Positions 1 to 64,000 of a stretch of 64,000 nt of DNA are shown piece after piece. This DNA comes from Tepiditoga spiralis. GTDB lineage: Bacteria; Thermotogota; Thermotogae; Petrotogales; Petrotogaceae. The notes below the pieces were generated by a model. It had not been told where the DNA came from, ran no database searches, and saw nothing but the letters and a program-made list of their open reading frames with translations. The stretch is taken from the NCBI RefSeq assembly GCF_014701195.1, contig NZ_AP018712.1, positions 1,072,501-1,136,500 on the forward strand, written 5' to 3'. A program made the position numbers and the translations under genes. How positions within the stretch are numbered: position 1 is the first letter of the stretch; every line of letters starts with the position of its first letter.

Positions 1-119
1 TCTATACTTTTACCTCTTTCAAAAACATCAATAGTTGAGTTTTCAATTTTACCTGAATCTACCATACCTTTTATAAAACCAATAGAAGCCGCTCCGAAAC
101 CTATAACAGCAATTTTCAA
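1..119 (-). CDS. FAD/NAD(P)-binding oxidoreductase, N-terminal fragment
   Basis: Only the first ~39 codons are in the window; the gene runs off the left edge. It starts at TTG (119-117) behind a GGAGG site at about 129-133. The N-terminus reads MKIAVIGFGAASIGFIKGM, a beta strand followed by a glycine-rich GxGxxS turn that binds the ADP part of FAD or NAD(P), as in FAD-dependent dehydrogenases. About 20 residues later an acidic strand end (DVFER) fits the Rossmann fold. The substrate cannot be told from this fragment. It is transcribed divergently from the AEC transporter. Confidence 0.6.
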   Translation of the reverse strand, partial: MKIAVIGFGAASIGFIKGMVDSGKIENSTIDVFERGKSI

Positions 120-156
120 AGTACAACACCTCCAAAATAATGTGTGAACAATTTTT

Positions 157-167
157 ATTATACCATA
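157..167 (-). promoter_or_regulatory. extended -10 promoter of the flavoprotein gene
   Basis: On the minus strand this reads TATGGTATAAT, a consensus -10 hexamer preceded by the TGn extension. It lies about 40 bases upstream of the TTG start. The same 11-mer recurs at other promoters in the window. Confidence 0.6.
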
Positions 168-209
168 TAAAGTATGAAGATAAAATTAAATAATAAATGT
201 TATTTATTA

Positions 210-218
210 TGTTATAAT
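210..218 (+). promoter_or_regulatory. extended -10 promoter of the AEC transporter
   Basis: TGT-TATAAT, an extended -10 element, lies 29 bases before the ATG at 248. No clear -35 is seen. Confidence 0.5.
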
Positions 219-247
219 TTAATGATATTTATTCTTGGAGGTAAAAA

Positions 248-1165
248 ATGAATTACACTAATATTTTAAATCAAGTTTCAGTACTTTTTTTATTGATACT
301 AACGGGGTATTTTACAAGAAAATTTAATTTATTAAATGATGAAAAAACTAAGACACTTTCTGATATTGTATTAAATTTAACTTTACCAGCACTAATAATT
401 TCATCAATGCAAATGGATTTTTCTATTTCTGTTCTTATAAAAAGTGGAAATTTTATACTACTTTCTTTAATAGTTTATGCTGTGATTTTTATTTTTTCTA
501 TAACATTGCCAAAACTTTTAAAATCAAATGAAAAAGAAATTGGTGTTTATAAGTTTTCTATTATGTTTTCAAACGTAGGATTTATGGGATATCCAGTTGT
601 TAATGCTGTGTTTGGAAAAAAGGCATTATTTTATACTGCAATTTATAATTTGCCTTTTAATTTATTGATATTTACAATAGGAATAATGTTTCTTTCAAAA
701 GATATAAGATTAAATAAAAAAATTATTTTAAATCCAGGAATTATATCAGTATTAATTGGTTTTACTATGTTTTTATTCTCTATAAAACTTTTTACACCAA
801 TAAAGATGACAATAGATATGATTGGATCAGTAACAACACCAATATCTATGATGGTAATTGGATCTTTATTAGCTAAAAACAAATTAAATACAATATTTAC
901 TAATTGGAGAATTTATATAATAACATTCATAAGATTGTTTTTTGTTCCATTCTTTATTTGGATTATATTAAAAAATATAATTACTGATCCTTTAATGTTA
1001 GGTATATCAATTTTAATAAGTTCTATGCCAGTTGCAGCAAATAGTGCAATTCTTGCTGAAGAGTATGAAGGAAATGCAGAATTAGCTTCAAAAGTAGTTT
1101 TTATTTCTACTTTTTTTTCAATAATTACTATCCCAATTATTGTTAAACTATTTATTACAAATTAG
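248..1165 (+). CDS. AEC (auxin efflux carrier) family transporter
   Basis: A 305-residue integral membrane protein with about ten hydrophobic helices arranged as two halves, the normal size for bacterial AEC permeases. The N-terminal pattern (LFLLILTGYFTRKFNLL, then LTLPALIISSM) and the mid-protein SNVGFMGYPVVNAVFG segment are typical of the family, as is the C-terminal SSMPVAANSAILAEEY. Members export or exchange organic acids such as malate or other small anions across the cytoplasmic membrane; the substrate here is unknown. GGAGG ends about 7 bases before the ATG. The gene stands alone with its own promoter. Confidence 0.85.
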   Translation: MNYTNILNQVSVLFLLILTGYFTRKFNLLNDEKTKTLSDIVLNLTLPALIISSMQMDFSISVLIKSGNFILLSLIVYAVIFIFSITLPKLLKSNEKEIGVYKFSIMFSNVGFMGYPVVNAVFGKKALFYTAIYNLPFNLLIFTIGIMFLSKDIRLNKKIILNPGIISVLIGFTMFLFSIKLFTPIKMTIDMIGSVTTPISMMVIGSLLAKNKLNTIFTNWRIYIITFIRLFFVPFFIWIILKNIITDPLMLGISILISSMPVAANSAILAEEYEGNAELASKVVFISTFFSIITIPIIVKLFITN

Positions 1166-1333
1166 AATTACATTTTTATAAAAAAAATCTAATATAAAAA
1201 TATAATTGCTTTAAAGTTACGATATTTTATAATTATTTTCTTGTATTAAAAAAAATTTTTTTCATTTTTTCTTTCAATTATAAAAAAAGATTTTGTGAAT
1301 TTAAAATTAAAATCTACATAACATATTTTTTAC

Positions 1334-1362
1334 TTGCAATAAAGAAGAGGTTATGGTATAAT
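1334..1362 (+). promoter_or_regulatory. sigma-A promoter with 17-bp spacer
   Basis: TTGCAA (1334-1339), a 17-base spacer and TATAAT (1357-1362), with TATGG directly before the -10. Start of transcription is predicted near 1369. No coding region follows before the terminator at 1404-1430. Confidence 0.7.
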
Positions 1363-1368
1363 AAAGTT

Positions 1369-1430
1369 AGTGAAGCTTATTTTTCACAAAAATCTCCTCT
1401 TTAGCGGTTCTTTTGAACCGCCTTTTTTTT
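1369..1430 (+). ncRNA. candidate small RNA, about 60 nt
   Basis: A good promoter is followed after about 35 bases by a strong intrinsic terminator, with no room for a meaningful reading frame. The predicted transcript has a 5' hairpin (GTGAA 1370-1374 with TTCAC 1383-1387), an unpaired CU-rich stretch TCTCCTCTTT (1393-1402), then the terminator hairpin. The CU-rich stretch is complementary to Shine-Dalgarno sequences, as in several Gram-positive regulatory RNAs. The RNA and its role are inferred. A leftover leader of a lost gene is the main alternative. Confidence 0.45.
1404..1430 (+). terminator. intrinsic terminator
   Basis: GCGGTTC (1404-1410), loop TTTT, GAACCGC (1415-1421), then C and eight T. 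It ends the candidate small RNA. Confidence 0.85.
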
Positions 1431-1452
1431 ATATTATTTAATATATTAATGT

Positions 1453-1480
1453 AATAAAAAATCCCAGCATCGCTGGGATT
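1453..1480 (-). terminator. intrinsic terminator of the AAA/nuclease gene
   Basis: Nine-base-pair stem AATCCCAGC/GCTGGGATT with a 3-base loop (1460-1480). On the minus strand it is followed by TTTTTTAT. The stop codon of the gene lies inside the stem. Confidence 0.8.
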
Positions 1481-3011
1481 ATATCTTTTCTATTTTGTAT
1501 TCGTCTATGTTTCTTTTTTCTGAGTTTATATTTATTCCTATTATATAAATTTCTTTTCCTTTGTACTTTTCATAGTACTTTATTTCTTTTATTTGATTCA
1601 AGGCTTTTTCTGCACTCTTATCTATCTTTATTTCCATTATGTATATAGTGTCTTCCTCTATTACTATATCGCTTCTTCCTAAGTTCGTTAATTCTTCTGC
1701 TGTTACGTTTAGTCCTGTTGATGCGAGTATTGTGTATATCAATGAATGATAGTAGCTTTCTTCTTTTTTGTGTAAGTTGTATGGGATTGCACTTATTATT
1801 CTTTTTATTTCTTTTATTATTCCTTCTATGTCTTTTTCTCTTATTGCTTTCCATATCGTTTTATTTATTTCTTTTATTTTTCCTCTTTCAAGTTCATAGT
1901 TCGCTTCTAATATTATCTTTGAAAAGCTATTCTTTACTTCTATATTTGGATAATCTAATAAATATTCATATTCCATTCCATATTGTTCTTTCCCTTTAAA
2001 GGTTAAGTATCCTGATTGTGTAAAGAATATACTTGCATTTGCTTCTTCTATTTCTCGTGTTGAAAAATCGAGTTCGCTCACTGGATACTTCACTAAGTCT
2101 TCATATCTTATCTTCTTCCCTTTTATGTATTCATATAAAAATGATGGCGATCCACTTTCAAACCAATAGTTTTGAAACTTTCTTTCATTAAAAAATCTTA
2201 ATATTGAAAATGGATTGTATACACTACTTTCTCCATCAAATGAAAATCCATTGTAGTACATCTTTAAGTTTTTTAATAACTCTTTTTCTTTCATATTCAT
2301 TTCAAGTGCTGTTTCTTTTATGTGTTCTTTAAAGTTTCTTTCTAACTCTTCTTGTGTGTATCCCAATATCTGCGCGTATTTTTTATTCAATGATATATCA
2401 TTTAAGTTGTTCAATGCTGAAAATACTCCTGTTTTTGTGAACTTTGTTATTCCTGTCATGAATACAAACTTTATGTATTCATCATTTGATTTTATACTAA
2501 CATAAAAATTTCTCAATATTTCTCTATATCTTTCTGCTTTTTCTTTGTTGTTTATATTGTCTAATATTGGTTTTTCATATTCATCTACTAATATTACTAC
2601 TCTTTCTTTTCTTGATAGTTCAAATATTAATTCATCAAAAGCATATTTATAATGGTCACTTTCTATTTTTATTCCATACTTTCTTGCTTCTCTTTTTATT
2701 ATTCTCAATAATCCATCTTTTAATTCTTCTTCTGTATCATTTGTTGTATCCAATAAACTTATTCTTATCACTGGATACTCTTTGAACTCCCATTTATCAT
2801 ATATATACGTTCCTTTAAATAAGTCTTTTTCTCCTTTAAATAGATAGTACAGTGTTGATATCGTTAAACTCTTTCCAAATCTTCTTGGGCGTGATAAAAA
2901 ATAAAATTTTCCACTTGTTATTAATTCATATAAATATTTTGTTTTATCTATGTATATATAATCTGTTATTAATTCTTTAAAGTCTTGTACTCCTATTGGT
3001 AGTTTTTTCAT
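1479..3011 (-). CDS. AAA-ATPase-like protein with C-terminal PD-(D/E)XK nuclease-like domain
   Basis: A protein of about 510 residues of the AAA-ATPase-like family (PF09820 plus DUF1703-type C-terminus). The N-terminal motif VQDFKELITDYIYIDKT, the Walker A region SRPRRFGKSLTIS and the Walker B VVILVDEYEKPI are visible in the first 150 residues. The C-terminus GRSDIVIEEDTIYIMEIKI matches a PD-(D/E)XK core. The cellular role of the family is not established; it is often multicopy and patchily distributed. A GTG nine bases upstream lies inside the GAGGTG ribosome site, so ATG 3011 is preferred. It has its own extended -10 promoter and terminator, suggesting an independent unit. Confidence 0.85.
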   Translation of the reverse strand: MKKLPIGVQDFKELITDYIYIDKTKYLYELITSGKFYFLSRPRRFGKSLTISTLYYLFKGEKDLFKGTYIYDKWEFKEYPVIRISLLDTTNDTEEELKDGLLRIIKREARKYGIKIESDHYKYAFDELIFELSRKERVVILVDEYEKPILDNINNKEKAERYREILRNFYVSIKSNDEYIKFVFMTGITKFTKTGVFSALNNLNDISLNKKYAQILGYTQEELERNFKEHIKETALEMNMKEKELLKNLKMYYNGFSFDGESSVYNPFSILRFFNERKFQNYWFESGSPSFLYEYIKGKKIRYEDLVKYPVSELDFSTREIEEANASIFFTQSGYLTFKGKEQYGMEYEYLLDYPNIEVKNSFSKIILEANYELERGKIKEINKTIWKAIREKDIEGIIKEIKRIISAIPYNLHKKEESYYHSLIYTILASTGLNVTAEELTNLGRSDIVIEEDTIYIMEIKIDKSAEKALNQIKEIKYYEKYKGKEIYIIGININSEKRNIDEYKIEKI

Positions 3012-3031
3012 TTTTATCACCTCTAATTTTT

Positions 3032-3042
3032 ATTATACCATA
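3032..3042 (-). promoter_or_regulatory. extended -10 promoter of the AAA/nuclease gene
   Basis: The minus strand reads TATGGTATAAT about 20 bases before the ATG at 3011, identical to the element at 157-167. Confidence 0.6.
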
Positions 3043-3074
3043 GGTTTTTTTTATTTATTTTTATTTTATTAAAT

Positions 3075-3764
3075 TTACCATCCTTTTTTATAATAAGTTT
3101 GAACATATTCGTATGTTCTCTTAGGGTTTGGCCATTTTGAAGTATATTCATGTTCAAAGTAAGAAACTTTCCCATAGTATTTTGTTCTATATTCATCTTC
3201 CGGCATATCCCAAATTCCCCCATATTTAAATTCTGTATAGCTAAATGATTTACTAGTATCCATTATGTCTTCATATTCTACATTTTCCCAAACTTTTTTC
3301 TGATAGTTAAATTTTTGTTTAATAATATATCCCCATCTTATAAAATTATACTTGTGTTCAATAATATGATAATAATATCCCCAAACATAGTTTTTTCTTT
3401 CTGGATTTTTAAAAGTATATTGTCCACTTACATTAACAGAATGATTTCTTTTAATAGAAGGAGCAATACCTAATTTTTTTGCTATATCTATACTTCCATT
3501 AACTTCAAGTTTTATATTATAATTTTTGTTAATATCTATAAATAACAGTTTTAAATTTGTTGGTTTTACATCTTTCCATTGAGTGTATTCATTTTCTTTT
3601 TTAGTATTTATTTGCCATTCTTCTAAACAATATTTCCTTCTATAAATAACTTTAGGATAAAACATATTTGCTAATTTGTTTTTTTCTGCAAAACCAATTA
3701 TTGTTATGACTAATAAAAAAGCAAACAATATTAACCATGAACTTCTTCTTTTTGTTTTTTTCAC
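3075..3764 (-). CDS. hypothetical membrane-anchored protein
   Basis: A 229-residue protein of no recognised family. Residues 1-9 are basic and residues ~10-27 form one hydrophobic helix (WLILFAFLLVITIIGFA), so it is probably anchored in the cytoplasmic membrane with an extracytoplasmic domain. The rest is rich in Tyr, Trp and Lys, with repeated aromatic beta-type patterns (YVWGYYYHI, YNFIRWGYI), and could be a small beta-sandwich. The start is GTG behind a very strong GGAGGAG site. It is not clearly co-transcribed with the AAA/nuclease gene, which has its own promoter. Confidence 0.55.
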   Translation of the reverse strand: MKKTKRRSSWLILFAFLLVITIIGFAEKNKLANMFYPKVIYRRKYCLEEWQINTKKENEYTQWKDVKPTNLKLLFIDINKNYNIKLEVNGSIDIAKKLGIAPSIKRNHSVNVSGQYTFKNPERKNYVWGYYYHIIEHKYNFIRWGYIIKQKFNYQKKVWENVEYEDIMDTSKSFSYTEFKYGGIWDMPEDEYRTKYYGKVSYFEHEYTSKWPNPKRTYEYVQTYYKKGW

Positions 3765-3882
3765 TTTTTTCTCCTCCTATATTTTATTGTTTAAATATAC
3801 TATAAAGTATAAAATTAATATATTAATAACTAAAAACATTTATTTTCTTTAATAACTTATATATTTATTAAAATTTTATAAT

Positions 3883-3919
3883 AAAAAAAGCAAAAAATCA
3901 ATATTTTTTTGCTTTTTTT
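3883..3919 (-). terminator. AT-rich intrinsic terminator of the NQR operon
   Basis: A7-GC-A6 (3883-3897) can pair with T7-GC-T7 (3904-3919), giving a long A/T stem around one GC step. It lies 77 bases past the last gene of the minus-strand nqr operon. It could act in both directions. Confidence 0.5.
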
Positions 3920-3995
3920 ACTAAATTTTAATATTAAAATATAATGTATAAAAAATATGAAGTATTTTAAATATAAATTTATTTATTATTACTTT

Positions 3996-4493
3996 TTAAT
4001 ACAAGGGGGTAAATCCCATATCATCCCAATATTCGTCAGATAATTGTTTATATAAATTATACAAAACGTCTCTATGCACTTTTTCCCACTTTGAAAGCAT
4101 ATTAAAAACATTTTTTGCTTCTAAATCTTCAATCTTTTCAGATGCATTTTTATAAAAGTTCATAAAGTCTTCTTCTATTAAATATCCCATCTTTAAAACA
4201 GTTAAATCAAGTGCTAAATCTTCTGCTTTTCCTGTAATTGTATCTATTTTTTCTCTTTTAAAAAAAATACTATCATCTTCTTCTGGAACTTCAATATCTA
4301 AACTATTATTTTTTTCATAGTTACTTATTAAATTTTTAATAAATTCAACGTGTGAAGCTTCCATTTCTCCTAAATCAGTAAAAACTTCTTTGAGTTCTTT
4401 TGTTTTCACTTTTTCTGATTTTTCTTTATAAAAATTCCTTCCTTCTATTTCTTTTGATAAAGCGTAATTTAAAATTCCTACTATTCCTTTCAT
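3996..4493 (-). CDS. rubrerythrin-like ferritin-fold diiron protein
   Basis: A 165-residue four-helix protein with both halves of a diiron site: Glu in KEIEGRNFY (residues ~15-17), ExxH in EMEASH (~45-48), Glu in LIEEDFMNFY, and a second ExxH in KWEKVH. It lacks the C-terminal rubredoxin Cys motif of classical rubrerythrin. Relatives reduce peroxide or handle oxygen and iron, and need electrons from another protein. It is the last gene of the nqr operon, 2 bases after the preceding gene, so it may receive electrons from, or protect, that complex; this is inference from position. Confidence 0.75.
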   Translation of the reverse strand: MKGIVGILNYALSKEIEGRNFYKEKSEKVKTKELKEVFTDLGEMEASHVEFIKNLISNYEKNNSLDIEVPEEDDSIFFKREKIDTITGKAEDLALDLTVLKMGYLIEEDFMNFYKNASEKIEDLEAKNVFNMLSKWEKVHRDVLYNLYKQLSDEYWDDMGFTPLY

Positions 4494-4495
4494 TT

Positions 4496-4954
4496 TTATT
4501 CCTCCAATTCTAAAGTTTCTTTTAATTTTTCTGGATCTAGTCTAAAGTCAGAGCCTTTACCTTGAAAAAAGTGATGTTTTTCTATTAAATGTATTGAAAG
4601 ATCGCTGTATAATATTTCTTTTCCACTATTTTTATTTTTAACTTTGACATTTATTTTTTTAAATACACCATCTTCAAAAGGGCAGGGTATAACTCCTCTT
4701 GCCTCATAAACCATTACTTCGAAAATTTTATCAATTGTTATAGGTTCACCTAAGCCTTTTTCTCCTTCTTTTAATAAATATTTCATCTTTTCTACTAAAT
4801 TTGGTATTTTTAAGTTTAATTCATTTATAAGTTCTTCATCACTTTCAATAATATCTGATAAATGTCTGTTATCCTCACCTAAAAATCCTGTTGATACAAT
4901 AACTCCTGGTTTCATGTTTTTTTCTGCCTTAATTAATTCTGGTGTCATTTTCAT
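4496..4954 (-). CDS. conserved-looking hypothetical protein in the nqr operon
   Basis: A soluble protein of about 152 residues with no family I recognise. It has no signal peptide or membrane segment. The central part has VYEARGVIPCPFEDGVF with a single Cys, and a later YSDLSIHLIEKHHFF segment carries three His, which could bind metal. The start chosen is ATG 4954 because GGAGG (4963-4967) sits at the right distance; the upstream GTG overlaps that site. It lies between nqrF (12 bases) and the rubrerythrin-like gene (2 bases), so it is almost surely co-translated with the complex. Confidence 0.65.
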   Translation of the reverse strand: MKMTPELIKAEKNMKPGVIVSTGFLGEDNRHLSDIIESDEELINELNLKIPNLVEKMKYLLKEGEKGLGEPITIDKIFEVMVYEARGVIPCPFEDGVFKKINVKVKNKNSGKEILYSDLSIHLIEKHHFFQGKGSDFRLDPEKLKETLELEE

Positions 4955-4966
4955 ATAAAACACCTC

Positions 4967-6064
4967 CTAAGCAAAGTTATCATAATAAATTTCTTCTTGC
5001 TTTATACCATTTTTAGTCATTACATTTACACAAGCATTTATCATTCCAGGGCTTCCGCACAAATATCCTTCTTTATGATTTTGATTTTCTTTTAAATATT
5101 TATTTAAAACATCTGTTATTAATCCTACTTCACCTTTCCAATTATCCTCGGGTGATGGTTCAGATAATGCAGGAATGAAATGAAAATTAGGTAATTCTTT
5201 TTCTATTTTTCTTAATTCTTCTAAATAAAATAAATCTTTTAAGCTTCTTGCACCAAAAAAGTACCATATGTTTCTATCTTTTATATTCTTTTCATACATA
5301 TCATATATTATTGATTTTATTGGTGCCATTCCTGATCCACCAGCAACACATATCATATCAGCATTTGTTTCTCTAACATAAAAGTCTCCAAATGGTCCTA
5401 TTAAATCAATATTTTGATTTTCTTTTAGTTTGGTATGAACGTAAGTTGTTGCTATTCCTTTTGGAACTAATCTTATTAAAAACTCTACTATATTCTTTTC
5501 AGATGGTTTTGAAGCTATTGAATAAGCTCTTTGAACACTTTCTTTTATTTTGTCATAAGGTGGAATTATTAATTGTGCATATTGACCAGCTTTAAATTCT
5601 ATTTCTTCTGGTAATTCAATTCTAACTTCTTTTATATCATGAGTAACATCTTTAATTGACACGATTTTTCCCTTATATTTTTTTACAGAAAATAATTCTT
5701 CAGGTATTTCTATTTTTATATCTGATTTTATTTTTATTTGGCAAGAAAGTCTTATATTTTTACTTATTTCTTCTTTACTCAATAGTGGTGCTTCTGTTGG
5801 TAAAATTGGTCCAACATCTGATATAACTTTAACCTTGCACATTCCACAGCTACCTCTTCCACCACATGCTGATGGAATAAATATTTTTTGTTCTGATAAA
5901 GTTGTTAAAAGTTTAGAACCGCCTTTTACTTTAAGATCTTTTTTTCCATTTATGTTTATGGTTACTTCGCCATAATTATTTACTATTCCATCAATTATTA
6001 CTATAATAGTAGCTAAAATTGCGCTTAGAACGGCAACAATAATAGGTGCTGTTAATATATTCAT
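4967..6064 (-). CDS. nqrF: Na+-translocating NADH:quinone reductase subunit F
   Basis: The NADH-oxidising subunit of Na+-NQR, 365 residues (usual ~407). In order: one N-terminal membrane helix (~6-28); a plant-type [2Fe-2S] ferredoxin domain with Cys in ACGGRGSCGMC and LSC (~65-107); an FAD domain with RAYSIAS (~185); and an NAD domain with GGSGMAP and C-terminal GSPGMI. All four cluster cysteines and the flavin motif are present, so it should move electrons from NADH via FAD to its 2Fe-2S cluster. It starts at ATG behind GAGGTGA, 9 bases after nqrE. Confidence 0.95.
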   Translation of the reverse strand: MNILTAPIIVAVLSAILATIIVIIDGIVNNYGEVTININGKKDLKVKGGSKLLTTLSEQKIFIPSACGGRGSCGMCKVKVISDVGPILPTEAPLLSKEEISKNIRLSCQIKIKSDIKIEIPEELFSVKKYKGKIVSIKDVTHDIKEVRIELPEEIEFKAGQYAQLIIPPYDKIKESVQRAYSIASKPSEKNIVEFLIRLVPKGIATTYVHTKLKENQNIDLIGPFGDFYVRETNADMICVAGGSGMAPIKSIIYDMYEKNIKDRNIWYFFGARSLKDLFYLEELRKIEKELPNFHFIPALSEPSPEDNWKGEVGLITDVLNKYLKENQNHKEGYLCGSPGMINACVNVMTKNGIKQEEIYYDNFA

Positions 6065-6073
6065 AAAATCACC

Positions 6074-6667
6074 TCACTGTACATTTAGCATACCTGAAAA
6101 TCCAATGAATGCCATAGCCATAAATCCTATAGTAATTAAAGTTATACCAGGTCCTTTTAATGCTGGTGGAACAGGTGCTTTATCAACTTTTTTTCTAATT
6201 GATGAAAGTAATACTATTGCTAACCACCACCCTAAGCCAGATCCTGTTCCATAAAATATAGTTTGTATCAATGAATAATTTCTCAATTGCATAAAAAGTG
6301 CAACACCAAGAATAGCACAATTAACAGTTATTAAAGGTAAAAAAATTCCAAGTGCCATATATAAGTTTATGGATACTCTTTCGATTAACATTTCTAATAT
6401 TTGAACGATTGCAGCTATAACTATTATAAAAACTATGTACTTTAGATATTCTAATTTGAAAGGAACTAAAATATACTTATAAACAAACCAATTTATAGTT
6501 GTTGTTATTGTCATAACAAAGGTAACAGCTATTCCTAATCCATTTGAAGATTTTTCATCTTTGGATACAGAAATAAAAGAACACATACCAAGAAAGTTTG
6601 CCAACAATATATTACTTGTAAAAATAGCAGCGAAAAATAGTATAAAAGGGTTTATATTTGGTATCAT
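6074..6667 (-). CDS. nqrE: Na+-NQR subunit E
   Basis: A 197-residue membrane subunit with about six helices. LGMCSFISVSK near the N-terminus and TVNCAILG mid-protein carry the two conserved Cys that, with the pair in NqrD, bind the intramembrane [2Fe-2S] centre. GSGLGWWLAIVLLSSIRKK and PPALKGPGITLITIGFMAMAF are NqrE-type rather than RnfA-type sequence. It starts with ATG and overlaps nqrD by 4 bases, so translation is coupled. Confidence 0.95.
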   Translation of the reverse strand: MIPNINPFILFFAAIFTSNILLANFLGMCSFISVSKDEKSSNGLGIAVTFVMTITTTINWFVYKYILVPFKLEYLKYIVFIIVIAAIVQILEMLIERVSINLYMALGIFLPLITVNCAILGVALFMQLRNYSLIQTIFYGTGSGLGWWLAIVLLSSIRKKVDKAPVPPALKGPGITLITIGFMAMAFIGFSGMLNVQ

Positions 6668-7266
6668 TTTTTAACCTCCTCTTTTAACATTTTACTTTTT
6701 ACTATCCAAATAAATATTGCTAACATAAAAAATGCACTTGGAGGCATTACCATAATTGTCCATTTCATAAAAGTATCTGGCAAAATTTTTATGCCAAACA
6801 GTGTTCCAAAACCTAAAATTTCTCTAAAAAAAGCTATTGTCATTAAAACATACATATAACCGAGACCCGCTGTAATTCCATCCCAAAATGATATTACAGG
6901 AGTATTTGATTGAGCAAAAGCTTCTGCTCTTCCCATTATTATACAGTTTGTTATAATCAAACCAACATAAGGTCCTAAAGACTTACTAACTTCTGGTAAA
7001 TAAGCTCTCAAAATTATATCTACTATTATTACATAAAAAGCTATAATTAAGGTTTGAACTATCATTCTAACTTTTCTTGGAATGAATGATTTTAAGGAAG
7101 ATACTGTAAAATTAGAAAATCCCGTAACCAAAACTACGCCAAGAGTCATGATAAAAGTATTTGTAAGATTGTTTGTAACTGCTAAAGTAGAACATATTCC
7201 TAAAATTTGAACAAAAACTCCATTGTTACTCCAAAGATTTTCTTTTAAAACCTTTCCATAGCTCAT
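6664..7266 (-). CDS. nqrD: Na+-NQR subunit D
   Basis: A 200-residue membrane subunit, pseudo-symmetric partner of NqrE. LGICSTLAVTNNL and TNCIIMGRAEAFA hold the two conserved Cys of the shared iron-sulfur site. VTGFSNFTVSSLKSFIP, VRMIVQTLIIA and LMTIAFFREILGFG match the NqrD family closely. The 4-base overlaps on both sides (nqrC upstream, nqrE downstream) show a tightly coupled operon. Confidence 0.95.
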   Translation of the reverse strand: MSYGKVLKENLWSNNGVFVQILGICSTLAVTNNLTNTFIMTLGVVLVTGFSNFTVSSLKSFIPRKVRMIVQTLIIAFYVIIVDIILRAYLPEVSKSLGPYVGLIITNCIIMGRAEAFAQSNTPVISFWDGITAGLGYMYVLMTIAFFREILGFGTLFGIKILPDTFMKWTIMVMPPSAFFMLAIFIWIVKSKMLKEEVKK

Positions 7267-7868
7267 TTTTTATCTACCCCCAGTATGTTAGAGAGTGTTT
7301 TTAAATTATCATTAATTATTTTTTCTACTGATTGAGATGTTCTTGTTGCTCCTGTTATAGAATCAAAAGATCCATTTTCTTTGTTTTTATCTCCATTTCC
7401 TCCAACTTTCATCAGTATCTTTCCATTAATTATTTTTTCTGCTCTAAATTGTTCTTTAAACCATTCTTCATCTATTCTTCCACCAAGTCCAGGTGTTTCA
7501 CTGTGAGAAATAAAATCTATTCCTATAATTCTTGTTAAATCTTTATTAACTGAAATTATTCCATTTATATTTCCCCACAAGCCATTACCATTAAATTCAA
7601 TAGCAAGAATATTTTCAGATTTGTTTTTATAAATAATAGCTTTGTTTTTTTTGCTCACTATTATTTCATTTTTAAATTTTTTATAAGCATCTTCTGAATC
7701 TTTATAATCAATATTCATTGCATTTAATATAGATTTTATTTTAAATAATTCTTTATTTTTTTCAACTTTGTTTTTTGTAAAATCATTTGCTAATGATAGT
7801 ACGAAGACAAATATAAAAGTTACAATAAAGGTAAAAAATATAGTATAAATTTTTCCATCTTTTTTCAT
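7263..7868 (-). CDS. nqrC: Na+-NQR subunit C (covalent FMN)
   Basis: A 201-residue subunit with one N-terminal membrane helix (~9-28) and an FMN-binding domain. The C-terminal SITGATRTSQSV contains the S/T-GAT motif whose Thr carries covalently bound FMN in NqrC/RnfG. The preceding GLGGRIDEEWFKEQF is also typical. It is shorter than proteobacterial NqrC (~255), about RnfG size. FMN attachment needs an ApbE-type transferase, which is not in this window. Overlaps both neighbours by 4 bases. Confidence 0.9.
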   Translation of the reverse strand: MKKDGKIYTIFFTFIVTFIFVFVLSLANDFTKNKVEKNKELFKIKSILNAMNIDYKDSEDAYKKFKNEIIVSKKNKAIIYKNKSENILAIEFNGNGLWGNINGIISVNKDLTRIIGIDFISHSETPGLGGRIDEEWFKEQFRAEKIINGKILMKVGGNGDKNKENGSFDSITGATRTSQSVEKIINDNLKTLSNILGVDKK

Positions 7869-8743
7869 GATTTCACCTTCTTGGCATATTCATCTAATAA
7901 AGAAGCAAAAGTATTTCCCATTAAAATTCCAAAACTTGTTCCTTCTGAAAAAAGAGAAAAAGTTCTTACTAAAACAGCAGTAATTCCTATTATAAAACCA
8001 TAAAACCATTGTGCTTTTGCTTTTTTGGGTGCAGTTATTGGATCGGTAGCCATAAAAATAGTAACAAACATAAAACTACCAGACATCAATCCACTTATTG
8101 GAGGTAATGCTGATTTTATACCAATAAAAAATAGTATTGAAGTCAACACTAATCCGCTCAAAAAAGTAGAAGTTATTATTCTCCAACTTGCAGTTTTGGT
8201 TTTTATTAAGTAAATTGCTGCTAATAAAATTAAAAGTATTGATCCTTCACCCATAGATCCAGCTCTAAAACCAAAAAATAACTTATATAAAGATATATTT
8301 TGTCCATTTCTTAAAAGATCTAAAGGAGTGGCAGTCGTTACTACATCATTAAAAAATCCTAGTTCTGCCCAACCACTCGTCATTACTCCTGCAAAAGCTA
8401 TGTATATAAACAACCTTCCTGCTATTGCTGGATTGAATATATTTCTTCCAAAACCGCCATAAACTTCTTTTGCAAACAAAACTCCAAAAACGATACCGAT
8501 TGATGCTATCCACAATGGAGTTTTAGGTGGTAATGATAATACAAATAGTAAATTTGTAACTAAAATAGCTTCACTTACTTTTTTCTTCTTTTTTCTTTCC
8601 ATTATGTATTCAGTAAAAATTCCAAAACCAAACACAAAGATTGAAAGTCTTATTAAATCTAATCCATACAAATAAAAAGAAAAAAGATAAATTGGAATAA
8701 GTGAATAAATAACCTTTCTCATCATAGGTTGTTTTTGAAACAC
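7865..8743 (-). CDS. nqrB: Na+-NQR subunit B (covalent FMN, membrane)
   Basis: A 292-residue integral membrane protein with about nine helices, shorter than proteobacterial NqrB (~410) and nearer RnfD length. VVTTATPLDLLRNGQ (~135-150) holds the Thr to which FMN is attached, and GGFGRNIFNPAIAGRLFIY and FMATDPITAPKKAKAQW are family hallmarks. In NQR this subunit carries the last flavins and the quinone site. It is the first gene of the operon, starting at GTG behind a G-rich ribosome site. No nqrA precedes it: the next genes upstream are for cobalamin synthesis. Confidence 0.9.
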   Translation of the reverse strand: MFQKQPMMRKVIYSLIPIYLFSFYLYGLDLIRLSIFVFGFGIFTEYIMERKKKKKVSEAILVTNLLFVLSLPPKTPLWIASIGIVFGVLFAKEVYGGFGRNIFNPAIAGRLFIYIAFAGVMTSGWAELGFFNDVVTTATPLDLLRNGQNISLYKLFFGFRAGSMGEGSILLILLAAIYLIKTKTASWRIITSTFLSGLVLTSILFFIGIKSALPPISGLMSGSFMFVTIFMATDPITAPKKAKAQWFYGFIIGITAVLVRTFSLFSEGTSFGILMGNTFASLLDEYAKKVKS

Positions 8744-8886
8744 AAATCCACCCCCCTAAATTTATTTAATTATTTACATTTTATAAAAGATGAGGCTTTA
8801 TTTTTAATAACTCATTTTATATTTTAACATAAAAAAATAAAAAATAAAAAATAAAAACACTAACAAAAAAATTCTTAGAATACAAT

Positions 8887-8922
8887 AAAAAGTAGTGTGT
8901 AAAAATTTACACACTACTTTTT
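8887..8922 (-). terminator. palindromic terminator of the cobalamin operon
   Basis: A perfect 17-bp inverted repeat (AAAAGTAGTGTGTAAA with TTTACACACTACTTTT, short AA loop). It begins inside the last codons of the cobD-like gene and ends in TTTTATTG on the minus strand. Confidence 0.75.
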
Positions 8923-9860
8923 AATAAAATATCTATTAATTTTATATTTTCTTCTTCAGTTCTTATTGCTATTCTAACTGTGTTATTTAATCCAAATGAG
9001 GTACAATCTCGTATCATCATTTTATTTTTAGATAGTTTTTCTATTAAACTTCTCTTATTTTTTGTTTTAAATAAAAAAAAGTTTACATCTGTTTTTATAT
9101 TTAACTTTTGAATAAATTTTTTTCTTTCCATGTGTATTAATTTCATGGAACTTTTCAAAAATTTTCTATTATCTTTTAAAATTTCTTCCATAAAAGAAAC
9201 ACCGATAGCTCCTAAAGACCAAGGCATTTTTACTTTTTTCATTTTATTGTATGGATCTATAAAGTATCCAACTCTTATTCCAGGTAGTCCATATGATTTT
9301 GTGTATGTTCTTAAATGTATAGTATTTTCATAGGTGTGTGTGGTTTCCCAATTATCTTCTATATTTTCTACAAAATCCATAAAAGCATCATCTATTATTG
9401 GTATGCCACCTTTTTTTAAAACTTTATGTATAAAATCTTTTACATAATCTTTTGAATAATACTTTCCTGTTGGGTTTTCAGGATTGTTTAAAATTATTAA
9501 ATCGTTTTTTTTCAATGTTTTTAATGGGTCTTTTGACTTATAAATTTTTTTATTGAATATTTTTGCAACTCTTTCATATTCCCCATAAGATGTATCTTTT
9601 ATATGTAAATTTCCTTTAAATACAGAAAATAAAAGATACAAACTTTCAGTTGTTCCTGCTGTGAGTTTTGCGTTGACATTGAGTTTATTAGAAAGTTTTT
9701 CTTCTAATTCTTCGTAATATAAATACTTATCAACATATTTTTCAGAATTGTTCAAAATACTATTTAAAAAATTTGGTTTGTAAGGGTTTACAGATATTGA
9801 AAAATCAATCCACGAAAGTGGAACATTTCCTCCATGTTTAACATTTTCAAAGTTGTGCAA
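8907..9860 (-). CDS. cobD: threonine-phosphate decarboxylase-like PLP aminotransferase
   Basis: A 317-residue fold-type I PLP enzyme related to histidinol-phosphate aminotransferase. The N-terminal HGGN at residues 9-12 is the hallmark of CobD/CobC, which supplies (R)-1-amino-2-propanol phosphate for the cobalamin side chain. NNPENPTG (~125) and the PLP-lysine segment TYTKSYGLPGIRVGY (~195) are intact. The start is TTG 9860 with GGAGG at about 9869-9873, all inside the end of cbiB, giving a 73-base out-of-frame overlap; the HGGN motif lies within the overlap, which confirms it. It follows cobQ and cbiB, consistent with cobalamin assembly. Confidence 0.85.
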   Translation of the reverse strand: MHNFENVKHGGNVPLSWIDFSISVNPYKPNFLNSILNNSEKYVDKYLYYEELEEKLSNKLNVNAKLTAGTTESLYLLFSVFKGNLHIKDTSYGEYERVAKIFNKKIYKSKDPLKTLKKNDLIILNNPENPTGKYYSKDYVKDFIHKVLKKGGIPIIDDAFMDFVENIEDNWETTHTYENTIHLRTYTKSYGLPGIRVGYFIDPYNKMKKVKMPWSLGAIGVSFMEEILKDNRKFLKSSMKLIHMERKKFIQKLNIKTDVNFFLFKTKNKRSLIEKLSKNKMMIRDCTSFGLNNTVRIAIRTEEENIKLIDILLKSSV

Positions 9861-10696
9861 AGTAATAGTACCTCCATCAAAATAATTATTAAACTAATAA
9901 AGATATAATAAGTCAATGCTTTTTTTAAATCTAGCCTATTTGGAAAATTTTTGTTAGGATTTATAGAATAAAAACCTTTTTTTTCAAGTTTAATATTTAA
10001 TAATCCTGCCATTGCAGCCATTGACCAAGTTCCATTTAATTTTATTCCACCATATTTTTTTACGCTATTCAGTACTCCTTTAGGATTAAAAAGAAAAAAG
10101 AAAAAAATACTCAGTCTTGCGGGTATATAATTTAAAACATCATCGAGCCTTGCAGCAAATTTTCCAAATTTTTCATATTTTTCATTATGATATCCTATCA
10201 TTGCATCCATTGTATTTGAAAATCTTTGAAAAATTATTCCATTTAAACCAAATAAAAGGTAATAAAAAAATGGAGATACAACACCATCAACAAAATTTTC
10301 AGCAAGTGTTTCTATTGCAGCAGAATAAAGTTCTTCTTTTTTTAAACTGCTTGTATCTCTGCTAACTATCATAGAAACTGAATGCTTTAATTTCTTAATA
10401 TCATCTGTATCACATTTTTTGACGTGTTCATAAAGACTTGAAATAGAAAATGATGATTTTATAAAAAATATAGATAAGATAATTGAGAATATTAATGGAA
10501 GAATATTAACAAAATATACTAATAATTGTGAAAAAATCAATACTATACTCACCAATAAAACTCCATTTAATATGTTGTGTTTTAATTTTTTATCAATAAA
10601 ATTAGTTAAAGTACCACACCATACAACTGGATGAAAAAACGGTTTGGGTTCTCCAAATAAAATATCTAAAAAAATGGCTGCTATAAAAGAAATCAA
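9788..10696 (-). CDS. cbiB: adenosylcobinamide-phosphate synthase
   Basis: A 302-residue membrane protein with about five helices. The N-terminus DILFGEPKPFFHPVVWCG matches the CbiB D.(L/I)FG(D/E)P...HPV signature; AAIETLAENFVDGVVSPFFYYLLFG and MDAMIGYHNEKYEKFGKFAARLDD are also diagnostic. It attaches the aminopropanol phosphate to adenosylcobyric acid. It starts at TTG, overlapping the cobQ stop by 4 bases, behind GGAGG. Its last 24 codons overlap the next gene. Confidence 0.92.
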   Translation of the reverse strand: MISFIAAIFLDILFGEPKPFFHPVVWCGTLTNFIDKKLKHNILNGVLLVSIVLIFSQLLVYFVNILPLIFSIILSIFFIKSSFSISSLYEHVKKCDTDDIKKLKHSVSMIVSRDTSSLKKEELYSAAIETLAENFVDGVVSPFFYYLLFGLNGIIFQRFSNTMDAMIGYHNEKYEKFGKFAARLDDVLNYIPARLSIFFFFLFNPKGVLNSVKKYGGIKLNGTWSMAAMAGLLNIKLEKKGFYSINPNKNFPNRLDLKKALTYYIFISLIIILMEVLLLCTTLKMLNMEEMFHFRGLIFQYL

Positions 10697-12102
10697 AGTA
10701 ATTCCTCCAAATTAATATTTTTACTTACAAAATTAGCCCAATTATTTATTTCATTGTCTATTGAAATTGTAGAAAAATCTTTATGTTTTAATCCTTTTCT
10801 TTCTCTAAAATAATTTAAGAATTCTTGAGTAAATTTAGTATTAAAAAATATTCCATGTAAGTATGTACCCAATACTTTATTGCTTAAATATCCACTCTTT
10901 TTACCATCAAAAGTTCCAAATTCATTTTCCTTTATTGAAGTTTCTCCGTGTCTTATCTCATATCCACTAACTTCATATTTTTTGTTATTAAAAAGAACAT
11001 TGCCACTTATATTTACAGATCTTTTTTCTTCATTAAAATGGGTATCATAAGGAATGAATCCAAATCCTTCTACTGTTTTATTACTTTCTACATTATCAAA
11101 TATTTTTTTACTAAACATTTGAAATCCACCACATATTCCAACTATGAAGGTTTTATTTTTATGAGCATTTAAAATTTTTTCATAAATTCCATTTTCTTTC
11201 ATCCAAATTAAGTCTTCAACAGTACTTTTGCTTCCTGGTATTATTAAAATATCTCCACCAACTTCATTGGCTGAGTCAATGTATTTAATACCATTGTACC
11301 AAGATAATGGCATAAAATCAGAAAAATTAGATATTCTTGGTAGTTTTACTATTCTTATATCCAAATCTCCAGTTTTTTGTTCCCACTCAATCATTGAATC
11401 TTCTTCTGGTATTTGATGTTTAAAGTATGGAATTACTCCAAGTGTTTTTACACCATATCTTTTTTCTAAGTAGTCAAATCCATCGTTTAAAAGATCTTTG
11501 CTTCCAAAGAATTTATTGAATACAAATCCTTTTATTAAATCTTTTTCATTTTCATCTAAAAGTTCCATTGTTCCAACTATTGATGCAAAAGAACCACCAC
11601 GATTTATATCGGTAACAATAATAGTATCGGCATTTACAGCTTTTGCAACAGCCATATTTGTTATGTCATATGGTTTTAAATTTATTTCAACAGGACTTCC
11701 AGCACCCTCTATAATAACATAATCATTTTCACTTAAAAGTTTTTTTAAATCTTTTATCCCCTCATTAAAGTATTTCATTTTTTTATCCATCATGTAAGAT
11801 CCGGGTTTTACTTTATCTACGAATTCACCTTTGAAAATGATATATGTTTTTCCATTTTCTGGTTTTAATAATATTGGATTGTAAACAACAGAAGGTGGTT
11901 TTTTACAAGCTATTGATTGAACATACTGTGCAACACTCATCTCTCCTCCTTCTATGGAGACCATAGAGTTTAAACTCATGTTTTGCATTTTAAATGGTGC
12001 AACATTAAATCCTTTATTTGTTAATATTCTACAAATAGCAGCAACTGTTAAAGACTTTCCTGCTCCAGAAGATGTTCCAACAATCATTATTGGTTTTCCC
12101 AT
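10693..12102 (-). CDS. cobQ: cobyric acid synthase
   Basis: A 469-residue glutamine-dependent amidotransferase (CobQ/CbiP). The N-terminal dethiobiotin-synthetase-like ATP domain has VGTSSGAGKSLTVAAICR. The C-terminal class I-like glutaminase domain has the nucleophile Cys in FIVGICGGFQMF and the His in YLHGIFFN. It amidates four carboxylates of adenosylcobyrinic diamide. First gene of cobQ-cbiB-cobD; only the late, salvage-side steps are present here, so the organism may salvage corrinoids or encode the early steps elsewhere. Confidence 0.95.
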   Translation of the reverse strand: MGKPIMIVGTSSGAGKSLTVAAICRILTNKGFNVAPFKMQNMSLNSMVSIEGGEMSVAQYVQSIACKKPPSVVYNPILLKPENGKTYIIFKGEFVDKVKPGSYMMDKKMKYFNEGIKDLKKLLSENDYVIIEGAGSPVEINLKPYDITNMAVAKAVNADTIIVTDINRGGSFASIVGTMELLDENEKDLIKGFVFNKFFGSKDLLNDGFDYLEKRYGVKTLGVIPYFKHQIPEEDSMIEWEQKTGDLDIRIVKLPRISNFSDFMPLSWYNGIKYIDSANEVGGDILIIPGSKSTVEDLIWMKENGIYEKILNAHKNKTFIVGICGGFQMFSKKIFDNVESNKTVEGFGFIPYDTHFNEEKRSVNISGNVLFNNKKYEVSGYEIRHGETSIKENEFGTFDGKKSGYLSNKVLGTYLHGIFFNTKFTQEFLNYFRERKGLKHKDFSTISIDNEINNWANFVSKNINLEELL

Positions 12103-12309
12103 TTTTTCACCAACCCTTTATTCAATAGTATGATTTTATCATACTTTCTAAAAATTTTAAATTTTTGTTTTTCTTTGTTATATGAGATAAATTATATATT
12201 AAATTAATTTAACCTTCAATTTTTTTGATTATATATATTTCAAAATTAAAGTATAAAAAATTTGGTTTAGTTTTTACAATAGTATCTTTTATTTTAATAT
12301 TATTTTTGT

Positions 12310-12341
12310 TATAATTCAAATGCAAATGATTTGCATTTGAA
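12310..12341 (+). promoter_or_regulatory. -10 element with perfect Fur/Zur-type palindromic operator
   Basis: TATAAT (12310-12315) runs straight into a perfect 27-bp palindrome (12315-12341): TTCAAATGCAAAT, a central G, and ATTTGCATTTGAA. Its core TGCAAAT-G-ATTTGCA is a 7-1-7 element as bound by Fur-family dimers. It ends just before the GGAGGG of the metal-binding-protein gene. A Fur-family regulator is the second gene of the operon, so autoregulation by metal is likely. Confidence 0.85.
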
Positions 12342-12355
12342 AAGGAGGGTGTTTT

Positions 12356-13219
12356 ATGAAAAAACTTATTTTAATGATTGTTTTATTATTTTCAATGGTT
12401 GCATTTTCTTTAAACATTTCAACAACTATCTATCCTTATTATCTTGTTTTAAAAGAAATAGCTCCAAAAGATAGTATAAATTTAATTGTAGAACCAGGAA
12501 AAAGTCCACATACTTATGCATTAACTCCAAAAGATATGGCTAAAGTTTATAGAAGTAATATTATAATCGGAAATGGTTTGAATGCGGAAACTTTTATTGA
12601 AAAATTATTATCTAATTTGAAGAAAAAAAATATTGAAGTTCTTTTATGTGGAGATTCAATACCTAAAAAAGAATTAATAAATGTTAAAAATGAAGGAATA
12701 AATCCTCATATTTGGTTGAATCCAAAGTTTATGTATGAATATATTATTCCAAATATTTTAGAGAAATTAATTATTTTAAATCCTAAAGAAAAAAATCTTT
12801 ACGAAAAAAATTCAAAAAAATTAATTGAAAGATTGAAAAAATTAGATGTATATCTTTTAAATTTATCCAACAATATAAATGGTTCAATATATACATTTCA
12901 TCCATCTTTTGATTATTTTGCACAAAGATATGGTATAAAAATTGCAGGAATAATAGAAACTTCACCTGGTGTAGAACCTTCAGCAAAACAATTAAAGGAG
13001 TTATCTAAAAATGCTAAAGGTGTAAAGGCCATTTTTACTGAACCACAATTAAATGGAAAGTCAGCAAGAAAGATATCAGAAACTTTAAAAATTAATAAAG
13101 GTATTCTTGATCCAATAGGAAGTTTTGAAATAAAAAAAATAGATGAGCTTTATATAAATAATATGTTTGAAATTTTAAAAAAGGTTGATTTTTATGAAAT
13201 TAACAAAAATAAGAATTGA
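12356..13219 (+). CDS. metal ABC transporter substrate-binding protein (ZnuA/TroA family)
   Basis: A 287-residue cluster A-I binding protein. Residues 1-17 form a signal peptide (MKKLILMIVLLFSMVAFS). Metal ligands are visible as His in SPHTYAL (~52), NPHIWLNP (~121), FHPSFDYF (~183) and an acidic residue in ILDPIG (~257). It lacks the long His-rich loop common in ZnuA, so Zn2+ versus Mn2+ cannot be settled from sequence. It delivers metal to the ATPase and permease encoded just downstream. Confidence 0.9.
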   Translation: MKKLILMIVLLFSMVAFSLNISTTIYPYYLVLKEIAPKDSINLIVEPGKSPHTYALTPKDMAKVYRSNIIIGNGLNAETFIEKLLSNLKKKNIEVLLCGDSIPKKELINVKNEGINPHIWLNPKFMYEYIIPNILEKLIILNPKEKNLYEKNSKKLIERLKKLDVYLLNLSNNINGSIYTFHPSFDYFAQRYGIKIAGIIETSPGVEPSAKQLKELSKNAKGVKAIFTEPQLNGKSARKISETLKINKGILDPIGSFEIKKIDELYINNMFEILKKVDFYEINKNKN

Positions 13220-13571
13220 ACTTTTAAATATATTTAAAAATTTAAATTATCCATTGAGTGCAGAACAAATATATGAAAAAGTACATGAAAGGTGTAATCT
13301 TTCTACAATTTATAGAAATTTATCTTATTTTGAAGATAAAAAAATAATACGTTCAATGGTTTTTTCGGATAAGATTAAATATTATTACTCTGGAGTTGGA
13401 CATTTTCATTTTGTATATTGCAATGTTTGTAAAAATTTTGAAAAAATAAATTTATGTTATGAAAAAGAGTTTGAAAATTATTTAAAAAATACACTTGAAT
13501 TTTCAGTAAGTGATCATGTTCTGTACTTTGAAGGAGTGTGTAAAAAATGCAAAAATCAAAAAAAATTGTAA
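13194..13571 (+). CDS. Fur-family metal regulator (Zur-like)
   Basis: A Fur-family repressor of about 125 residues. The winged-helix N-terminus has LSAEQIYEKV...CNLSTIYRNLSYFEDKKII. The C-terminal dimer domain has the HFHF metal site and two CxxC pairs (CNVC, CKKC) for structural zinc. The ATG at 13194 is preferred over an upstream TTG. It overlaps the binding-protein gene by 26 bases and the ATPase gene by 25, so it is made with the transporter it probably controls through the palindrome at 12315-12341. Zur is the best guess; Mn or Fe sensing is possible. Confidence 0.85.
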   Translation: MKLTKIRIELLNIFKNLNYPLSAEQIYEKVHERCNLSTIYRNLSYFEDKKIIRSMVFSDKIKYYYSGVGHFHFVYCNVCKNFEKINLCYEKEFENYLKNTLEFSVSDHVLYFEGVCKKCKNQKKL

Positions 13572-14293
13572 TGTCAGTTGACCAATTAAATTATAAAGTT
13601 GAAAATAATGAAATTTTAAGAAATATAAGCTTTAATATTTATGAAAATGAATTTGTTGGAATAATAGGTCCAAATGGTGCAGGAAAAACAACTTTAATAA
13701 AAATTTTATTGAATGAAATAAAAGAATATCAAGGGAAGGTTAATATTTATAAAAAAATAGGCTATGTTCCACAACATGATTATTTTGATAAATCATTTCC
13801 AATAAAAGCATATGAAATAGTTTTAATGGGTATGTATAAAGAAATTGGAATATTTAAACATTATAAAAAATACCATAAAGAAAAGGTACATGAACTATTA
13901 AAGTTATTACAAATAGATTATTTATATGATAGAAAAGTTGGGAAACTCTCAGGAGGAGAGTATCAAAGGTTAATGCTTGCAAGAGCTCTTGCTTCAAATC
14001 CTGAAATTTTAATATTGGATGAACCAGAAGCAGGTGTTGATAAAAAAGGAGAACTTTTATTTTATAAAACTTTAAAAGAATTGAATAAAAATATGACCAT
14101 AATAATGGTTTCTCATGATCTTTCTATGGTTTTTAAAGAAACTAATAAGGTTATGTGTTTAAATCATTCACTCCATTGCCATAAGAGTACAGCTGATATG
14201 ACTGCGGATGATTTGAAAAAAATATACTCCGAAAGTTTAGAAATGCTAGTTCACATTGATAAACCTTTGAAAGTGGTGAGTAAAAATGATTGA
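13547..14293 (+). CDS. metal ABC transporter ATP-binding protein
   Basis: A 248-residue ABC ATPase with Walker A GPNGAGKTT (~41), Q-loop VPQHD, signature LSGGEYQRL (~134), Walker B ILILDEPEAGVD (~155) and switch His in VSHD. It is the ZnuC/MntB-type nucleotide-binding subunit. ATG is preceded by GGAGTG inside the end of the regulator gene. Confidence 0.92.
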   Translation: MQKSKKIVMSVDQLNYKVENNEILRNISFNIYENEFVGIIGPNGAGKTTLIKILLNEIKEYQGKVNIYKKIGYVPQHDYFDKSFPIKAYEIVLMGMYKEIGIFKHYKKYHKEKVHELLKLLQIDYLYDRKVGKLSGGEYQRLMLARALASNPEILILDEPEAGVDKKGELLFYKTLKELNKNMTIIMVSHDLSMVFKETNKVMCLNHSLHCHKSTADMTADDLKKIYSESLEMLVHIDKPLKVVSKND

Positions 14294-15104
14294 GATCTTT
14301 CAATATGATTTTATGATTTATGCAATAATAGGAAGTGTATTATCTGGATTTAGTTGTGCTATACTTTCTAACTTTATAGTTTTAAAAAAAATGGAATTTA
14401 TTGGAAATGGAGCAGCACATACAGCCTTTGGAGGCATAGCTTTAGCTATACTTTTAGGATTAAATATAAATTTATTTGGTATATTAACGGCTATAATATT
14501 TGCAGTTTCAATATATTTTATGGGAGAAAAACAAAAGATTCAAGAAAATAGTGCAATTGGAATGCTTTTATCTCTTTCAATGGCTCTTGGTATAATTTTT
14601 TTATCTTTAAAAAAAGGATATACGCCAGAAATAACGAGTTATTTGTTTGGAGATATTTTAATGATAAATAAAAGTGATTTAAATACTTTATTTGTAATGT
14701 TAACTATAATTATTTTGGCTGTAGTACTCTTTAATAAAGAATTAAAATTTTATACATTTAATCAAAGAATGGCTAAGATTTATGGTGTTCCAGTAAATAT
14801 AATAAATTTTTTATTTCTAATAATAGTATCAATTGTAGTTGTAACATCTGTTAAAATAGTTGGGATTATTTTAATAACAACATTATTAATAACACCTGGT
14901 GTAATGGCAAAAATGTGGGCAAGTACATTAAATGAAATGATTGTAATATCTTCAATTTTTGGCATAGTATCTTCATTTTTGGGAATAATTTTTTCGTACT
15001 TTTTTAATATACCATCTGGTCCTTCAATTGTAGTTACTATGTTTGGATTTTTTGTACTTTCATATATTTTAAAGTTAAGTATAAATTTATTGAAAAAGCA
15101 ATAA
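14286..15104 (+). CDS. metal ABC transporter permease
   Basis: A 272-residue ABC-3 family membrane subunit with about eight helices. ILSNFIVLKKMEFIGNGAAHTAFGGIALAILLG and KIVGIILITTLLITPGVMAKMW are characteristic of ZnuB/MntC permeases. Overlaps the ATPase gene by 8 bases and ends the operon at a strong terminator. Confidence 0.92.
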   Translation: MIEIFQYDFMIYAIIGSVLSGFSCAILSNFIVLKKMEFIGNGAAHTAFGGIALAILLGLNINLFGILTAIIFAVSIYFMGEKQKIQENSAIGMLLSLSMALGIIFLSLKKGYTPEITSYLFGDILMINKSDLNTLFVMLTIIILAVVLFNKELKFYTFNQRMAKIYGVPVNIINFLFLIIVSIVVVTSVKIVGIILITTLLITPGVMAKMWASTLNEMIVISSIFGIVSSFLGIIFSYFFNIPSGPSIVVTMFGFFVLSYILKLSINLLKKQ

Positions 15105-15107
15105 ACT

Positions 15108-15140
15108 ATAAAAAAATGGCGATTATCGCCATTTTTTTAT
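15108..15140. terminator. bidirectional terminator between the metal operon and pduL
   Basis: A stem AAAAAATGGCGAT/ATCGCCATTTTTT (15111-15137) has T-runs on both strands and separates the convergent genes. The pduL stop lies in its right arm. Confidence 0.9.
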
Positions 15141-15727
15141 AGTTCTTCTACTATTTTTATTTCATCTCCAGTTTTTAAGAAAGCTCCATTTGCTTCATCT
15201 GTATCAACATGAAATTCAAGTGCATATTTTTCACTTACTCTTATTAAAACGTCTCCATATATAGTTTTTCTTCCATCTGTATTACACATAACATAAACTA
15301 TATCTTTATCTTTTACTCCATAAAATTCTGCATCTTTTGTATGCATATGAATATGTCTTTTGGCAAGAATTAATCCTTTTTCTAATTCAACTTCTCCTTT
15401 AGGTCCAACTATTTTTATTCCAGGTGTTCCATCTAAATCTCCAGAATCTCTAACTGGAGGGTTAACTCCAAGTTTAAATGCATCAGTTTTTGAAATTTCT
15501 ACTTGTGTTTCTTTTCTAACTGGACCAAGTACTCTAACTCTTTCCATTTTTCCTTTAGGTCCAACTAATGTTACTACTTCTTCTGCTGCATATTGTCCTG
15601 GTTGTTTTAAATCCTTTATGTTTTTTAATTCGTGATCTTTACCAAAAAGAATTTCTAAATCTTTTTGAGACAAGTGTAAATGTCTGTTTGAAACCCCAAC
15701 TACTATACCTGATTCTTTTAATTTCAT
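15137..15727 (-). CDS. pduL: PduL-type phosphate acyltransferase
   Basis: A 196-residue protein with the two PduL repeats: GVSNRHLHLS (~12-21) and AKRHIHMHTKDAEFYGV (~122-138), whose His residues bind the zinc sites. It converts acyl-CoA plus phosphate to acyl phosphate and CoA. In an anaerobe lacking Pta it can supply acetyl phosphate for ATP formation by acetate kinase. No microcompartment genes are nearby, so a housekeeping phosphotransacetylase role is likelier than propanediol use. ATG behind GGAGGTG. Confidence 0.92.
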   Translation of the reverse strand: MKLKESGIVVGVSNRHLHLSQKDLEILFGKDHELKNIKDLKQPGQYAAEEVVTLVGPKGKMERVRVLGPVRKETQVEISKTDAFKLGVNPPVRDSGDLDGTPGIKIVGPKGEVELEKGLILAKRHIHMHTKDAEFYGVKDKDIVYVMCNTDGRKTIYGDVLIRVSEKYALEFHVDTDEANGAFLKTGDEIKIVEEL

Positions 15728-15750
15728 TATTACACCTCCAAGAAGCTAAA

Positions 15751-16854
15751 CTATTTTGGTGATACCATTGATTTTCTTATATATAATTTAACATTTTTAG
15801 GGCTTGTTATTTCAATTACTAATGGTCCTCTTCTAACAGATATCCATCCCAATCCTGGAATTGAAAGATCATAACCTTCATTTATTGTATACTTTTTTGT
15901 TTCAAATTCTATTTCATCAAAGTTAAAATTATTTTCAAATGGTGGATATAAAACTTTTCTATTGTTGATTAGTTCTTTTGCTTTTTCTTTATTTGTATCA
16001 TGGATACTTATATTTTCTGGTGCAAATACAAGAAATACAGGTCTTAACTCTTCTTTTGCTAATTCTAAAACTTTAAATTTTACTAAACCACTTATAAAAA
16101 TAATTCTACCTGGTTCTACTTTAAATGTTTTTCTTGATATTTCTTTTTTTGGTATTATTTTTACTTGTGTAAAAATATCAAACATATCGCAAACTCTATC
16201 TTTTGGTTCGATTCCTGGTGTATCATAAATTTCTATATCATACTTTTTTATTTTAGTTTTTATCATCTTTAATGTTGTTCCTGGGTAAGAACTTATAGTA
16301 ACATCATTATGAGAAAACGAATTTATTAATGATGATTTACCAACATTTGTAACACCCATTATCAAAGCTTTTTTTATATTTTTTTCATTTAAAATTCTAA
16401 AAATCCTATTCATACCAAATTTTTTCTTTGCACTTACCATTCTAATATTTTCTATTTTTATATTTATTTTATCTTTAACTCTATCAAATATCCATTTTTT
16501 TAACTCTGCAAGAGGTAAAGTTTTAGGTAATAGGTCTATTTTATTAACAAGTAGCATTATATTTTTTTCTTTTAATTTTTTTGAAATGTCTTCTCTAAAC
16601 GTTCCTTCAAAATCCATAACATCTATAACCCAAATTATATTTTTAAAATCTTTTAGAACTTTATCTAATTGTGGATAAAAGTCAGATTTTACTGTTATTG
16701 GTAAAAGTTGATTATAATGTTTTAATTTAAAACATCTTTGACAAGTTATTTTTTCGCCAGTTATTTGCTTTTCTTGTAATATATTTTCAGGTAAATATCC
16801 AGGTTTGTTTTTATCTTTTGTTTGTATTTCAATTCCACATCCACTACATTTCAT
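15751..16854 (-). CDS. yqeH: YqeH-family circularly permuted GTPase
   Basis: A 367-residue GTPase for 30S ribosome assembly. An N-terminal zinc finger (CSGCG...CQRCF, residues 3-41) precedes a permuted G domain in the order G4 NKID (~112), G1 GVTNVGKSS (~171), then G3 DTPG (~213). This order is diagnostic of YqeH. The start has GGAGG 9 bases upstream and overlaps the HAD gene by 11 bases. The yqeG-yqeH neighbourhood is also seen in Firmicutes. Confidence 0.93.
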   Translation of the reverse strand: MKCSGCGIEIQTKDKNKPGYLPENILQEKQITGEKITCQRCFKLKHYNQLLPITVKSDFYPQLDKVLKDFKNIIWVIDVMDFEGTFREDISKKLKEKNIMLLVNKIDLLPKTLPLAELKKWIFDRVKDKINIKIENIRMVSAKKKFGMNRIFRILNEKNIKKALIMGVTNVGKSSLINSFSHNDVTISSYPGTTLKMIKTKIKKYDIEIYDTPGIEPKDRVCDMFDIFTQVKIIPKKEISRKTFKVEPGRIIFISGLVKFKVLELAKEELRPVFLVFAPENISIHDTNKEKAKELINNRKVLYPPFENNFNFDEIEFETKKYTINEGYDLSIPGLGWISVRRGPLVIEITSPKNVKLYIRKSMVSPK

Positions 16855-17923
16855 TAGATTTTTCCTCCTTGAGTAACGTAGGCTTTTTTCTCATCATTTT
16901 TATACTTATTTTTTCAAATCTTCTCACAAATTTTGTCCATTTTCCTTCAGTTTTACTTAAAGGATCTACTTTTATTGTATATATTCCACATGAGTTACCT
17001 GCTATAATATCTGTATAAAGCTGATCTCCAATTAAAACACATTCATTAGATTTGTAATCATACTCTTTTATTTTGTTTAATAATTTAAAGTTTAATGGTT
17101 TTAAACTCATATTCATTACACTTATATTTAATTTTTTTAATTCTTTTTTTATTTCATCAAATCTATATGCTCCACCATTTGAAGCTATTAATATATTCAT
17201 GTCTAAGTTTTGTATTTTTTTAAACAGTTCAGTTACTTCTTTACTTAGAGTTGATGTATGCCAAGGAACAAGTGTGTTATCAAAATCAAAAATAATAAGT
17301 TTGTGGTTTGTATTTTTTATTTTTTCATAATCAATTTCAAATATATTTTTTTTAAATTCATTTGGAACTGCTAAATCCATAACTCTAAAAAACCATCCTA
17401 TTGTATAAAAAAATAAAAAATATAATACTCTCGATACAATAGCCATAGTTTTTTTAAATCCATGATCTAATCCATAAGTATATGGATTTATTAAGATTGT
17501 ATAGAGTCCAAGTTTATTTCCAGCTAGTATATCAGTCATAAATAAATCACCTATAATTGCTGTGGTATTTATTTCTGCGTTCATTTCTTTAATTACTTTT
17601 TTTAATTTTTTAACTCCAGGTTTTCTCATTTTTGAATAAACACTTATTTTTCCATTTAATATTTTTTCTACATGTTCAACTCTTTTTTTGTTTGCATTTG
17701 TAACTATTGCAATATTAAATCCATCATTTAAAAGACGCTCGAAGAGTTCGAGCGTCTTCTTATTTAATTTTTTTTCTTTCCATACAGTTACAGTAAAATC
17801 ATAATCAAAAAAAAGTGTTTTAAATCCGTACTTTTTTAATTTTTTATAATCAATTGAATAAATATCTGGTTGGTTTTCTCTTGGTAGAGGTATGTATTTA
17901 AACGATCCCGTTGTGTGGCTCAA
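16844..17923 (-). CDS. tandem YqeG-like HAD phosphatase (two domains)
   Basis: A 359-residue protein made of two HAD-superfamily domains; typical YqeG is about 170 residues. Copy 1 has FFDYDFTVT (~38-46), IVTNANK and GDLFMTDILAGNKLGLYTI; copy 2 has IFDFDNTLVPW (~207-217), IASNGG and GDQLYTDIIAGNSCGIYTI. Both keep the nucleophile Asp and the acidic motif, so both may be active. A hydrophobic stretch between them (~145-160) could be a membrane or interdomain helix. TTG start 17923 with GGAGGTAG. It overlaps yqeH and the next small gene, suggesting joint function with YqeH. Confidence 0.85.
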   Translation of the reverse strand: MSHTTGSFKYIPLPRENQPDIYSIDYKKLKKYGFKTLFFDYDFTVTVWKEKKLNKKTLELFERLLNDGFNIAIVTNANKKRVEHVEKILNGKISVYSKMRKPGVKKLKKVIKEMNAEINTTAIIGDLFMTDILAGNKLGLYTILINPYTYGLDHGFKKTMAIVSRVLYFLFFYTIGWFFRVMDLAVPNEFKKNIFEIDYEKIKNTNHKLIIFDFDNTLVPWHTSTLSKEVTELFKKIQNLDMNILIASNGGAYRFDEIKKELKKLNISVMNMSLKPLNFKLLNKIKEYDYKSNECVLIGDQLYTDIIAGNSCGIYTIKVDPLSKTEGKWTKFVRRFEKISIKMMRKKPTLLKEEKSNEM

Positions 17924-18155
17924 TTTTTACTACCTCCAATTTAACCTGTTCATTTAATGAATTTATTAAAGTTAATGCTTCATCAACTAATCCTCCTGGA
18001 ACTATTATTTTAATATATCCATTTTCTACTCTATTTCTAACACTCATTACATGATCTTCTGCTTCTAATAAATATGTTATTAGATGAACATCTTCTTTGT
18101 TTATTTTTAAATAAACATCGTATTCCATATCAATTTTTTTTTCTAATTTTTCCAT
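17898..18155 (-). CDS. DUF4911-like small protein
   Basis: An 85-residue protein with an alternating beta-alpha pattern: DVYLKINKEDVHLITYLLEAEDH, then NGYIKIIVPGGLVDEALTLINSL. It resembles the DUF4911 family, whose role is unknown. No membrane segment is present. ATG 18155 follows GGAGG at the right distance; the TTG 12 bases earlier lies in the ribosome site. It overlaps the HAD gene by 26 bases. Confidence 0.65.
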   Translation of the reverse strand: MEKLEKKIDMEYDVYLKINKEDVHLITYLLEAEDHVMSVRNRVENGYIKIIVPGGLVDEALTLINSLNEQVKLEVVKIEPHNGIV

Positions 18156-18221
18156 TTTTTCCTCCAAAACAATATAAATTTTCCCTTAATTATAACTCAA
18201 TTTTTTTAAAACTATATAACT

Positions 18222-19502
18222 TTATAGTATCTTTGCAGCAACTGTTGCAAGATTTGATCTTTCACCTTTTACCATTATAACATGTGAAGATAGTTCACTA
18301 TTTTTAAATTTATTTGTTGCATATACTAATCCATTAGAAGAAGCGTCTAAATAAGGATTATCTATTTGATATGGATCTCCAGTTAAAATTATCTTTGTTC
18401 CTTCTCCTACTCTTGTTATTATAGTTTTTATTTCAGCTGGTGTAAGATTTTGTGCTTCATCTATTATCATATATTGTGATGGAATTGAACGACCTCTTAT
18501 ATAAGATAAAACTTCTATTTCTAAAATATCTTTTTTCATTAAAAATTCATCAGGTTTTTTACCTTTTCCTTCAAATAAAAATTCTAAGTTATCATATATT
18601 GGTTGAAGCCATGGTTTCATTTTTTCTTCAACATTTCCAGGCAAAAATCCAATTTCTTTTCCCATAGGTATTACAGGTTTTGACACTAATATTTTTTTAT
18701 ATAATTTTAAATTAAATATCATTTCTAATCCTGCAGCTATTGAAATTAAAGTTTTTCCAGTTCCAGCAATTCCAATAAGACTTATAAAAGGTATATCTGG
18801 ATTTAATAGAGCATCAATTGCAAATACTTGTTCAATATTTTTAGGAGTTATTCCAAATATTTCGGTATTTAGATCAACTACTAAGGGTATTAACTCATTA
18901 GTACTTTTTTTATATCTAAATAAAATATCATTTAAATTTATATACATATTTGGTAATAGTTCAGTATCTTTTAAAATATCATCTTTTATATATTTTTGTT
19001 TTTTTATATCTAGTTTTTCATTTTTTATAGATATATATCCTTTGGGTAGTAATTCCATATCAACTTTATCTGTTAAATAATCTTGACTTTCAATGCCCAT
19101 TGCATCAGCTTTTACTCTTAAATTTAAATCTTTACTAACTATTATAGTTTTTACAGGGTCTGTTTTTTGTAAATAAAGAGCATAAAAAATTATAAAGTCA
19201 TCCATACTCTTTCCTAAATATCTAGGAATTTCATTATCATAATTTTTATTTAATGTCATAATCTTTAATATGCCACCATTTTCTAATTTAATTCCAGAAT
19301 GAAGATTACCTTTTTTTCTAAGTTTATCTAAGATTCTATTAACATCTCTCGCTGATTTAGCAACCTTATCTTGTCTGGTTTTTAATTTATCTATTTCTTC
19401 TAAAACAGGAAATGGGATTATAACATTATTATCTTGAAAATTAAAAATTGCTTTTGGATCATGTATTAAAGTATTGGTGTCAAGTACATAATTTTTTACC
19501 AT
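18222..19502 (-). CDS. PhoH-family ATPase with N-terminal PIN domain
   Basis: A 426-residue PhoH2/YlaK-type protein. The N-terminal PIN nuclease domain (1-~150) starts with YVLDTNTLIHDP, with later acidic residues in PVLEEIDKLK and DDFIIFYA. The C-terminal PhoH ATPase has Walker A GIAGTGKTL (~247), Walker B YMIIDEAQNLTP (~343) and ILTGDPYQID. Family members are linked to RNA unwinding and cleavage. ATG behind GGAGGTGG, with a TATGGTATAAT promoter upstream. Confidence 0.9.
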   Translation of the reverse strand: MVKNYVLDTNTLIHDPKAIFNFQDNNVIIPFPVLEEIDKLKTRQDKVAKSARDVNRILDKLRKKGNLHSGIKLENGGILKIMTLNKNYDNEIPRYLGKSMDDFIIFYALYLQKTDPVKTIIVSKDLNLRVKADAMGIESQDYLTDKVDMELLPKGYISIKNEKLDIKKQKYIKDDILKDTELLPNMYINLNDILFRYKKSTNELIPLVVDLNTEIFGITPKNIEQVFAIDALLNPDIPFISLIGIAGTGKTLISIAAGLEMIFNLKLYKKILVSKPVIPMGKEIGFLPGNVEEKMKPWLQPIYDNLEFLFEGKGKKPDEFLMKKDILEIEVLSYIRGRSIPSQYMIIDEAQNLTPAEIKTIITRVGEGTKIILTGDPYQIDNPYLDASSNGLVYATNKFKNSELSSHVIMVKGERSNLATVAAKIL

Positions 19503-19537
19503 AAAACCACCTCCGAAATTAAAGTTCTTTCAATATA

Positions 19538-19548
19538 ATTATACCATA
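19538..19548 (-). promoter_or_regulatory. extended -10 promoter of the PhoH gene
   Basis: Minus strand TATGGTATAAT, about 35 bases before the PhoH start. Confidence 0.6.
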
Positions 19549-19597
19549 TTATTCACTTTTTTTTAACATTCATTAATGTTTTTTATTTAATAAAAAG

Positions 19598-19608
19598 TAT
19601 GGTACAAT
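19598..19608 (+). promoter_or_regulatory. extended -10 promoter of the HD gene
   Basis: TATGGTACAAT, one base different from the recurring extended -10 element, about 33 bases before the HD-domain gene start. Confidence 0.55.
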
Positions 19609-19641
19609 TAAAAAATTCAATATAAGTGCAAGGAGGTAAAA

Positions 19642-20223
19642 ATGGATTACATAAAAAAAACTTATGAATTTATAAAAAAAGAGATTTCATTTCAAGAAGG
19701 ATCACATAATTTAGATCATACATTAAGAGTTTTAAAAAATGCTGTAGATATACAAAAAAAAGAGGGAGGAGATTATGAAATTATTGTTCTTTCAACTTTA
19801 TTACATGATATAGCAAGAAATTTAGAATTATCTGGAAAAATTTCATGTCATGCTGAAGAAGGCGCAAAAATATCAAAAAAATTTTTAAGAGAAATAGGTT
19901 ATGAAAAATACGAAGAAGTTGCTTATTGTATAAAAACGCATAGATACAAAAAAGGAATAATTCCTCAAACTTTAGAAGCAAGAATTTTACAAGATGCAGA
20001 TAGATTGGATGCACTTGGAAGAATAGGTGTTGTAAGAACATTAATACATGATAGTAATAGGCCATTAGAAAATTCAATAAATCATTTTTATGAAAAAATT
20101 TTGAAGTTAAAAGACACAATGAATACTAAAACCGCAAAAAATATAGCAGAAAAAAAACATAATATTGTTTTAGAATTTGTGAAAGGATTAGAAGAAGAAT
20201 TAAACAATAAGTATACTTTTTAA
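19642..20223 (+). CDS. HD-domain phosphohydrolase
   Basis: A 193-residue HD-superfamily protein. Metal ligands appear as His in GSHNLDHTLRV (~22-27), the HD pair in LLHDIAR (~54-55), His in CHAEEGAKI and Asp in LQDADRLDALGRIGV (~117-121). This arrangement matches the YedJ-type group of uncharacterised nucleotide or phosphate-ester hydrolases. ATG follows AGGAGG. The gene has its own promoter and is divergent from phoH. Confidence 0.85.
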   Translation: MDYIKKTYEFIKKEISFQEGSHNLDHTLRVLKNAVDIQKKEGGDYEIIVLSTLLHDIARNLELSGKISCHAEEGAKISKKFLREIGYEKYEEVAYCIKTHRYKKGIIPQTLEARILQDADRLDALGRIGVVRTLIHDSNRPLENSINHFYEKILKLKDTMNTKTAKNIAEKKHNIVLEFVKGLEEELNNKYTF

Positions 20224-20285
20224 TTAATTTAAAATAAATGTAGTTAAAAGTATATAATGCAATAACAGTGATAAAATAAAAACTC

Positions 20286-20314
20286 TTGACTAATAAAAAA
20301 TCTTATAGTATAAT
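20286..20314 (+). promoter_or_regulatory. promoter of the tRNA operon
   Basis: TTGACT (20286-20291), a 17-base spacer and TATAAT (20309-20314), about 17 bases before the first tRNA. Confidence 0.85.
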
Positions 20315-20330
20315 ATACATGATTTTACGA

Positions 20331-20407
20331 GCAGGAGTAGCTTCAACCGGTAGAGCGCTGCCTTGGTAAGGCAGAGGTTGTGGGTTCGAATCCCATCTCT
20401 TGCTCCA
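20331..20407 (+). tRNA. tRNA-Thr (anticodon GGT)
   Basis: The acceptor GCAGGAG pairs with CTCTTGC with one G-T pair. The anticodon stem CTGCC/GGCAG encloses loop TTGGTAA, giving anticodon GGT. The T arm is GTGGG-TTCGAAT-CCCAT. CCA is encoded. It reads ACC/ACU threonine codons. Confidence 0.95.
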
Positions 20408-20410
20408 TGT

Positions 20411-20485
20411 GCGAATGTAGCTCAGCGGTAGAGCACTTGCTTGCCAAGCAAGGGGTCGCGGGTTCGAACCCCGTCTTTCGCTCCA
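20411..20485 (+). tRNA. tRNA-Gly (anticodon GCC)
   Basis: The acceptor GCGAATG pairs with CTTTCGC except for a T-T mismatch at the sixth pair. The anticodon stem CTTGC/GCAAG has loop TTGCCAA, anticodon GCC. The T arm is GCGGG-TTCGAAC-CCCGT. CCA is encoded. Only 3 bases separate it from tRNA-Thr. Confidence 0.93.
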
Positions 20486-20489
20486 TATG

Positions 20490-20516
20490 CTCCGGTTTTA
20501 ACCGGAGTTTTTTTTT
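20490..20516 (+). terminator. terminator after the tRNAs
   Basis: CTCCGGTT (20490-20497), TT loop, AACCGGAG (20500-20507), then nine T. It lies 14 bases before the methyltransferase start, so that gene would be read mainly by read-through or from a promoter not seen. Confidence 0.9.
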
Positions 20517-20530
20517 ACGGAGGCGATGTT

Positions 20531-21280
20531 ATGAAATCTTATGAATATTATGATAAAATTTCTAATGAGTATGATTCAATGTATGAAGATGTTTATTGGA
20601 AATTACACAATAAACTCATAAGAGAAGTTATAATGGAAAAAGTTTTAAATCTTGAAGGGGAAAAAGCGTTAGATATTGGTTGTGGAACAGGTATTTGGAC
20701 TAATCTTTTAAAAGATATTGGATTTGATGTTTATGCTATAGATCCTTCTGAAAATATGGTTAATATAACTCAAAAAAGATTAAAGAAAAATAAAAATATA
20801 AAGGTTGGATTTATAGAAAATATTGAATTTGAAGAAACTTTTGATGTTATACTTGCAATAGGAGATATTTTGAGTTATGCAAAAGATCCTTTAAAAGGAA
20901 TTGAAGAGGTTAGAAAACATTTAAATAAAGATGGACTTTTTATTGGAACTGTTGATAATTTGACAAGATTCATTCAAGATGCTTTTATTCAAAAGGAATT
21001 TAATCTTATGAAAAAAATGAAAAGAGAAAAAAGTGTACAAATAGGACTTTCTCAAAAAATGTCTTTTGACTCAAAACTCTATACAGTTAATGAATTAGAA
21101 TCTACATTGAATGCTTTTTTTAATGAAGTAGAATTAAAAGGGATAATGGTTTTTCCATTTGAAAATGATGTGGAAATGTATAAATATTCATATGAAATCT
21201 ATGAACTTGAAAAAGTTTTTATGAATGATAAAAATCACATAAACAATGCCGAACATTTAATGTTTATCTGTAAAAAATGA
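20531..21280 (+). CDS. class I SAM-dependent methyltransferase
   Basis: A 249-residue protein with motif I ALDIGCGTGIWTNLL (~43-57), an acidic strand end in VYAIDPSENM, and motif IV DVILAIGDILSYAKDP. The substrate is unknown. The start is ATG 20531 (MKSYEYYDKIS) behind GGAGG; a longer frame upstream reads through the tRNA-Gly and is not real. Overlaps the next gene by 4 bases (ATGA). Confidence 0.85.
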   Translation: MKSYEYYDKISNEYDSMYEDVYWKLHNKLIREVIMEKVLNLEGEKALDIGCGTGIWTNLLKDIGFDVYAIDPSENMVNITQKRLKKNKNIKVGFIENIEFEETFDVILAIGDILSYAKDPLKGIEEVRKHLNKDGLFIGTVDNLTRFIQDAFIQKEFNLMKKMKREKSVQIGLSQKMSFDSKLYTVNELESTLNAFFNEVELKGIMVFPFENDVEMYKYSYEIYELEKVFMNDKNHINNAEHLMFICKK

Positions 21281-21909
21281 AAAGAAATATATATATGTTA
21301 CGAAGAATGAATATATATAAACTAATAAAATATGCACAAATAGGAGATAATGAAGCCATGGGAATGATACTTGAGAAATTTGAACCTATGGCTAAATCTG
21401 TTTCTGCAAAATATTATGGAACTTGGGCAGACTTTGAAGATTTTGTTCAAGTTGGATTTGTTGGATTAATACAAGCAGTTTATAATTATAAAGAAACTTC
21501 TAATACAAAGTTTTCTACATTTGCATATCTAAATATTTCTTCTGAAATAAAGTCTTTTATTACTTATTTGAATAGACAAAAAAATAAGGTTTTAACAGAA
21601 GCTATCGATATAGATAATACACTTGATGATTCATCTGAAAATGGAGAAAGTTTTTTTGAAACAGGTGAAGATGAATTTAAAAATATACTTGTATCGTATA
21701 TAATTGATTCGAGTATTGAAACTCTAAAAGATGATGAAAAAGAAATGATAAATCTTTGGAGAAAAGGTTATAGTTACTCTGAAATTTCTAAAAAACTTAA
21801 AATAAAAAATAAAAAGATAGACAATACTATTCAAAAATTAAAAAAAATTTTATCAAAAAAAGAAAGTGTTTATTATAAAGTACAAACTTTTTTTGGAGGT
21901 GGAAAATGA
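21277..21909 (+). CDS. sigma-70-family factor (SigH-like)
   Basis: A 210-residue two-domain sigma factor. Region 2 (~20-95) has ADFEDFVQVGFVGLIQAVYNYKE...KFSTFAYLNISSEIKSFI; region 4 (~155-195) has LKDDEKEMINLWRKGYSYSEISKKLKIKNKKIDNTIQKLKKIL, a helix-turn-helix. Regions 1 and 3 are absent, as in SigH/ECF-type factors. The start overlaps the methyltransferase stop; ATG 21307 is an alternative because no strong ribosome site precedes 21277. A membrane protein follows with a 4-base overlap and could be a partner, but it does not resemble known anti-sigma factors. Confidence 0.8.
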   Translation: MKRNIYMLRRMNIYKLIKYAQIGDNEAMGMILEKFEPMAKSVSAKYYGTWADFEDFVQVGFVGLIQAVYNYKETSNTKFSTFAYLNISSEIKSFITYLNRQKNKVLTEAIDIDNTLDDSSENGESFFETGEDEFKNILVSYIIDSSIETLKDDEKEMINLWRKGYSYSEISKKLKIKNKKIDNTIQKLKKILSKKESVYYKVQTFFGGGK

Positions 21910-22517
21910 AATCTAAAATTATTTTATTTACAATTGCTATAGTTGCTATTTTACTTGCAATTGGAACTGAAATAAGAATGTTAAATTTTAAAAGATCTAT
22001 GGAAAAACAAATGAATAGATTGAGTGAAATTACTAATTCGAAATTATCAGATGTAAATAAAGAATTAAATGATTTAAAAGTATACTTTGAACCAAATGGA
22101 ATAGTTGAAAAATATATAATTTCAAATAATTTTTTGAAAAAAAATATGGATGATTTAGACAAAATTTTAACTGATTTTCAAAGCAATTCAAGAACGGGAT
22201 ACTTACAAATATATATAATTGGTTCTGAAAATGTTTGGTGTGCATTTAAAAATCCTGAAGGTAAATATATTTTTCAAGGAAATTTAAATCCAGGATTAAA
22301 TCCAGAAAAATTTTATTTTTTTAAGTCACCATCAATAAATACAAAGTATACTTATACGATAGATTATTGTTCTTCGTTTAAAACAGGTAATATGGATAAA
22401 GTATACTTTTTGATTCAAGAACCTGGACAATCTAGAATCAAAAAGCATCCTGAAGAAAAAATTGAAAATATAACAAAAGCTTTAAATCTTTACATACCAA
22501 CAATAACAGGAAAATAA
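21906..22517 (+). CDS. hypothetical membrane-anchored protein downstream of the sigma-like gene
   Basis: A 203-residue protein with one N-terminal membrane helix (residues ~4-21, IILFTIAIVAILLAIGT), then a charged helical or coiled-coil segment (~28-90) and a C-terminal beta-rich domain (YLQIYIIGSENVWCAFKNPEG, YTIDYCSSFKTG). No family is recognised. It overlaps the sigma-like gene by 4 bases behind GGAGGTGG, so the two are translationally coupled. A regulatory or sensory link to the sigma factor is only inference. Confidence 0.6.
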   Translation: MKSKIILFTIAIVAILLAIGTEIRMLNFKRSMEKQMNRLSEITNSKLSDVNKELNDLKVYFEPNGIVEKYIISNNFLKKNMDDLDKILTDFQSNSRTGYLQIYIIGSENVWCAFKNPEGKYIFQGNLNPGLNPEKFYFFKSPSINTKYTYTIDYCSSFKTGNMDKVYFLIQEPGQSRIKKHPEEKIENITKALNLYIPTITGK

Positions 22518-22538
22518 GGGCATAGCCCTTATTTTTTT
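22512..22538 (+). terminator. intrinsic terminator
   Basis: AAATAAGGGC/GCCCTTATTT with a 3-base loop and a T-run, directly after the stop of the membrane protein gene. Confidence 0.85.
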
Positions 22539-22618
22539 ACTCTTGAAAAAAGAAGTTTCTTAATGTATAATCTTTGTGATGAAGTGAAAATTTTTTTTGA
22601 TATTTTTTAAGGATAATG

Positions 22619-22627
22619 TGTTATAAT
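22619..22627 (+). promoter_or_regulatory. extended -10 promoter of leuS-rex
   Basis: TGT-TATAAT, 34 bases before the leuS start. A 5-4-5 inverted repeat TGTTA-TAAT-TAACA (22619-22632) overlaps it. Confidence 0.55.
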
Positions 22628-22660
22628 TAACAATAAGAATTTATGACTGGAGGGAAAAGC

Positions 22661-25153
22661 ATGGAAAAAGAATACAACCCCGGTTCATTTGAACAAAAAT
22701 GGAGAAAAAAATGGGAAGATGAAGGGATTTTTAAAACACCACAATATTCAGAAAAAGAAAAGTTTTATAACTTAATAATGTTTCCGTATCCATCTGGAAC
22801 ATTGCATGTTGGACATGTAAAAAATTATGTTATAGGGGATGTTATTGCAAGATACAAAAGAATGAAAGGTTTTAATGTTTTACATCCTTTTGGATATGAT
22901 TCATTTGGATTACCTGCAGAAAATGCTGCAATAAAAAATGGAAATATTCATCCAGAAACATGGACTTATAAAAATATAGATATTATAAGAAATCAAATAA
23001 AAAACTTAGGAATAAGTTATGATTGGGATAGAGAAATTATGACTTGTTCAGAAGATTATTATAAATGGACACAATGGTTATTTGTAAAATTTTATGAAAA
23101 AGGTCTTGCTTATAAGAAAAAAGCAGCTGTTAATTGGTGTCCAAGTTGTAATACAGTTCTTGCTAATGAACAAGTAGTTTCAGGAAAATGTGAAAGATGT
23201 GGAACAGAAGTTGAAATGAAACAACTTGAACAATGGTACTTTAAAATTACAGATTATGCTGAAAAATTATTACAAGGAATAGAAAAATTAGATGGATGGC
23301 CTGAAAATGTAAAAACTATGCAAAAAAACTGGATAGGAAAGAGCTATGGAGCAGAAGTTGAATTTAAAATAGAAAATTCAAATGAAACTTTTAAAGTATT
23401 TACAACAAGACCAGATACATTATTTGGTGTTACTTTTATGGCGCTTGCTCCAGAATCACCACTTGTTGAAACTTTGACAACAAAAGAACAAAAAGAAGAA
23501 GTTAAAAATTTTATGAATAGACTTTCACAACAAGATAAATTTAAAAGAATAGCTGAAGGTGCAAAAAAAGACGGAGTATTCACTGGAAGCTATGCAATAA
23601 ATCCAGTGAATGGTGAAAAGATTCCAATATACGTTGCAAACTATATTTTGTTTGAATATGGTACAGGAGCTATTATGGCTGTTCCTGCCCATGATCAAAG
23701 GGATTTTGAATTTGCAAAAGAGTTTGATTTACCAATAAGAGTTGTTATTTTGCCAGAAGGAAAAGATTTGAATGCGAAAGAAATGACTGAAGCACATGTT
23801 GCTGAAGGAATAATGTTGAATTCAGGAAAGTTCAATGGAATGAAAAATAAAGAGGCATTAAAAGAAATTGCAAAATGGTTAGAAGAAGAAAAAATTGGAA
23901 AAATGACAACTCAATATAAATTGAGAGATTGGTTAATTTCAAGACAAAGATATTGGGGAGCACCTATTCCAATTGTATACTGTGAAAAGTGTGGAGCTGT
24001 ACCAGTACCTGAAAAAGATTTACCAGTAAAACTTCCAAAAAATGTTGAATTTGATGAAACTGGAAAAAGTCCTTTGGTAGGGAACAAAGAATTTGTTGAA
24101 ACAACTTGTCCAGTTTGTGGTGGAAAGGCAAAACGTGAAGTTGACACAATGGATACCTTTGTTGATTCATCTTGGTATTATTTAAGGTATATAAATCCAA
24201 AGATGACAGATAAAATTTTTGACAAAAAAGATGTAAATAATTGGCTTCCTGTTGATCAATATATTGGTGGAGTAGAGCATGCGATTCTTCATTTGCTATA
24301 TTCTAGATTTATAACAAAAGTTTTGAACGATATGGAATTAATAGATTTTGATGAACCATTTACTAAATTATTTACTCAAGGAATGATTTACAAAGATGGC
24401 GCAAAAATGTCAAAATCAAAAGGAAATGTGGTTTCTCCAGAAGACATAATAAAAAAATATGGCACAGATGCACTTAGAACTTATATACTGTTTATAGGTC
24501 CACCTGAAAAAGATGCTGAATGGAATGATAGCGGTATAGATGGAATATACAGATTTTTAAATAGAGTATGGAATAATTATGTTAAATTCATTGAAAAGAT
24601 AAGAGATATTGAATTAAATACAGTAGAAGTAAAAACAAAAGAAGAAAAAAATCTAAGAAGAAAATTACATCAAATGATAGAAAAAATAACTAGAGATATA
24701 GAAGGAAGTTTTCAATTTAATACAGCAATTAGTGGTATGATGGAAATAACAAATGAACTTTCACATTATTTAAAAAATGTAAAAGAAGAATCTTGGAATT
24801 TGAAACTTTTAAAAGAAGTTGGAAGAGATTTTGCAATAATGATTTCACCTATAGCTCCTCATTTATCAGAAGAACTTTGGAGTTTAATGGGAAACAATGA
24901 AACAATTTTAAAAGCAGAGTGGCCTAAGGTTGATAAAAAAGCATTAGAAGTTGATGAATTAAAGATAATAGTTCAAGTAAATGGAAAGGTAAGAAACACA
25001 ATAATGATTTCTCCAGATGAAAAAGAAGATAAAGTAAAAGAAATTGCTTTAAATGATGAGAGAGTAAAAAAATTTATAGAAGGTAAAAATATTGTAAAGG
25101 TAATTTATGTTCCTAAAAAGCTTGTTAGCATAGTTATAAAGGGGGATAAATAA
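22661..25153 (+). CDS. leuS: leucyl-tRNA synthetase
   Basis: An 830-residue class Ia synthetase of normal length. The HIGH-type motif [11 protein letters not shown] is at ~42-52, zinc-type Cys pairs in CPSC...CERCG (~154-175), the CP1 editing domain with [11 protein letters not shown] (~246) and [15 protein letters not shown] (~336), and [13 protein letters not shown] (~580). The start ATG 22661 follows GGAGGG; an ATG 18 bases upstream lacks a ribosome site. It heads the operon that contains rex. Confidence 0.97.
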
Positions 25154-25824
25154 TGCTAAAAAGAAGCAAAATACCTAAACCGACAGTAAAAAGACTTGCT
25201 GTATATTTTAGATGTATAACAAAGTTAAGTAATGATGGAATTGAAAAAACTTCGTCTAAAGAAATTGCAGAAAGGCTTAGTATAAAAGCTTCTCAAGTTA
25301 GAAAAGATTTATCATATTTTGGGGAATTTGGTAAAAGAGGAGTAGGTTATGATATAGAAAAACTTTCGTTTAAGTTAAGAGAAATATTGGGTTTAGAAAA
25401 GTTATGGAATGTAGCAATAGTTGGATCTGGAAATCTTGGTTTTGCAATAGCAAATTATTCAGGATTAGAAGCAAATGGATTTAAAGTGGTTTCTGCATTT
25501 GATATTGATGAAAAGAAAATTGGCAATGTAATACTTCCTGGTGTAACTATAAAAAGATTTTCTGAATTTTCAAAAGAAATTAAGGAAAAAGATATAGAAA
25601 TAGCAATATTAACTGTTCCTGCAAATGTTGCACAAGATGTAGCAGACAAAGTTATAGATAATGGAATAAAAGGAATATTGAATTTTTGTCCAGTTCCTTT
25701 ATCAGCTCCTGAAAATGTATCAATAGAAGATGTTGATTTTGTAATTTCATTAAAGGCATTGACTTTTGAAATAACTTCAAGAGAACAAGAAAAAAAAGAA
25801 CAAGAAAAAAGAAACAATGCCTAA
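25153..25824 (+). CDS. rex: redox-sensing transcriptional repressor Rex
   Basis: A 223-residue repressor. The N-terminal winged helix (1-~80) has [14 protein letters not shown] and [22 protein letters not shown]; the C-terminal Rossmann domain has [16 protein letters not shown] (~88-103) binding NAD(H). Rex releases DNA when NADH is high. Its start overlaps the leuS stop (TAATG). A close match to the Rex operator lies at 27309-27326 at the hydrogenase maturation promoter, a likely target. Confidence 0.95.
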
Positions 25825-26362
25825 TTTCAAAACACACATTTCGAGCGGAGTAATAACTTTTCCAGTATTTTATTTGTTATTTTTGTACTTAGGAAAAGTC
25901 ATTACAGGATATTATTTTCATTTTAATGCAATTCAAATAACTTTAGGTTTTTCTTTGTTTATACTTGGTAGTGATTTTCCTGATGTTGATCATCAAAACG
26001 CTTTAATAAATAAGGTTTTTAGAATATTGCTTTTAATTTTTTCTGTTTATTATGCGTTTGATAATAAAATGTTTTTTTTAAAGTACATTAAACTTCCATT
26101 TTTATTTGAAAGTACTTTAATATTAATTTTATCAATTGTATTTGGAATAGTAATTGGATATATTTTTAATAAGACAACAAAACATAGAGGTATTTGGCAT
26201 TCTATTTTTATGGCCATATTTTGGAGTATATTAATATACTTTTTAAATTATAGGTCTTTTGCAAAAGTATATTATTCTATTAGTTTTTTATTTGGAGATA
26301 TACTACATTTATTTTTAGATAAATTTTTTCAAGAAGGAAAAAATGGACTTAAATTAAAATGA
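25817..26362 (+). CDS. YdjM-like membrane-bound metal-dependent hydrolase
   Basis: A 181-residue membrane protein with about four or five helices. The N-terminus [11 protein letters not shown], then [11 protein letters not shown] (~52-62) and [12 protein letters not shown] (~117-128) carry the His/Asp residues conserved in the YdjM/DUF457 family. The exact substrate is unknown. It overlaps rex by 8 bases and lacks a strong ribosome site, so it probably depends on coupled translation. Confidence 0.8.
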
Positions 26363-26390
26363 GAGATTAGATTTTCATCTCTCATTTTTT
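26356..26390 (+). terminator. terminator of the leuS operon
   Basis: AAAATGAGAGAT with ATCTCTCATTTT around a 9-base loop, then TT. The ydjM stop lies in the left arm. Confidence 0.8.
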
Positions 26391-26402
26391 GAAGGTGATA
26401 AT

Positions 26403-26669
26403 ATGTTATATTTAATTCTTTTTTCTTTTATAGCAGGATTAACATTAGGTATAAAAGGTAAGTTAAGGTTTTTAAAAAAATATAAACCAGTAACATATAT
26501 TACTGTTTTGCTTTTATTTTTTATGGGAATGGATATAGGTGCAAATAAATCATTAATATCTCAACTTCCTAAAATAGGTCTATTAGCTTTTTTTATAGCT
26601 ATATTTTCTATTATAGGTAGTATTTTATTTACTATGATATATGAGAAAGCAAGAAGTGATAAAAAATGA
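26403..26669 (+). CDS. LysO-like exporter, N-terminal half
   Basis: An 88-residue protein with three membrane helices. Its FIAGLTLGIKGKLRFL and LLLFFMGMDIGANKSLI match the first third of LysO (DUF340), a lysine exporter that is usually one protein of ~300 residues. Here the family is split: the second part starts at 26666 with a 4-base ATGA overlap. Both halves are clean reading frames, so this looks like a real two-subunit form, not a frameshift. Confidence 0.75.
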   Translation: MLYLILFSFIAGLTLGIKGKLRFLKKYKPVTYITVLLLFFMGMDIGANKSLISQLPKIGLLAFFIAIFSIIGSILFTMIYEKARSDKK

Positions 26670-27241
26670 TTTTACTTTTATCTGCTGTTATTTTAGGAAT
26701 TTTATTTGGACTTTTTTCTGGTTTTAGTATTTCTGGAAATTTAATTACTGTATTATTAATGATATTGGTTTTTACTGTTGGTGTTGATATAGGACTTGAA
26801 GAAAATATACTTCAAAAAATAAAAGCTAGTATCAAGACTATACTTATTCAATCTATACTAACTATTTTAGGGACATTAACCTTTAGTGGATTTGTTGCTT
26901 TTTTTACTTCTTTAACAGTTAAAGAAGCAATTGGTGCAGCTTCCGGATTAGGATGGTATTCATTGTCTGGAGTTATGATTAGTGGTATGTATTCTCCAGT
27001 TCTTGGAGCTATTTCTTTTACATCAAATGTAATAAGAGAAGTTTTGGGCATTCTTTTGATTCCCATAGTTTCAAAGTTTTCAGAACTTGGTGCAATTTCA
27101 ATAGGTGGTGCAACAAGTATGGATACTCTTTTGGGAATAATTTCAAAAAATACAAATAAAAAAAATACATTGGTAGCTTTTGGACAAGGTGTTGTATTGT
27201 CAATTACTGTTCCGTTATTGATAAGTATAATTTTTAGTTAG
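26666..27241 (+). CDS. LysO-like exporter, C-terminal half
   Basis: A 191-residue protein with about six membrane helices. GVDIGLEENILQKIK, AASGLGWYSLSGVMISG and GGATSMDTLLGII are characteristic of the larger part of LysO (DUF340). It presumably pairs with the 88-residue protein to form a lysine or related exporter. Lysine synthesis genes lie at 43.5-51.3 kb. Confidence 0.8.
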   Translation: MILLLSAVILGILFGLFSGFSISGNLITVLLMILVFTVGVDIGLEENILQKIKASIKTILIQSILTILGTLTFSGFVAFFTSLTVKEAIGAASGLGWYSLSGVMISGMYSPVLGAISFTSNVIREVLGILLIPIVSKFSELGAISIGGATSMDTLLGIISKNTNKKNTLVAFGQGVVLSITVPLLISIIFS

Positions 27242-27292
27242 TTTTTAATCGTTTGATTTTAAAAAAAATGAAATATTTTTTTAAAGTAGTAG

Positions 27293-27301
27293 TGCTATTA
27301 T
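27293..27301 (+). promoter_or_regulatory. extended -10 promoter of the hydrogenase maturation operon
   Basis: TGC-TATTAT, an extended -10 with no good -35. Start of transcription is predicted near 27308, 127 bases before the first gene. Confidence 0.5.
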
Positions 27302-27308
27302 ATGAGTG

Positions 27309-27326
27309 ATGTTAAAAAAATAACAA
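27309..27326 (+). promoter_or_regulatory. Rex-type operator
   Basis: ATGTTAAAAAAATAACAA matches the Rex consensus TTGTTAA-N4-TTAACAA at 12 of 14 fixed positions with correct spacing. It lies at the predicted transcription start of the hydrogenase maturation operon, where binding would block transcription. rex is 2.1 kb upstream. Binding is inferred. Confidence 0.65.
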
Positions 27327-27365
27327 GTTAATATCTTCCTAAGATGAAGGATGAAAATCTAACAT

Positions 27366-27434
27366 TGAGGGAAGGGGTAAAATTACGGGTAATCTACCCC
27401 TTTTCTCAGTGTATGAGAAAAGGGGTGTTTTTTA
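27366..27434 (+). promoter_or_regulatory. attenuator / riboswitch-like leader of the hydrogenase maturation operon
   Basis: Two exclusive hairpins share one strand. The first pairs AAGGGGTA (27372-27379) with TACCCCTT (27395-27402). The second is a perfect 13-bp stem, ACCCCTTTTCTCA (27396-27408) with TGAGAAAAGGGGT (27414-27426), followed by GTTTTTT. The 3' arm of the second also contains the GGGGTG ribosome site for the TTG start at 27435. Forming it would end transcription and hide the ribosome site; the first hairpin would prevent it. I do not recognise the upstream part as a known riboswitch. Confidence 0.6.
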
Positions 27435-27683
27435 TTGGAAAATAAAGTTGCCATGATTTCCATAGCAATAACGGATAGAAAAAATTCTTATTTACAGGTT
27501 AACGAAATTCTTCACAATTTTAGAGAAAAGATAAATCTTAGAGTTGGATATCCAATGACTGAAAAAAATGTTGCAATAATTTTTATTATTTTTGAAGGTA
27601 CAACAGATGAAATTGGAGCATTGAATGGTAAATTAGGTCAGTTAAATGGTGTAAAAGTAAAATCACACACATTAAAAATTTAG
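27435..27683 (+). CDS. TM1266-like iron-only hydrogenase system regulator
   Basis: An 82-residue ACT-like small protein. VAMISIAITDRKNSYLQVNEILHNF and RVGYPMTEKNVAIIFIIFEG match the TM1266-type putative regulator found with HydEFG genes. Its biochemical role is not established. The TTG start has GGGGTG 7 bases upstream, inside the leader hairpin. First gene of the maturation operon. Confidence 0.8.
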   Translation: MENKVAMISIAITDRKNSYLQVNEILHNFREKINLRVGYPMTEKNVAIIFIIFEGTTDEIGALNGKLGQLNGVKVKSHTLKI

Positions 27684-27694
27684 GAGGAAAAAAT

Positions 27695-29119
27695 ATGTTT
27701 TATGCAAAAGAAATAGAAGAAGCTGAAAAATTAGAATCATTTATACCAAATGATGAAATACTTGATTTGTTAGAAAACACAAAAGAACCAGATAAAAAAT
27801 ATGTTAGAGAAATAATTCAAAAATCTTTAAATAAAAATCGTCTTGAACCTGTTGAAGTTGCTACTCTTTTAAATGTAAAAGATGAAGATCTTTTAGAAGA
27901 AATTTTTGAAGGAGCAAGGACTTTAAAAGAAAAAATATATGGAAATAGAATAGTTCTTTTTGCTCCTCTTTATGTTGGAAACGAATGTATAAATGATTGC
28001 CAATATTGTGGTTTTAGAACATCAAATTCAGAAATATACAGAAATTCTTTAACAATGGAAACATTAGAAAAAGAAGTAGAATCATTAGTTGATAAAGGAC
28101 ACAAAAGATTAATAATGGTTTATGGAGAACATCCTAAATATGATGCAAATTTTATTGCAAAGACAGTAGAAAAAGTTTATACAGTAAAAAAAGATAGAGG
28201 AGAAATAAGAAGAGTAAATATAAATGCAGCTCCTTTAAATATAGAAGAATTTAAAACTGTAAAAGATGCAGGAATAGGAACTTATCAAATTTTTCAAGAA
28301 ACATATCATCTTGAAACATACAAAAAAGTTCATCCAAGAGGTCCAAAATCAAGTTTTAATTGGAGATTGTATGGACTCGATAGAGCAATAAAGGCTGGTA
28401 TTGATGATGTTGGAATTGGTGCATTGTTTGGACTTTATGATTGGAAATTTGAAGTTATGGGGCTTTTGTATCATACAATTCATTTTGAAAATACATTTGG
28501 TTTTGGTCCGCATACAATTTCATTCCCAAGATTGGAACCCGCTATAAATACACCAATAGCAGAAAGACCACCTCATCTTGTTTCTGATGAAGATTTTAAA
28601 AAATTAGTTGCAATAATAAGGCTTGCAGTTCCTTATACAGGTTTGATATTAACAGCAAGAGAACCACTTGAAATAAGAAATGAAGTAATAAAATTTGGTG
28701 TATCACAAATAGATGCTGGTTCAAGTATAGGAATAGGTTCTTATTCTCATGATGACTTGGAAAATTATAAAAAAAGTCAATTTGTATTAGGTGATCAAAG
28801 AAGTTTAGATGAAGTAATAAAAGAATTAACAGATCATGGATTTATTCCATCTTTTTGTACAGGATGTTATAGACTTGGAAGAACTGGAGAACACTTTATG
28901 GAATTTTCTGTTCCAGGATTCGTTAAAAGATTTTGTACTCCAAATGCAGTAACTACTTTAATGGAATATGTTGTTGATTATGCTTCTCCTGAAACGAAAA
29001 AATCTTGTGAAATACAAATTCAAAGAGAATTAGACGCAATGCCTGAATCTGAAATGAAACAGCAACTTTTAAAATATATAGATATGGTGAAAGATGGAGT
29101 TAGAGATGTATACTTTTGA
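27695..29119 (+). CDS. hydG: [FeFe]-hydrogenase H-cluster radical SAM maturase HydG
   Basis: A 474-residue radical SAM enzyme that cleaves tyrosine to give CO and CN- for the H-cluster. The radical SAM cluster Cys are C98, C102 and C105 (CINDCQYC). The second cluster, which separates HydG from ThiH, is C388xxC391 plus C414 (CTGC...FC, CX2CX22C). Both are intact. AGGAGG precedes the ATG, 11 bases after the regulator gene. Confidence 0.96.
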   Translation: MFYAKEIEEAEKLESFIPNDEILDLLENTKEPDKKYVREIIQKSLNKNRLEPVEVATLLNVKDEDLLEEIFEGARTLKEKIYGNRIVLFAPLYVGNECINDCQYCGFRTSNSEIYRNSLTMETLEKEVESLVDKGHKRLIMVYGEHPKYDANFIAKTVEKVYTVKKDRGEIRRVNINAAPLNIEEFKTVKDAGIGTYQIFQETYHLETYKKVHPRGPKSSFNWRLYGLDRAIKAGIDDVGIGALFGLYDWKFEVMGLLYHTIHFENTFGFGPHTISFPRLEPAINTPIAERPPHLVSDEDFKKLVAIIRLAVPYTGLILTAREPLEIRNEVIKFGVSQIDAGSSIGIGSYSHDDLENYKKSQFVLGDQRSLDEVIKELTDHGFIPSFCTGCYRLGRTGEHFMEFSVPGFVKRFCTPNAVTTLMEYVVDYASPETKKSCEIQIQRELDAMPESEMKQQLLKYIDMVKDGVRDVYF

Positions 29120-29327
29120 TGATTTGAAAAATAAAATAGATTATATTTATGATACCTTCTCAGTCAAAGCTTATTTGACTGAGAAGATCAAAAAAAGAGT
29201 TAGTTATATCTATGGAAAAGGTGATGGATTCAATCTTTCTCCAACTAAGGTTTATGAAGATGAAAAGTATATTGTTTTTGTTGAAGCAAGTGAAGAACTG
29301 TGTAAAACAATAATGAATGAATGGTAA
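29106..29327 (+). CDS. small protein of the hydrogenase maturation operon
   Basis: A 73-residue protein of unknown function between hydG and hydE; Thermotoga has a small gene in the same place. It contains DDLKNKIDYIYDTFSVKAYLTEKIKKRVSYIYG and ends in EASEELCKTIMNEW with a single Cys. ATG 29106 has GGAG at the right distance; ATG 29094 is the alternative. It overlaps hydG by 14 bases. A strong hairpin (29156-29186) lies in its coding sequence. Confidence 0.65.
   Translation: MYTFDDLKNKIDYIYDTFSVKAYLTEKIKKRVSYIYGKGDGFNLSPTKVYEDEKYIVFVEASEELCKTIMNEW
29156..29186 (+). repeat. 13-bp perfect inverted repeat inside a coding region
   Basis: CTTCTCAGTCAAA (29156-29168), loop GCTTA, TTTGACTGAGAAG (29174-29186). 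No T-run follows on the plus strand, so it is not a terminator. It may form an mRNA hairpin between hydG and hydE. Confidence 0.85.
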
Positions 29328-29369
29328 AAAGTCTTATATAAAAAATAAAAGACTTGTAAAGGAGAAAAT

Positions 29370-30428
29370 ATGTTTTCAAAAATATATGAAAATGCAAATA
29401 AAAAAATAAAATGCATTTTAGATAATTTTTCTAAAAATGAAACAATAGAAAAAGAAGATATAATATACATATTAAATTTAAAAGAAGTAAGAGAAAGAGA
29501 AATAATCTTTCAAGCTTCAGAAATAATAAAAAATAAATATACATCTGGATATATAAGTGTAAAAGGAGTAATTGAATTTACTAATTATTGTAAAAAAAAC
29601 TGTACGTATTGTGGAATAAGAAGAGAAAATAAAAATATAAATAGATATAGAATGTCTATTGAAGAAATTATTGAAACATCAAAAAATGCAGCTAAATGGG
29701 GTCTTGATACAATAATTCTTCAAGGTGGTGAAGATTTATTCTTCACTGATGATATGATGATAAGTATAATAAAACAAATAAAAAAAGAAACAAAGTTACC
29801 TGTATCCATATCAATAGGAGAAAGACCGCTAGAATCTTATAGAAAATTCAAAAGAGCTGGTGCAATAAGATCACTTTTAAAACATGAAGCAATAAACAAA
29901 AAAATTTTTGATGAAGTTCATCCAGATAAAGATTATGAAAATAGAATAAATTTATTGAGGTATATGAATATATTGGGATATGTTGCTGGATCTGGAAATA
30001 TAATTGGATTACCAAAACAAACGATTGAAGATATAGCAGATGACATAATATTTATGAGAGATGAAAAAATAAAAATGATTGGGATAGGACCATTGATTCC
30101 ATCTAAAAATACTCCATTAGAAAATTATAAAATTGGGAGCGCTGACATAACTTTAAATGCTTATGCAGCAACCAGATTTGCAATACCAAGAGTTCAATTG
30201 CCAACTACAACTGCTCTTGGAACGATATCAGAAGAACTTCAATTTAAAGCTTTTGAAGCTGGATGTAATGTAATAATGGTTAATATTACACCAGATATAT
30301 ATAGAAAAAATTATAATATTTATGATAATAAAAGAAAAGTAGAATTTTTTGAAACTATAAGTAAAATAAAGAATTTAGGTTTTAAATTATCACCGATAAC
30401 AGAAAAAGCAATTATAAAAAGTAATTAG
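29370..30428 (+). CDS. hydE: [FeFe]-hydrogenase H-cluster radical SAM maturase HydE
   Basis: A 352-residue radical SAM enzyme that helps build the dithiolate bridge of the H-cluster. Cluster Cys are C74, C78 and C81 (CKKNCTYC), in the setting VKGVIEFTNYCKKNCTYCGIR. ILQGGEDLFF, GSGNIIGLPKQT and IGIGPLIPSKNTPL match HydE. AAAGGAG precedes the ATG. A 7-bp hairpin (AAGTCTT/AAGACTT) lies in the gap before it. Confidence 0.95.
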   Translation: MFSKIYENANKKIKCILDNFSKNETIEKEDIIYILNLKEVREREIIFQASEIIKNKYTSGYISVKGVIEFTNYCKKNCTYCGIRRENKNINRYRMSIEEIIETSKNAAKWGLDTIILQGGEDLFFTDDMMISIIKQIKKETKLPVSISIGERPLESYRKFKRAGAIRSLLKHEAINKKIFDEVHPDKDYENRINLLRYMNILGYVAGSGNIIGLPKQTIEDIADDIIFMRDEKIKMIGIGPLIPSKNTPLENYKIGSADITLNAYAATRFAIPRVQLPTTTALGTISEELQFKAFEAGCNVIMVNITPDIYRKNYNIYDNKRKVEFFETISKIKNLGFKLSPITEKAIIKSN

Positions 30429-30439
30429 GAGCTGAGATT

Positions 30440-31642
30440 ATGGGGTTTGGTGGATATAGAAATTACGTAGTTATTGCAGGAAAAAGAAATGTAGGAAAGT
30501 CTTCAACGGTCAATGCTATAATGAATCAAGATATATCGATAGTTTCTGATCATCCGGGAACTACAACTGATCCGGTTTATAAAGCTTTTGAATTGCAACC
30601 AATTGGACCAGTTACATTTATAGATACACCAGGTATTGATGATGAAGGATTACTTGGAGAAATGAGAATTAAAAGGGCAAAAAAAGCATTTTATAAAGCA
30701 GATGTAGCAGTTTTAATTGTTGATGATTTACCAAATGAGCATGAATTTTTTATTATGAAACAATTTGAAGATATGAATATTCCTTATTTAATTGCAGTCA
30801 ATAAAATTGATGAAGATAAAGAAGATATAGTTGAATATTATAAAAACAACTATGATGTGAAAGTAATGGGATTTTCTGCAAAAAATAAAATAAATATAGA
30901 TGAATTTAAAAAAGAAATTGTAAACTTAATACCAGAAGAAAAAGAAATATCTCTTTTGCCAGATAATATAGATGGTGGAGATGTTGTTGTTATGGTTATA
31001 CCAATAGATTTAGGAGCACCAAAAGGAAGATTAATAATGCCTCAAATTGTTGCAATAAGAGAAACATTAGACAAAGAAGCCATTGCAGTTGCAACTAAAG
31101 AAAGAGAATTGAGATATACACTCGATAAATTCAAAGAACTTCCCAAATTAGTAGTAACAGATTCACAAGCTGTTATGAAAGTTGCTTCAGATGTACCAGA
31201 AGAAGTTCCTTTAACAACTTTTTCAGTTCTTGAGGCGAGGCATAAAGGAGATTTACAAACCTTAGTAAAAGGTGTAAAAGTAGTGGAAAGACTTGAAGAT
31301 AATGATACGGTTATTATCATGGAAGGGTGTTCACACAGGCCATTAACTGAAGATATAGGAACTGTTAAAATTCCAAGATGGCTTACAAATCATACTGGTA
31401 AGTCTTTGAACTTTAAATTCATATCTGGAAAAGAATTTCCAGATCCAGAAGAACTTGAAAATGCTAAGTTAGTAATTCACTGTGGTGGATGTACACTCAC
31501 AAGAAAAATGATGCTCAGAAGAATAAAAACAGTAACAAGATTAGGTATTCCAATAGTTAATTATGGTGTATTAATTTCTTACTTGCATGGTGTACTCGAA
31601 AGAGCATTAGAACCTTTTAATGAGGTGTGCTATGAGGATTGA
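30440..31642 (+). CDS. hydF: [FeFe]-hydrogenase maturation GTPase HydF
   Basis: A 400-residue scaffold that assembles and transfers the 2Fe subcluster. The G domain has G1 GKRNVGKSS (~14-22), G3 DTPGIDD (~58) and G4 NKID (~117). The C-terminal [4Fe-4S] site is C297-x-H and H-C348-xx-C351 (CSHRPLTEDIG ... HCGGCTL), all present. Starts 11 bases after hydE behind AGGAG. Confidence 0.95.
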   Translation: MGFGGYRNYVVIAGKRNVGKSSTVNAIMNQDISIVSDHPGTTTDPVYKAFELQPIGPVTFIDTPGIDDEGLLGEMRIKRAKKAFYKADVAVLIVDDLPNEHEFFIMKQFEDMNIPYLIAVNKIDEDKEDIVEYYKNNYDVKVMGFSAKNKINIDEFKKEIVNLIPEEKEISLLPDNIDGGDVVVMVIPIDLGAPKGRLIMPQIVAIRETLDKEAIAVATKERELRYTLDKFKELPKLVVTDSQAVMKVASDVPEEVPLTTFSVLEARHKGDLQTLVKGVKVVERLEDNDTVIIMEGCSHRPLTEDIGTVKIPRWLTNHTGKSLNFKFISGKEFPDPEELENAKLVIHCGGCTLTRKMMLRRIKTVTRLGIPIVNYGVLISYLHGVLERALEPFNEVCYED

Positions 31643-32999
31643 AGAAGATTTTTTAGGAAAAAAAGAAATAGAAGATACTTATTATGGTATTCATACAATC
31701 AGAGCTACTGAAAACTTTCCAAGAACAAATGAAACATTTGATGAATACTTTATAGAATCATATTTTCAAATAAAAAAAGCATGTACTACATTGAATAATA
31801 AACTTGGATATCTTTCAAATGAAAAAAGTAAAGCAATAAAAAAAGCATGTGATGAAAAATTTTTGTATGAATATATAATTGTAGATCCTTTGTCTGGTGG
31901 AGCTGGAACTTCAGTCAATATGAATGTAAATGAAGTTATAGCAAATAGAGCAACAGAACTTTTAGGTGGAAAACTTGGTGAATACATTGTAGATCCATTA
32001 CAAGATGTAAATATGCATCAATCGACGAATGATACGTTTGTTACTGCAGGAAAAATGGCAGTGATAAAAAATTTACAAACTTTAGTAGAAAAGGTTATAT
32101 TACTTCAAAATGAAATACAGAAAAAAGAAAAAGAGTATTATAGTGTAAAAAAAATTGCAAGAACTCAATTAATGGATGCAGTGCCAATTTTATTTGGCCA
32201 AACATTTGGAGCATGGGCTGATGCTCTTTCAAGAGATAGGTGGAGACTTTATAAAGTAGAAGAAAGAGTAAGAAGTATAAACTTAGGTGGAACAGCCGTT
32301 GGAAATGGAGTTGGTGCACCAAGAGATTATATTTTAAAAATAGTGGATGAATTAAAAAAAGTATCTGGTGTAAAAATTGCTAAAGCAGAAAATTTAATAG
32401 ACAACACACAAAATTTAGATGTTTTTGTAGAAGTTCATGGTTTATTAAAAGCTCTTTCTGTAAATTTATTAAAGATTTCAAATGATATAAGACTCTTAGG
32501 AAGTGGACCAAATACATCGATTGGAGAAATTATTTTACCAAAGATTCAAGGTGGAAGTTCTATAATGCCTGGGAAGATAAATCCTGTTATACCTGAATAT
32601 GTTATACAACTTTGTTATTCTGTTTTTGCACACGATTCTATGATAACAAATTGTACAGCAAATGGAACTTTAGAATTGAATCATTTATCTCCAACTATAG
32701 TTCATCATACTTTAAAAAGTTTTAAGTATTTAATTAACTCTTTAGAATCATTAACAAAATACATAAAATTAATAAAGGTTAATGAAAAGAAGTGTAGAGA
32801 AAATTTAGAAAAATCGACATCGTTATTAACTCCATTGATAGAGGAGTTTGGGCATGATGAATTATCTAAAATAATAAAAAGCAATGATTATGTATTAAAA
32901 GATATAATCAAAGAAGTTTCTAAAACTTTTAATTTAACAGAAGAAGAGGTCATTGAAAAAATTGATATACAGAATATAACTGGGCTTGGAAAAAAGTAA
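31632..32999 (+). CDS. aspA: aspartate ammonia-lyase family enzyme in the hyd operon
   Basis: A 455-residue fumarase/aspartase superfamily protein. The substrate-binding NVNEVIANRA and DVNMHQSTNDTF and the catalytic loop GGSSIMPGKINPVIPE (~310-325) are intact. Aspartase-like genes accompany hydE/F/G in several anaerobes, and ammonium or aspartate supply for the H-cluster dithiolate has been proposed; here the link is its place as last gene of the operon. ATG 31632 follows GAGGTG, overlapping hydF by 11 bases. Fumarase or another lyase activity cannot be ruled out. Confidence 0.85.
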   Translation: MRIEEDFLGKKEIEDTYYGIHTIRATENFPRTNETFDEYFIESYFQIKKACTTLNNKLGYLSNEKSKAIKKACDEKFLYEYIIVDPLSGGAGTSVNMNVNEVIANRATELLGGKLGEYIVDPLQDVNMHQSTNDTFVTAGKMAVIKNLQTLVEKVILLQNEIQKKEKEYYSVKKIARTQLMDAVPILFGQTFGAWADALSRDRWRLYKVEERVRSINLGGTAVGNGVGAPRDYILKIVDELKKVSGVKIAKAENLIDNTQNLDVFVEVHGLLKALSVNLLKISNDIRLLGSGPNTSIGEIILPKIQGGSSIMPGKINPVIPEYVIQLCYSVFAHDSMITNCTANGTLELNHLSPTIVHHTLKSFKYLINSLESLTKYIKLIKVNEKKCRENLEKSTSLLTPLIEEFGHDELSKIIKSNDYVLKDIIKEVSKTFNLTEEEVIEKIDIQNITGLGKK

Positions 33000-33023
33000 A
33001 ATCTTTGATTTTACTTTTTTTTT
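32991..33023 (+). terminator. terminator of the hydrogenase maturation operon
   Basis: AAAAAGTAAAATC pairs with GATTTTACTTTTT around TTT, with a long T-run. It overlaps the aspA stop. Confidence 0.88.
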
Positions 33024-33034
33024 ATCTTTACTTG

Positions 33035-33043
33035 TGTTATAAT
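33035..33043 (+). promoter_or_regulatory. extended -10 promoter of the chemoreceptor gene
   Basis: TGT-TATAAT, about 40 bases before the chemoreceptor start. Confidence 0.55.
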
Positions 33044-33083
33044 TATATTAATAAAAAATAAATTTTTAAAAAGGGGTGATAGT

Positions 33084-35057
33084 ATGAAGTTAAAATGGAA
33101 AAACGCATTAATGATACTTATGGTTATTTTACCTTTTGTTATTTATGTTATAAACCTTGATTTGAAATCTTTTGGAACTACAAAAAATGATGTTGACAAG
33201 GATTTACACCTCTATACAGAAAATGTATATACATATTTTCAAAATTTTGTTGGAAATATGTGTTTATTTGAAAATTATATAACTGAAAGTCCTGTTTTAA
33301 TAAATGCACTTGAAAATAAAAATAATGAAAGAGAGTTAGCAGATACAATATTTAAAAAAATAACGGATGCTTATACAAACTTAAATTATGCATATATAGG
33401 ACTCGAAGATGGTGTTTACATAATAGAGCCTTATTGGGAAATACCATCAACATACGATCCAAGAGCAAGGCCATGGTATACTCTTGCAGTTGAAAATAGT
33501 GGTAAGGCGGTTGTAACTGATCCATATGCAGATGCCAGTACAGGAGAAGTTACAATGACTATTGCAAAAACAGTTTTAAAAAATGGAAAATTAATAGGTG
33601 TATTTGGATTAGATTTAAAAATGAATGAATTTGTTAAATTAATGAAACCGGATTTACCATATAAAACAGCTTATTCATTTGTTTTAAATGGAAAGGGAAT
33701 AACTTTATTTCATGTTGATCCTGAAAAATTAGGAGTAGATATTTCAAATGATGATTTATTTAAAAAAGCAGTTAATGAGGAAGGGAAAATAGAATATACA
33801 TACGATAAAGTAAAAAAGCTTGCTTATTATAAAAAAGATAAAGATACAGGATGGATATTTTATACGGTAGTAGATCAAAAAGAAGTTTTAGCTTCTCCTA
33901 TGAAGCACTTTTATACTTCTTTAATCATATCTATTATTATAATTGTTCTTGTTCTAATATTTGGAATTTATTTTGCAAATAAGTTTATGTCGGTTCCTTT
34001 GAAAAAATTATCAGAAAAAATAGTAGAATTTGGAAAAGGTAATTTGTTAGTAGAGTTTAAAGCAAATTCTAAAGATGAAATAGGAGATATGGCTCATAGT
34101 TTACATGATATGAGTAATAATTTAAGAGGAATAATAAAAAATATAGATGAAGCTGGAAATAAAAATGATATAGCAGCATCAGATCTTTCTGGTGTATCAG
34201 AAGAATTGAGTGCAACAGCCGAAGAATTAACAGCACAAATGAGTTCAGTAAAAGACAATGCAGAAAATGTAGCAGCAAATGTAGAAGAGGTAAGTTCAGG
34301 GGTACAAGAAGTAGCAGCAAGTGCACAAGCAATATCGCGTTCAGCACAAGAGTTGAGTGAAGCAGCGGAAGAATCATCATTAGCGGCAAATGAAGGATCA
34401 GGATTAATAAGTGATGTACAAAGGATAATAAATGAAGCATTAACGCAATCAGATCAAACGAACAAAGAAGTAAATAAGCTCTCGGAAAATGCAGCAAACG
34501 TAGAGAACATAGTAGATACAATAAACAGTATAACAGAACAAACAAACTTATTGGCATTAAATGCAGCAATAGAAGCAGCAAGAGCAGGAGAAGCAGGAAA
34601 AGGGTTTGCAGTAGTAGCCGAAGAAATAAGAAAGTTAGCCGAAGAATCAAAGAATGCAACAGAAAAGATAGCAGTAATTTTAGGAGAAATAAAAACAGGA
34701 ACAGAAACAACAGCAGGAGCAACAGAAAAGATAGTAAATATAAATAAAGAGATAGATGGAGCAATGAAAGGATTAATAGAAAAGTTCGAAGTAATAAAAG
34801 AAAGAGTAGATGGAATGAACAGTGGAATACAAAATCTAACAGCAAGTTCAGAACAGCAAAGTGCATCAGCTGAAGAGATGAGTTCAGCAATGGACAATGT
34901 GGCAAGAATAGTATCAGAGATAAGTGATCAAGTATCAGATGCAAGCGAAGCAATAAACAATGTATCAGAAGGAACACAAAACATAACGACAAATGCAGAT
35001 GAACTTTCAATACTTTCTAAGAACCTTGTAAATGAAGTTAAAAAATTTAAATTTTAA
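33084..35057 (+). CDS. methyl-accepting chemotaxis protein with dCache-type sensor
   Basis: A 657-residue receptor. In order: membrane helix (~7-27), extracellular double-Cache sensor (~35-275, with the [12 protein letters not shown] pattern typical of Cache ligand pockets), membrane helix (~282-303), HAMP (~305-357) and a long cytoplasmic coiled coil. The hairpin tip is [36 protein letters not shown] (~485-520). The second half of the signalling domain is much richer in G and A than the rest of the window. GGGGTGATAGT precedes the ATG. Confidence 0.95.
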
Positions 35058-35070
35058 TTACAATTATACA

Positions 35071-35107
35071 AAAAATAGTAATGGATAATATCCATTACTA
35101 TTTTTTT
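35071..35107 (+). terminator. terminator of the chemoreceptor gene
   Basis: AAAAATAGTAATGGA (35071-35085), 5-base loop, TCCATTACTATTTTT (35091-35105), then more T. Confidence 0.88.
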
Positions 35108-35167
35108 ATTTAAAAAACAAATTTTGTAATAAAATAAATGTTAAAATGTAAAAATAAAAAAAGAATA

Positions 35168-35307
35168 TGTTATAATAAAATTAATAAAAAGATTAATTTC
35201 TAATAAAGTGTTGTGAATTTATTAATTTCTTATTCCAAAGTTTTAAAGTTACTTTTAAGTAAATAAAGTTACTTTAAAGTTAATGACGATTTTAAGTAAG
35301 TTATAAT
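35168..35307 (+). promoter_or_regulatory. promoter region of the DUF3798 ABC operon
   Basis: Two candidate -10 elements: TGT-TATAAT at 35168-35176 and TATAAT at 35302-35307. Between them are two copies of the palindrome AAAGTTACTTT (35245-35255 and 35265-35275), exactly 20 bases apart, plus related TTAAAGTTAA and TTTTAAGTAA. This looks like a regulator-binding array. The regulator is unknown. Confidence 0.5.
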
Positions 35308-35351
35308 TTCAATGTAATTAGGTTACACAACTTAATAAAGGGGGAAGGTTT

Positions 35352-36530
35352 ATGAAAAAAGTATTACTTGTGTTATTTGTTGTTTTTGCTGCTCTAGTTA
35401 GTTTTTCAGCATTTCCTTTTCATATAGGTGTTGTTACTGGAACAGTTTCACAGTCTGAAGATGATTTAAGAGGAGCAGAAGCTCTCATAAAAGAGTATGG
35501 AGATGTTGCACATGGTGGATTAATTCAACACGTTACATATCCAGACAACTTTATGCAAGAAATGGAAACAACTATTTCTCAAATAGTTGGTCTTGCAGAC
35601 GATCCAAAGATCAAAGCTATAATTGTTAATCAAGCAGTACCAGGAACAGTTGAAGCTTTTAGAAGAATAAGAGAAAAAAGACCTGAAATATTACTTTTCT
35701 GTGGAGCACCTGCAGAAGATCCTGTTATGATTTCTGATGTTGCAGATCTTGCAATCAATCCAGATAATGTTGCAAGAGGATACTTAATAATTAAAGCAGC
35801 ACAAATGCTTGGCGCAAAAAAATTCATGCACATATCTTTCCCAAGACATATGAGCTATGAATTATTGTCAAGAAGAAGAGATATTATGGCAGAAGCAGCA
35901 AAAGATCTTGGTTTAGAATTTATAAACATGGGTTCACCAGATCCTGTAAGCGATATAGGTATTGCTGGAGCACAACAGTTTATCTTAGAAAAAGTTCCTG
36001 CATGGCTTAAAGAATATGGAAAAGACACAGCATTTTTCTGTACAAATGATGCACATACAGAACCATTAATAAAGGAAGTAGCAGAACTTGGCGGTTATTT
36101 TATAGAAGCAGATTTACCATCTCCTACAATGGGCTATCCAGGAGCTTTGGGTATAACTTTTACAGAAGATGAAAAAGGTAATTGGCCAAAAATACTTAAA
36201 AAAGTAGAAAATGAAGTCGTTAAAAGAGGTGGAGCAGGTAGACTTGGAACATGGGCTTATTCTTTTGGTTATACAACAACAGCAGCTCTTGGCGAATATG
36301 CAATAAGAGTTTTAACTCATGATGCTGAACTTTTAAATAAAGACGATATAATGGATGCATTTAAGAAATATACACCAGGTGCAGACTGGAATGGTAATTA
36401 TTATGTTGATGCTGATGGTGTTGAAAGAGATAATTTTTTAATGATTTATCAAGATACTTACATATTTGGAAAAGGCTTCCTTGGAATGACCAAGTTAACT
36501 GTACCAGAAAAATATTTTAACATAAAATAA
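35352..36530 (+). CDS. DUF3798-type periplasmic substrate-binding protein
   Basis: A 392-residue exported protein. The signal peptide is residues 1-19 (MKKVLLVLFVVFAALVSFS), without a lipobox Cys. The mature part has a periplasmic-binding-protein I shape: HIGVVTGTVSQSEDDLRGAEALI at the start, and repeated beta-alpha units such as IKAIIVNQAVPGT and TAFFCTNDAHTEPLI. It matches the DUF3798 group, usually next to sugar-type ABC genes as here. The ligand is unknown. Confidence 0.8.
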   Translation: MKKVLLVLFVVFAALVSFSAFPFHIGVVTGTVSQSEDDLRGAEALIKEYGDVAHGGLIQHVTYPDNFMQEMETTISQIVGLADDPKIKAIIVNQAVPGTVEAFRRIREKRPEILLFCGAPAEDPVMISDVADLAINPDNVARGYLIIKAAQMLGAKKFMHISFPRHMSYELLSRRRDIMAEAAKDLGLEFINMGSPDPVSDIGIAGAQQFILEKVPAWLKEYGKDTAFFCTNDAHTEPLIKEVAELGGYFIEADLPSPTMGYPGALGITFTEDEKGNWPKILKKVENEVVKRGGAGRLGTWAYSFGYTTTAALGEYAIRVLTHDAELLNKDDIMDAFKKYTPGADWNGNYYVDADGVERDNFLMIYQDTYIFGKGFLGMTKLTVPEKYFNIK

Positions 36531-36535
36531 TAGGC

Positions 36536-36554
36536 AAGGGGGCTTGTCCCCCTT
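36536..36554 (+). terminator. intercistronic hairpin after the binding-protein gene
   Basis: AAGGGGG-CTTGT-CCCCCTT followed by TCATTTTTG. It is probably a partial terminator or 3' stabiliser that lets the binding protein be made in excess of the ABC subunits. Confidence 0.55.
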
Positions 36555-36577
36555 TCATTTTTGTACGAGGTGAAGTA

Positions 36578-38173
36578 ATGAAAGAGAAAAAAACACTATT
36601 AACCTTAGAAGGGGTTTCAAAAGATTTTTTTGGAAATGTAGTTTTAAAAAATATAAATTTAGAAGTTAAAGAGGGAGAAATAATTGGGCTCGTTGGAGAA
36701 AACGGAGCTGGAAAATCAACTATGATGAAAATTATTTTTGGTATGGATGTTATAAGAGAAACTGGAGGATATGGAGGAAAAGTAAAAATTTATGGAAAAG
36801 AGGTTAATTTTAAAAGCCCATTTGATGCTTTAGATGCAGGTATTGGAATGGTACATCAAGAATTTTCTTTAATTCCTGGATTTACTGCAACAGAAAATAT
36901 AGTTTTTAATAGAGAGTCATTAAAAAAGAGCTATCTTGTAGATATATTTGGTGAAAGAATTAAACAAATAGATAGAGAAAAAATAATAGAAAGAGCTAAA
37001 AAAGCAATAAAAGAATTGGGAGTTGTTCTGGATCCTAATATGTTAGTTAGTGAAATGCCAGTTGGACATAAACAATTTACAGAAATAGCTCGTGAAATAG
37101 AAAGAAGTAATACAAAGCTTTTAGTACTTGATGAACCAACGGCTGTTTTAACAGAATCAGAAGCAAAGGTTTTATTAAAAACAATAAAAAAACTTTCAAA
37201 GCAAGGTATTGCAATAATATTTATAACGCATAGACTTGCTGAAATACTTGAAGTTTGTGATAAAGTTGTTGTTTTAAGGGATGGGAACTTAATTCAAGAG
37301 GTTGAAACAAGTAAAACAAATGCAAAAGAAATTACAGAATGGATGATAGGAAGAAAATTAGAAAAGGCTGAAGAGAGAGATGAAAATAAAAAATTTAATG
37401 AAACAATATTAAAAGTTGAAAAACTTTGGGTTGATATGCCTGGAGAAACTGTAAGAGATGTTTCTTTTGAAGTGAAAAAGGGTGAAATTTTTGGAATTGG
37501 AGGACTTGCTGGTCAAGGAAAACTTGGTATTGCAAATGGAATAATGGGACTACATGCAGCAGGTGGAAAGGTTGAATTTAAAGAAAAAGAAATAGAGTTA
37601 AATAATCCAAAGTCTGCTTTATCTATGGGAATTAATTTTGTTTCAGAAGATAGACGTGGAGTTGGTTTATTATTAGACGAACCAATAGATTTTAACATTG
37701 CTTTTACTGCAATTCAAGTAAAAAATGATTTTTTGACAAAAGTTTTTGGATTAAGATTAAGAGATGATGAGGCTATATCTAAAAATGCTCAAAAATATAT
37801 AGAAAAATTAGAAATAAGATGTGTTAGTGAAAAACAAAAAGCAAAAGAATTATCTGGTGGGAATCAACAAAAAGTTTGTTTGGCAAAGGCATTTACAACT
37901 GAACCAGAACTATTATTTGTATCTGAACCAACACGTGGAATAGATGTTGGAGCAAAAAAAATAGTTTTAGATACTTTAAAAGAATACAATGAAAAGTATG
38001 GAACTACAATAGTTATATCTTCTTCAGAACTCGAAGAATTGCGTTCTGTTAGCGATAGAATTGCTATAGTTAGCGAAGGAAAAATAGCCGGAATATTGCC
38101 AGCAAAAACTGACTCAGTGGAATTTGGAAAATTAATGCTTGGTGAAAAAGATTTAGAGAAGGTGGAAAAATGA
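36578..38173 (+). CDS. sugar/nucleoside-type ABC transporter ATPase (two ABC domains)
   Basis: A 531-residue tandem ATPase. Domain 1 has Walker A GENGAGKST (~47) and Walker B LLVLDEPTAVLTE (~184). Domain 2 has a degenerate A-loop GGLAGQGKLGIANG (~307) and signature LSGGNQQKVCLAKAF (~426). This asymmetry is normal for the RbsA/MglA and nucleoside (BmpA-linked) transporters. It energises the two permeases that follow. Confidence 0.92.
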   Translation: MKEKKTLLTLEGVSKDFFGNVVLKNINLEVKEGEIIGLVGENGAGKSTMMKIIFGMDVIRETGGYGGKVKIYGKEVNFKSPFDALDAGIGMVHQEFSLIPGFTATENIVFNRESLKKSYLVDIFGERIKQIDREKIIERAKKAIKELGVVLDPNMLVSEMPVGHKQFTEIAREIERSNTKLLVLDEPTAVLTESEAKVLLKTIKKLSKQGIAIIFITHRLAEILEVCDKVVVLRDGNLIQEVETSKTNAKEITEWMIGRKLEKAEERDENKKFNETILKVEKLWVDMPGETVRDVSFEVKKGEIFGIGGLAGQGKLGIANGIMGLHAAGGKVEFKEKEIELNNPKSALSMGINFVSEDRRGVGLLLDEPIDFNIAFTAIQVKNDFLTKVFGLRLRDDEAISKNAQKYIEKLEIRCVSEKQKAKELSGGNQQKVCLAKAFTTEPELLFVSEPTRGIDVGAKKIVLDTLKEYNEKYGTTIVISSSELEELRSVSDRIAIVSEGKIAGILPAKTDSVEFGKLMLGEKDLEKVEK

Positions 38174-39216
38174 AGTCAAATATAAACACTTTTATTGAGA
38201 AAGCTGGATGGCCAAGAATAATAATATTCTTGTTTTTGCTTTCTCTTTACATAATAGCTCCATTTGTTGGTGTAAAACTCAGTACTTCAATAAGTGATAC
38301 AATAATTAGATTTGGAATGAATGGAGTTTTGGTTCTTGCAATGGTTCCAATGGTACAAGCTGGAACTGGTTTGAACTTTGGACTTCCACTTGGTATAATA
38401 GCAGGACTTTTAGGTGCAATTACAAGTATTGAATTAAAAATCGGTGGTTTTTCTGGATTTTTAACAGCTTTAGTAATAGCTATACCAATAGCAGCAATAC
38501 TTGGCTATGGATATGGAAAACTTTTAAATAAAGTTAAGGGCGGAGAAATGATGATTGCAACGTATGTAGGTTTTTCTTCCGTTGCTTTTATGTCTATGGT
38601 TTGGCTTTTAATTCCATACAAAAGTCCTGATATGGTTTGGGCTTATGGCGGAAGTGGACTTAGAACAACAATAAGTGTTGAAAAATATTGGATTCATACT
38701 TTAAATAATTTTTTAGAAATAAAAATAGGTGAAACTTTTATCTTTCCTACTGGAATGCTGTTGTTTTTTGCTTTTATGGCCTTTTTAGTTTGGCTATTTT
38801 TCAAAACTAAAGCAGGAACAGCTATGTCAGCTGTTGGATCTAATCCAGAATATGCAAAAGCTTCAGGAGTTGATATAGATAAAGTAAGAGTTCAATCAGT
38901 AATGTTTTCTACTATACTTGGTGCAATAGGAATTATAGTATATGAACAAAGTTTTGGTTTTATACAACTTTATATGGGTCCATTTTATATGGCTTTTCCA
39001 GCGGTAGCAGCTATATTAATAGGTGGAGCTTCTGTTCATAAGGCAACAATAACAAATGTTATTATTGGAACATTTTTGTTTCAGGGTATATTAACAATGA
39101 CGCCTTCTGTAATAAACAATATTATAAAAACAGATATGTCAGAAGTTATGAGAATAATAGTATCTAATGGTATGATACTCTATGCTCTTACAAGAAGGGA
39201 GAAGGGTAAAGCATGA
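38170..39216 (+). CDS. ABC transporter permease 1
   Basis: A 348-residue BPD_transp_2 membrane subunit with about nine or ten helices. GTGLNFGLPLGIIAGLLGA and VGSNPEYAKASGVDIDKVRVQSVMFSTILGA are characteristic; the latter is the loop that contacts the ATPase. Starts at ATG with a 4-base overlap on the ATPase gene. Confidence 0.9.
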   Translation: MKSNINTFIEKAGWPRIIIFLFLLSLYIIAPFVGVKLSTSISDTIIRFGMNGVLVLAMVPMVQAGTGLNFGLPLGIIAGLLGAITSIELKIGGFSGFLTALVIAIPIAAILGYGYGKLLNKVKGGEMMIATYVGFSSVAFMSMVWLLIPYKSPDMVWAYGGSGLRTTISVEKYWIHTLNNFLEIKIGETFIFPTGMLLFFAFMAFLVWLFFKTKAGTAMSAVGSNPEYAKASGVDIDKVRVQSVMFSTILGAIGIIVYEQSFGFIQLYMGPFYMAFPAVAAILIGGASVHKATITNVIIGTFLFQGILTMTPSVINNIIKTDMSEVMRIIVSNGMILYALTRREKGKA

Positions 39217-40307
39217 GTGAAAAAAATAATATAAAGAGTTTTTTAACTAAAAATATAGTTCCTGTATTGTTTGTTGGTTTGTTACTTTTTGCAGTTCCAG
39301 CATCTAGATATAGTGGAACTTATTTAATACAACAAGTTATAACGAGATTAGCAAGGAATTCATTTTTAGTTCTATCCTTAATAATCCCTATTATTGCTGG
39401 AATGGGATTGAACTTTGGAATTGTATTGGGAGCAATGGCAGGTCAAATTGGATTAATATTTGTGACAGACTGGGGAATTGTTGGTATGCATGGAATGTTA
39501 CTTGCTATGATTTTGTCAACTCCACTTTCAATACTTCTTGGAATACTTGGTGGTGTTGTGTTAAATAGAGCAAAAGGTAGAGAAATGATTACTTCCATGA
39601 TACTTGGTTTTTTTATAAATGGTGTTTATCAATTTATAGTTTTATATACAATGGGAAATGTAATACCTATGACAAACAATAAAATAGTTTTACCAAGAGG
39701 TTATGGAATAAGAAATGCAATTGATTTAAAAGGTATAAGAATGGTAATGGATAGAATGCTTGAAATAAAAATAGGTTCGATTACTATTCCAGTACTAACC
39801 TTTATAGTTATAGGAATAATGTGTTTAATAATAATTTGGTTTAGAAAAACAAAGCTAGGTCAAGATATGAGAGCTATAGGGCAAAATATGGAAGTTGCAA
39901 GATCTGCAGGTATAAAAGTAGAAAGAACAAGAATTTTATCAATAGTTATATCTACGGTTCTTGCAGGATACGGACAAATAATATTTTTACAAAACATAGG
40001 TACCATGAATACATATAATAGTCATGAACAAATAGGGATGTTTGCAATAGCAGCCATATTAATAGGTGGAGCAACTGCAGCAAAAGCAACAATTCCAAAT
40101 GTTTTCTTGGGTATTATGCTTTTCCATACTATGTTTATAGTATCACCAATGGCTGGAAAACAGTTAATAGGTCAAGCTCAACTTGGAGAATTTTTCAGAG
40201 TTTTTGTATCTTACGGAATAATAGCTATTTCTCTTGTTCTTCATGAATGGAGAAGACACAAAGAAAAAGAAGCTTCAAGAATGCAATTTAGACACACGTC
40301 TGAATAA
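39213..40307 (+). CDS. ABC transporter permease 2
   Basis: A 364-residue paralogue of permease 1. GMGLNFGIVLGAMAGQIGLI parallels GTGLNFGLPLG in the partner, and IGQNMEVARSAGIKVERTRILSIVISTVLAG is the ATPase-contact loop. The two permeases would form a heterodimer. 4-base overlap with permease 1. Confidence 0.9.
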   Translation: MSEKNNIKSFLTKNIVPVLFVGLLLFAVPASRYSGTYLIQQVITRLARNSFLVLSLIIPIIAGMGLNFGIVLGAMAGQIGLIFVTDWGIVGMHGMLLAMILSTPLSILLGILGGVVLNRAKGREMITSMILGFFINGVYQFIVLYTMGNVIPMTNNKIVLPRGYGIRNAIDLKGIRMVMDRMLEIKIGSITIPVLTFIVIGIMCLIIIWFRKTKLGQDMRAIGQNMEVARSAGIKVERTRILSIVISTVLAGYGQIIFLQNIGTMNTYNSHEQIGMFAIAAILIGGATAAKATIPNVFLGIMLFHTMFIVSPMAGKQLIGQAQLGEFFRVFVSYGIIAISLVLHEWRRHKEKEASRMQFRHTSE

Positions 40308-40320
40308 TGAGGTGAGAGTT

Positions 40321-40686
40321 TTGAGAGGTTTTTTAATAAAAAGTACTTTAATAGTTGTGATAATAATTTTTGCTATATTTCTTTTTATATATGGTAAAGA
40401 ACATAAGGTATATTTAGACAATAAATCTATTACTGTAAATAATGTTGAATATGCATCATACCCATCAGTAACTGTAAAAATAGATGGAAAAAGTACAGTT
40501 GTTAGAAGTAGAAGAAGAAAGGTTCTTTATGCAAAAGGTCCTTATCATAAGATTATTGTAGAATATACAAAAGATGGAACTAAAACAACTATTGAAAAAA
40601 ATTTAAAGTTAGATTTAAATGGAATTGTAATTGTGAACCTTCCCGAATTAATAGATGGTTACGAAAACTGGCAACAGAAGAAATGA
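40321..40686 (+). CDS. small membrane-anchored protein of the ABC operon
   Basis: A 121-residue protein with an N-terminal membrane helix (~8-25, STLIVVIIIFAIFLFIYG) and a beta-rich, basic extracytoplasmic domain (SVTVKIDGKSTVVRSRRRK). It resembles the small DUF6672-type proteins seen beside DUF3798 transporters, but I am not certain. TTG 40321 is the best start because GAGGTGAG lies just upstream; earlier codons in this frame overlap permease 2. It probably works with the transporter. Confidence 0.6.
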   Translation: MRGFLIKSTLIVVIIIFAIFLFIYGKEHKVYLDNKSITVNNVEYASYPSVTVKIDGKSTVVRSRRRKVLYAKGPYHKIIVEYTKDGTKTTIEKNLKLDLNGIVIVNLPELIDGYENWQQKK

Positions 40687-40705
40687 GGCGAAAGCCTCAT
40701 TTTTT
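40681..40705 (+). terminator. terminator of the ABC operon
   Basis: AAATGAGGC-GAAA-GCCTCATTT followed by TTT, overlapping the stop codon. Confidence 0.9.
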
Positions 40706-40801
40706 GATTTTTTTATCACACAATTTCACATAATTTTATTATAATTTTACGACATTTGTTTATTATACTATTAGTGTAATCATAAATTAGGAGGCGATAC
40801 T

Positions 40802-41410
40802 ATGAAAAAGATTTTAAGCATTATAACTTTAGTGGCAGTATTGATAGTTTTTTCAGTTTCATCATTTGCTAATGGATATGGATATCAACAACCTCAAACA
40901 AATCCAAATGGAGTATATGGCAGAAAAGGTGGTCAAAACTGGAATAATCAACCAATGAATATGCAAATGCAACAAAGAGGAAGAAGAAATAATAAAAGAA
41001 TGAACGGTGAAAGAATGAACTTTGGTAATAAAGATGCACAAATTAAGAATCAAGAATTTATAGAACTTTTAGCTGAAAAATATACACCAGATACTTCTAA
41101 TGAATGGAAAACAATTTTTATAGATAGAGAAAAATTAATTGATACTATTAGAAGCGATGAAAAAATACAAGAATTAAGAGAAAAAGTAATGTATTCACAA
41201 GATCAAAGAAAAATTCAATACTTTAGAAGTAAGTTTGATAATGGAAACATTGAAAAAATGAGAGAATATCAAAATGATTTAATAACTGCAATAAAGTATG
41301 ATGATTCAGATATGATTAAAAACATATTAAATAAAATGCTTGTTCTTGAAAAAGATATGAATACTAATATTAAAAATGCATATGATGAAATTTTAAAATC
41401 AATTAAATAA
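40802..41410 (+). CDS. exported Q/N/R-rich protein next to a two-component system
   Basis: A 202-residue protein. Signal peptide residues 1-23 end at SFANG. A low-complexity Gln/Asn/Arg/Met-rich segment (~24-80) precedes a helical domain (~82-200) with charged heptad patterns (SQDQRKIQYFRSKFDNGNIEKM). The layout resembles periplasmic Spy/CpxP-type proteins, but no diagnostic LTxxQ repeats are seen. It has its own promoter region and lies directly before a response regulator and histidine kinase, so it may be a target or accessory of that system (inference). Confidence 0.6.
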   Translation: MKKILSIITLVAVLIVFSVSSFANGYGYQQPQTNPNGVYGRKGGQNWNNQPMNMQMQQRGRRNNKRMNGERMNFGNKDAQIKNQEFIELLAEKYTPDTSNEWKTIFIDREKLIDTIRSDEKIQELREKVMYSQDQRKIQYFRSKFDNGNIEKMREYQNDLITAIKYDDSDMIKNILNKMLVLEKDMNTNIKNAYDEILKSIK

Positions 41411-41415
41411 ATTTT

Positions 41416-41455
41416 TTAAATAAACAAAGAGCCTAAAGGCTCTTTGTTTATTTAA
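41416..41455. terminator. 18-bp inverted repeat, probable terminator
   Basis: TTAAATAAACAAAGAGCC, loop TAAA, and its exact complement. There is no separate T-run, but the distal arm ends in TTTATTTAA. It separates the exported protein from the two-component genes. Confidence 0.6.
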
Positions 41456-41493
41456 AAAAATGATTTATAATTATTATGGATGGAGGTGTTTTT

Positions 41494-42156
41494 ATGAGTT
41501 ATAAAATATATCTTGTTGATGACGAAGAAAAATTAAACAATGTTTTGACTTCTTATTTAAAAAATGAAGGTTGGATAGTTAAAAGTTTTTTTAATGGAAA
41601 AACTGCATTAGAAGTGATAGAAGATAAACCAGATTTATGGATACTTGATATAATGCTTCCTGATATAGATGGATTTGAATTAATAAAAAAGATAAAGGAA
41701 TATGATATAAAAACACCTGTTATTTTTATATCTGCAAGAGATGCACAAATAGATAGAGTTATAGGACTTGATATGGGAAGTGATGATTATATACCAAAAC
41801 CTTTTCTTCCAAGAGAGTTAATAATAAGAGTTAAAAAACTTTTAGAAAGAAATTATGGAAATAAAAAAATAAATTTATTTCCGTATACAATTGATAAAAA
41901 AAAGAGAGCAGTTTATTATAATGGAAAAGAAATAGATTTTACTGCAAAAGAATTTGATTTATTGATTTTACTCTCAGAAAATAATTTTGCATTTTCAAGA
42001 GAACAAATATTAGATGAAGTATGGGGAGATGATTATTTTGGTAGTGATAGAGTTGTAGATGATACTATAAGAAGAATAAGAAAAAAAATACCTAAAATAA
42101 ATATTGAAACTATTTATGGTTTTGGATATAGGATGATAAAAAATGAAGAAAAATAA
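41494..42156 (+). CDS. OmpR-family response regulator
   Basis: A 221-residue regulator. The receiver domain has YLVDDEEKL, the phosphoacceptor Asp in LWILDIMLPDIDGFE (~50) and Lys in YIPKPF (~101). The C-terminal winged helix has FTAKEFDLLILLSENN, FSREQILDEVWG and RVVDDTIRRIRKKI. ATG 41494 follows GGAGGTG; an upstream in-frame ATG has no ribosome site. Overlaps the kinase gene by 14 bases. Confidence 0.93.
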   Translation: MSYKIYLVDDEEKLNNVLTSYLKNEGWIVKSFFNGKTALEVIEDKPDLWILDIMLPDIDGFELIKKIKEYDIKTPVIFISARDAQIDRVIGLDMGSDDYIPKPFLPRELIIRVKKLLERNYGNKKINLFPYTIDKKKRAVYYNGKEIDFTAKEFDLLILLSENNFAFSREQILDEVWGDDYFGSDRVVDDTIRRIRKKIPKINIETIYGFGYRMIKNEEK

Positions 42157-43468
42157 TTTGTCTTTTCAAATATGGATAACCTTTATATCTATAATACTTG
42201 TTATTACAATAATATCTTCTTTTTTATATATATATACATTAAAAAATTATTTTAAAGAAGAAGCATTTAAAACTATTGAAAATGCTCAAAAATTTGTATT
42301 AACAAAAGATATTAATGATATGAAGAATAATTTAAATAATCCGGAATTATCTCAAACGCTTCAAGATATTAGAATTGTTCAACATGGAATTTATATAAAA
42401 GATAAAAATGAATTGAGAATTAAAATGATGGAAAGACCAACTGTTGATAAAAATATATTAGATAAAATAAAAAAAATTGCTTTTGAACAAAAAGAAAGTA
42501 TAAAAAAATACATAATAACTTTTGAAAATGAAGATTTGTTTGTTGTAATAAGAAAAATAAATAAAAATATTTATTTAACTTCATTTATGTGGAATACATA
42601 TAAAAAAGAGATTGAAAATAATTTGTTATTAAAAGTAATTATAATAATAATTGGATCATTTTTGGGATCTATATTTTTTTCCATTAGATTTTCAAAAAAA
42701 CTTACATTGCCATTAGTTAAGTTAAAGGATAGTGTAAATAAAATTTCTAGGTATGACTGGAATGAAGAAGTAAAAGTTGTAAGAAATGATGAAATAGGAG
42801 AACTTGCAATTACTATTGAGAAAATGAGAAAAGAATTAATAAAAAAAGATAAAAGTCAGCAAGAATCATTACAATTTATTTCACATGAATTAAAAACACC
42901 TGTTATGATAATAAGAAGTTATTTACAGTCTATTGAAGATGGAATATTTCCAGAAGGTAATTTAATCAGTTCATTAAAAACAATAGACGAACAAACATTA
43001 AGATTAGAAAGAAGAATAAAAGATTTACTTTATTTTTCTAAATTAGATTATTTGTCTAAACACGAAAATAAAAAAACAACAATAAATATAAAAAATATAA
43101 TTTTTGATGTTATTAAAAGTTTGAATAAACCAGGCGGAATAAACTTTGACTTAGATTTGCATGATTATTTTATAGAAGGAAATGAAAATCAAATAAAAAT
43201 AGTTTTTGAAAATATTTTAGATAATCAATTAAGATATGCAAATACAAAGATAAAAATCAAATTTATTGAAAATAAAATAATAATTTTTAATGATGGAGAA
43301 AAAATAGAAGAAGATACTTTAAAAGAAATATTTAAACCATTTAAAAAAGGGAAAAATGGTGAAAATGGTATAGGACTTTCAATAGTTAAACGTATAATAG
43401 AAATACATGGAGGTACCATAGAAATAATAAATAAAGAAGATGGAGTGGAATATGAAATTAAATGGTAG
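42143..43468 (+). CDS. sensor histidine kinase
   Basis: A 441-residue kinase. Membrane helix ~10-31, extracytoplasmic sensor ~35-155 with no recognised fold, membrane helix ~165-185, HAMP ~187-240, then HisKA with FISHELKTPVMIIRSYLQSIE (phospho-His ~249) and HATPase_c with N box FENILDNQLRYA and G box GENGIGLSIVKRIIEIHGG. Partner of the preceding regulator. The stimulus is unknown; the Q/N-rich exported protein is a candidate partner. Confidence 0.92.
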   Translation: MKKNNLSFQIWITFISIILVITIISSFLYIYTLKNYFKEEAFKTIENAQKFVLTKDINDMKNNLNNPELSQTLQDIRIVQHGIYIKDKNELRIKMMERPTVDKNILDKIKKIAFEQKESIKKYIITFENEDLFVVIRKINKNIYLTSFMWNTYKKEIENNLLLKVIIIIIGSFLGSIFFSIRFSKKLTLPLVKLKDSVNKISRYDWNEEVKVVRNDEIGELAITIEKMRKELIKKDKSQQESLQFISHELKTPVMIIRSYLQSIEDGIFPEGNLISSLKTIDEQTLRLERRIKDLLYFSKLDYLSKHENKKTTINIKNIIFDVIKSLNKPGGINFDLDLHDYFIEGNENQIKIVFENILDNQLRYANTKIKIKFIENKIIIFNDGEKIEEDTLKEIFKPFKKGKNGENGIGLSIVKRIIEIHGGTIEIINKEDGVEYEIKW

Positions 43469-43489
43469 CATAAAAATTTTTATGCTACC
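43464..43489. terminator. palindrome shared by convergent genes
   Basis: GGTAGCATAAAAATTTTTATGCTACC is a perfect 26-bp palindrome containing the kinase stop and ending at the deacetylase stop. It probably ends transcription in both directions. Confidence 0.6.
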
Positions 43490-44592
43490 TATTCATTTAT
43501 TAAGTTTTTGAATAAATTAATTCCTATTTCTATTACATCATCATTTGGTAAAAATTTTGGTGAATGAAGCCCTACTTTTTTTCCGCCTGTTCCAAGCCAA
43601 AACATTAATGAAGGGTATTTTTCCGCTATAAAACCAAAATCTTCACCTGTCATTTTGTATCCACAATCTATTATTTTAAAATTTTTAATTTTATCAATTT
43701 GCTTATTGTACATATTATCATCATTTATTACTTCTTTATAAAAAGATCCTATACTTATTTTGAAATCTACATTTGTTATATCTTTTATTCCATTTAATAT
43801 TTTTATTAATTTGTTTTTAAATTTTTCAGCTTTTTTCATACTTAATGTTCTAATACTTCCTTCTAGTTTAGTATAATCAGATATAACATTTCTAACATTA
43901 CCACTTTTTACTTTTCCTATACCAAAAACAAAGGGTTCAATAGGATTTTTAGGAAGTGATTCTACCGCATTAAAAAAAAGTCTTGCTGCCTTAAAAGAAT
44001 CCAATCCATCTTGAGGAAAAGCTATGTGTGCAGCTTTTCCATAAAACTCTATATCTATTTCCATGGCAGATGCAAAAAGAACTCCTTTTGTAGTTGCAAT
44101 AGTTCCAATAGAATATTCGTCTGTTACGTGGAGTGCATAGGCATTTTTTATATCAAAATTTTCTAATACTTTACTGTCTAAGATTAACTTGGCACCTCCA
44201 CCACCTTCTTCTCCAGGTTGAAATAAAAAAATAAAGTTTTTTTGTATTTTATTTTCAAATATATATTTCATAAATCCATATAAAATAGACATGTGTACAT
44301 CATGACCACATGCATGCATATTATCATTTTTAGATGAAAAATCACAATTGGTTTGTTCTTTTATAGGTAATGCATCTATATCTGCCCTAAATAAAGTATA
44401 TGAGTTTTGAAATGATGGATTATAAACAACAATTAAACCAGTATTTAATGGTGTTAATACATTTAATTTTATATTATACTCTTTTGCTAAATCTTCTATG
44501 GATTCTATTAGAAGTTTGGTTGTTTTAACTTCATTAAATGATGTTTCTGGGTTTTGATGTAGTAAATGTCTTAGTTCAATTGGTGATTTCAT
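43489..44592 (-). CDS. M20-family amidohydrolase, probable N-acetyldiaminopimelate deacetylase
   Basis: A 367-residue M20 peptidase-type metalloenzyme. RADIDALPI (~79), HACGHDVHM (~101), PGEEGGGG (~134), HAAFP-type KAAHIAFPQ (~188) and the C-terminal TGEDFGF...GLHSP supply the metal and catalytic residues. Many relatives are generic amino-acid amidohydrolases, but as last gene of a complete acetyl-pathway lysine operon it most likely removes the acetyl group to give LL-diaminopimelate. 4-base overlap with the aminotransferase. Confidence 0.85.
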   Translation of the reverse strand: MKSPIELRHLLHQNPETSFNEVKTTKLLIESIEDLAKEYNIKLNVLTPLNTGLIVVYNPSFQNSYTLFRADIDALPIKEQTNCDFSSKNDNMHACGHDVHMSILYGFMKYIFENKIQKNFIFLFQPGEEGGGGAKLILDSKVLENFDIKNAYALHVTDEYSIGTIATTKGVLFASAMEIDIEFYGKAAHIAFPQDGLDSFKAARLFFNAVESLPKNPIEPFVFGIGKVKSGNVRNVISDYTKLEGSIRTLSMKKAEKFKNKLIKILNGIKDITNVDFKISIGSFYKEVINDDNMYNKQIDKIKNFKIIDCGYKMTGEDFGFIAEKYPSLMFWLGTGGKKVGLHSPKFLPNDDVIEIGINLFKNLINE

Positions 44593-45722
44593 AATATTTC
44601 CTCCAAAATATTACATATTTTATCTATTTCTTCATAAAATATAGTAAATGATGGTAATAATCTTATTACTTTATCAGCTAAAATATTTATCAATAAATTT
44701 TTTTTAAGCGCTTTATTTCTTAAATTTGGTTGAGCATTTTTTAATTCTATACCTATCATTAATCCTTTTCCTCTAATTTCTTTAATATTATTTGATTTTA
44801 TATTTTTTAATTTGTCAATAAAATAAAGACCTTTTTCTGAAACTTCACTTAAGATATTTTCTATATTATCAACTATAAAATGAGCTCCAGCAAGAGATAT
44901 GGGATTGGGAGCAAAAGTAGATCCATGATCTCCCTTTTTTAATATGTTTTGAAATTGATTTAAAAAGAGTACAGCACCAAGAGGTAAGCCGCCTCCAAGT
45001 GATTTTGCAACAGTTACAATATCAGGATTTAAGTTATAATGTTGATAAGAAAAGATTTTTCCTGTTCTACCAAGTCCTGCTTGTATTTCATCACAAACTA
45101 GTATAAATTTAAGTTTTTCATGATAATTTTTAATGGTTTCAGCAAATTCTTTTGTCATTGGTACAACTCCGCCTGCACCTTGAACTCCTTCTAAATAAAC
45201 AGCAATAACATTTTCAGAGTTATTTTCTATATAATTTTCAAATTGTTTTTCATCGTTGAATTTTAATTCTATAGTATTTTGAAACAACGGTAAAAATTGA
45301 TCTTTTAATTTATCAAAACCAGTTATTGATAATGCACCTGTTGTTCTACCATGAAACCCATTTTTAAAGTATATTATTTTATTTTTTTTAATAGATGAAA
45401 CTTTTTTAATAGCTTTTAAAGCGGTTTCTGTTGATTCTGTACCTGAATTTGTAAAAAAAACTTTTCCGTCAGTTTCAGTAAAGTTTATTAGTTTTTTTGC
45501 TACATATTCAGCATCTTTATCTATAAAAAAATTTGAAAGATGTGTGTATTTATCTATTTTAAATTTTAGAACTTTATTTAAAGGTTCATAGGAGTGACCA
45601 AATGACATAACGCCTATTCCTGCAAAAGTATCTATATATTTTTCTTCATTTGAATAAATATAAATACCTTTAGCTTTTGTTACTTTAAAATTATAATTAT
45701 TATACATTTTTATTAGATTCAT
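44589..45722 (-). CDS. class III aminotransferase, probable N-acetyl-LL-diaminopimelate aminotransferase
   Basis: A 377-residue ArgD-like PLP enzyme. FTNSGTESTETALKA (~90), LVCDEIQAGLGRTG (~205) and the PLP-lysine segment TVAKSLGGGLPLGA (~235) are present. ArgD-type enzymes can act on N-succinyl- or N-acetyl-diaminopimelate as well as acetylornithine. Its place between lysC and the deacetylase points to the lysine step. The Bacillus equivalent (PatA) is class I, so this differs from the best-known acetyl pathway. Confidence 0.85.
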   Translation of the reverse strand: MNLIKMYNNYNFKVTKAKGIYIYSNEEKYIDTFAGIGVMSFGHSYEPLNKVLKFKIDKYTHLSNFFIDKDAEYVAKKLINFTETDGKVFFTNSGTESTETALKAIKKVSSIKKNKIIYFKNGFHGRTTGALSITGFDKLKDQFLPLFQNTIELKFNDEKQFENYIENNSENVIAVYLEGVQGAGGVVPMTKEFAETIKNYHEKLKFILVCDEIQAGLGRTGKIFSYQHYNLNPDIVTVAKSLGGGLPLGAVLFLNQFQNILKKGDHGSTFAPNPISLAGAHFIVDNIENILSEVSEKGLYFIDKLKNIKSNNIKEIRGKGLMIGIELKNAQPNLRNKALKKNLLINILADKVIRLLPSFTIFYEEIDKICNILEEIL

Positions 45723-46903
45723 AAGTCAAACTCCTTTACTAAACAGTCAATAGCTTTTGCGGTATTTTCTTTTTCTATTAAACAAGATATTTTTATTTCT
45801 GATGTTGTTACTAATTTTATTGGAATATTTTGAAGTGACTTAAAAAATCTTGAAGCTACTCCTTTTTCTGTTTTCATACCAATTCCTACTACAGAAAGTT
45901 TTACATATCCATGTTCATAACTCACTTTACTATTGTCAATATTTTGAAGAGCTTTTTGTAGGTATTTATCAAAGTCTTTCATTTCTTCTTCTATTATACT
46001 TAAAGATACATTTATTTTATTATCAATGCTTATCAAAGATATCATGTCTACATTAAATTTTTGAGATAAATTTTCAAATATTCCATGTAATAAAGGATGA
46101 TTTTCTGGTAAGTTTGTAATATTTACTCTAGTTTGATTTTTCATCAAACTCATTCCAGTAACAACTGGATTTTCTATTGTATTTGAAATCACATAAGTTC
46201 CTCCTTCATTAGAAAATGTGGATGCACAATAAAGTTTTACATTAAACTTTTTAGCTATTTCAACGGCTCTACTATGAAGTATATTTGAACCCAAACTTGC
46301 CATTTCAAGCATTTCATCATAAGTTATTTTGTTTATTTTTTTAGCATTTTTATATAATTTTGGATCTATTGTGTATATTGGATAGTCACTATATATTTCA
46401 CAATTTGATTTTAAAGCTGCAGCAAGTGCAACTGCTGATGTGTCAGATCCGCCTCTTCCAAGTGTTGTTAAATCACCATTGGGATTTATTCCTTGAAATC
46501 CTGTTATAACTAAAACATCATTTTCTTTTAAAAATTTTATTATTTTATCTTTTTTTATATCTTTTATTTTTGCATTGTTGTGATTACCTAATGTATTTAT
46601 TTCGGCTTGGAAACTATTTAAAGATTTAGCTTTTATATTAATTTCATGAAGTGCCATTGTTAATAACGATACAGACATTTGTTCTCCTGTAGTTAATAAC
46701 ATATCTAATTCACGTGGATTGGGATTTTTAGATATTTCTTTTGCAAGGTTCAAAAGATTATCTGTTGTTTTTCCCATTGCTGATACAACAACAATAAGTT
46801 TAAATCCTAAACTAACTTTTTGTTTTATTTTTTTAGCTACTTTTATTATTTTATTTTTATCTGAAACTGAGGAACCACCATATTTTTGTACTATTATATT
46901 CAT
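45719..46903 (-). CDS. lysC: aspartokinase
   Basis: A 394-residue kinase with the catalytic N-terminal domain (IIVQKYGGSSVSD; later GRGGSDTSAVALAAAL ~150) and two C-terminal ACT domains (~255-394) that usually bind lysine or threonine for feedback inhibition. It makes aspartyl phosphate, the first step of the pathway. The ATG has GGTGA upstream; 4-base overlap with the aminotransferase gene. Confidence 0.95.
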   Translation of the reverse strand: MNIIVQKYGGSSVSDKNKIIKVAKKIKQKVSLGFKLIVVVSAMGKTTDNLLNLAKEISKNPNPRELDMLLTTGEQMSVSLLTMALHEINIKAKSLNSFQAEINTLGNHNNAKIKDIKKDKIIKFLKENDVLVITGFQGINPNGDLTTLGRGGSDTSAVALAAALKSNCEIYSDYPIYTIDPKLYKNAKKINKITYDEMLEMASLGSNILHSRAVEIAKKFNVKLYCASTFSNEGGTYVISNTIENPVVTGMSLMKNQTRVNITNLPENHPLLHGIFENLSQKFNVDMISLISIDNKINVSLSIIEEEMKDFDKYLQKALQNIDNSKVSYEHGYVKLSVVGIGMKTEKGVASRFFKSLQNIPIKLVTTSEIKISCLIEKENTAKAIDCLVKEFDL

Positions 46904-46910
46904 ATATCAC

Positions 46911-47600
46911 CTACAATTTTCTTAGATCATCTATTAATTTAGTTTTTTCTTTTGTTGTTTCATCAATTTTTTTAATTACTCTTGCAGGTGATCCAGCAAC
47001 AACTGTTCCTTTTTTTACATTTGTTGTGACAATTGCGCCTGCTGCTACAACAGTATCATCTTCTATTTCAACGCCCTCTAAAACTACTGCATTTGCACCT
47101 ACTAATACATTATTACCAATTATTACTGGCTTAGCACTTGGGGGTTCTATAACTCCAGCAATAACTGCACCTGCTCCAATATGACAGTTTTCACCAATAA
47201 TTGCTCTTCCGCCAATTACAGCGTTCATATCTATCATAGTTTTTTTACCAATTTTTGCCCCTATATTTAATACTGCTCCCATCATAATAACAGCATTATC
47301 TCCTATTTCAACTTTTTCTCTTATTAATGCTCCGGGTTCTATTCTAGCATTAAACTTTTCCAAATTTGAAAGTGGTATTGCAGAATTTCTTCTATCAATC
47401 TCAATTTTATAATTTTTTATTATAATTTTACTTTTTAATAATTCAAACTCTTTGAGTGTACAAAACAATGTTCCAAAATACTCATTGCCAAAAAAATTAT
47501 CATTATTTAATAAAATTTTTAAACTTCCTTTTAAATAAACTTTTATTGGTGTTTCTTTTTTTGAAGTTGTTATATAGTTTATTATTTCTTGTGAATTCAT
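46911..47600 (-). CDS. dapH: tetrahydrodipicolinate N-acetyltransferase
   Basis: A 229-residue left-handed beta-helix acyltransferase. The N-terminal DapH domain (1-~85) includes [23 protein letters not shown]; hexapeptide repeats run from ~87 to 205 ([43 protein letters not shown]). The PPSAKPV signature separates acetyl (DapH) from succinyl (DapD) enzymes. It fixes the pathway as the N-acetyl variant. Confidence 0.93.
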
Positions 47601-48250
47601 ATTTTTCCCTCCATTACTTCTGAAAAAGTATATATTTTTGATTTTGAAACTTTCTTTAAAAATAATGCTGATTTTAAAACACCTTCTGCAAAAGCTCTTC
47701 TCGAAAGTGCTCTGTGAGATATTCCAATTGTTTCACCAAGTGTACCAAATATTATTTTATGATCTCCTGGTATATTACCTATTCTTAATGAAGAAATATT
47801 TATGTTTTTATTTAATTCATTTTTTATCATTTTAGCAGTTCCAGATGGTTTATCTTTTTTAAATCTATGATGTGTTTCTATTATTTCTATATCTGAATTA
47901 GGTAAGAAGTCATTAGTTAATTTTGCTAACTTCAAAAGGATTTGTATTCCTATTGAAAAGTTATAACTTTGAACTATAGGTACCTTTTTGGATATATCTT
48001 TTAAAACATTAAAACTTTTTTCATCTAAATCAGTTGTTCCGATTATTAATGGAGTATTATACTTTTTTACATATTCTATAGTTGTATTAAAAACCTTAGG
48101 AAGAGAAAAATCTATTAAAATATCTGGATTTTCTTTAAAGAATTCACCATTTTTATCATATGAAAAAACTAATTCATGATTATTTTCATCAAATAAGTTT
48201 TGTATTTCTCTTCCCATTCTTCCATTTATTCCTATTAATCCGTATTTCAT
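47597..48250 (-). CDS. dapB: 4-hydroxy-tetrahydrodipicolinate reductase
   Basis: A 217-residue reductase, short like the Thermotoga enzyme (E. coli ~273). The Rossmann motif [13 protein letters not shown] is at residues 4-16, IGTTDLD at ~70, and the substrate motif [15 protein letters not shown] at ~125-140 with catalytic His/Lys. 4-base overlaps with both neighbours. Confidence 0.95.
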
Positions 48251-49119
48251 ATTTTAATCTCCTTTAATAATTCATCTAATATTTTTTGATTTTCAGAACT
48301 CAATGAAACTAAAGGAAGCCTTAATTTATTTTTACACAAATTAAGTTTTGATGCTGCATATTTTATTGGTATTGGATTTACTTCTATAAACAATTTATTC
48401 ATTAATTCATTATATTTTTTATTTATATCTTTTGCTGTGATATAATCGTTATTTAAAATAGAAGTAGTAAGATTTTTCATTATTTTTGGGAGTATATTAG
48501 ATATTACAGAAATTACGCCATCTCCACCAAGAGACATTATAGGAATTACTTGATCATCATTTCCAGAGTAAACTAACATATTATTCGGCTTTTTTGAAAT
48601 TAATGTATTTATTTGAGAAATATTTCCACTAGCTTCTTTTATTCCAATTACATTTTTATTTTTATTGAATATATCTATTGCTGTATCTGGTAAAATATTA
48701 ACACCTGTTCTTGAAGGAACATTATACAATATAATAGGAAGAGAAGTTCTTTCTGAAATATACTTATAATTTTCTTTTAAGCCAAATTGGGTTGTTTTAT
48801 TATAATATGGAGTTACTATTAAAAGTCCGTCAGCATTAGCTTTTTCTGAAATTTTATTGTATTTTAAAATTTTTTTGGTATCATTACTTCCAGTTCCAAT
48901 TATAACTGGAACTTTTTTATTAGTTTTTTCAATTACAAAATTAATTAGTTTTTCTCTTTCTTTTTCTGTTATTGTTGGAGCTTCTCCTGTTGTTCCAAGA
49001 ACGATTAATGCATCAACATACTTTAATTGAAAATTAATTAATTTTTCTAATGAAACATAATCAATATTTAATTCGGAATCAAAAGGAGTTATTATAGCTG
49101 TACCAACGCCTTTAAACAT
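48247..49119 (-). CDS. dapA: 4-hydroxy-tetrahydrodipicolinate synthase
   Basis: A 290-residue class I aldolase-type enzyme. GTTGEAPT (~42), NVPSRTGVN (~131) with the catalytic Tyr just before (ILYNVPSRTG), the Schiff-base Lys in GIKEASG (~157) and SGNDDQ (~182). ATG 49119 follows AAGGAGATGAT; an ATG nine bases upstream is too close to that site. Overlaps lysA by 8 bases. Confidence 0.95.
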   Translation of the reverse strand: MFKGVGTAIITPFDSELNIDYVSLEKLINFQLKYVDALIVLGTTGEAPTITEKEREKLINFVIEKTNKKVPVIIGTGSNDTKKILKYNKISEKANADGLLIVTPYYNKTTQFGLKENYKYISERTSLPIILYNVPSRTGVNILPDTAIDIFNKNKNVIGIKEASGNISQINTLISKKPNNMLVYSGNDDQVIPIMSLGGDGVISVISNILPKIMKNLTTSILNNDYITAKDINKKYNELMNKLFIEVNPIPIKYAASKLNLCKNKLRLPLVSLSSENQKILDELLKEIKI

Positions 49120-50335
49120 AAATATCATCTCCTTTTATTGTTGAAAAATACTCTTCTATTGTTTGAGCTCTTCTTATTAATTTAAATTCATTATTAGAAT
49201 AAATAAATTCTGCAGACCTTAATTTTCCATTATAGTTAAATCCCATTGAATGTCCATGAGCTCCAACATCGTGTATTACTAAGTAATCACCTTCATTTAT
49301 TTCTGGTAACTCTCTATCAATTGCAAATTTATCATTGTTTTCGCATAATGAACCTACTACATCATATTTTTTTAATTTTTTTGAGTTATTTAATACTGTT
49401 ATATGATGATAAGCACCATACATTCCTGGACGCATTAAGTTTGCCATATTTGCATCAACGCCAATATAAGTTTTGTAACTTTTTTTTATATGTAAAACCT
49501 TAGTTATTAAATATCCATGTGGACCTGTTACATACCTGCCATTTTCTGAATATATTTCTGGAAATATATTATTTTTTTCTAATATCTCTTTGTATAACTT
49601 TTTTAATTCTTTTGAAATTAAAGATAAATTTAATGGTTCTTCTTTAGGATTATAAGGAATACCAAAACCTCCACCTATATCTATAAATTTCAAGTTTATG
49701 TTTAATTCATCTTTTATTTTTTTTGCTGTTTTAAATAAAAGTTCTATATTTTTTATTATTTCTATTTCATTAAGAGAATTAGAAACAAGCATTCCGTGTA
49801 ATCCAAAAATTTTTACATTTAGATTTTTTAATTTTTGATAGCCAATTAATAGTTTTTCAAGAGGCATTCCAAACTTTGAATTTTCAGAAAAACCTATTAT
49901 TTTATTTCCATAAATATTGTTTGGTGTATATCGTATAGATGCGATTTTAGGCATTCCAAATTTTTTATTGAATTTATCTATGTGATCTATATCATCAAAA
50001 TTTATTATTGCATTTAATTCTTTTGCTTTTTGATATTCCTTCATAGGTGTATTATTTGAAGTAAACATTATATCTTTTGAATCAATACATTGAGCTAAAA
50101 GTAATTCTGTTAAAGAGCTACAATCCATTCCACACTCATTTTTTTTTAACAAATTTAATATATATGGAGTTGGAGTTGCTTTAACAGCAAAAAACTCTTT
50201 AAATTTGCACCAATTAAAAGAATTTTTTAATTCATTCAGTGAACTTATTATCCCTTTTTCATCGTATATATAAAAAGGAGTATCATGTTTTATTTTTTTA
50301 ATTTCATTTAAAGAAAATGGAATAATTTTATTCAA
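49112..50335 (-). CDS. lysA: diaminopimelate decarboxylase
   Basis: A 407-residue fold-type III PLP decarboxylase. The PLP Lys is in FFAVKATPTP (~52); the His/Gly motif LKFIDIGGGFGIPY (~220), SENGRYV (~262) and the second-subunit Cys in VGSLCENNDKF (~340) are present. It makes lysine from meso-diaminopimelate. The start is TTG, overlapping asd by 8 bases. An epimerase (dapF) would also be needed and is not in the window. Confidence 0.93.
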   Translation of the reverse strand: MNKIIPFSLNEIKKIKHDTPFYIYDEKGIISSLNELKNSFNWCKFKEFFAVKATPTPYILNLLKKNECGMDCSSLTELLLAQCIDSKDIMFTSNNTPMKEYQKAKELNAIINFDDIDHIDKFNKKFGMPKIASIRYTPNNIYGNKIIGFSENSKFGMPLEKLLIGYQKLKNLNVKIFGLHGMLVSNSLNEIEIIKNIELLFKTAKKIKDELNINLKFIDIGGGFGIPYNPKEEPLNLSLISKELKKLYKEILEKNNIFPEIYSENGRYVTGPHGYLITKVLHIKKSYKTYIGVDANMANLMRPGMYGAYHHITVLNNSKKLKKYDVVGSLCENNDKFAIDRELPEINEGDYLVIHDVGAHGHSMGFNYNGKLRSAEFIYSNNEFKLIRRAQTIEEYFSTIKGDDIYV

Positions 50336-51299
50336 TGTTATTCAACTCTTTATGTTTTAATAAAATTCTAACTGCGTTTGTAGCAGCACCAACTCTAACA
50401 TTATCTGCAACAACCCATATTAAAAATGAATCATTCATTTTTCTTAATCTTGATACATATGTCATATTACTTGACTCAACTTTAAGTGGCGTAATGAGTT
50501 CATCTGTATAGATTATATTTTCAGAATTTTCAAGTAATTCTTTTACTTTATTTAAAGTTGTTTTTTTATTTGTTTTAAATAGAATGCTTTCTGAATGTCC
50601 ATATAAAACAGGAACTCTAACAGCAGTTGGATATATATTTATTGAATTATCTTCAAATATTTTTTGTGTTTCATTTATCATTTTCATTTCTTCAGTTGTA
50701 AATCCATTTTCCTCAATATCTCCAATTACAGGAATTACATTGTTTGAAATTATTGTTGGAAAATGAGATACAGCTTTTGAGCCATTTTGTTGGAATAAAA
50801 GTTCATTCATTCCTTTTTTCCCAGCTCCAGAAACTGCCTGATAGGTACTTACATAAATATCTTTAATTTGAAATTGTTTGTGTATTTTATTTAATGCAAG
50901 CAACATTTGAATAGTAGAACAGTTTGGATTTGCTATTATTCCTTTATAATTTTTCAATTTTTGATAATTTATTTCTGGTATTACAAGAGGAATATTTTTT
51001 TCTTGTCTAAAGGCAGAAGAATTATCTATTATGATATTCCCATGATTTTGAGCAATTAAAGCATATTTTTTAGATATTTCACTACCAGCAGAAAATAATA
51101 AATAATCGTACTTTTCTTTCATAGAATCTTCTGTTAATTCTTCAACTATTATTTCATTTTTTTTAAATTTTATGTGGGTACCAGCAGATTTTTTACTTGC
51201 AAATAAATGTAATTCTTTTATATTAATATTCATTTCTTCAATAACTTTGACCATGGTTCTACCCACTTCACCAGTTGCACCAACAATTCCAATTTTCAT
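50328..51299 (-). CDS. asd: aspartate-semialdehyde dehydrogenase
   Basis: A 323-residue dehydrogenase. NADP motif GIVGATGEVGRTM (~4-16), nucleophile Cys in NPNCSTIQM (~128), and the YQAVSGAGKKG and RVPVLYGHSES segments. The real start is ATG 51299 behind GGAGGG; the frame extends upstream into the riboswitch terminator. First gene of the lysine operon, under control of the riboswitch. Confidence 0.95.
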   Translation of the reverse strand: MKIGIVGATGEVGRTMVKVIEEMNINIKELHLFASKKSAGTHIKFKKNEIIVEELTEDSMKEKYDYLLFSAGSEISKKYALIAQNHGNIIIDNSSAFRQEKNIPLVIPEINYQKLKNYKGIIANPNCSTIQMLLALNKIHKQFQIKDIYVSTYQAVSGAGKKGMNELLFQQNGSKAVSHFPTIISNNVIPVIGDIEENGFTTEEMKMINETQKIFEDNSINIYPTAVRVPVLYGHSESILFKTNKKTTLNKVKELLENSENIIYTDELITPLKVESSNMTYVSRLRKMNDSFLIWVVADNVRVGAATNAVRILLKHKELNNIE

Positions 51300-51317
51300 T
51301 TTTATCCCTCCATAAAG

Positions 51318-51345
51318 AAAAAGTCTTCCATACGGAAGACTTTTT
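51318..51345 (-). terminator. terminator of the lysine riboswitch
   Basis: AAAAAGTCTTCC-GTAT-GGAAGACTTTTT on the minus strand, then CTTT. It lies between the riboswitch and the asd ribosome site and is the probable off-switch. Confidence 0.85.
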
Positions 51346-51370
51346 GAAATATTTTTTATAAACATATTTC

Positions 51371-51529
51371 AAACGGCTCTCCGCATATGCGACAGTCATA
51401 TGAGTATTTCCCATACAACCAGGTAATTAAAGTGGGTAAGCTTTAATTCCTTCGGCAACCGCACCTTTCACTCATTCCAAGCCTACCCAGGCGATAAATG
51501 AGTTACTAATTTTGGTTGCACCTCCGTTT
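51371..51529 (-). promoter_or_regulatory. lysine riboswitch (L box)
   Basis: Read on the minus strand, closing helix P1 is AAACGG...CCGTTT. Inside are GGAGGTGC, AGTAACTC, GGTTGCCGAAG, CCTGG, GGGAAATAC, GACTGTCGC and GGAGAGCCG, in the order of the T. maritima asd lysine aptamer. It is followed by a terminator and asd, so high lysine should shut down the eight-gene lysine operon. Confidence 0.95.
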
Positions 51530-51607
51530 GTTGAGTGTGTTATTTAATTTTAAAACAAAAATAACATATATAAGTAAAAAAAACTTTGCTTAATTAATAA
51601 TTTATTG

Positions 51608-52189
51608 TTAATTTGATTTCTTTTCTGAGGTATTTTTTTTGAAGTTTTTATCAAATTCTAAAATTAATCCCGTAATAAATTCATTTCTTGAAATATTTAA
51701 AATTCCATTTTCTTTTTCTTTTCCAATACCATTACCACAATATTTTTTTAATATATCACGACATTCTTTTGGGATTCTAAAAGTTGCATTTTCTTTTAAA
51801 ATAGATTCTCTATAAGGTTTTTTAAATGTTTTTTCTAAATAATCATTACTACTTGTATCTTTTTTATCTTCTGGTGCCAATTCATATTCTATTTCGATTA
51901 TTTTTTTATTCGTTTTTTCTTCAAATTCAATCATTTTTTTTTCTAATTTTTTTATTTTTTTCATTAATTCTTCATTTGTTTGTTTTTCATATTCTTTTAA
52001 TTTTTTTTCCTTTTCTGCTTCCTTTTCATAAAGTTTATCATATTCTTTTTTTACTTTTTCTAATGATCTTGTATCAAAATAAATACTTTTATTTTCAAAT
52101 ATTTTCACTATTTCTTCATAAGATTTACCTGAATTTAATAACTTTAGAATTTCTATCCAATTGTTTCTAACTTGTTCAATCTTAGTCAT
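51608..52189 (-). CDS. hypothetical coiled-coil protein with ribbon-helix-helix-like C-terminus
   Basis: A 193-residue protein. The N-terminus (QVRNNWIEILKLLNSGKSYEEIVKIF) may be a small helix-turn-helix; residues ~50-110 are a very charged coiled coil; the C-terminus has ATFRIPKECRDILKKY and ISRNEFITGLILEF, a strand and two helices like a ribbon-helix-helix DNA-binding unit. It may be a DNA-binding protein that controls itself through the palindrome at 52220-52237. No known family is recognised. ATG has GGAGATGATGG upstream. Confidence 0.6.
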   Translation of the reverse strand: MTKIEQVRNNWIEILKLLNSGKSYEEIVKIFENKSIYFDTRSLEKVKKEYDKLYEKEAEKEKKLKEYEKQTNEELMKKIKKLEKKMIEFEEKTNKKIIEIEYELAPEDKKDTSSNDYLEKTFKKPYRESILKENATFRIPKECRDILKKYCGNGIGKEKENGILNISRNEFITGLILEFDKNFKKNTSEKKSN

Positions 52190-52208
52190 ACCATCATCTC
52201 CTTTCCAA

Positions 52209-52237
52209 ATTATACAATCACTTGTAATTGTACAAGT
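52209..52237 (-). promoter_or_regulatory. promoter with 7-4-7 palindromic operator
   Basis: TATAAT (minus, 52214-52209) with the exact inverted repeat ACTTGTA-N4-TACAAGT at 52220-52237 covering the spacer and -35 region, directly upstream of the coiled-coil gene. It is a candidate autoregulatory site. Confidence 0.6.
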
Positions 52238-52363
52238 ATCTTGTTAATTATAAAATAAAATTATGTAAATCTAATATTAAGAAAAATTGTAAATAAAAAT
52301 ATTTAAATTTAACATTTTATATTTATTTTTGAAATAAATATGAGTTATTATTTATATAGATAA

Positions 52364-52385
52364 GCACCCGTATATGGGAGGGGGT
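52364..52385 (+). promoter_or_regulatory. CsoR-type operator at the csoR start
   Basis: GCACCCGTATATGGGAGGGGG: C-run, central AT core and G-run as in CsoR operators (CCC-N6-GGG). It overlaps the ribosome site of csoR, fitting autorepression relieved by Cu(I). Confidence 0.6.
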
Positions 52386-52389
52386 AAAG

Positions 52390-52662
52390 ATGAAACACTC
52401 AAAGAGTTTAAATGTTTTAAAAACAGCAAAAGGTCAAATTGAAGCTTCGATAAGAATGATTGAAGATGAAAGATACTGTATTGATATTTCAAAACAATTA
52501 TTGGCTACAATAGCACTTTTAAAAAAAGCTCATACGCAAATATTAAAAACACATCTTGAAACTTGTGTTAGAGATGCTGCATATTCAAATAATACATCTG
52601 AAATTGAAACAAAAATAAAAGAATTAGAAGAAGTGATTGAATATATAAATAAACCTTTATAA
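52390..52662 (+). CDS. csoR: CsoR-family copper-sensing repressor
   Basis: A 90-residue all-helical repressor of the CsoR/RcnR family. The Cu(I) ligands are visible: Cys in RYCIDIS (~31) and the HxxxC pair in KTHLETCV (~56-60). This Cys-His-Cys set is the copper-type variant. It precedes copA and copZ, which it should control. Confidence 0.92.
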   Translation: MKHSKSLNVLKTAKGQIEASIRMIEDERYCIDISKQLLATIALLKKAHTQILKTHLETCVRDAAYSNNTSEIETKIKELEEVIEYINKPL

Positions 52663-52734
52663 TAAAAAATAATTTTTAATATAATTAATGATAATCAAAT
52701 TTTTAAATACGATAAAAATTATCGGAGGTGAATC

Positions 52735-54903
52735 ATGAAAGAAAAAAATTCTACATTTGCAGTAAAAGGGATGACTTGTGCTTCTTGTGTTAGAATAGTT
52801 GAAAAGAATTTAAAGAAAATAAATGGTGTAAAGTATGTATCTGTTAATTTAGCTACTGAAAAAGCTTTTATAATATCTGATGATAGTGTTAATGAAGAAG
52901 ATTTTAAAAAGGCAGTAGAAAATGCTGGGTATAAGATGTCAAAAGAAATACCAACTTCTGATATTTTAGAAGAAAGGTTTAAAAGTGATTTTAAAAATAT
53001 GAAATTAGCCCTTTATATCACAATTCCATTGATGGTTTTAATGATTTTTAACATGAGTGGTGTAAAAATCCCATACTTTGAATGGATAGAATTATTTTTT
53101 GGTGGATTTGTAGTTTTTTTTACTGGTAGAAAAACTTTAAATGGAGCTAAAATAGCAGTTACTCATTTTCATGCAAACATGGATACTCTTGTATCTTTAG
53201 GAGCTATTGCTGCTTGGATAACTACTGTATTTGCAATTCTTGGTTTAAATATACTTTCTTTTGGTACAATAGCAGCAATGTTAATAGGGTTTCAACTTAC
53301 GGGAAGATACATTGAATCAAAATTAAAGTTTAAAGCTTCAAAAGATATAAGAAGTTTATTAGAAATGCGAGTAAAAAATGCAAATCTTGTAATTGATGAA
53401 GAAATAGTATCAGTTCCAACTGAAACTTTAAAACAAAAAGATATAGTTATAGTTAGAATGGGTGAAAAGATTCCTGCTGATGGAAAAATAATAGAAGGTA
53501 AAGGTTCTGTTGATGAATCAATGATTACTGGCGAACCAATACCAGTAGAAAAAAATATTAATGCTGAGGTTATTGGTGGAACAATATTAAATTCAGGAGT
53601 CATTAAGGTTGAAGTTGAAAAAATTGGAGAAGATACATTTTTAAGTCAAATGATAAAATTAATTGAAGAAGCTCAGTCTTCCAGAGTTCCTATACAAGGA
53701 TTTGCAGATAGAGTAACTATGTATTTTATACCAGTCGTGTTTTTTATATCTTTGATTGGTGCATTGATTTGGTACTTTAATTATGATAACTTACAAAGTT
53801 TTTTAGTTTCAATGTCTAATGTTATACCTTGGGTAAATCCAAATGCTGGAGCTTTGTCTACGTCAATATTTGTTTTTGTTGCTTCTATTGTAATAGCATG
53901 TCCTTGTGCATTGGGATTGGCAACACCAATGGCGTTGGTTGCTGGAAGTGGAGTTGCTGCAAGAAAAGGATTAATAATAAAAAATGGAGAAGCAATACAA
54001 CTTGCAAAAGACATAGATACTTTATTTTTAGATAAAACAGGAACAATTACAAAGGGAAAACCAGAAGTTGTTGAAACAAATATAAGTGATGATTTATTTG
54101 AAATAGTTGCTTCGATAGAAAAAAATTCAGTTCATCCTCTTGCTCAAGCTGTAGTTAATTATGCAAAAAGGAAAAATTCAATAAAAAATTATGATTTTGA
54201 TAGTATAGAAGAAATTTCTGGAAGTGGAGTAATTGGTGTTTTGGATAACAAAAAATACTATATTGGTAAGTCAAAAGATTCTAATAAATACAAAAACTTA
54301 ATGGAAAAAGGTCATACAGTTATAGAAGTTAGTGTTGATGAAAGTGTAGCTGGATACATTTCTATTTTTGATCCTATAAAAGAAGATACCATTGATGCAA
54401 TAAAAAAGATAAAAAATTCAGGTATACAACCAATTATGCTCACAGGAGATAATGAAATTACAGCTAAAGCAGTGGCTAATAGTGTTGGAATAGATAAGTT
54501 TATATCTGGTGTAAAACCACACGAAAAAGTTAAAAATATTAGAGAGTATCAAATTAACGGGAAAAAGGTTGGTATGGTAGGAGATGGTATAAATGATGCA
54601 GCTGCACTTAAATCAGCAGATATAGGTATAGCAATAGGAACTGGAACTGATTTAGCAATTGAAAGTGCTGATATTGTTATAGTTAAAGGAAAATTATCAA
54701 AAGTATTTGATGCAATTGAAATTTCAAAAGTTACCTTTAAAAAAATAAGACAAAATTTATTTTGGGCATTTTTCTACAACATAATAGCAATTCCTCTTGC
54801 ATTGAGTGGAATTTTACATCCTGCTATTGCTGAAATAGCAATGACTTTTAGTTCAATAAATGTAATTATGAACTCTTCGAGAATAAATAAAATTTTTAAA
54901 TGA
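52735..54903 (+). CDS. copA: P1B-type copper-exporting ATPase
   Basis: A 722-residue pump. One N-terminal metal-binding domain (GMTCASC, residues 13-19), eight predicted helices, the intramembrane CPC motif [12 protein letters not shown] (~390), phosphorylation motif DKTGTITKG (~433), the SVHPLA His-Pro loop (~470) and hinge [10 protein letters not shown] (~620). It exports Cu(I) from the cytoplasm. GGAGGTGA precedes the ATG. Confidence 0.96.
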
Positions 54904-54916
54904 TGGAGGTGTGTAA

Positions 54917-55117
54917 ATGAAGTATATTTTTAAAGTTGAAGATATGACATGTAATCATTGTAAAATGAGGATAGAAAAGGCATTAAGTGAAGCAGAAGAT
55001 ATAAAAAGTTTTAATGTTGATTTAAAGAATAAGATAGTGGAGGTTGATTCGGAACTTTCAGAAAATGTAATAGTTTCAATTATTGATGAAATTGGATATA
55101 CTGCAATAATAAAATAA
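54917..55117 (+). CDS. copZ: CopZ-like copper chaperone
   Basis: A 66-residue heavy-metal-associated domain with MTCNHC (residues 10-15) and the usual beta-alpha-beta-beta-alpha-beta length. It delivers Cu(I) to CopA, encoded 13 bases upstream. Confidence 0.93.
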   Translation: MKYIFKVEDMTCNHCKMRIEKALSEAEDIKSFNVDLKNKIVEVDSELSENVIVSIIDEIGYTAIIK

Positions 55118-55140
55118 AAGCATCCTTCGGATGCTTTTAT
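55114..55140 (+). terminator. terminator of the copper operon
   Basis: ATAAAAGCATCC-TTC-GGATGCTTTTAT, then TATTTAT. It includes the copZ stop. Confidence 0.85.
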
Positions 55141-55211
55141 TATTTATATAAATTATAAATTTTTTGTTAAAAATGTTATAATTATAATAAAGATTGGAGA
55201 GGAGTGATTTT

Positions 55212-56159
55212 ATGAAAAAAGTATTATTCATTATTGTTGTTTTATTTTTATCTCAAGTATTTCAAGCAAGGACTTTAAAAGAAATTATTGATTCTGGATA
55301 CTTAATTATAGGTATAAGAAATTTACGTACTTCAACAATATATCAGCCTGAAAACAAAGAAAATCCAGGTTTTTGTTATGAACTTGCTAAAACATATGCT
55401 GATTATTTAAATGTAAAATTAAAGGTTCATATTGTAAATTTGTTTTCTGATTATTGGAAAAAAGATGGTGAATTAATTTTTAAAAGTGATAAAAATGTTA
55501 CGCCGGATATATATAATAAAGTAGATATTGTTGCAGATATTATAACAGTTACAGATAAAAGGAAAAAATATGTGAATATGATTCCCTTTGCAGAAAATAC
55601 AGAATTATTGTTTGGTAGAAAGGAATCAAATATAAAAAAATACGAAGATTTAAAGGGGAAAAAAGTACTTCTTTTAGAAAGTATGTCATTTTATACAATT
55701 TTTATTGATGAATTAAAAAAGAGAAGTATAAGGTATGGATTCAATAAGGTTTATTTTGAAAAAGATAATTCACTTCATTATTTTGAAAAAAACAATGTAT
55801 TTTTTAAAGATAAAGTCAATATATTATTGATTCCTCAAGATTATACAATACCAAAGTTTGGATTTTATTATCAAGTTCTTTTAAAAAATACAGATGTTAG
55901 CATTTTAGATTCCTTTTCTTTTTTTCCAAAGTGGTTCAATACATACTCTCTTAAAGAAAATTTAAAACCACTTTTTCCAGAAAGAGATAAAATAGGTTAC
56001 TTGTCTTTTTGTACATCGTATGAAACAAAGGAGTTGAATAAATCTTTGAGTAATTTTATATCTTTCATGAAAAAAACAGATAAATATAACTTGTTATTTG
56101 AAAAATATATAGGAATAGGTTATAATGATTATAAAAATATACTTAATGTAGGTGACTAA
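55212..56159 (+). CDS. solute-binding-protein-like exported protein
   Basis: A 315-residue protein of the type 3 solute-binding (amino-acid) family. Signal peptide residues 1-19 end at FQARTLKEI; RTLKEIIDSGYLIIGIR is the usual start of the mature domain, followed by FCYELAKTYADYLNVKLK and DIVADIITVTDKRKKYVNM. No ABC genes are nearby. It is followed directly by a membrane diguanylate cyclase, so it may act as that enzyme's periplasmic sensor. ATG 55212 follows GGAGAGGAG. Confidence 0.75.
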   Translation: MKKVLFIIVVLFLSQVFQARTLKEIIDSGYLIIGIRNLRTSTIYQPENKENPGFCYELAKTYADYLNVKLKVHIVNLFSDYWKKDGELIFKSDKNVTPDIYNKVDIVADIITVTDKRKKYVNMIPFAENTELLFGRKESNIKKYEDLKGKKVLLLESMSFYTIFIDELKKRSIRYGFNKVYFEKDNSLHYFEKNNVFFKDKVNILLIPQDYTIPKFGFYYQVLLKNTDVSILDSFSFFPKWFNTYSLKENLKPLFPERDKIGYLSFCTSYETKELNKSLSNFISFMKKTDKYNLLFEKYIGIGYNDYKNILNVGD

Positions 56160-56160
56160 T

Positions 56161-57708
56161 TTGAAGTTAAAACATAAGATCTTTAAATATACTTTGAGCA
56201 TTAATTTAATAATAATAATAATAATTTCAAGTTTATTTTTAATTTTTTTTATAAGTAATTTAAAAAGATCTACTTTAAATAATATTTATTTAGTGAATAC
56301 CTCTTTGAATAATTCTTTTGAAGAGTGTTTTTCTTATATTGAAAAAACCTTAAAAAACATTTTAGAAAATAATGACACAATTTTTGTTTTTGATAATAAT
56401 CCTATAATAAGTGGTTATGCTAAGAAAACTTTGAATAAGAAATTTAATGAAATAATTGATTCAAAATATTGTATAGAAAATATGTCTTTAATTCAAAACA
56501 GTAAAACTATTGTTGGAGATTATGAAGAAAATAAAACAAATTTTTTTATTAAGAATGATACTCCATATATACAAATAGAAAAAGTTTTGCAGTCTGATAA
56601 TAATAGAAAGTTATTATTACTGTTTAATTTAAAAAAATTTTATGAAAATTTTATTAATAATTTGAAAGATAATAAGTATTATTATTTATTAATTAAAACG
56701 GATAATGAATTTTATAATTTAAACATGAATGAAATGAGTAAACTTGAAAATATTAATAATTTTTTATTTCTAAAAGATAGATTTTATTCGAGTTCCGTTA
56801 CTAAAAATTTAGAATTCAATATAATTTTTTCAAAAAATTATATCAATAATTTATTATTCTGGATTTTTTTTATTTTTATATTTCTTTTTCTTTTTTCAAT
56901 TTTAATGTTAATAATTGTTTCAAATAAATTATCAAATAATTTAGTGAGATCATTAAATAAATTCATGGTTTTTTCAAAGAGTATTGGTTCAAGGGATTTT
57001 AAACAATTTATTCCAAATGAAGATGATGAGGATGAAATAAAAGAACTTTCAAGTGCTTTTAATAATATGTCTAAAAAGATAGAAATATTTACTAAAAATA
57101 TGGAACAATTGGTTGCAGAAAGAACTGAAGAAATAGAAGCTCAAAATGAAGAACTTGAAACTCAAAATGAAGAATTAGAAAAAATTAATAAAAAATTAGA
57201 AGAAACCTCAGTAAGAGATGGTTTAACGGGATTATACAATAGAAGATATTTTAATGAAAAAGTAGAAGAGGATTTTGAATTAGCAAAAAGAAATGGTATG
57301 TACTTTCAAATGTGTATAATAGATATAGATCATTTTAAAAATATAAATGATACATATGGGCATCTTATTGGTGATGAATGTATAAAAAGTGTTACAACAA
57401 TATTGAAAGAAAATTTAAAAAGATATACAGATAAGGCGTTTAGATATGGAGGAGAAGAATTTGTTTTTTATGATATTTCAAATAAAAATGAAAATTTTGA
57501 AAAATTATTGAAAAAAATAAGGAAAGAAGTAGAAGAAAGTAAATGCATAATAAATGAATTAGAGATAAAGGTCACAATTAGTATTGGAGCATGTATAGCA
57601 AAACCTAAATATGAAGATATTTATGAAAAATTTATAAAGGAAGCTGATGAAGCTCTTTATGATGCAAAAGAAAAAGGTAGGAATAGAATTATTTTAAGAA
57701 AAAACTGA
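56161..57708 (+). CDS. membrane diguanylate cyclase (GGDEF)
   Basis: A 515-residue enzyme. Membrane helix ~12-33, extracytoplasmic region ~35-232, membrane helix ~235-258, HAMP ~260-310, a coiled coil with AQNEELETQNEELE repeats (~325-350), then GGDEF (~355-513) with DGLTGLYNRRYF and active site RYGGEEF. An RxxD inhibitory site (RYTD) lies five residues before GGEEF, so product inhibition is likely. It makes c-di-GMP. TTG 56161 is preferred, with AGGTGA upstream inside the end of the binding-protein gene. Confidence 0.9.
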   Translation: MKLKHKIFKYTLSINLIIIIIISSLFLIFFISNLKRSTLNNIYLVNTSLNNSFEECFSYIEKTLKNILENNDTIFVFDNNPIISGYAKKTLNKKFNEIIDSKYCIENMSLIQNSKTIVGDYEENKTNFFIKNDTPYIQIEKVLQSDNNRKLLLLFNLKKFYENFINNLKDNKYYYLLIKTDNEFYNLNMNEMSKLENINNFLFLKDRFYSSSVTKNLEFNIIFSKNYINNLLFWIFFIFIFLFLFSILMLIIVSNKLSNNLVRSLNKFMVFSKSIGSRDFKQFIPNEDDEDEIKELSSAFNNMSKKIEIFTKNMEQLVAERTEEIEAQNEELETQNEELEKINKKLEETSVRDGLTGLYNRRYFNEKVEEDFELAKRNGMYFQMCIIDIDHFKNINDTYGHLIGDECIKSVTTILKENLKRYTDKAFRYGGEEFVFYDISNKNENFEKLLKKIRKEVEESKCIINELEIKVTISIGACIAKPKYEDIYEKFIKEADEALYDAKEKGRNRIILRKN

Positions 57709-57825
57709 TTATCTTTATTTAAACCTTTAAATTTTAAAAAAATGACGTTTTATCATTTTAAAAGTTTAATATACGATTTTTATTTTATAATATATTTGAA
57801 TTAAGAAACTTAAGGAGGCATTATA

Positions 57826-58470
57826 ATGAAAAAATTATTTCTTTTTTTAATTTTAACGGTTACAATTATTTCGTTTTCATTTAACTTTGGTGCTGGAGGA
57901 TCAAAAATAGTTTATATTCCTGGCGTTCAAATAATTTCCCCATTTACTGATACAAATTTTAAAATAGATGATGGAGTTTTATGCTTTGGTGGAGAAGGTC
58001 ATGGAGGCATTTTTAATGATTTTTATATTGGCGGTGATGGATTTACTGGAAAAAAAGATTTTACAGTTTCTGGAACATCTTTAACATTTTCTTTTGAATA
58101 TGGAACTTTTGATATAGGAAGAAATTTAATAAATATATTTGATACAATTGTTTTAGATGCAGGTTTTGGTATTGGAACGTATTCAATTAGAATTTCAAGA
58201 AATTTATTGGGTGGAGATACAATAAATGACTTTTTAACTGGACATTCATCAGGTGTTTCAAGTATGAAAATAGATTATTACATTGCTTCTCCTTATACAT
58301 CTTTGTACTTACATTTTACTGATTTTTTTGCATTAAATGTAAAAGCAAGATATATTTTTGGATATACAGAAAATGGTTGGATTTATTCTAATGGTAATAA
58401 AGTAGATGTTGATGAATCAAATTATTTAAATACATATAATTTAGGAGTTTCTTTATTGTTTGGATATTAA
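57826..58470 (+). CDS. hypothetical exported, beta-rich protein
   Basis: A 214-residue protein with a signal peptide (1-~19, LFLFLILTVTIISFSF). The mature part is rich in Gly and aromatic residues, with alternating strands (TSLTFSFEYGTFDIG, YTSLYLHFTDFFALNVKARYIFGY) and a C-terminal aromatic (LLFGY), as in outer-membrane (toga) barrels. No family is recognised. It has its own promoter (TATAAT around 57788) and AAGGAGG site. Confidence 0.6.
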   Translation: MKKLFLFLILTVTIISFSFNFGAGGSKIVYIPGVQIISPFTDTNFKIDDGVLCFGGEGHGGIFNDFYIGGDGFTGKKDFTVSGTSLTFSFEYGTFDIGRNLINIFDTIVLDAGFGIGTYSIRISRNLLGGDTINDFLTGHSSGVSSMKIDYYIASPYTSLYLHFTDFFALNVKARYIFGYTENGWIYSNGNKVDVDESNYLNTYNLGVSLLFGY

Positions 58471-58498
58471 AAAAATACCTCTTTTGAGGTATTTTTTT
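58469..58498. terminator. bidirectional terminator
   Basis: AAAAAAATACCTC-TTTT-GAGGTATTTTTTT between convergent genes, with T-runs on both strands. Confidence 0.9.
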
Positions 58499-60887
58499 AT
58501 AATGTAGTTAAAATTCTTTTAGCTTTTTTTGAATATGTTTTTACTTCAATTATTGATGAATTATCAACTAAAAAATTTTTTATTTGATATCCATTAAAGT
58601 GAATTTGGTCATTATTATAATATTTTTTTATTAAAGTATTAGATAATTTTTTAATAGTTAAAGCTGTTATTGGAAATCCAATTGTTTCACAGTCATAAAG
58701 CAATTTATCTTCTATTGTTGTTTCTACTTTTTTATCTTCTTTTTCATTATTTCCAAAGATACTATTCTGTATTTCTTTTAAGTCATACAGTTCTCCTTGA
58801 ATTAATTTAGTTAAACTTCTAAGCATTTGTTTTCTATTTGTATTTATAAAATCAAGACTTCCACTTTTTATTAAATTTTCCATTATACCTTTATTAATAT
58901 TATTTTTTTTACAATATTCAACAAAACTTTCTAAGGTTTTTATTTTGTTATTAAATAATAGTTTTGATATATTTTTTCCAATTCCTTTTATTGTATGAAG
59001 TGGAAGAAGTATTTCATTTTTTTTATAAATTCCAGTTGAATATTCAATTGATGGAGATATTATTTTTATATTTAAAATACTACATTCATTTATTATATTA
59101 ATATCTAATCCTTTTGAATTTATGTATTCAAGAAAAAATTTTTCTGGGTTTGTAAATTTTTTTTCAGCAAGCCAATAACTTATATGAGCATAAGCGGTTG
59201 CATGAGACTTTACAAATGAATATTTTGCAAAATTTTCTATTTTTTCAAATAGTATTTGTGGTTCTGGTAAGGTTGTATTTTCTATAAATTTGTTTTTTAA
59301 TGGAAGCAACTTTTCATTGTTTTTTTTAGAAAGTGCCTTTCTTAATTCATCTGACTCTTCTGGCGTAAATTTTGCTGTATTTTGTGCAAGTTTCATTATT
59401 TGTTCTTGATAAATTAAAACTCCATTCGTTTCTGGAAATAATTTTTTTAAGTAATTAGGAGAACTTTTTTCTATATATTCATCTATCATCCCAGATTCTA
59501 AAGGCCCCGGCCTATTTATTGAGAGAAGAAGAATTAATTCTTCAAAATTTGAAGGTTTTATTTTTTGTGAAAGGATTTTACCAAGTTTTGAATCCAGTTG
59601 AAAAATACCTTTTGTTAATCCTTTTGATATATTTTCATAAACGATTTTATTATTTAAGTTTTCATAATGATATTCTATGTTTAATTTATTCATGAAACTT
59701 ATAGTATCTAAGGATAATAAATCAAATTTTTCTATATTTAATAATTTCAAATCATTCATATCCCATTCTATTACAGGAATTTTTCTATACTCTAATGGTA
59801 AATATTCTCTTAAATCTTTATCAGATATTATTATTCCAGCAGCGTGAACTGATTCAGCTGTTTCAAGTCCTTCTAAATAATAAGATATGTTGTATAATAT
59901 TTTTTTATCTTTAGATAATTTTTTAAATTTCATTAAATTTTCTTTTGATCTTATAGGAGCAGTCATATTAGGGATTTCTTTTACTTTAGTAAGTTCAGTT
60001 AATTTTTTTAATACAGATTTTTTTTTCATTGTTGATGTGGTTCTTATTTGAGCAACATGATACTTTCCAAAAACATTCTCTAATTCTTGTATTAATTCAT
60101 TTCTTTTTTCAGCATCTATATCTATGTCTATATCTGGCAGTTCTTTTCTATATTTATTTAAAAATCTTTCAAATAATAAATCATATTTTAAAGGGTTAAT
60201 TTGAGTTATTCCTAAAGATTTTACAACTAAAGAACTAACCGAAGATCCTCTTCCTGGTCCAATAGTTATATTTTTTTGTTTTGCAGTATCTATTATTTTT
60301 TTTACTGTTAATATATAATTTGATGTATTTAATTCTTTTATTAGAGATAATTCTTTTTTTAATCTATTTAATTCTTTTTCAGTATATTTTTTTTTATTTA
60401 ATAGTTCAGTTAATTTTTGATATCCTCCAAAATTAGGAATATTTATATTAAAAATATTTAAGTTATAATTTGTCTTTATATTTTCAAATATTTTTAATTT
60501 TTCAGAGTTTAAATGCCCTTCAGAAATTGAAAGATTTTTATCATCTTTTAATAAATTTTTAAGTATTTTTGTAGGATAAAAAATTGTTGGTAAGTTAAAT
60601 TTTATTTCTTCAAGATTTAAATCTTTTTTTAATTTATTATAATGTTTTATTGCAATTAAAATATCTTGTTCATTTTTTATAATATATTTTGTGTTATGTA
60701 CTTTATACAAAATTATTGGTTTTATGTTGTATTGTTTTGAAAAATAAATAAACTTCATCCAAGATTTTGGATGAGGTTCACAAAGTATTATCGTATTAAA
60801 TTTATATTTTTTTGCTAAATTAAATAAATCTCTTATTTGTATATAAGAATTACTTTTATTTGTTGAAACTGGTCCTAATATAGCCAT
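58497..60887 (-). CDS. dnaE: DNA polymerase III alpha subunit, small DnaE type
   Basis: A 796-residue C-family polymerase, shorter than usual DnaE (~1000-1160). GPGRGSSVSSLV (~207) and the catalytic PDIDIDIDAEKR (~243-254) are present, as are the third Asp region VIEWDMNDLKLLNIEKFD (~372), INRPGPLESGMID, GVLIYQEQIMKLAQ and SFVKSHATAYAHISYW. The N-terminal PHP region (1-~170) is divergent: the HxHxx motif of exonucleases is absent. T. maritima has a similar small DnaE beside PolC. No C-terminal OB or beta-binding extension is obvious. GGTGA precedes the ATG. Confidence 0.88.
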   Translation of the reverse strand: MAILGPVSTNKSNSYIQIRDLFNLAKKYKFNTIILCEPHPKSWMKFIYFSKQYNIKPIILYKVHNTKYIIKNEQDILIAIKHYNKLKKDLNLEEIKFNLPTIFYPTKILKNLLKDDKNLSISEGHLNSEKLKIFENIKTNYNLNIFNINIPNFGGYQKLTELLNKKKYTEKELNRLKKELSLIKELNTSNYILTVKKIIDTAKQKNITIGPGRGSSVSSLVVKSLGITQINPLKYDLLFERFLNKYRKELPDIDIDIDAEKRNELIQELENVFGKYHVAQIRTTSTMKKKSVLKKLTELTKVKEIPNMTAPIRSKENLMKFKKLSKDKKILYNISYYLEGLETAESVHAAGIIISDKDLREYLPLEYRKIPVIEWDMNDLKLLNIEKFDLLSLDTISFMNKLNIEYHYENLNNKIVYENISKGLTKGIFQLDSKLGKILSQKIKPSNFEELILLLSINRPGPLESGMIDEYIEKSSPNYLKKLFPETNGVLIYQEQIMKLAQNTAKFTPEESDELRKALSKKNNEKLLPLKNKFIENTTLPEPQILFEKIENFAKYSFVKSHATAYAHISYWLAEKKFTNPEKFFLEYINSKGLDINIINECSILNIKIISPSIEYSTGIYKKNEILLPLHTIKGIGKNISKLLFNNKIKTLESFVEYCKKNNINKGIMENLIKSGSLDFINTNRKQMLRSLTKLIQGELYDLKEIQNSIFGNNEKEDKKVETTIEDKLLYDCETIGFPITALTIKKLSNTLIKKYYNNDQIHFNGYQIKNFLVDNSSIIEVKTYSKKAKRILTTL

Positions 60888-60891
60888 GTTA

Positions 60892-61797
60892 TCACCTTGA
60901 ATTTAAAGTTATTATTGCTTTTTTAAAATCATTTGGTAATTTAGCAACAAATCTCATCCATTTTTCAGATCGTGGATGGTAAAATCCAAGAGTAAATGCA
61001 TGCAACATTTGTCTGTATATCCCTAATTCATTATCGTGTTTTCCATAGACTTCATCACCAAATAAAGGATGACCTATATGTTTAAAATGTACACGTATTT
61101 GATGTGTTCTTCCTGTTTTTAAAGTTATCCACATTAAAGAACCATCTTTAAAAGATTTTATATTTTTATAAAGAGTTAGTGAATTTTTTCCATCTTCAAC
61201 AACAGACATCTTTATTCTTATTGTTGGGTGCCTTGCAATAGGAGCATTTATTTTTCCTTCTTTTTGGGGATGTCCTTTTACTAAAGCTAAATAGGTCTTT
61301 TTTGTTACTCTATCTTTAAATTGTTTTGCAAGTGAGTTCATTGCAATATCATTTTTTGCTATTACTATTGTTCCAGAGGTATTTTTATCTAATCTATGAA
61401 CTATTCCAGGACGCAATTCTCCGCCAATGCCTTTTAAGTCCTTACAATGATACAATAAGGCGTTTACGAGTGTTCCTGATACAATGCTGTAGGCAGGATG
61501 TACTATTAAATTTGGTTGTTTATTAACTACAATTATATCTGAATCTTCATATATTATATCTAAAGGTATATTTTCAGCTAGTACTTCTACTGGTTCTGGT
61601 TTATCTGGTATATCAATATAAATAATGTCATTTTCTTTTAATTTATAAGAGGGTTTTGACTTTTTATTATTTATCAAGATCTTTTTATCTTTTATAAATT
61701 TTTGTATGTGTGTTCTCGATATCCAATCTGGAACAATACTTTTTATAAATAAATCTAAGCGTTTGCCAGAATCTTTTGATTCTATTTTTTCAATCAT
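60892..61797 (-). CDS. rluD: RluD-type rRNA pseudouridine synthase
   Basis: A 301-residue synthase. N-terminal S4 domain (~10-70, GKRLDLFIKSIVPDWISRTHIQKFI) and catalytic domain with GIVHRLDKNTSGTIVIAK (~128-145; HRLDxxTSG holds the catalytic Asp) and LKTGRTHQIRVHF. It makes pseudouridines in 23S rRNA helix 69 if a true RluD. Overlaps lspA by 8 bases, a common pairing. Confidence 0.93.
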   Translation of the reverse strand: MIEKIESKDSGKRLDLFIKSIVPDWISRTHIQKFIKDKKILINNKKSKPSYKLKENDIIYIDIPDKPEPVEVLAENIPLDIIYEDSDIIVVNKQPNLIVHPAYSIVSGTLVNALLYHCKDLKGIGGELRPGIVHRLDKNTSGTIVIAKNDIAMNSLAKQFKDRVTKKTYLALVKGHPQKEGKINAPIARHPTIRIKMSVVEDGKNSLTLYKNIKSFKDGSLMWITLKTGRTHQIRVHFKHIGHPLFGDEVYGKHDNELGIYRQMLHAFTLGFYHPRSEKWMRFVAKLPNDFKKAIITLNSR

Positions 61798-62221
61798 GTT
61801 TACTTCTCCAAAGAAAATATATTGCTAATATTATTCCACCAATAGTTACAAAAGAGTCTGCTACATTAAATATTGCAAAATGAGGAACATATACCATATC
61901 TACAACATATCCTATTCTAATTCTATCATACATATTACCAAGTGCTCCACCTATTACCATGTTTATTCCTAAATCAAATAATTTTGATTTTTCTTTTTTT
62001 AAATACCATTCTCTAAATAAAAGTGCAATACATATTGCAGATGTTGAAAAAATACCTAATAAAAAAGCGTTATTTTTAAACATTCCAAAAGCCATTCCGG
62101 TGTTTTGTGCATAGGTTAGTTTAATAAACCAAATATTTATAGGGTTTAAAGATAAAAAATCTCTTGACCAAATTTTTGAAATTTGATCAAGAAATATTGA
62201 TATTGGAATTATCCAAGTCAT
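61790..62221 (-). CDS. lspA: lipoprotein signal peptidase
   Basis: A 143-residue membrane protease with four helices. NTGMAFGMF (~40) and the two catalytic Asp in NMYDRIRIGYVVDMVYV (~97-112) and FNVADSFVTIG (~118-128) are intact. It cleaves prolipoprotein signal peptides. Confidence 0.95.
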   Translation of the reverse strand: MTWIIPISIFLDQISKIWSRDFLSLNPINIWFIKLTYAQNTGMAFGMFKNNAFLLGIFSTSAICIALLFREWYLKKEKSKLFDLGINMVIGGALGNMYDRIRIGYVVDMVYVPHFAIFNVADSFVTIGGIILAIYFLWRSKHD

Positions 62222-62224
62222 AGC

Positions 62225-63037
62225 TTATACCTTTTGATAAAAGAATGGCGCTATTGTTTTTAAGCCTAATTCTCTATAATTAAATATTCTTTCAGTTGAT
62301 CCTACAAATAGCACACCACCAGGTTTTAAAGCATCTACAAATTTTCTATACAACATATCTTTTGCGTCTGTATCAAAGTATATAACAACATTTCTACAAA
62401 TAATTAAATCAAAATTTTTATCAAATGTATCCATTAATAGATTTAACCTTTTAAAGGTTATTCTTGTTTTATATTGTGGTTTTACTTTAAATTTTCCGTT
62501 TTCAAGCTTCATAAAATACTTATCAATATCAGATGGAGAAAAATTAATTAAACTTCTTTTATCATAAATACCTTCTTGTGCTTTTTTTAGAACAAATTTA
62601 TCAAAATCTGCAGCTAATATTTTTGCAGATGAAGGAGCATTAATTTGATCTAAAACAATAGATAAAGTATGTGGTTCTTCACCAGTTGAACATCCAGCAC
62701 TCCAAGCTCTAAATTTCATTGGATTTTCTTTTAAAAGTTTAGGAAGTATTTCTTTTTTTAAATATTCCCATTTTTCTGGATTTCTAAAAAATTCAGTAAC
62801 ATTTATTGTTAATTTATCTAAAAATTCATCCCAAAGTTTAGTATCTTTTCTGAGATTATTCATATATTCTCCATATGTTTTATATGAATGTTTTCTCATG
62901 AGCATATCTATTCTCCTGCGTACTCTGTGTTGTTTGTATCCACTCAAATCAACTTCAAAATACGTATTTAAATCTTTTAATAATTTTTCATAATCTTTGT
63001 CATTGTAAGGTGATTTGTAAATTAAGCTTTCGTTCAT
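62225..63037 (-). CDS. cheR: CheR chemotaxis protein methyltransferase
   Basis: A 270-residue SAM enzyme that methylates chemoreceptor glutamates. N-terminal helical domain (1-~75: GYKQHRVRRRIDMLMRKHSY), then TEFFRNPEKWEYL (~91), the SAM motif AWSAGCSTGEEPHTL (~115-129), FDLIICRNVVIYFD (~215) and the C-terminal VGSTERIF. It is the only other chemotaxis gene here besides the receptor at 33 kb. GGAGGTGTCAT precedes the ATG. Confidence 0.95.
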   Translation of the reverse strand: MNESLIYKSPYNDKDYEKLLKDLNTYFEVDLSGYKQHRVRRRIDMLMRKHSYKTYGEYMNNLRKDTKLWDEFLDKLTINVTEFFRNPEKWEYLKKEILPKLLKENPMKFRAWSAGCSTGEEPHTLSIVLDQINAPSSAKILAADFDKFVLKKAQEGIYDKRSLINFSPSDIDKYFMKLENGKFKVKPQYKTRITFKRLNLLMDTFDKNFDLIICRNVVIYFDTDAKDMLYRKFVDALKPGGVLFVGSTERIFNYRELGLKTIAPFFYQKV

Positions 63038-63058
63038 ATGACACCTCCGTATTTATTT

Positions 63059-63805
63059 TTAAATTTTTAAATAAAATGAAAGTCCAAAACCATTATTTGA
63101 ATATAATAAATAAATATTTTCAATAAGAGGAAATCTAATATTGAATTTATTTTCATTTATAGAGAAAAATTTTGAATTTATATTTAAAGTGTTATTTTTC
63201 TTATTAAAGTAGAAGTTAAAGTCTCTATTTAAAATATAAAGTTCATAATTATCTTTTAACATAGTAATATATAACCCTTTATAATACAAGGTTATTTTTT
63301 TGTTTATATTAAATAAATTCAAATCAATTCCAATTTCATTATTATTTATACCAATATTTATCTCGGAATTTTCAAAATTTTGTGTATTTATCCAATAAGA
63401 AGTGTGAAATAAGCCTTTTTGGAAGTTTATTCCAGCATAAAGGTCATTCAAAGATAAAAGTATATAATTATCCATAACGATTGTATAGCCAAAAAAATTT
63501 TTTTTAAAAAAATCTGGAGAGGTTATACTGTTTAATTTTCTATAAGTTATTTCAAATCCTGGTTGTGAAAATTCCACATATTTAATTATATCATTAATTT
63601 TTGATGTTTCAACAGTATTATTTATAAATTTGAATTCATAATTTATAGAAGCTGAATAAATATCTTCTAATTTAAATTTAAAATCAAAAGAATATTTGAA
63701 AGTTTTTCCGTAGTCTTGAACTAAAAAAATTTTATTAGAATTATTATTAGAAAAGGATAGTGTAATTATTATAGTAAAAAGAATAAAAATAATTTTTTTA
63801 ATCAT
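63059..63805 (-). CDS. hypothetical exported protein
   Basis: A 248-residue protein with a signal peptide (1-~19, MIKKIIFILFTIIITLSFS). The rest is rich in Asn, Ile, Phe and Tyr with alternating strands (INYEFKFINNTV, LNLFNINKKITLYYKGLYI) and ends in GFGLSFYLKI, a C-terminal beta strand as in outer-membrane barrels. No family is recognised. ATG 63805 follows a GGGGG site. Confidence 0.6.
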   Translation of the reverse strand: MIKKIIFILFTIIITLSFSNNNSNKIFLVQDYGKTFKYSFDFKFKLEDIYSASINYEFKFINNTVETSKINDIIKYVEFSQPGFEITYRKLNSITSPDFFKKNFFGYTIVMDNYILLSLNDLYAGINFQKGLFHTSYWINTQNFENSEINIGINNNEIGIDLNLFNINKKITLYYKGLYITMLKDNYELYILNRDFNFYFNKKNNTLNINSKFFSINENKFNIRFPLIENIYLLYSNNGFGLSFYLKI

Positions 63806-63821
63806 TTTATCCCCCAATAGT

Positions 63822-63843
63822 AAAAAAACGGGGAATGTCCCCG
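63822..63843 (-). terminator. terminator of the YebC-family gene
   Basis: CGGGGA-CAT-TCCCCG followed by seven T on the minus strand, just before the ribosome site of the exported-protein gene. Confidence 0.85.
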
Positions 63844-63860
63844 CCTTTTGTTTTTATTAA

Positions 63861-64000
63861 TTACATATTTTCTGCAATTCTTTCCATTTCTTCATCATCT
63901 ATATCTTCATTACCATAAACATTTTGTACATCGTCATTTTCTTCTAATGCATTTAAAAGTTTAAATAATTTTTCAGCAGGGCTTCCTGTTAATTTTACAG
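63861..64000 (-). CDS. YebC/PmpR-family protein, C-terminal fragment
   Basis: The last ~45 codons of a gene that runs off the right edge. The end reads [19 protein letters not shown] followed by [12 protein letters not shown], matching the C-terminus of YebC-family proteins (translation or transcription factors). The N-terminal part is outside the window. Confidence 0.85.

Follow-up and report, generated by a model that had tools for sequence, protein, structure and literature searches.

The question at this locus is whether the leader of a TM1266-like gene, and of the hydrogenase maturation genes behind it, works as an RNA switch, and what would operate that switch. The leader lies in a stretch of 64,000 nucleotides of the Tepiditoga spiralis chromosome (the window; all coordinates are positions in it), where it fills the intergenic region 27242-27434 upstream of the TM1266-like gene (TTG start at 27435), hydG, a 77-aa open reading frame (ORF), hydE, hydF and aspA. 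Annotation calls the TM1266 family a 'putative regulator' of iron-only hydrogenase systems; its structure, solved since 2006, has no DNA-binding domain. Searches of open papers found no described mechanism for TM1266. The genes behind the leader were assigned as follows.

27435-27683, plus strand: TM1266-like protein, the proposed effector (TIGR03959, 98.6 bits against a cut-off of 60.8; PF21699, 97.3 bits)
27695-29119, plus strand: hydG, downstream target (TIGR03955, 500.6 bits)
29094-29327, plus strand: 77-aa ORF between hydG and hydE, downstream target (small ORFs at the same place in relatives)
29370-30428, plus strand: hydE, downstream target (TIGR03956, 303.5 bits)
30440-31642, plus strand: hydF, downstream target (TIGR03918, 523.5 bits)
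31620-32999, plus strand: aspartate ammonia-lyase (aspA), downstream target (NF008909, 550.2 bits)

The 77-aa ORF had no NCBIfam or Pfam match; relatives carry small ORFs of 84-93 aa at the same hydG-hydE position, and it may be an unrecognised component of the maturation pathway. In the neighbourhood, the lysine exporter LysO (PF03956) is encoded at 26403-27241, directly 5' of the leader, by a pair of overlapping ORFs of 88 and 191 aa, and a gene for the redox repressor Rex lies at 25153-25824, about 1.6 kb upstream of the operon; in Caldicellulosiruptor bescii, Rex is reported to regulate hydG (PMC6391272).

No promoter-like site turned up in the consensus scan of the plus strand between 27150 and 27450, so the leader might also be transcribed from upstream genes. 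Its 3' part contains the following features, of which the antiterminator 5' strand overlaps the conserved element described further below.

27362-27379, plus strand: antiterminator 5' strand (ACAUUGAGGGAAGGGGUA), occupying the 3' half of the element (pairing with 27395-27412; kept in relatives)
27395-27412, plus strand: antiterminator 3' strand, overlapping the terminator 5' arm (pairing; conservation in relatives)
27395-27427, plus strand: intrinsic terminator stem-loop of 14 bp with the loop GUGUA, followed by TTTTTTATT (terminator scan, folding)
27418-27425, plus strand: AAAAGGGG, the presumed ribosome site in the terminator 3' arm (27414-27427), 9 nt before the TTG at 27435 (sequence)
27428-27433, plus strand: terminator U tract (sequence, terminator scan)

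The two mutually exclusive hairpins that an earlier note on this DNA had proposed were recovered by folding, with corrected lengths: the terminator stem has 14 bp where 13 had been given, and the competing pairing of AAGGGGUA with UACCCCUU, reported as 8 bp, is part of a longer helix of 18 contiguous pairs, G-U included, between 27362-27379 and 27395-27412. Placing the ribosome site of the TTG start in the terminator arm also proved plausible, and the site has the same placement in most relatives with a terminator. The scan counted three terminator-like sites in the region (shuffle mean 0.0), and the leader folded far better than its shuffled versions (z = -4.9, 0/200 as good). An antiterminator and a terminator that exclude each other ahead of the first gene are the anatomy of a transcription attenuator.

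In the sequences that precede TM1266 genes in relatives, we recognised a conserved structured element of 42 nt, which we call the TM1266 leader element. It is composed of three short helices around two internal loops of the UGA/RAG type.

27334-27375, plus strand: conserved structured element (covariance model R1, covariation)
27334-27339/27370-27375, plus strand: helix P1
27340-27342/27367-27369, plus strand: loop 1
27343-27346/27363-27366, plus strand: helix P2
27347-27349/27360-27362, plus strand: loop 2
27350-27352/27357-27359, plus strand: helix P3, with the loop GAAA

The element is a pseudo-dyad, with CUGA-N4-RAGG on both strands outside the central 4-bp helix. Its consensus in relatives reads YUYC-UGA-GRUG-RAG-GR...YC-UGA-CAYC-RAG-GRAGGG and its loop nucleotides are highly conserved; in the window copy, UAA replaces UGA in both loops. 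A kink-turn was considered and dropped, the loops being symmetric (3x3) with no 3-nt bulge. The interval 27366-27437, within which the switch had originally been placed, holds the terminator and the alternative pairing and leaves out 27334-27365, most of the element. The remark that the upstream ~60 nt fitted no known aptamer held in that no Rfam 15 family reached its gathering threshold on the element, whether in the window, at 12 Thermotogia loci or at 13 loci mostly from other phyla; a definable conserved element nevertheless lies in those nucleotides.

The covariation analysis of relatives' leaders that the earlier note had called for gave a strong signal. In an alignment of 35 distinct copies from relatives (A1), with the structure named beforehand, 8 of the 12 pairs had changed on both sides; double-change cells numbered 60 against a shuffle mean of 21.5, a value reached by 0 of 500 shuffles, and the signal was lost when the pairing partners were slid. 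RNAalifold recovered the same structure independently. A second alignment of 22 matches, almost all from other phyla and outside model building, had 23 double-change cells against 7.0 (0/500), though these matches had been fitted to the model, which biases them towards the structure, and include two weak or chance matches. In both alignments, then, the element has what is expected of the receptor of a riboswitch: a conserved structure with covariation.

The competing pairing was kept in all 32 terminator-type leaders among the 37 TM1266-proximal leaders of Thermotogia, so loss of the alternative pairing in relatives, which would have spoken against a switch, was not seen. The best duplex in these 32 leaders ranged from -19 to -35 kcal/mol, a value reached by at most 1 in 100 shuffles. 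The other five leaders, from Mesoaciditogaceae, have no terminator and carry a GAGGAGG ribosome site in the 3' strand of the element itself, which indicates that one element drives two expression platforms. The attenuator logic proposed in the earlier note, by riboswitch or by protein, is supported by this comparative evidence.

To follow the choice between the hairpins, the growing transcript was folded at 37 °C. With the transcript made up to 27394, the element was the best fold (-15.4). Once 27395-27412 had been made, the antiterminator was ahead by 10 kcal/mol (-30.7 vs -20.7), and with the terminator complete, the element plus terminator was favoured (-38.1 vs -32.3). The order of folds was unchanged at 55 °C. 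This order implies that the element must be held during the synthesis of about 20 nt and that transcription stops if it is, so that the folding model suggests an OFF switch for whatever binds the element.

Published expression data bear on whether the operon is regulated at all. In Thermotoga neapolitana under CO2, the fold changes were 5.98 for TM1266, 6.39 for hydG and 7.52 for hydE, compared with 1.78 for the hydrogenase alpha subunit and 1.28 for hydF (PMC7039931, Table 3). The strong regulation of TM1266, hydG and hydE argues against constitutive read-through. The value for hydF counts against the model, since an RNA copy precedes hydF-aspA in Thermotoga-like genomes, and so small a change shows that the RNA does not account for everything. 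Taken with the covariation in two independent alignments, the conserved competing pairing and the second platform with its ribosome site in the element, the strong expression changes already contradict the idea of a plain intrinsic terminator with chance complementarity and no regulation; real and strong as the terminator is, we give that idea next to no credence.

Covariance model R1 was then run blind over whole genomes. The window copy was the sole match in its genome (52.6 bits, E 1.1e-9). Of the 103 Thermotogia genomes, 62 had the element; with a less strict filter, two more were added (G019 and G101), giving 64/103. Strong copies in the blind model searches stood almost exclusively before TM1266, hydG, hydE or hydF-aspA, with second copies before hydF-aspA in the presumed Thermotoga genus and elsewhere, so that hydF-aspA in other Thermotogia has its own RNA copy. 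In genomes whose TM1266 gene lies at another place, the RNA precedes hydG or hydF, an arrangement compatible with a protein acting in trans, or, in one genome (G088), hydE. Pattern and model scans also found the element outside Thermotogia, in 5/149 Ignavibacteria, 15/149 Neomarinimicrobiota and one Bacteroidales genome; these copies too stand before TM1266 or hydG, bar two stray copies in one genome. A scan for the exact pattern in 84,980 genomes, which missed many Thermotogia copies found by the model, returned none from Clostridia, a group that also has TM1266. BLASTN with the whole leader found almost nothing beyond the closest relative.

Several matches departed from this arrangement. One strong copy of 39.2 bits (G017:C78:31927-31973; leaders L120, L138) lies behind the hydrogenase gene and has a short ORF and an ABC transporter, not a maturation gene, downstream of it; it is possibly a relic left after relocation of hydG. 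The genome with the stray copies (G570; G570:C177 and G570:C104, leaders L198 and L199) has three in all: one before TM1266-hydE-hydG, and two with no hydrogenase gene behind them, which look like stray duplicates. Weak matches in two contigs (G089:C6 and G100:C38), in a Bacteroidales genome (G392) and in Paraburkholderia fell inside coding regions and were taken as chance; a further match, at G055:C51, scored 20.5 bits.

Which gene does the element follow? Among Thermotogia, HydG was found in 70 genomes, TM1266 above the cut-off in 67, and both in 65. The RNA was present in 64 of these 65, the exception (G004) having its TM1266 operon cut by a contig end, and in none of the five genomes with HydG and without TM1266, which belong to one genus (g7); their sister G052 has both TM1266 and the RNA. 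In Neomarinimicrobiota, all 15 genomes with the RNA encode TM1266, and the RNA was absent from all 16 genomes with HydG and without TM1266. Three Neomarinimicrobiota genomes (G587, G575 and G595; leaders L254, L255 and L256) have TM1266 and no HydG match. All three carry the RNA, which covers the ribosome site of TM1266, and the next gene resembles one for a TonB-dependent receptor. Five Neomarinimicrobiota genomes with TM1266 were missed by the model, four of them having a divergent copy and one a contig that starts inside the leader. In the Bacteroidales genome with the full element before hydG, TM1266 is on another contig. Every RNA-carrying genome checked encodes TM1266; the chance pattern match in Paraburkholderia comes without it.

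Fisher tests of the association between RNA and TM1266 gave 5e-7 and 2e-5, values that are overstated because the genomes are related and the RNA and TM1266 are often neighbours; some of the genomes are incomplete assemblies. Because the two are usually adjacent, their co-occurrence could partly reflect joint inheritance or joint deletion. The three genomes without HydG and the genomes with unlinked TM1266 point in the same direction as the tests. The distribution of the element tracks TM1266 rather than HydG. The suggestion of an undescribed RNA control of H-cluster assembly accordingly needs qualifying: the link to the maturation genes spans several phyla and no Rfam family matches, whereas the three genomes with TM1266 and RNA and without detectable HydG mean that the element is not strictly an H-cluster device.

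These counts bear directly on what might hold the element. It might bind a small molecule or metal directly (for instance SAM, tyrosine, a precursor of the H-cluster or some iron species), with TM1266 as a regulated member of the pathway; the switch anatomy is the same as in terminator-type riboswitches, the loop nucleotides are highly conserved and the regulon is a single biosynthetic pathway. Against such a riboswitch stand the absence of the RNA from 21/21 genomes with HydG and without TM1266, its presence in the three genomes that lack a HydG match and have a TonB-dependent receptor-like gene next, and the shape of the conserved core, an uninterrupted helical stack with two small tandem-mismatch loops that offers no evident pocket or junction. 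We regard it as the main rival, though clearly less likely than binding by TM1266. Still less probable is that a different RNA-binding protein is in control and that TM1266 is a linked co-factor. A pseudo-dyad helix with tandem G.A-type loops would suit a dimeric protein, but TM1266 was the sole gene found to track the RNA, in a screen that covered TM1266 and HydG.

The protein that we favour as the binder is TM1266 itself, on the strength of the co-occurrence, of a NikR-type fold without a DNA-binding domain and of an analogy to PyrR. Its fold is that of 2NZC, the structure of the T. maritima protein, and of the C-terminal domain of NikR (TM-score about 0.85). Counting against this choice, it is only slightly basic (+3 in the window protein) and contains no known RNA-binding motif. 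Feedback through the first gene of the operon, suggested earlier, thereby gains its best candidate effector by co-occurrence, with the binding itself being what we infer, and PyrR-like autoregulation by TM1266 bound to the element is, by that analogy, the moderately probable reading.

Under this autoregulation by TM1266, the element (42 nt, 27334-27375) would fold first. Left unheld, it would be invaded by 27395-27412; the 18-bp antiterminator would form, the polymerase would continue and the ribosome site in the terminator arm would stay accessible. Held, it would leave 27395-27412 free for the terminator, so that transcription would stop and the ribosome site would be buried. The TM1266-like protein, the first gene product, would most likely be the holder: as a symmetric oligomer of a NikR-type sensor domain, it could bind the two identical UGA/RAG loops, and when abundant or loaded with its signal it would shut off its own operon. 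The sensing of a signal by TM1266 is an inferred part of this proposal.

Leaders in Bacteroidales extend the proposal. TM1266 was above the cut-off in 71 of 295 Bacteroidales genomes, and the full element was absent from most. A single UGA/RAG unit nevertheless stood 46-57 nt before the TM1266 match in 16 of 53 inspected leaders, against 0.2 expected from a simple shuffle control in two-base blocks, which suggests that what is recognised is a single loop unit. Besides this unit at -46 to -57, some of these leaders (L209-L248, L167-L178) have a conserved UCURAUCC before the ribosome site, and its pairing with the start-codon region AUGGAAAAGAGA could form a second unit over the TM1266 start. 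In its widest form, which we rate at even odds, the proposal makes TM1266 the founder of a new class of RNA-binding regulators, in which a NikR-type sensor domain, having lost its DNA-binding part, recognises a small helix module, C-UGA ... RAG-G. Thermotogota, Ignavibacteria and Neomarinimicrobiota would use this module twice, as a dyad, and many Bacteroidales would have just one unit ahead of TM1266. It would control H-cluster maturation in most bacteria and, where no hydrogenase maturation genes were found, at least one other transport function.

A conserved RNA that tracks TM1266 through several phyla is a concrete, testable target, and a regulon of TM1266, hydG, hydE, hydF and aspA was defined from sequence alone. 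If true, this would be the first RNA-level control known to us for assembly of the H-cluster of [FeFe]-hydrogenase, a pathway of interest for biological hydrogen.

We compared the element with known systems. Searches of open papers found no described RNA that corresponds to it; one earlier survey took in a Thermotogae genome (PMC8632094). Among permissive Rfam hits, the PyrR element (RF00515) scored 27.3 bits against a gathering threshold of 54 and the L10 leader a sub-threshold 21.1 bits; both were judged chance or shared terminator anatomy.

The likeness to PyrR attenuation lies in the competition of an anti-antiterminator, an antiterminator and a terminator, in one copy before the regulator's own gene with others before further operons of the pathway, and in a small protein that stabilises the first hairpin, which for our element is only proposed (PMC7430163). 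The PyrR site, with ARUCCAGAGAGGYU located in the loop and a bulge of a hairpin, nevertheless differs from the element in sequence and loops; no pyr genes are found here, the downstream genes being TM1266, hydG, hydE, hydF and aspA, and TM1266 is unrelated to PyrR by family. The Bacillus proteins HutP and TRAP, which act on leader RNA, are likewise small oligomers that sense ligands (PMC7430163), but they bind single-stranded triplet repeats, whereas the conserved feature here is a structured helix. Terminator-type OFF riboswitches, such as that for lysine (RF00168), share the order of element first and antiterminator/terminator choice next; they differ in that our element has no known ligand or Rfam match and its presence is tied to one protein family. 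The window has a lysine riboswitch of its own (RF00168, 104.2 bits; 51366-51534, minus strand), a separate, known RNA directly before two minus-strand ORFs that by sequence resemble aspartate-semialdehyde dehydrogenase and diaminopimelate decarboxylase. Finally, the fold of TM1266 is that of the C-terminal tetramerisation and metal domain of NikR (2y3y, 1q5y), but TM1266 is without the ribbon-helix-helix DNA-binding domain of NikR, so any regulation by TM1266 must act otherwise.
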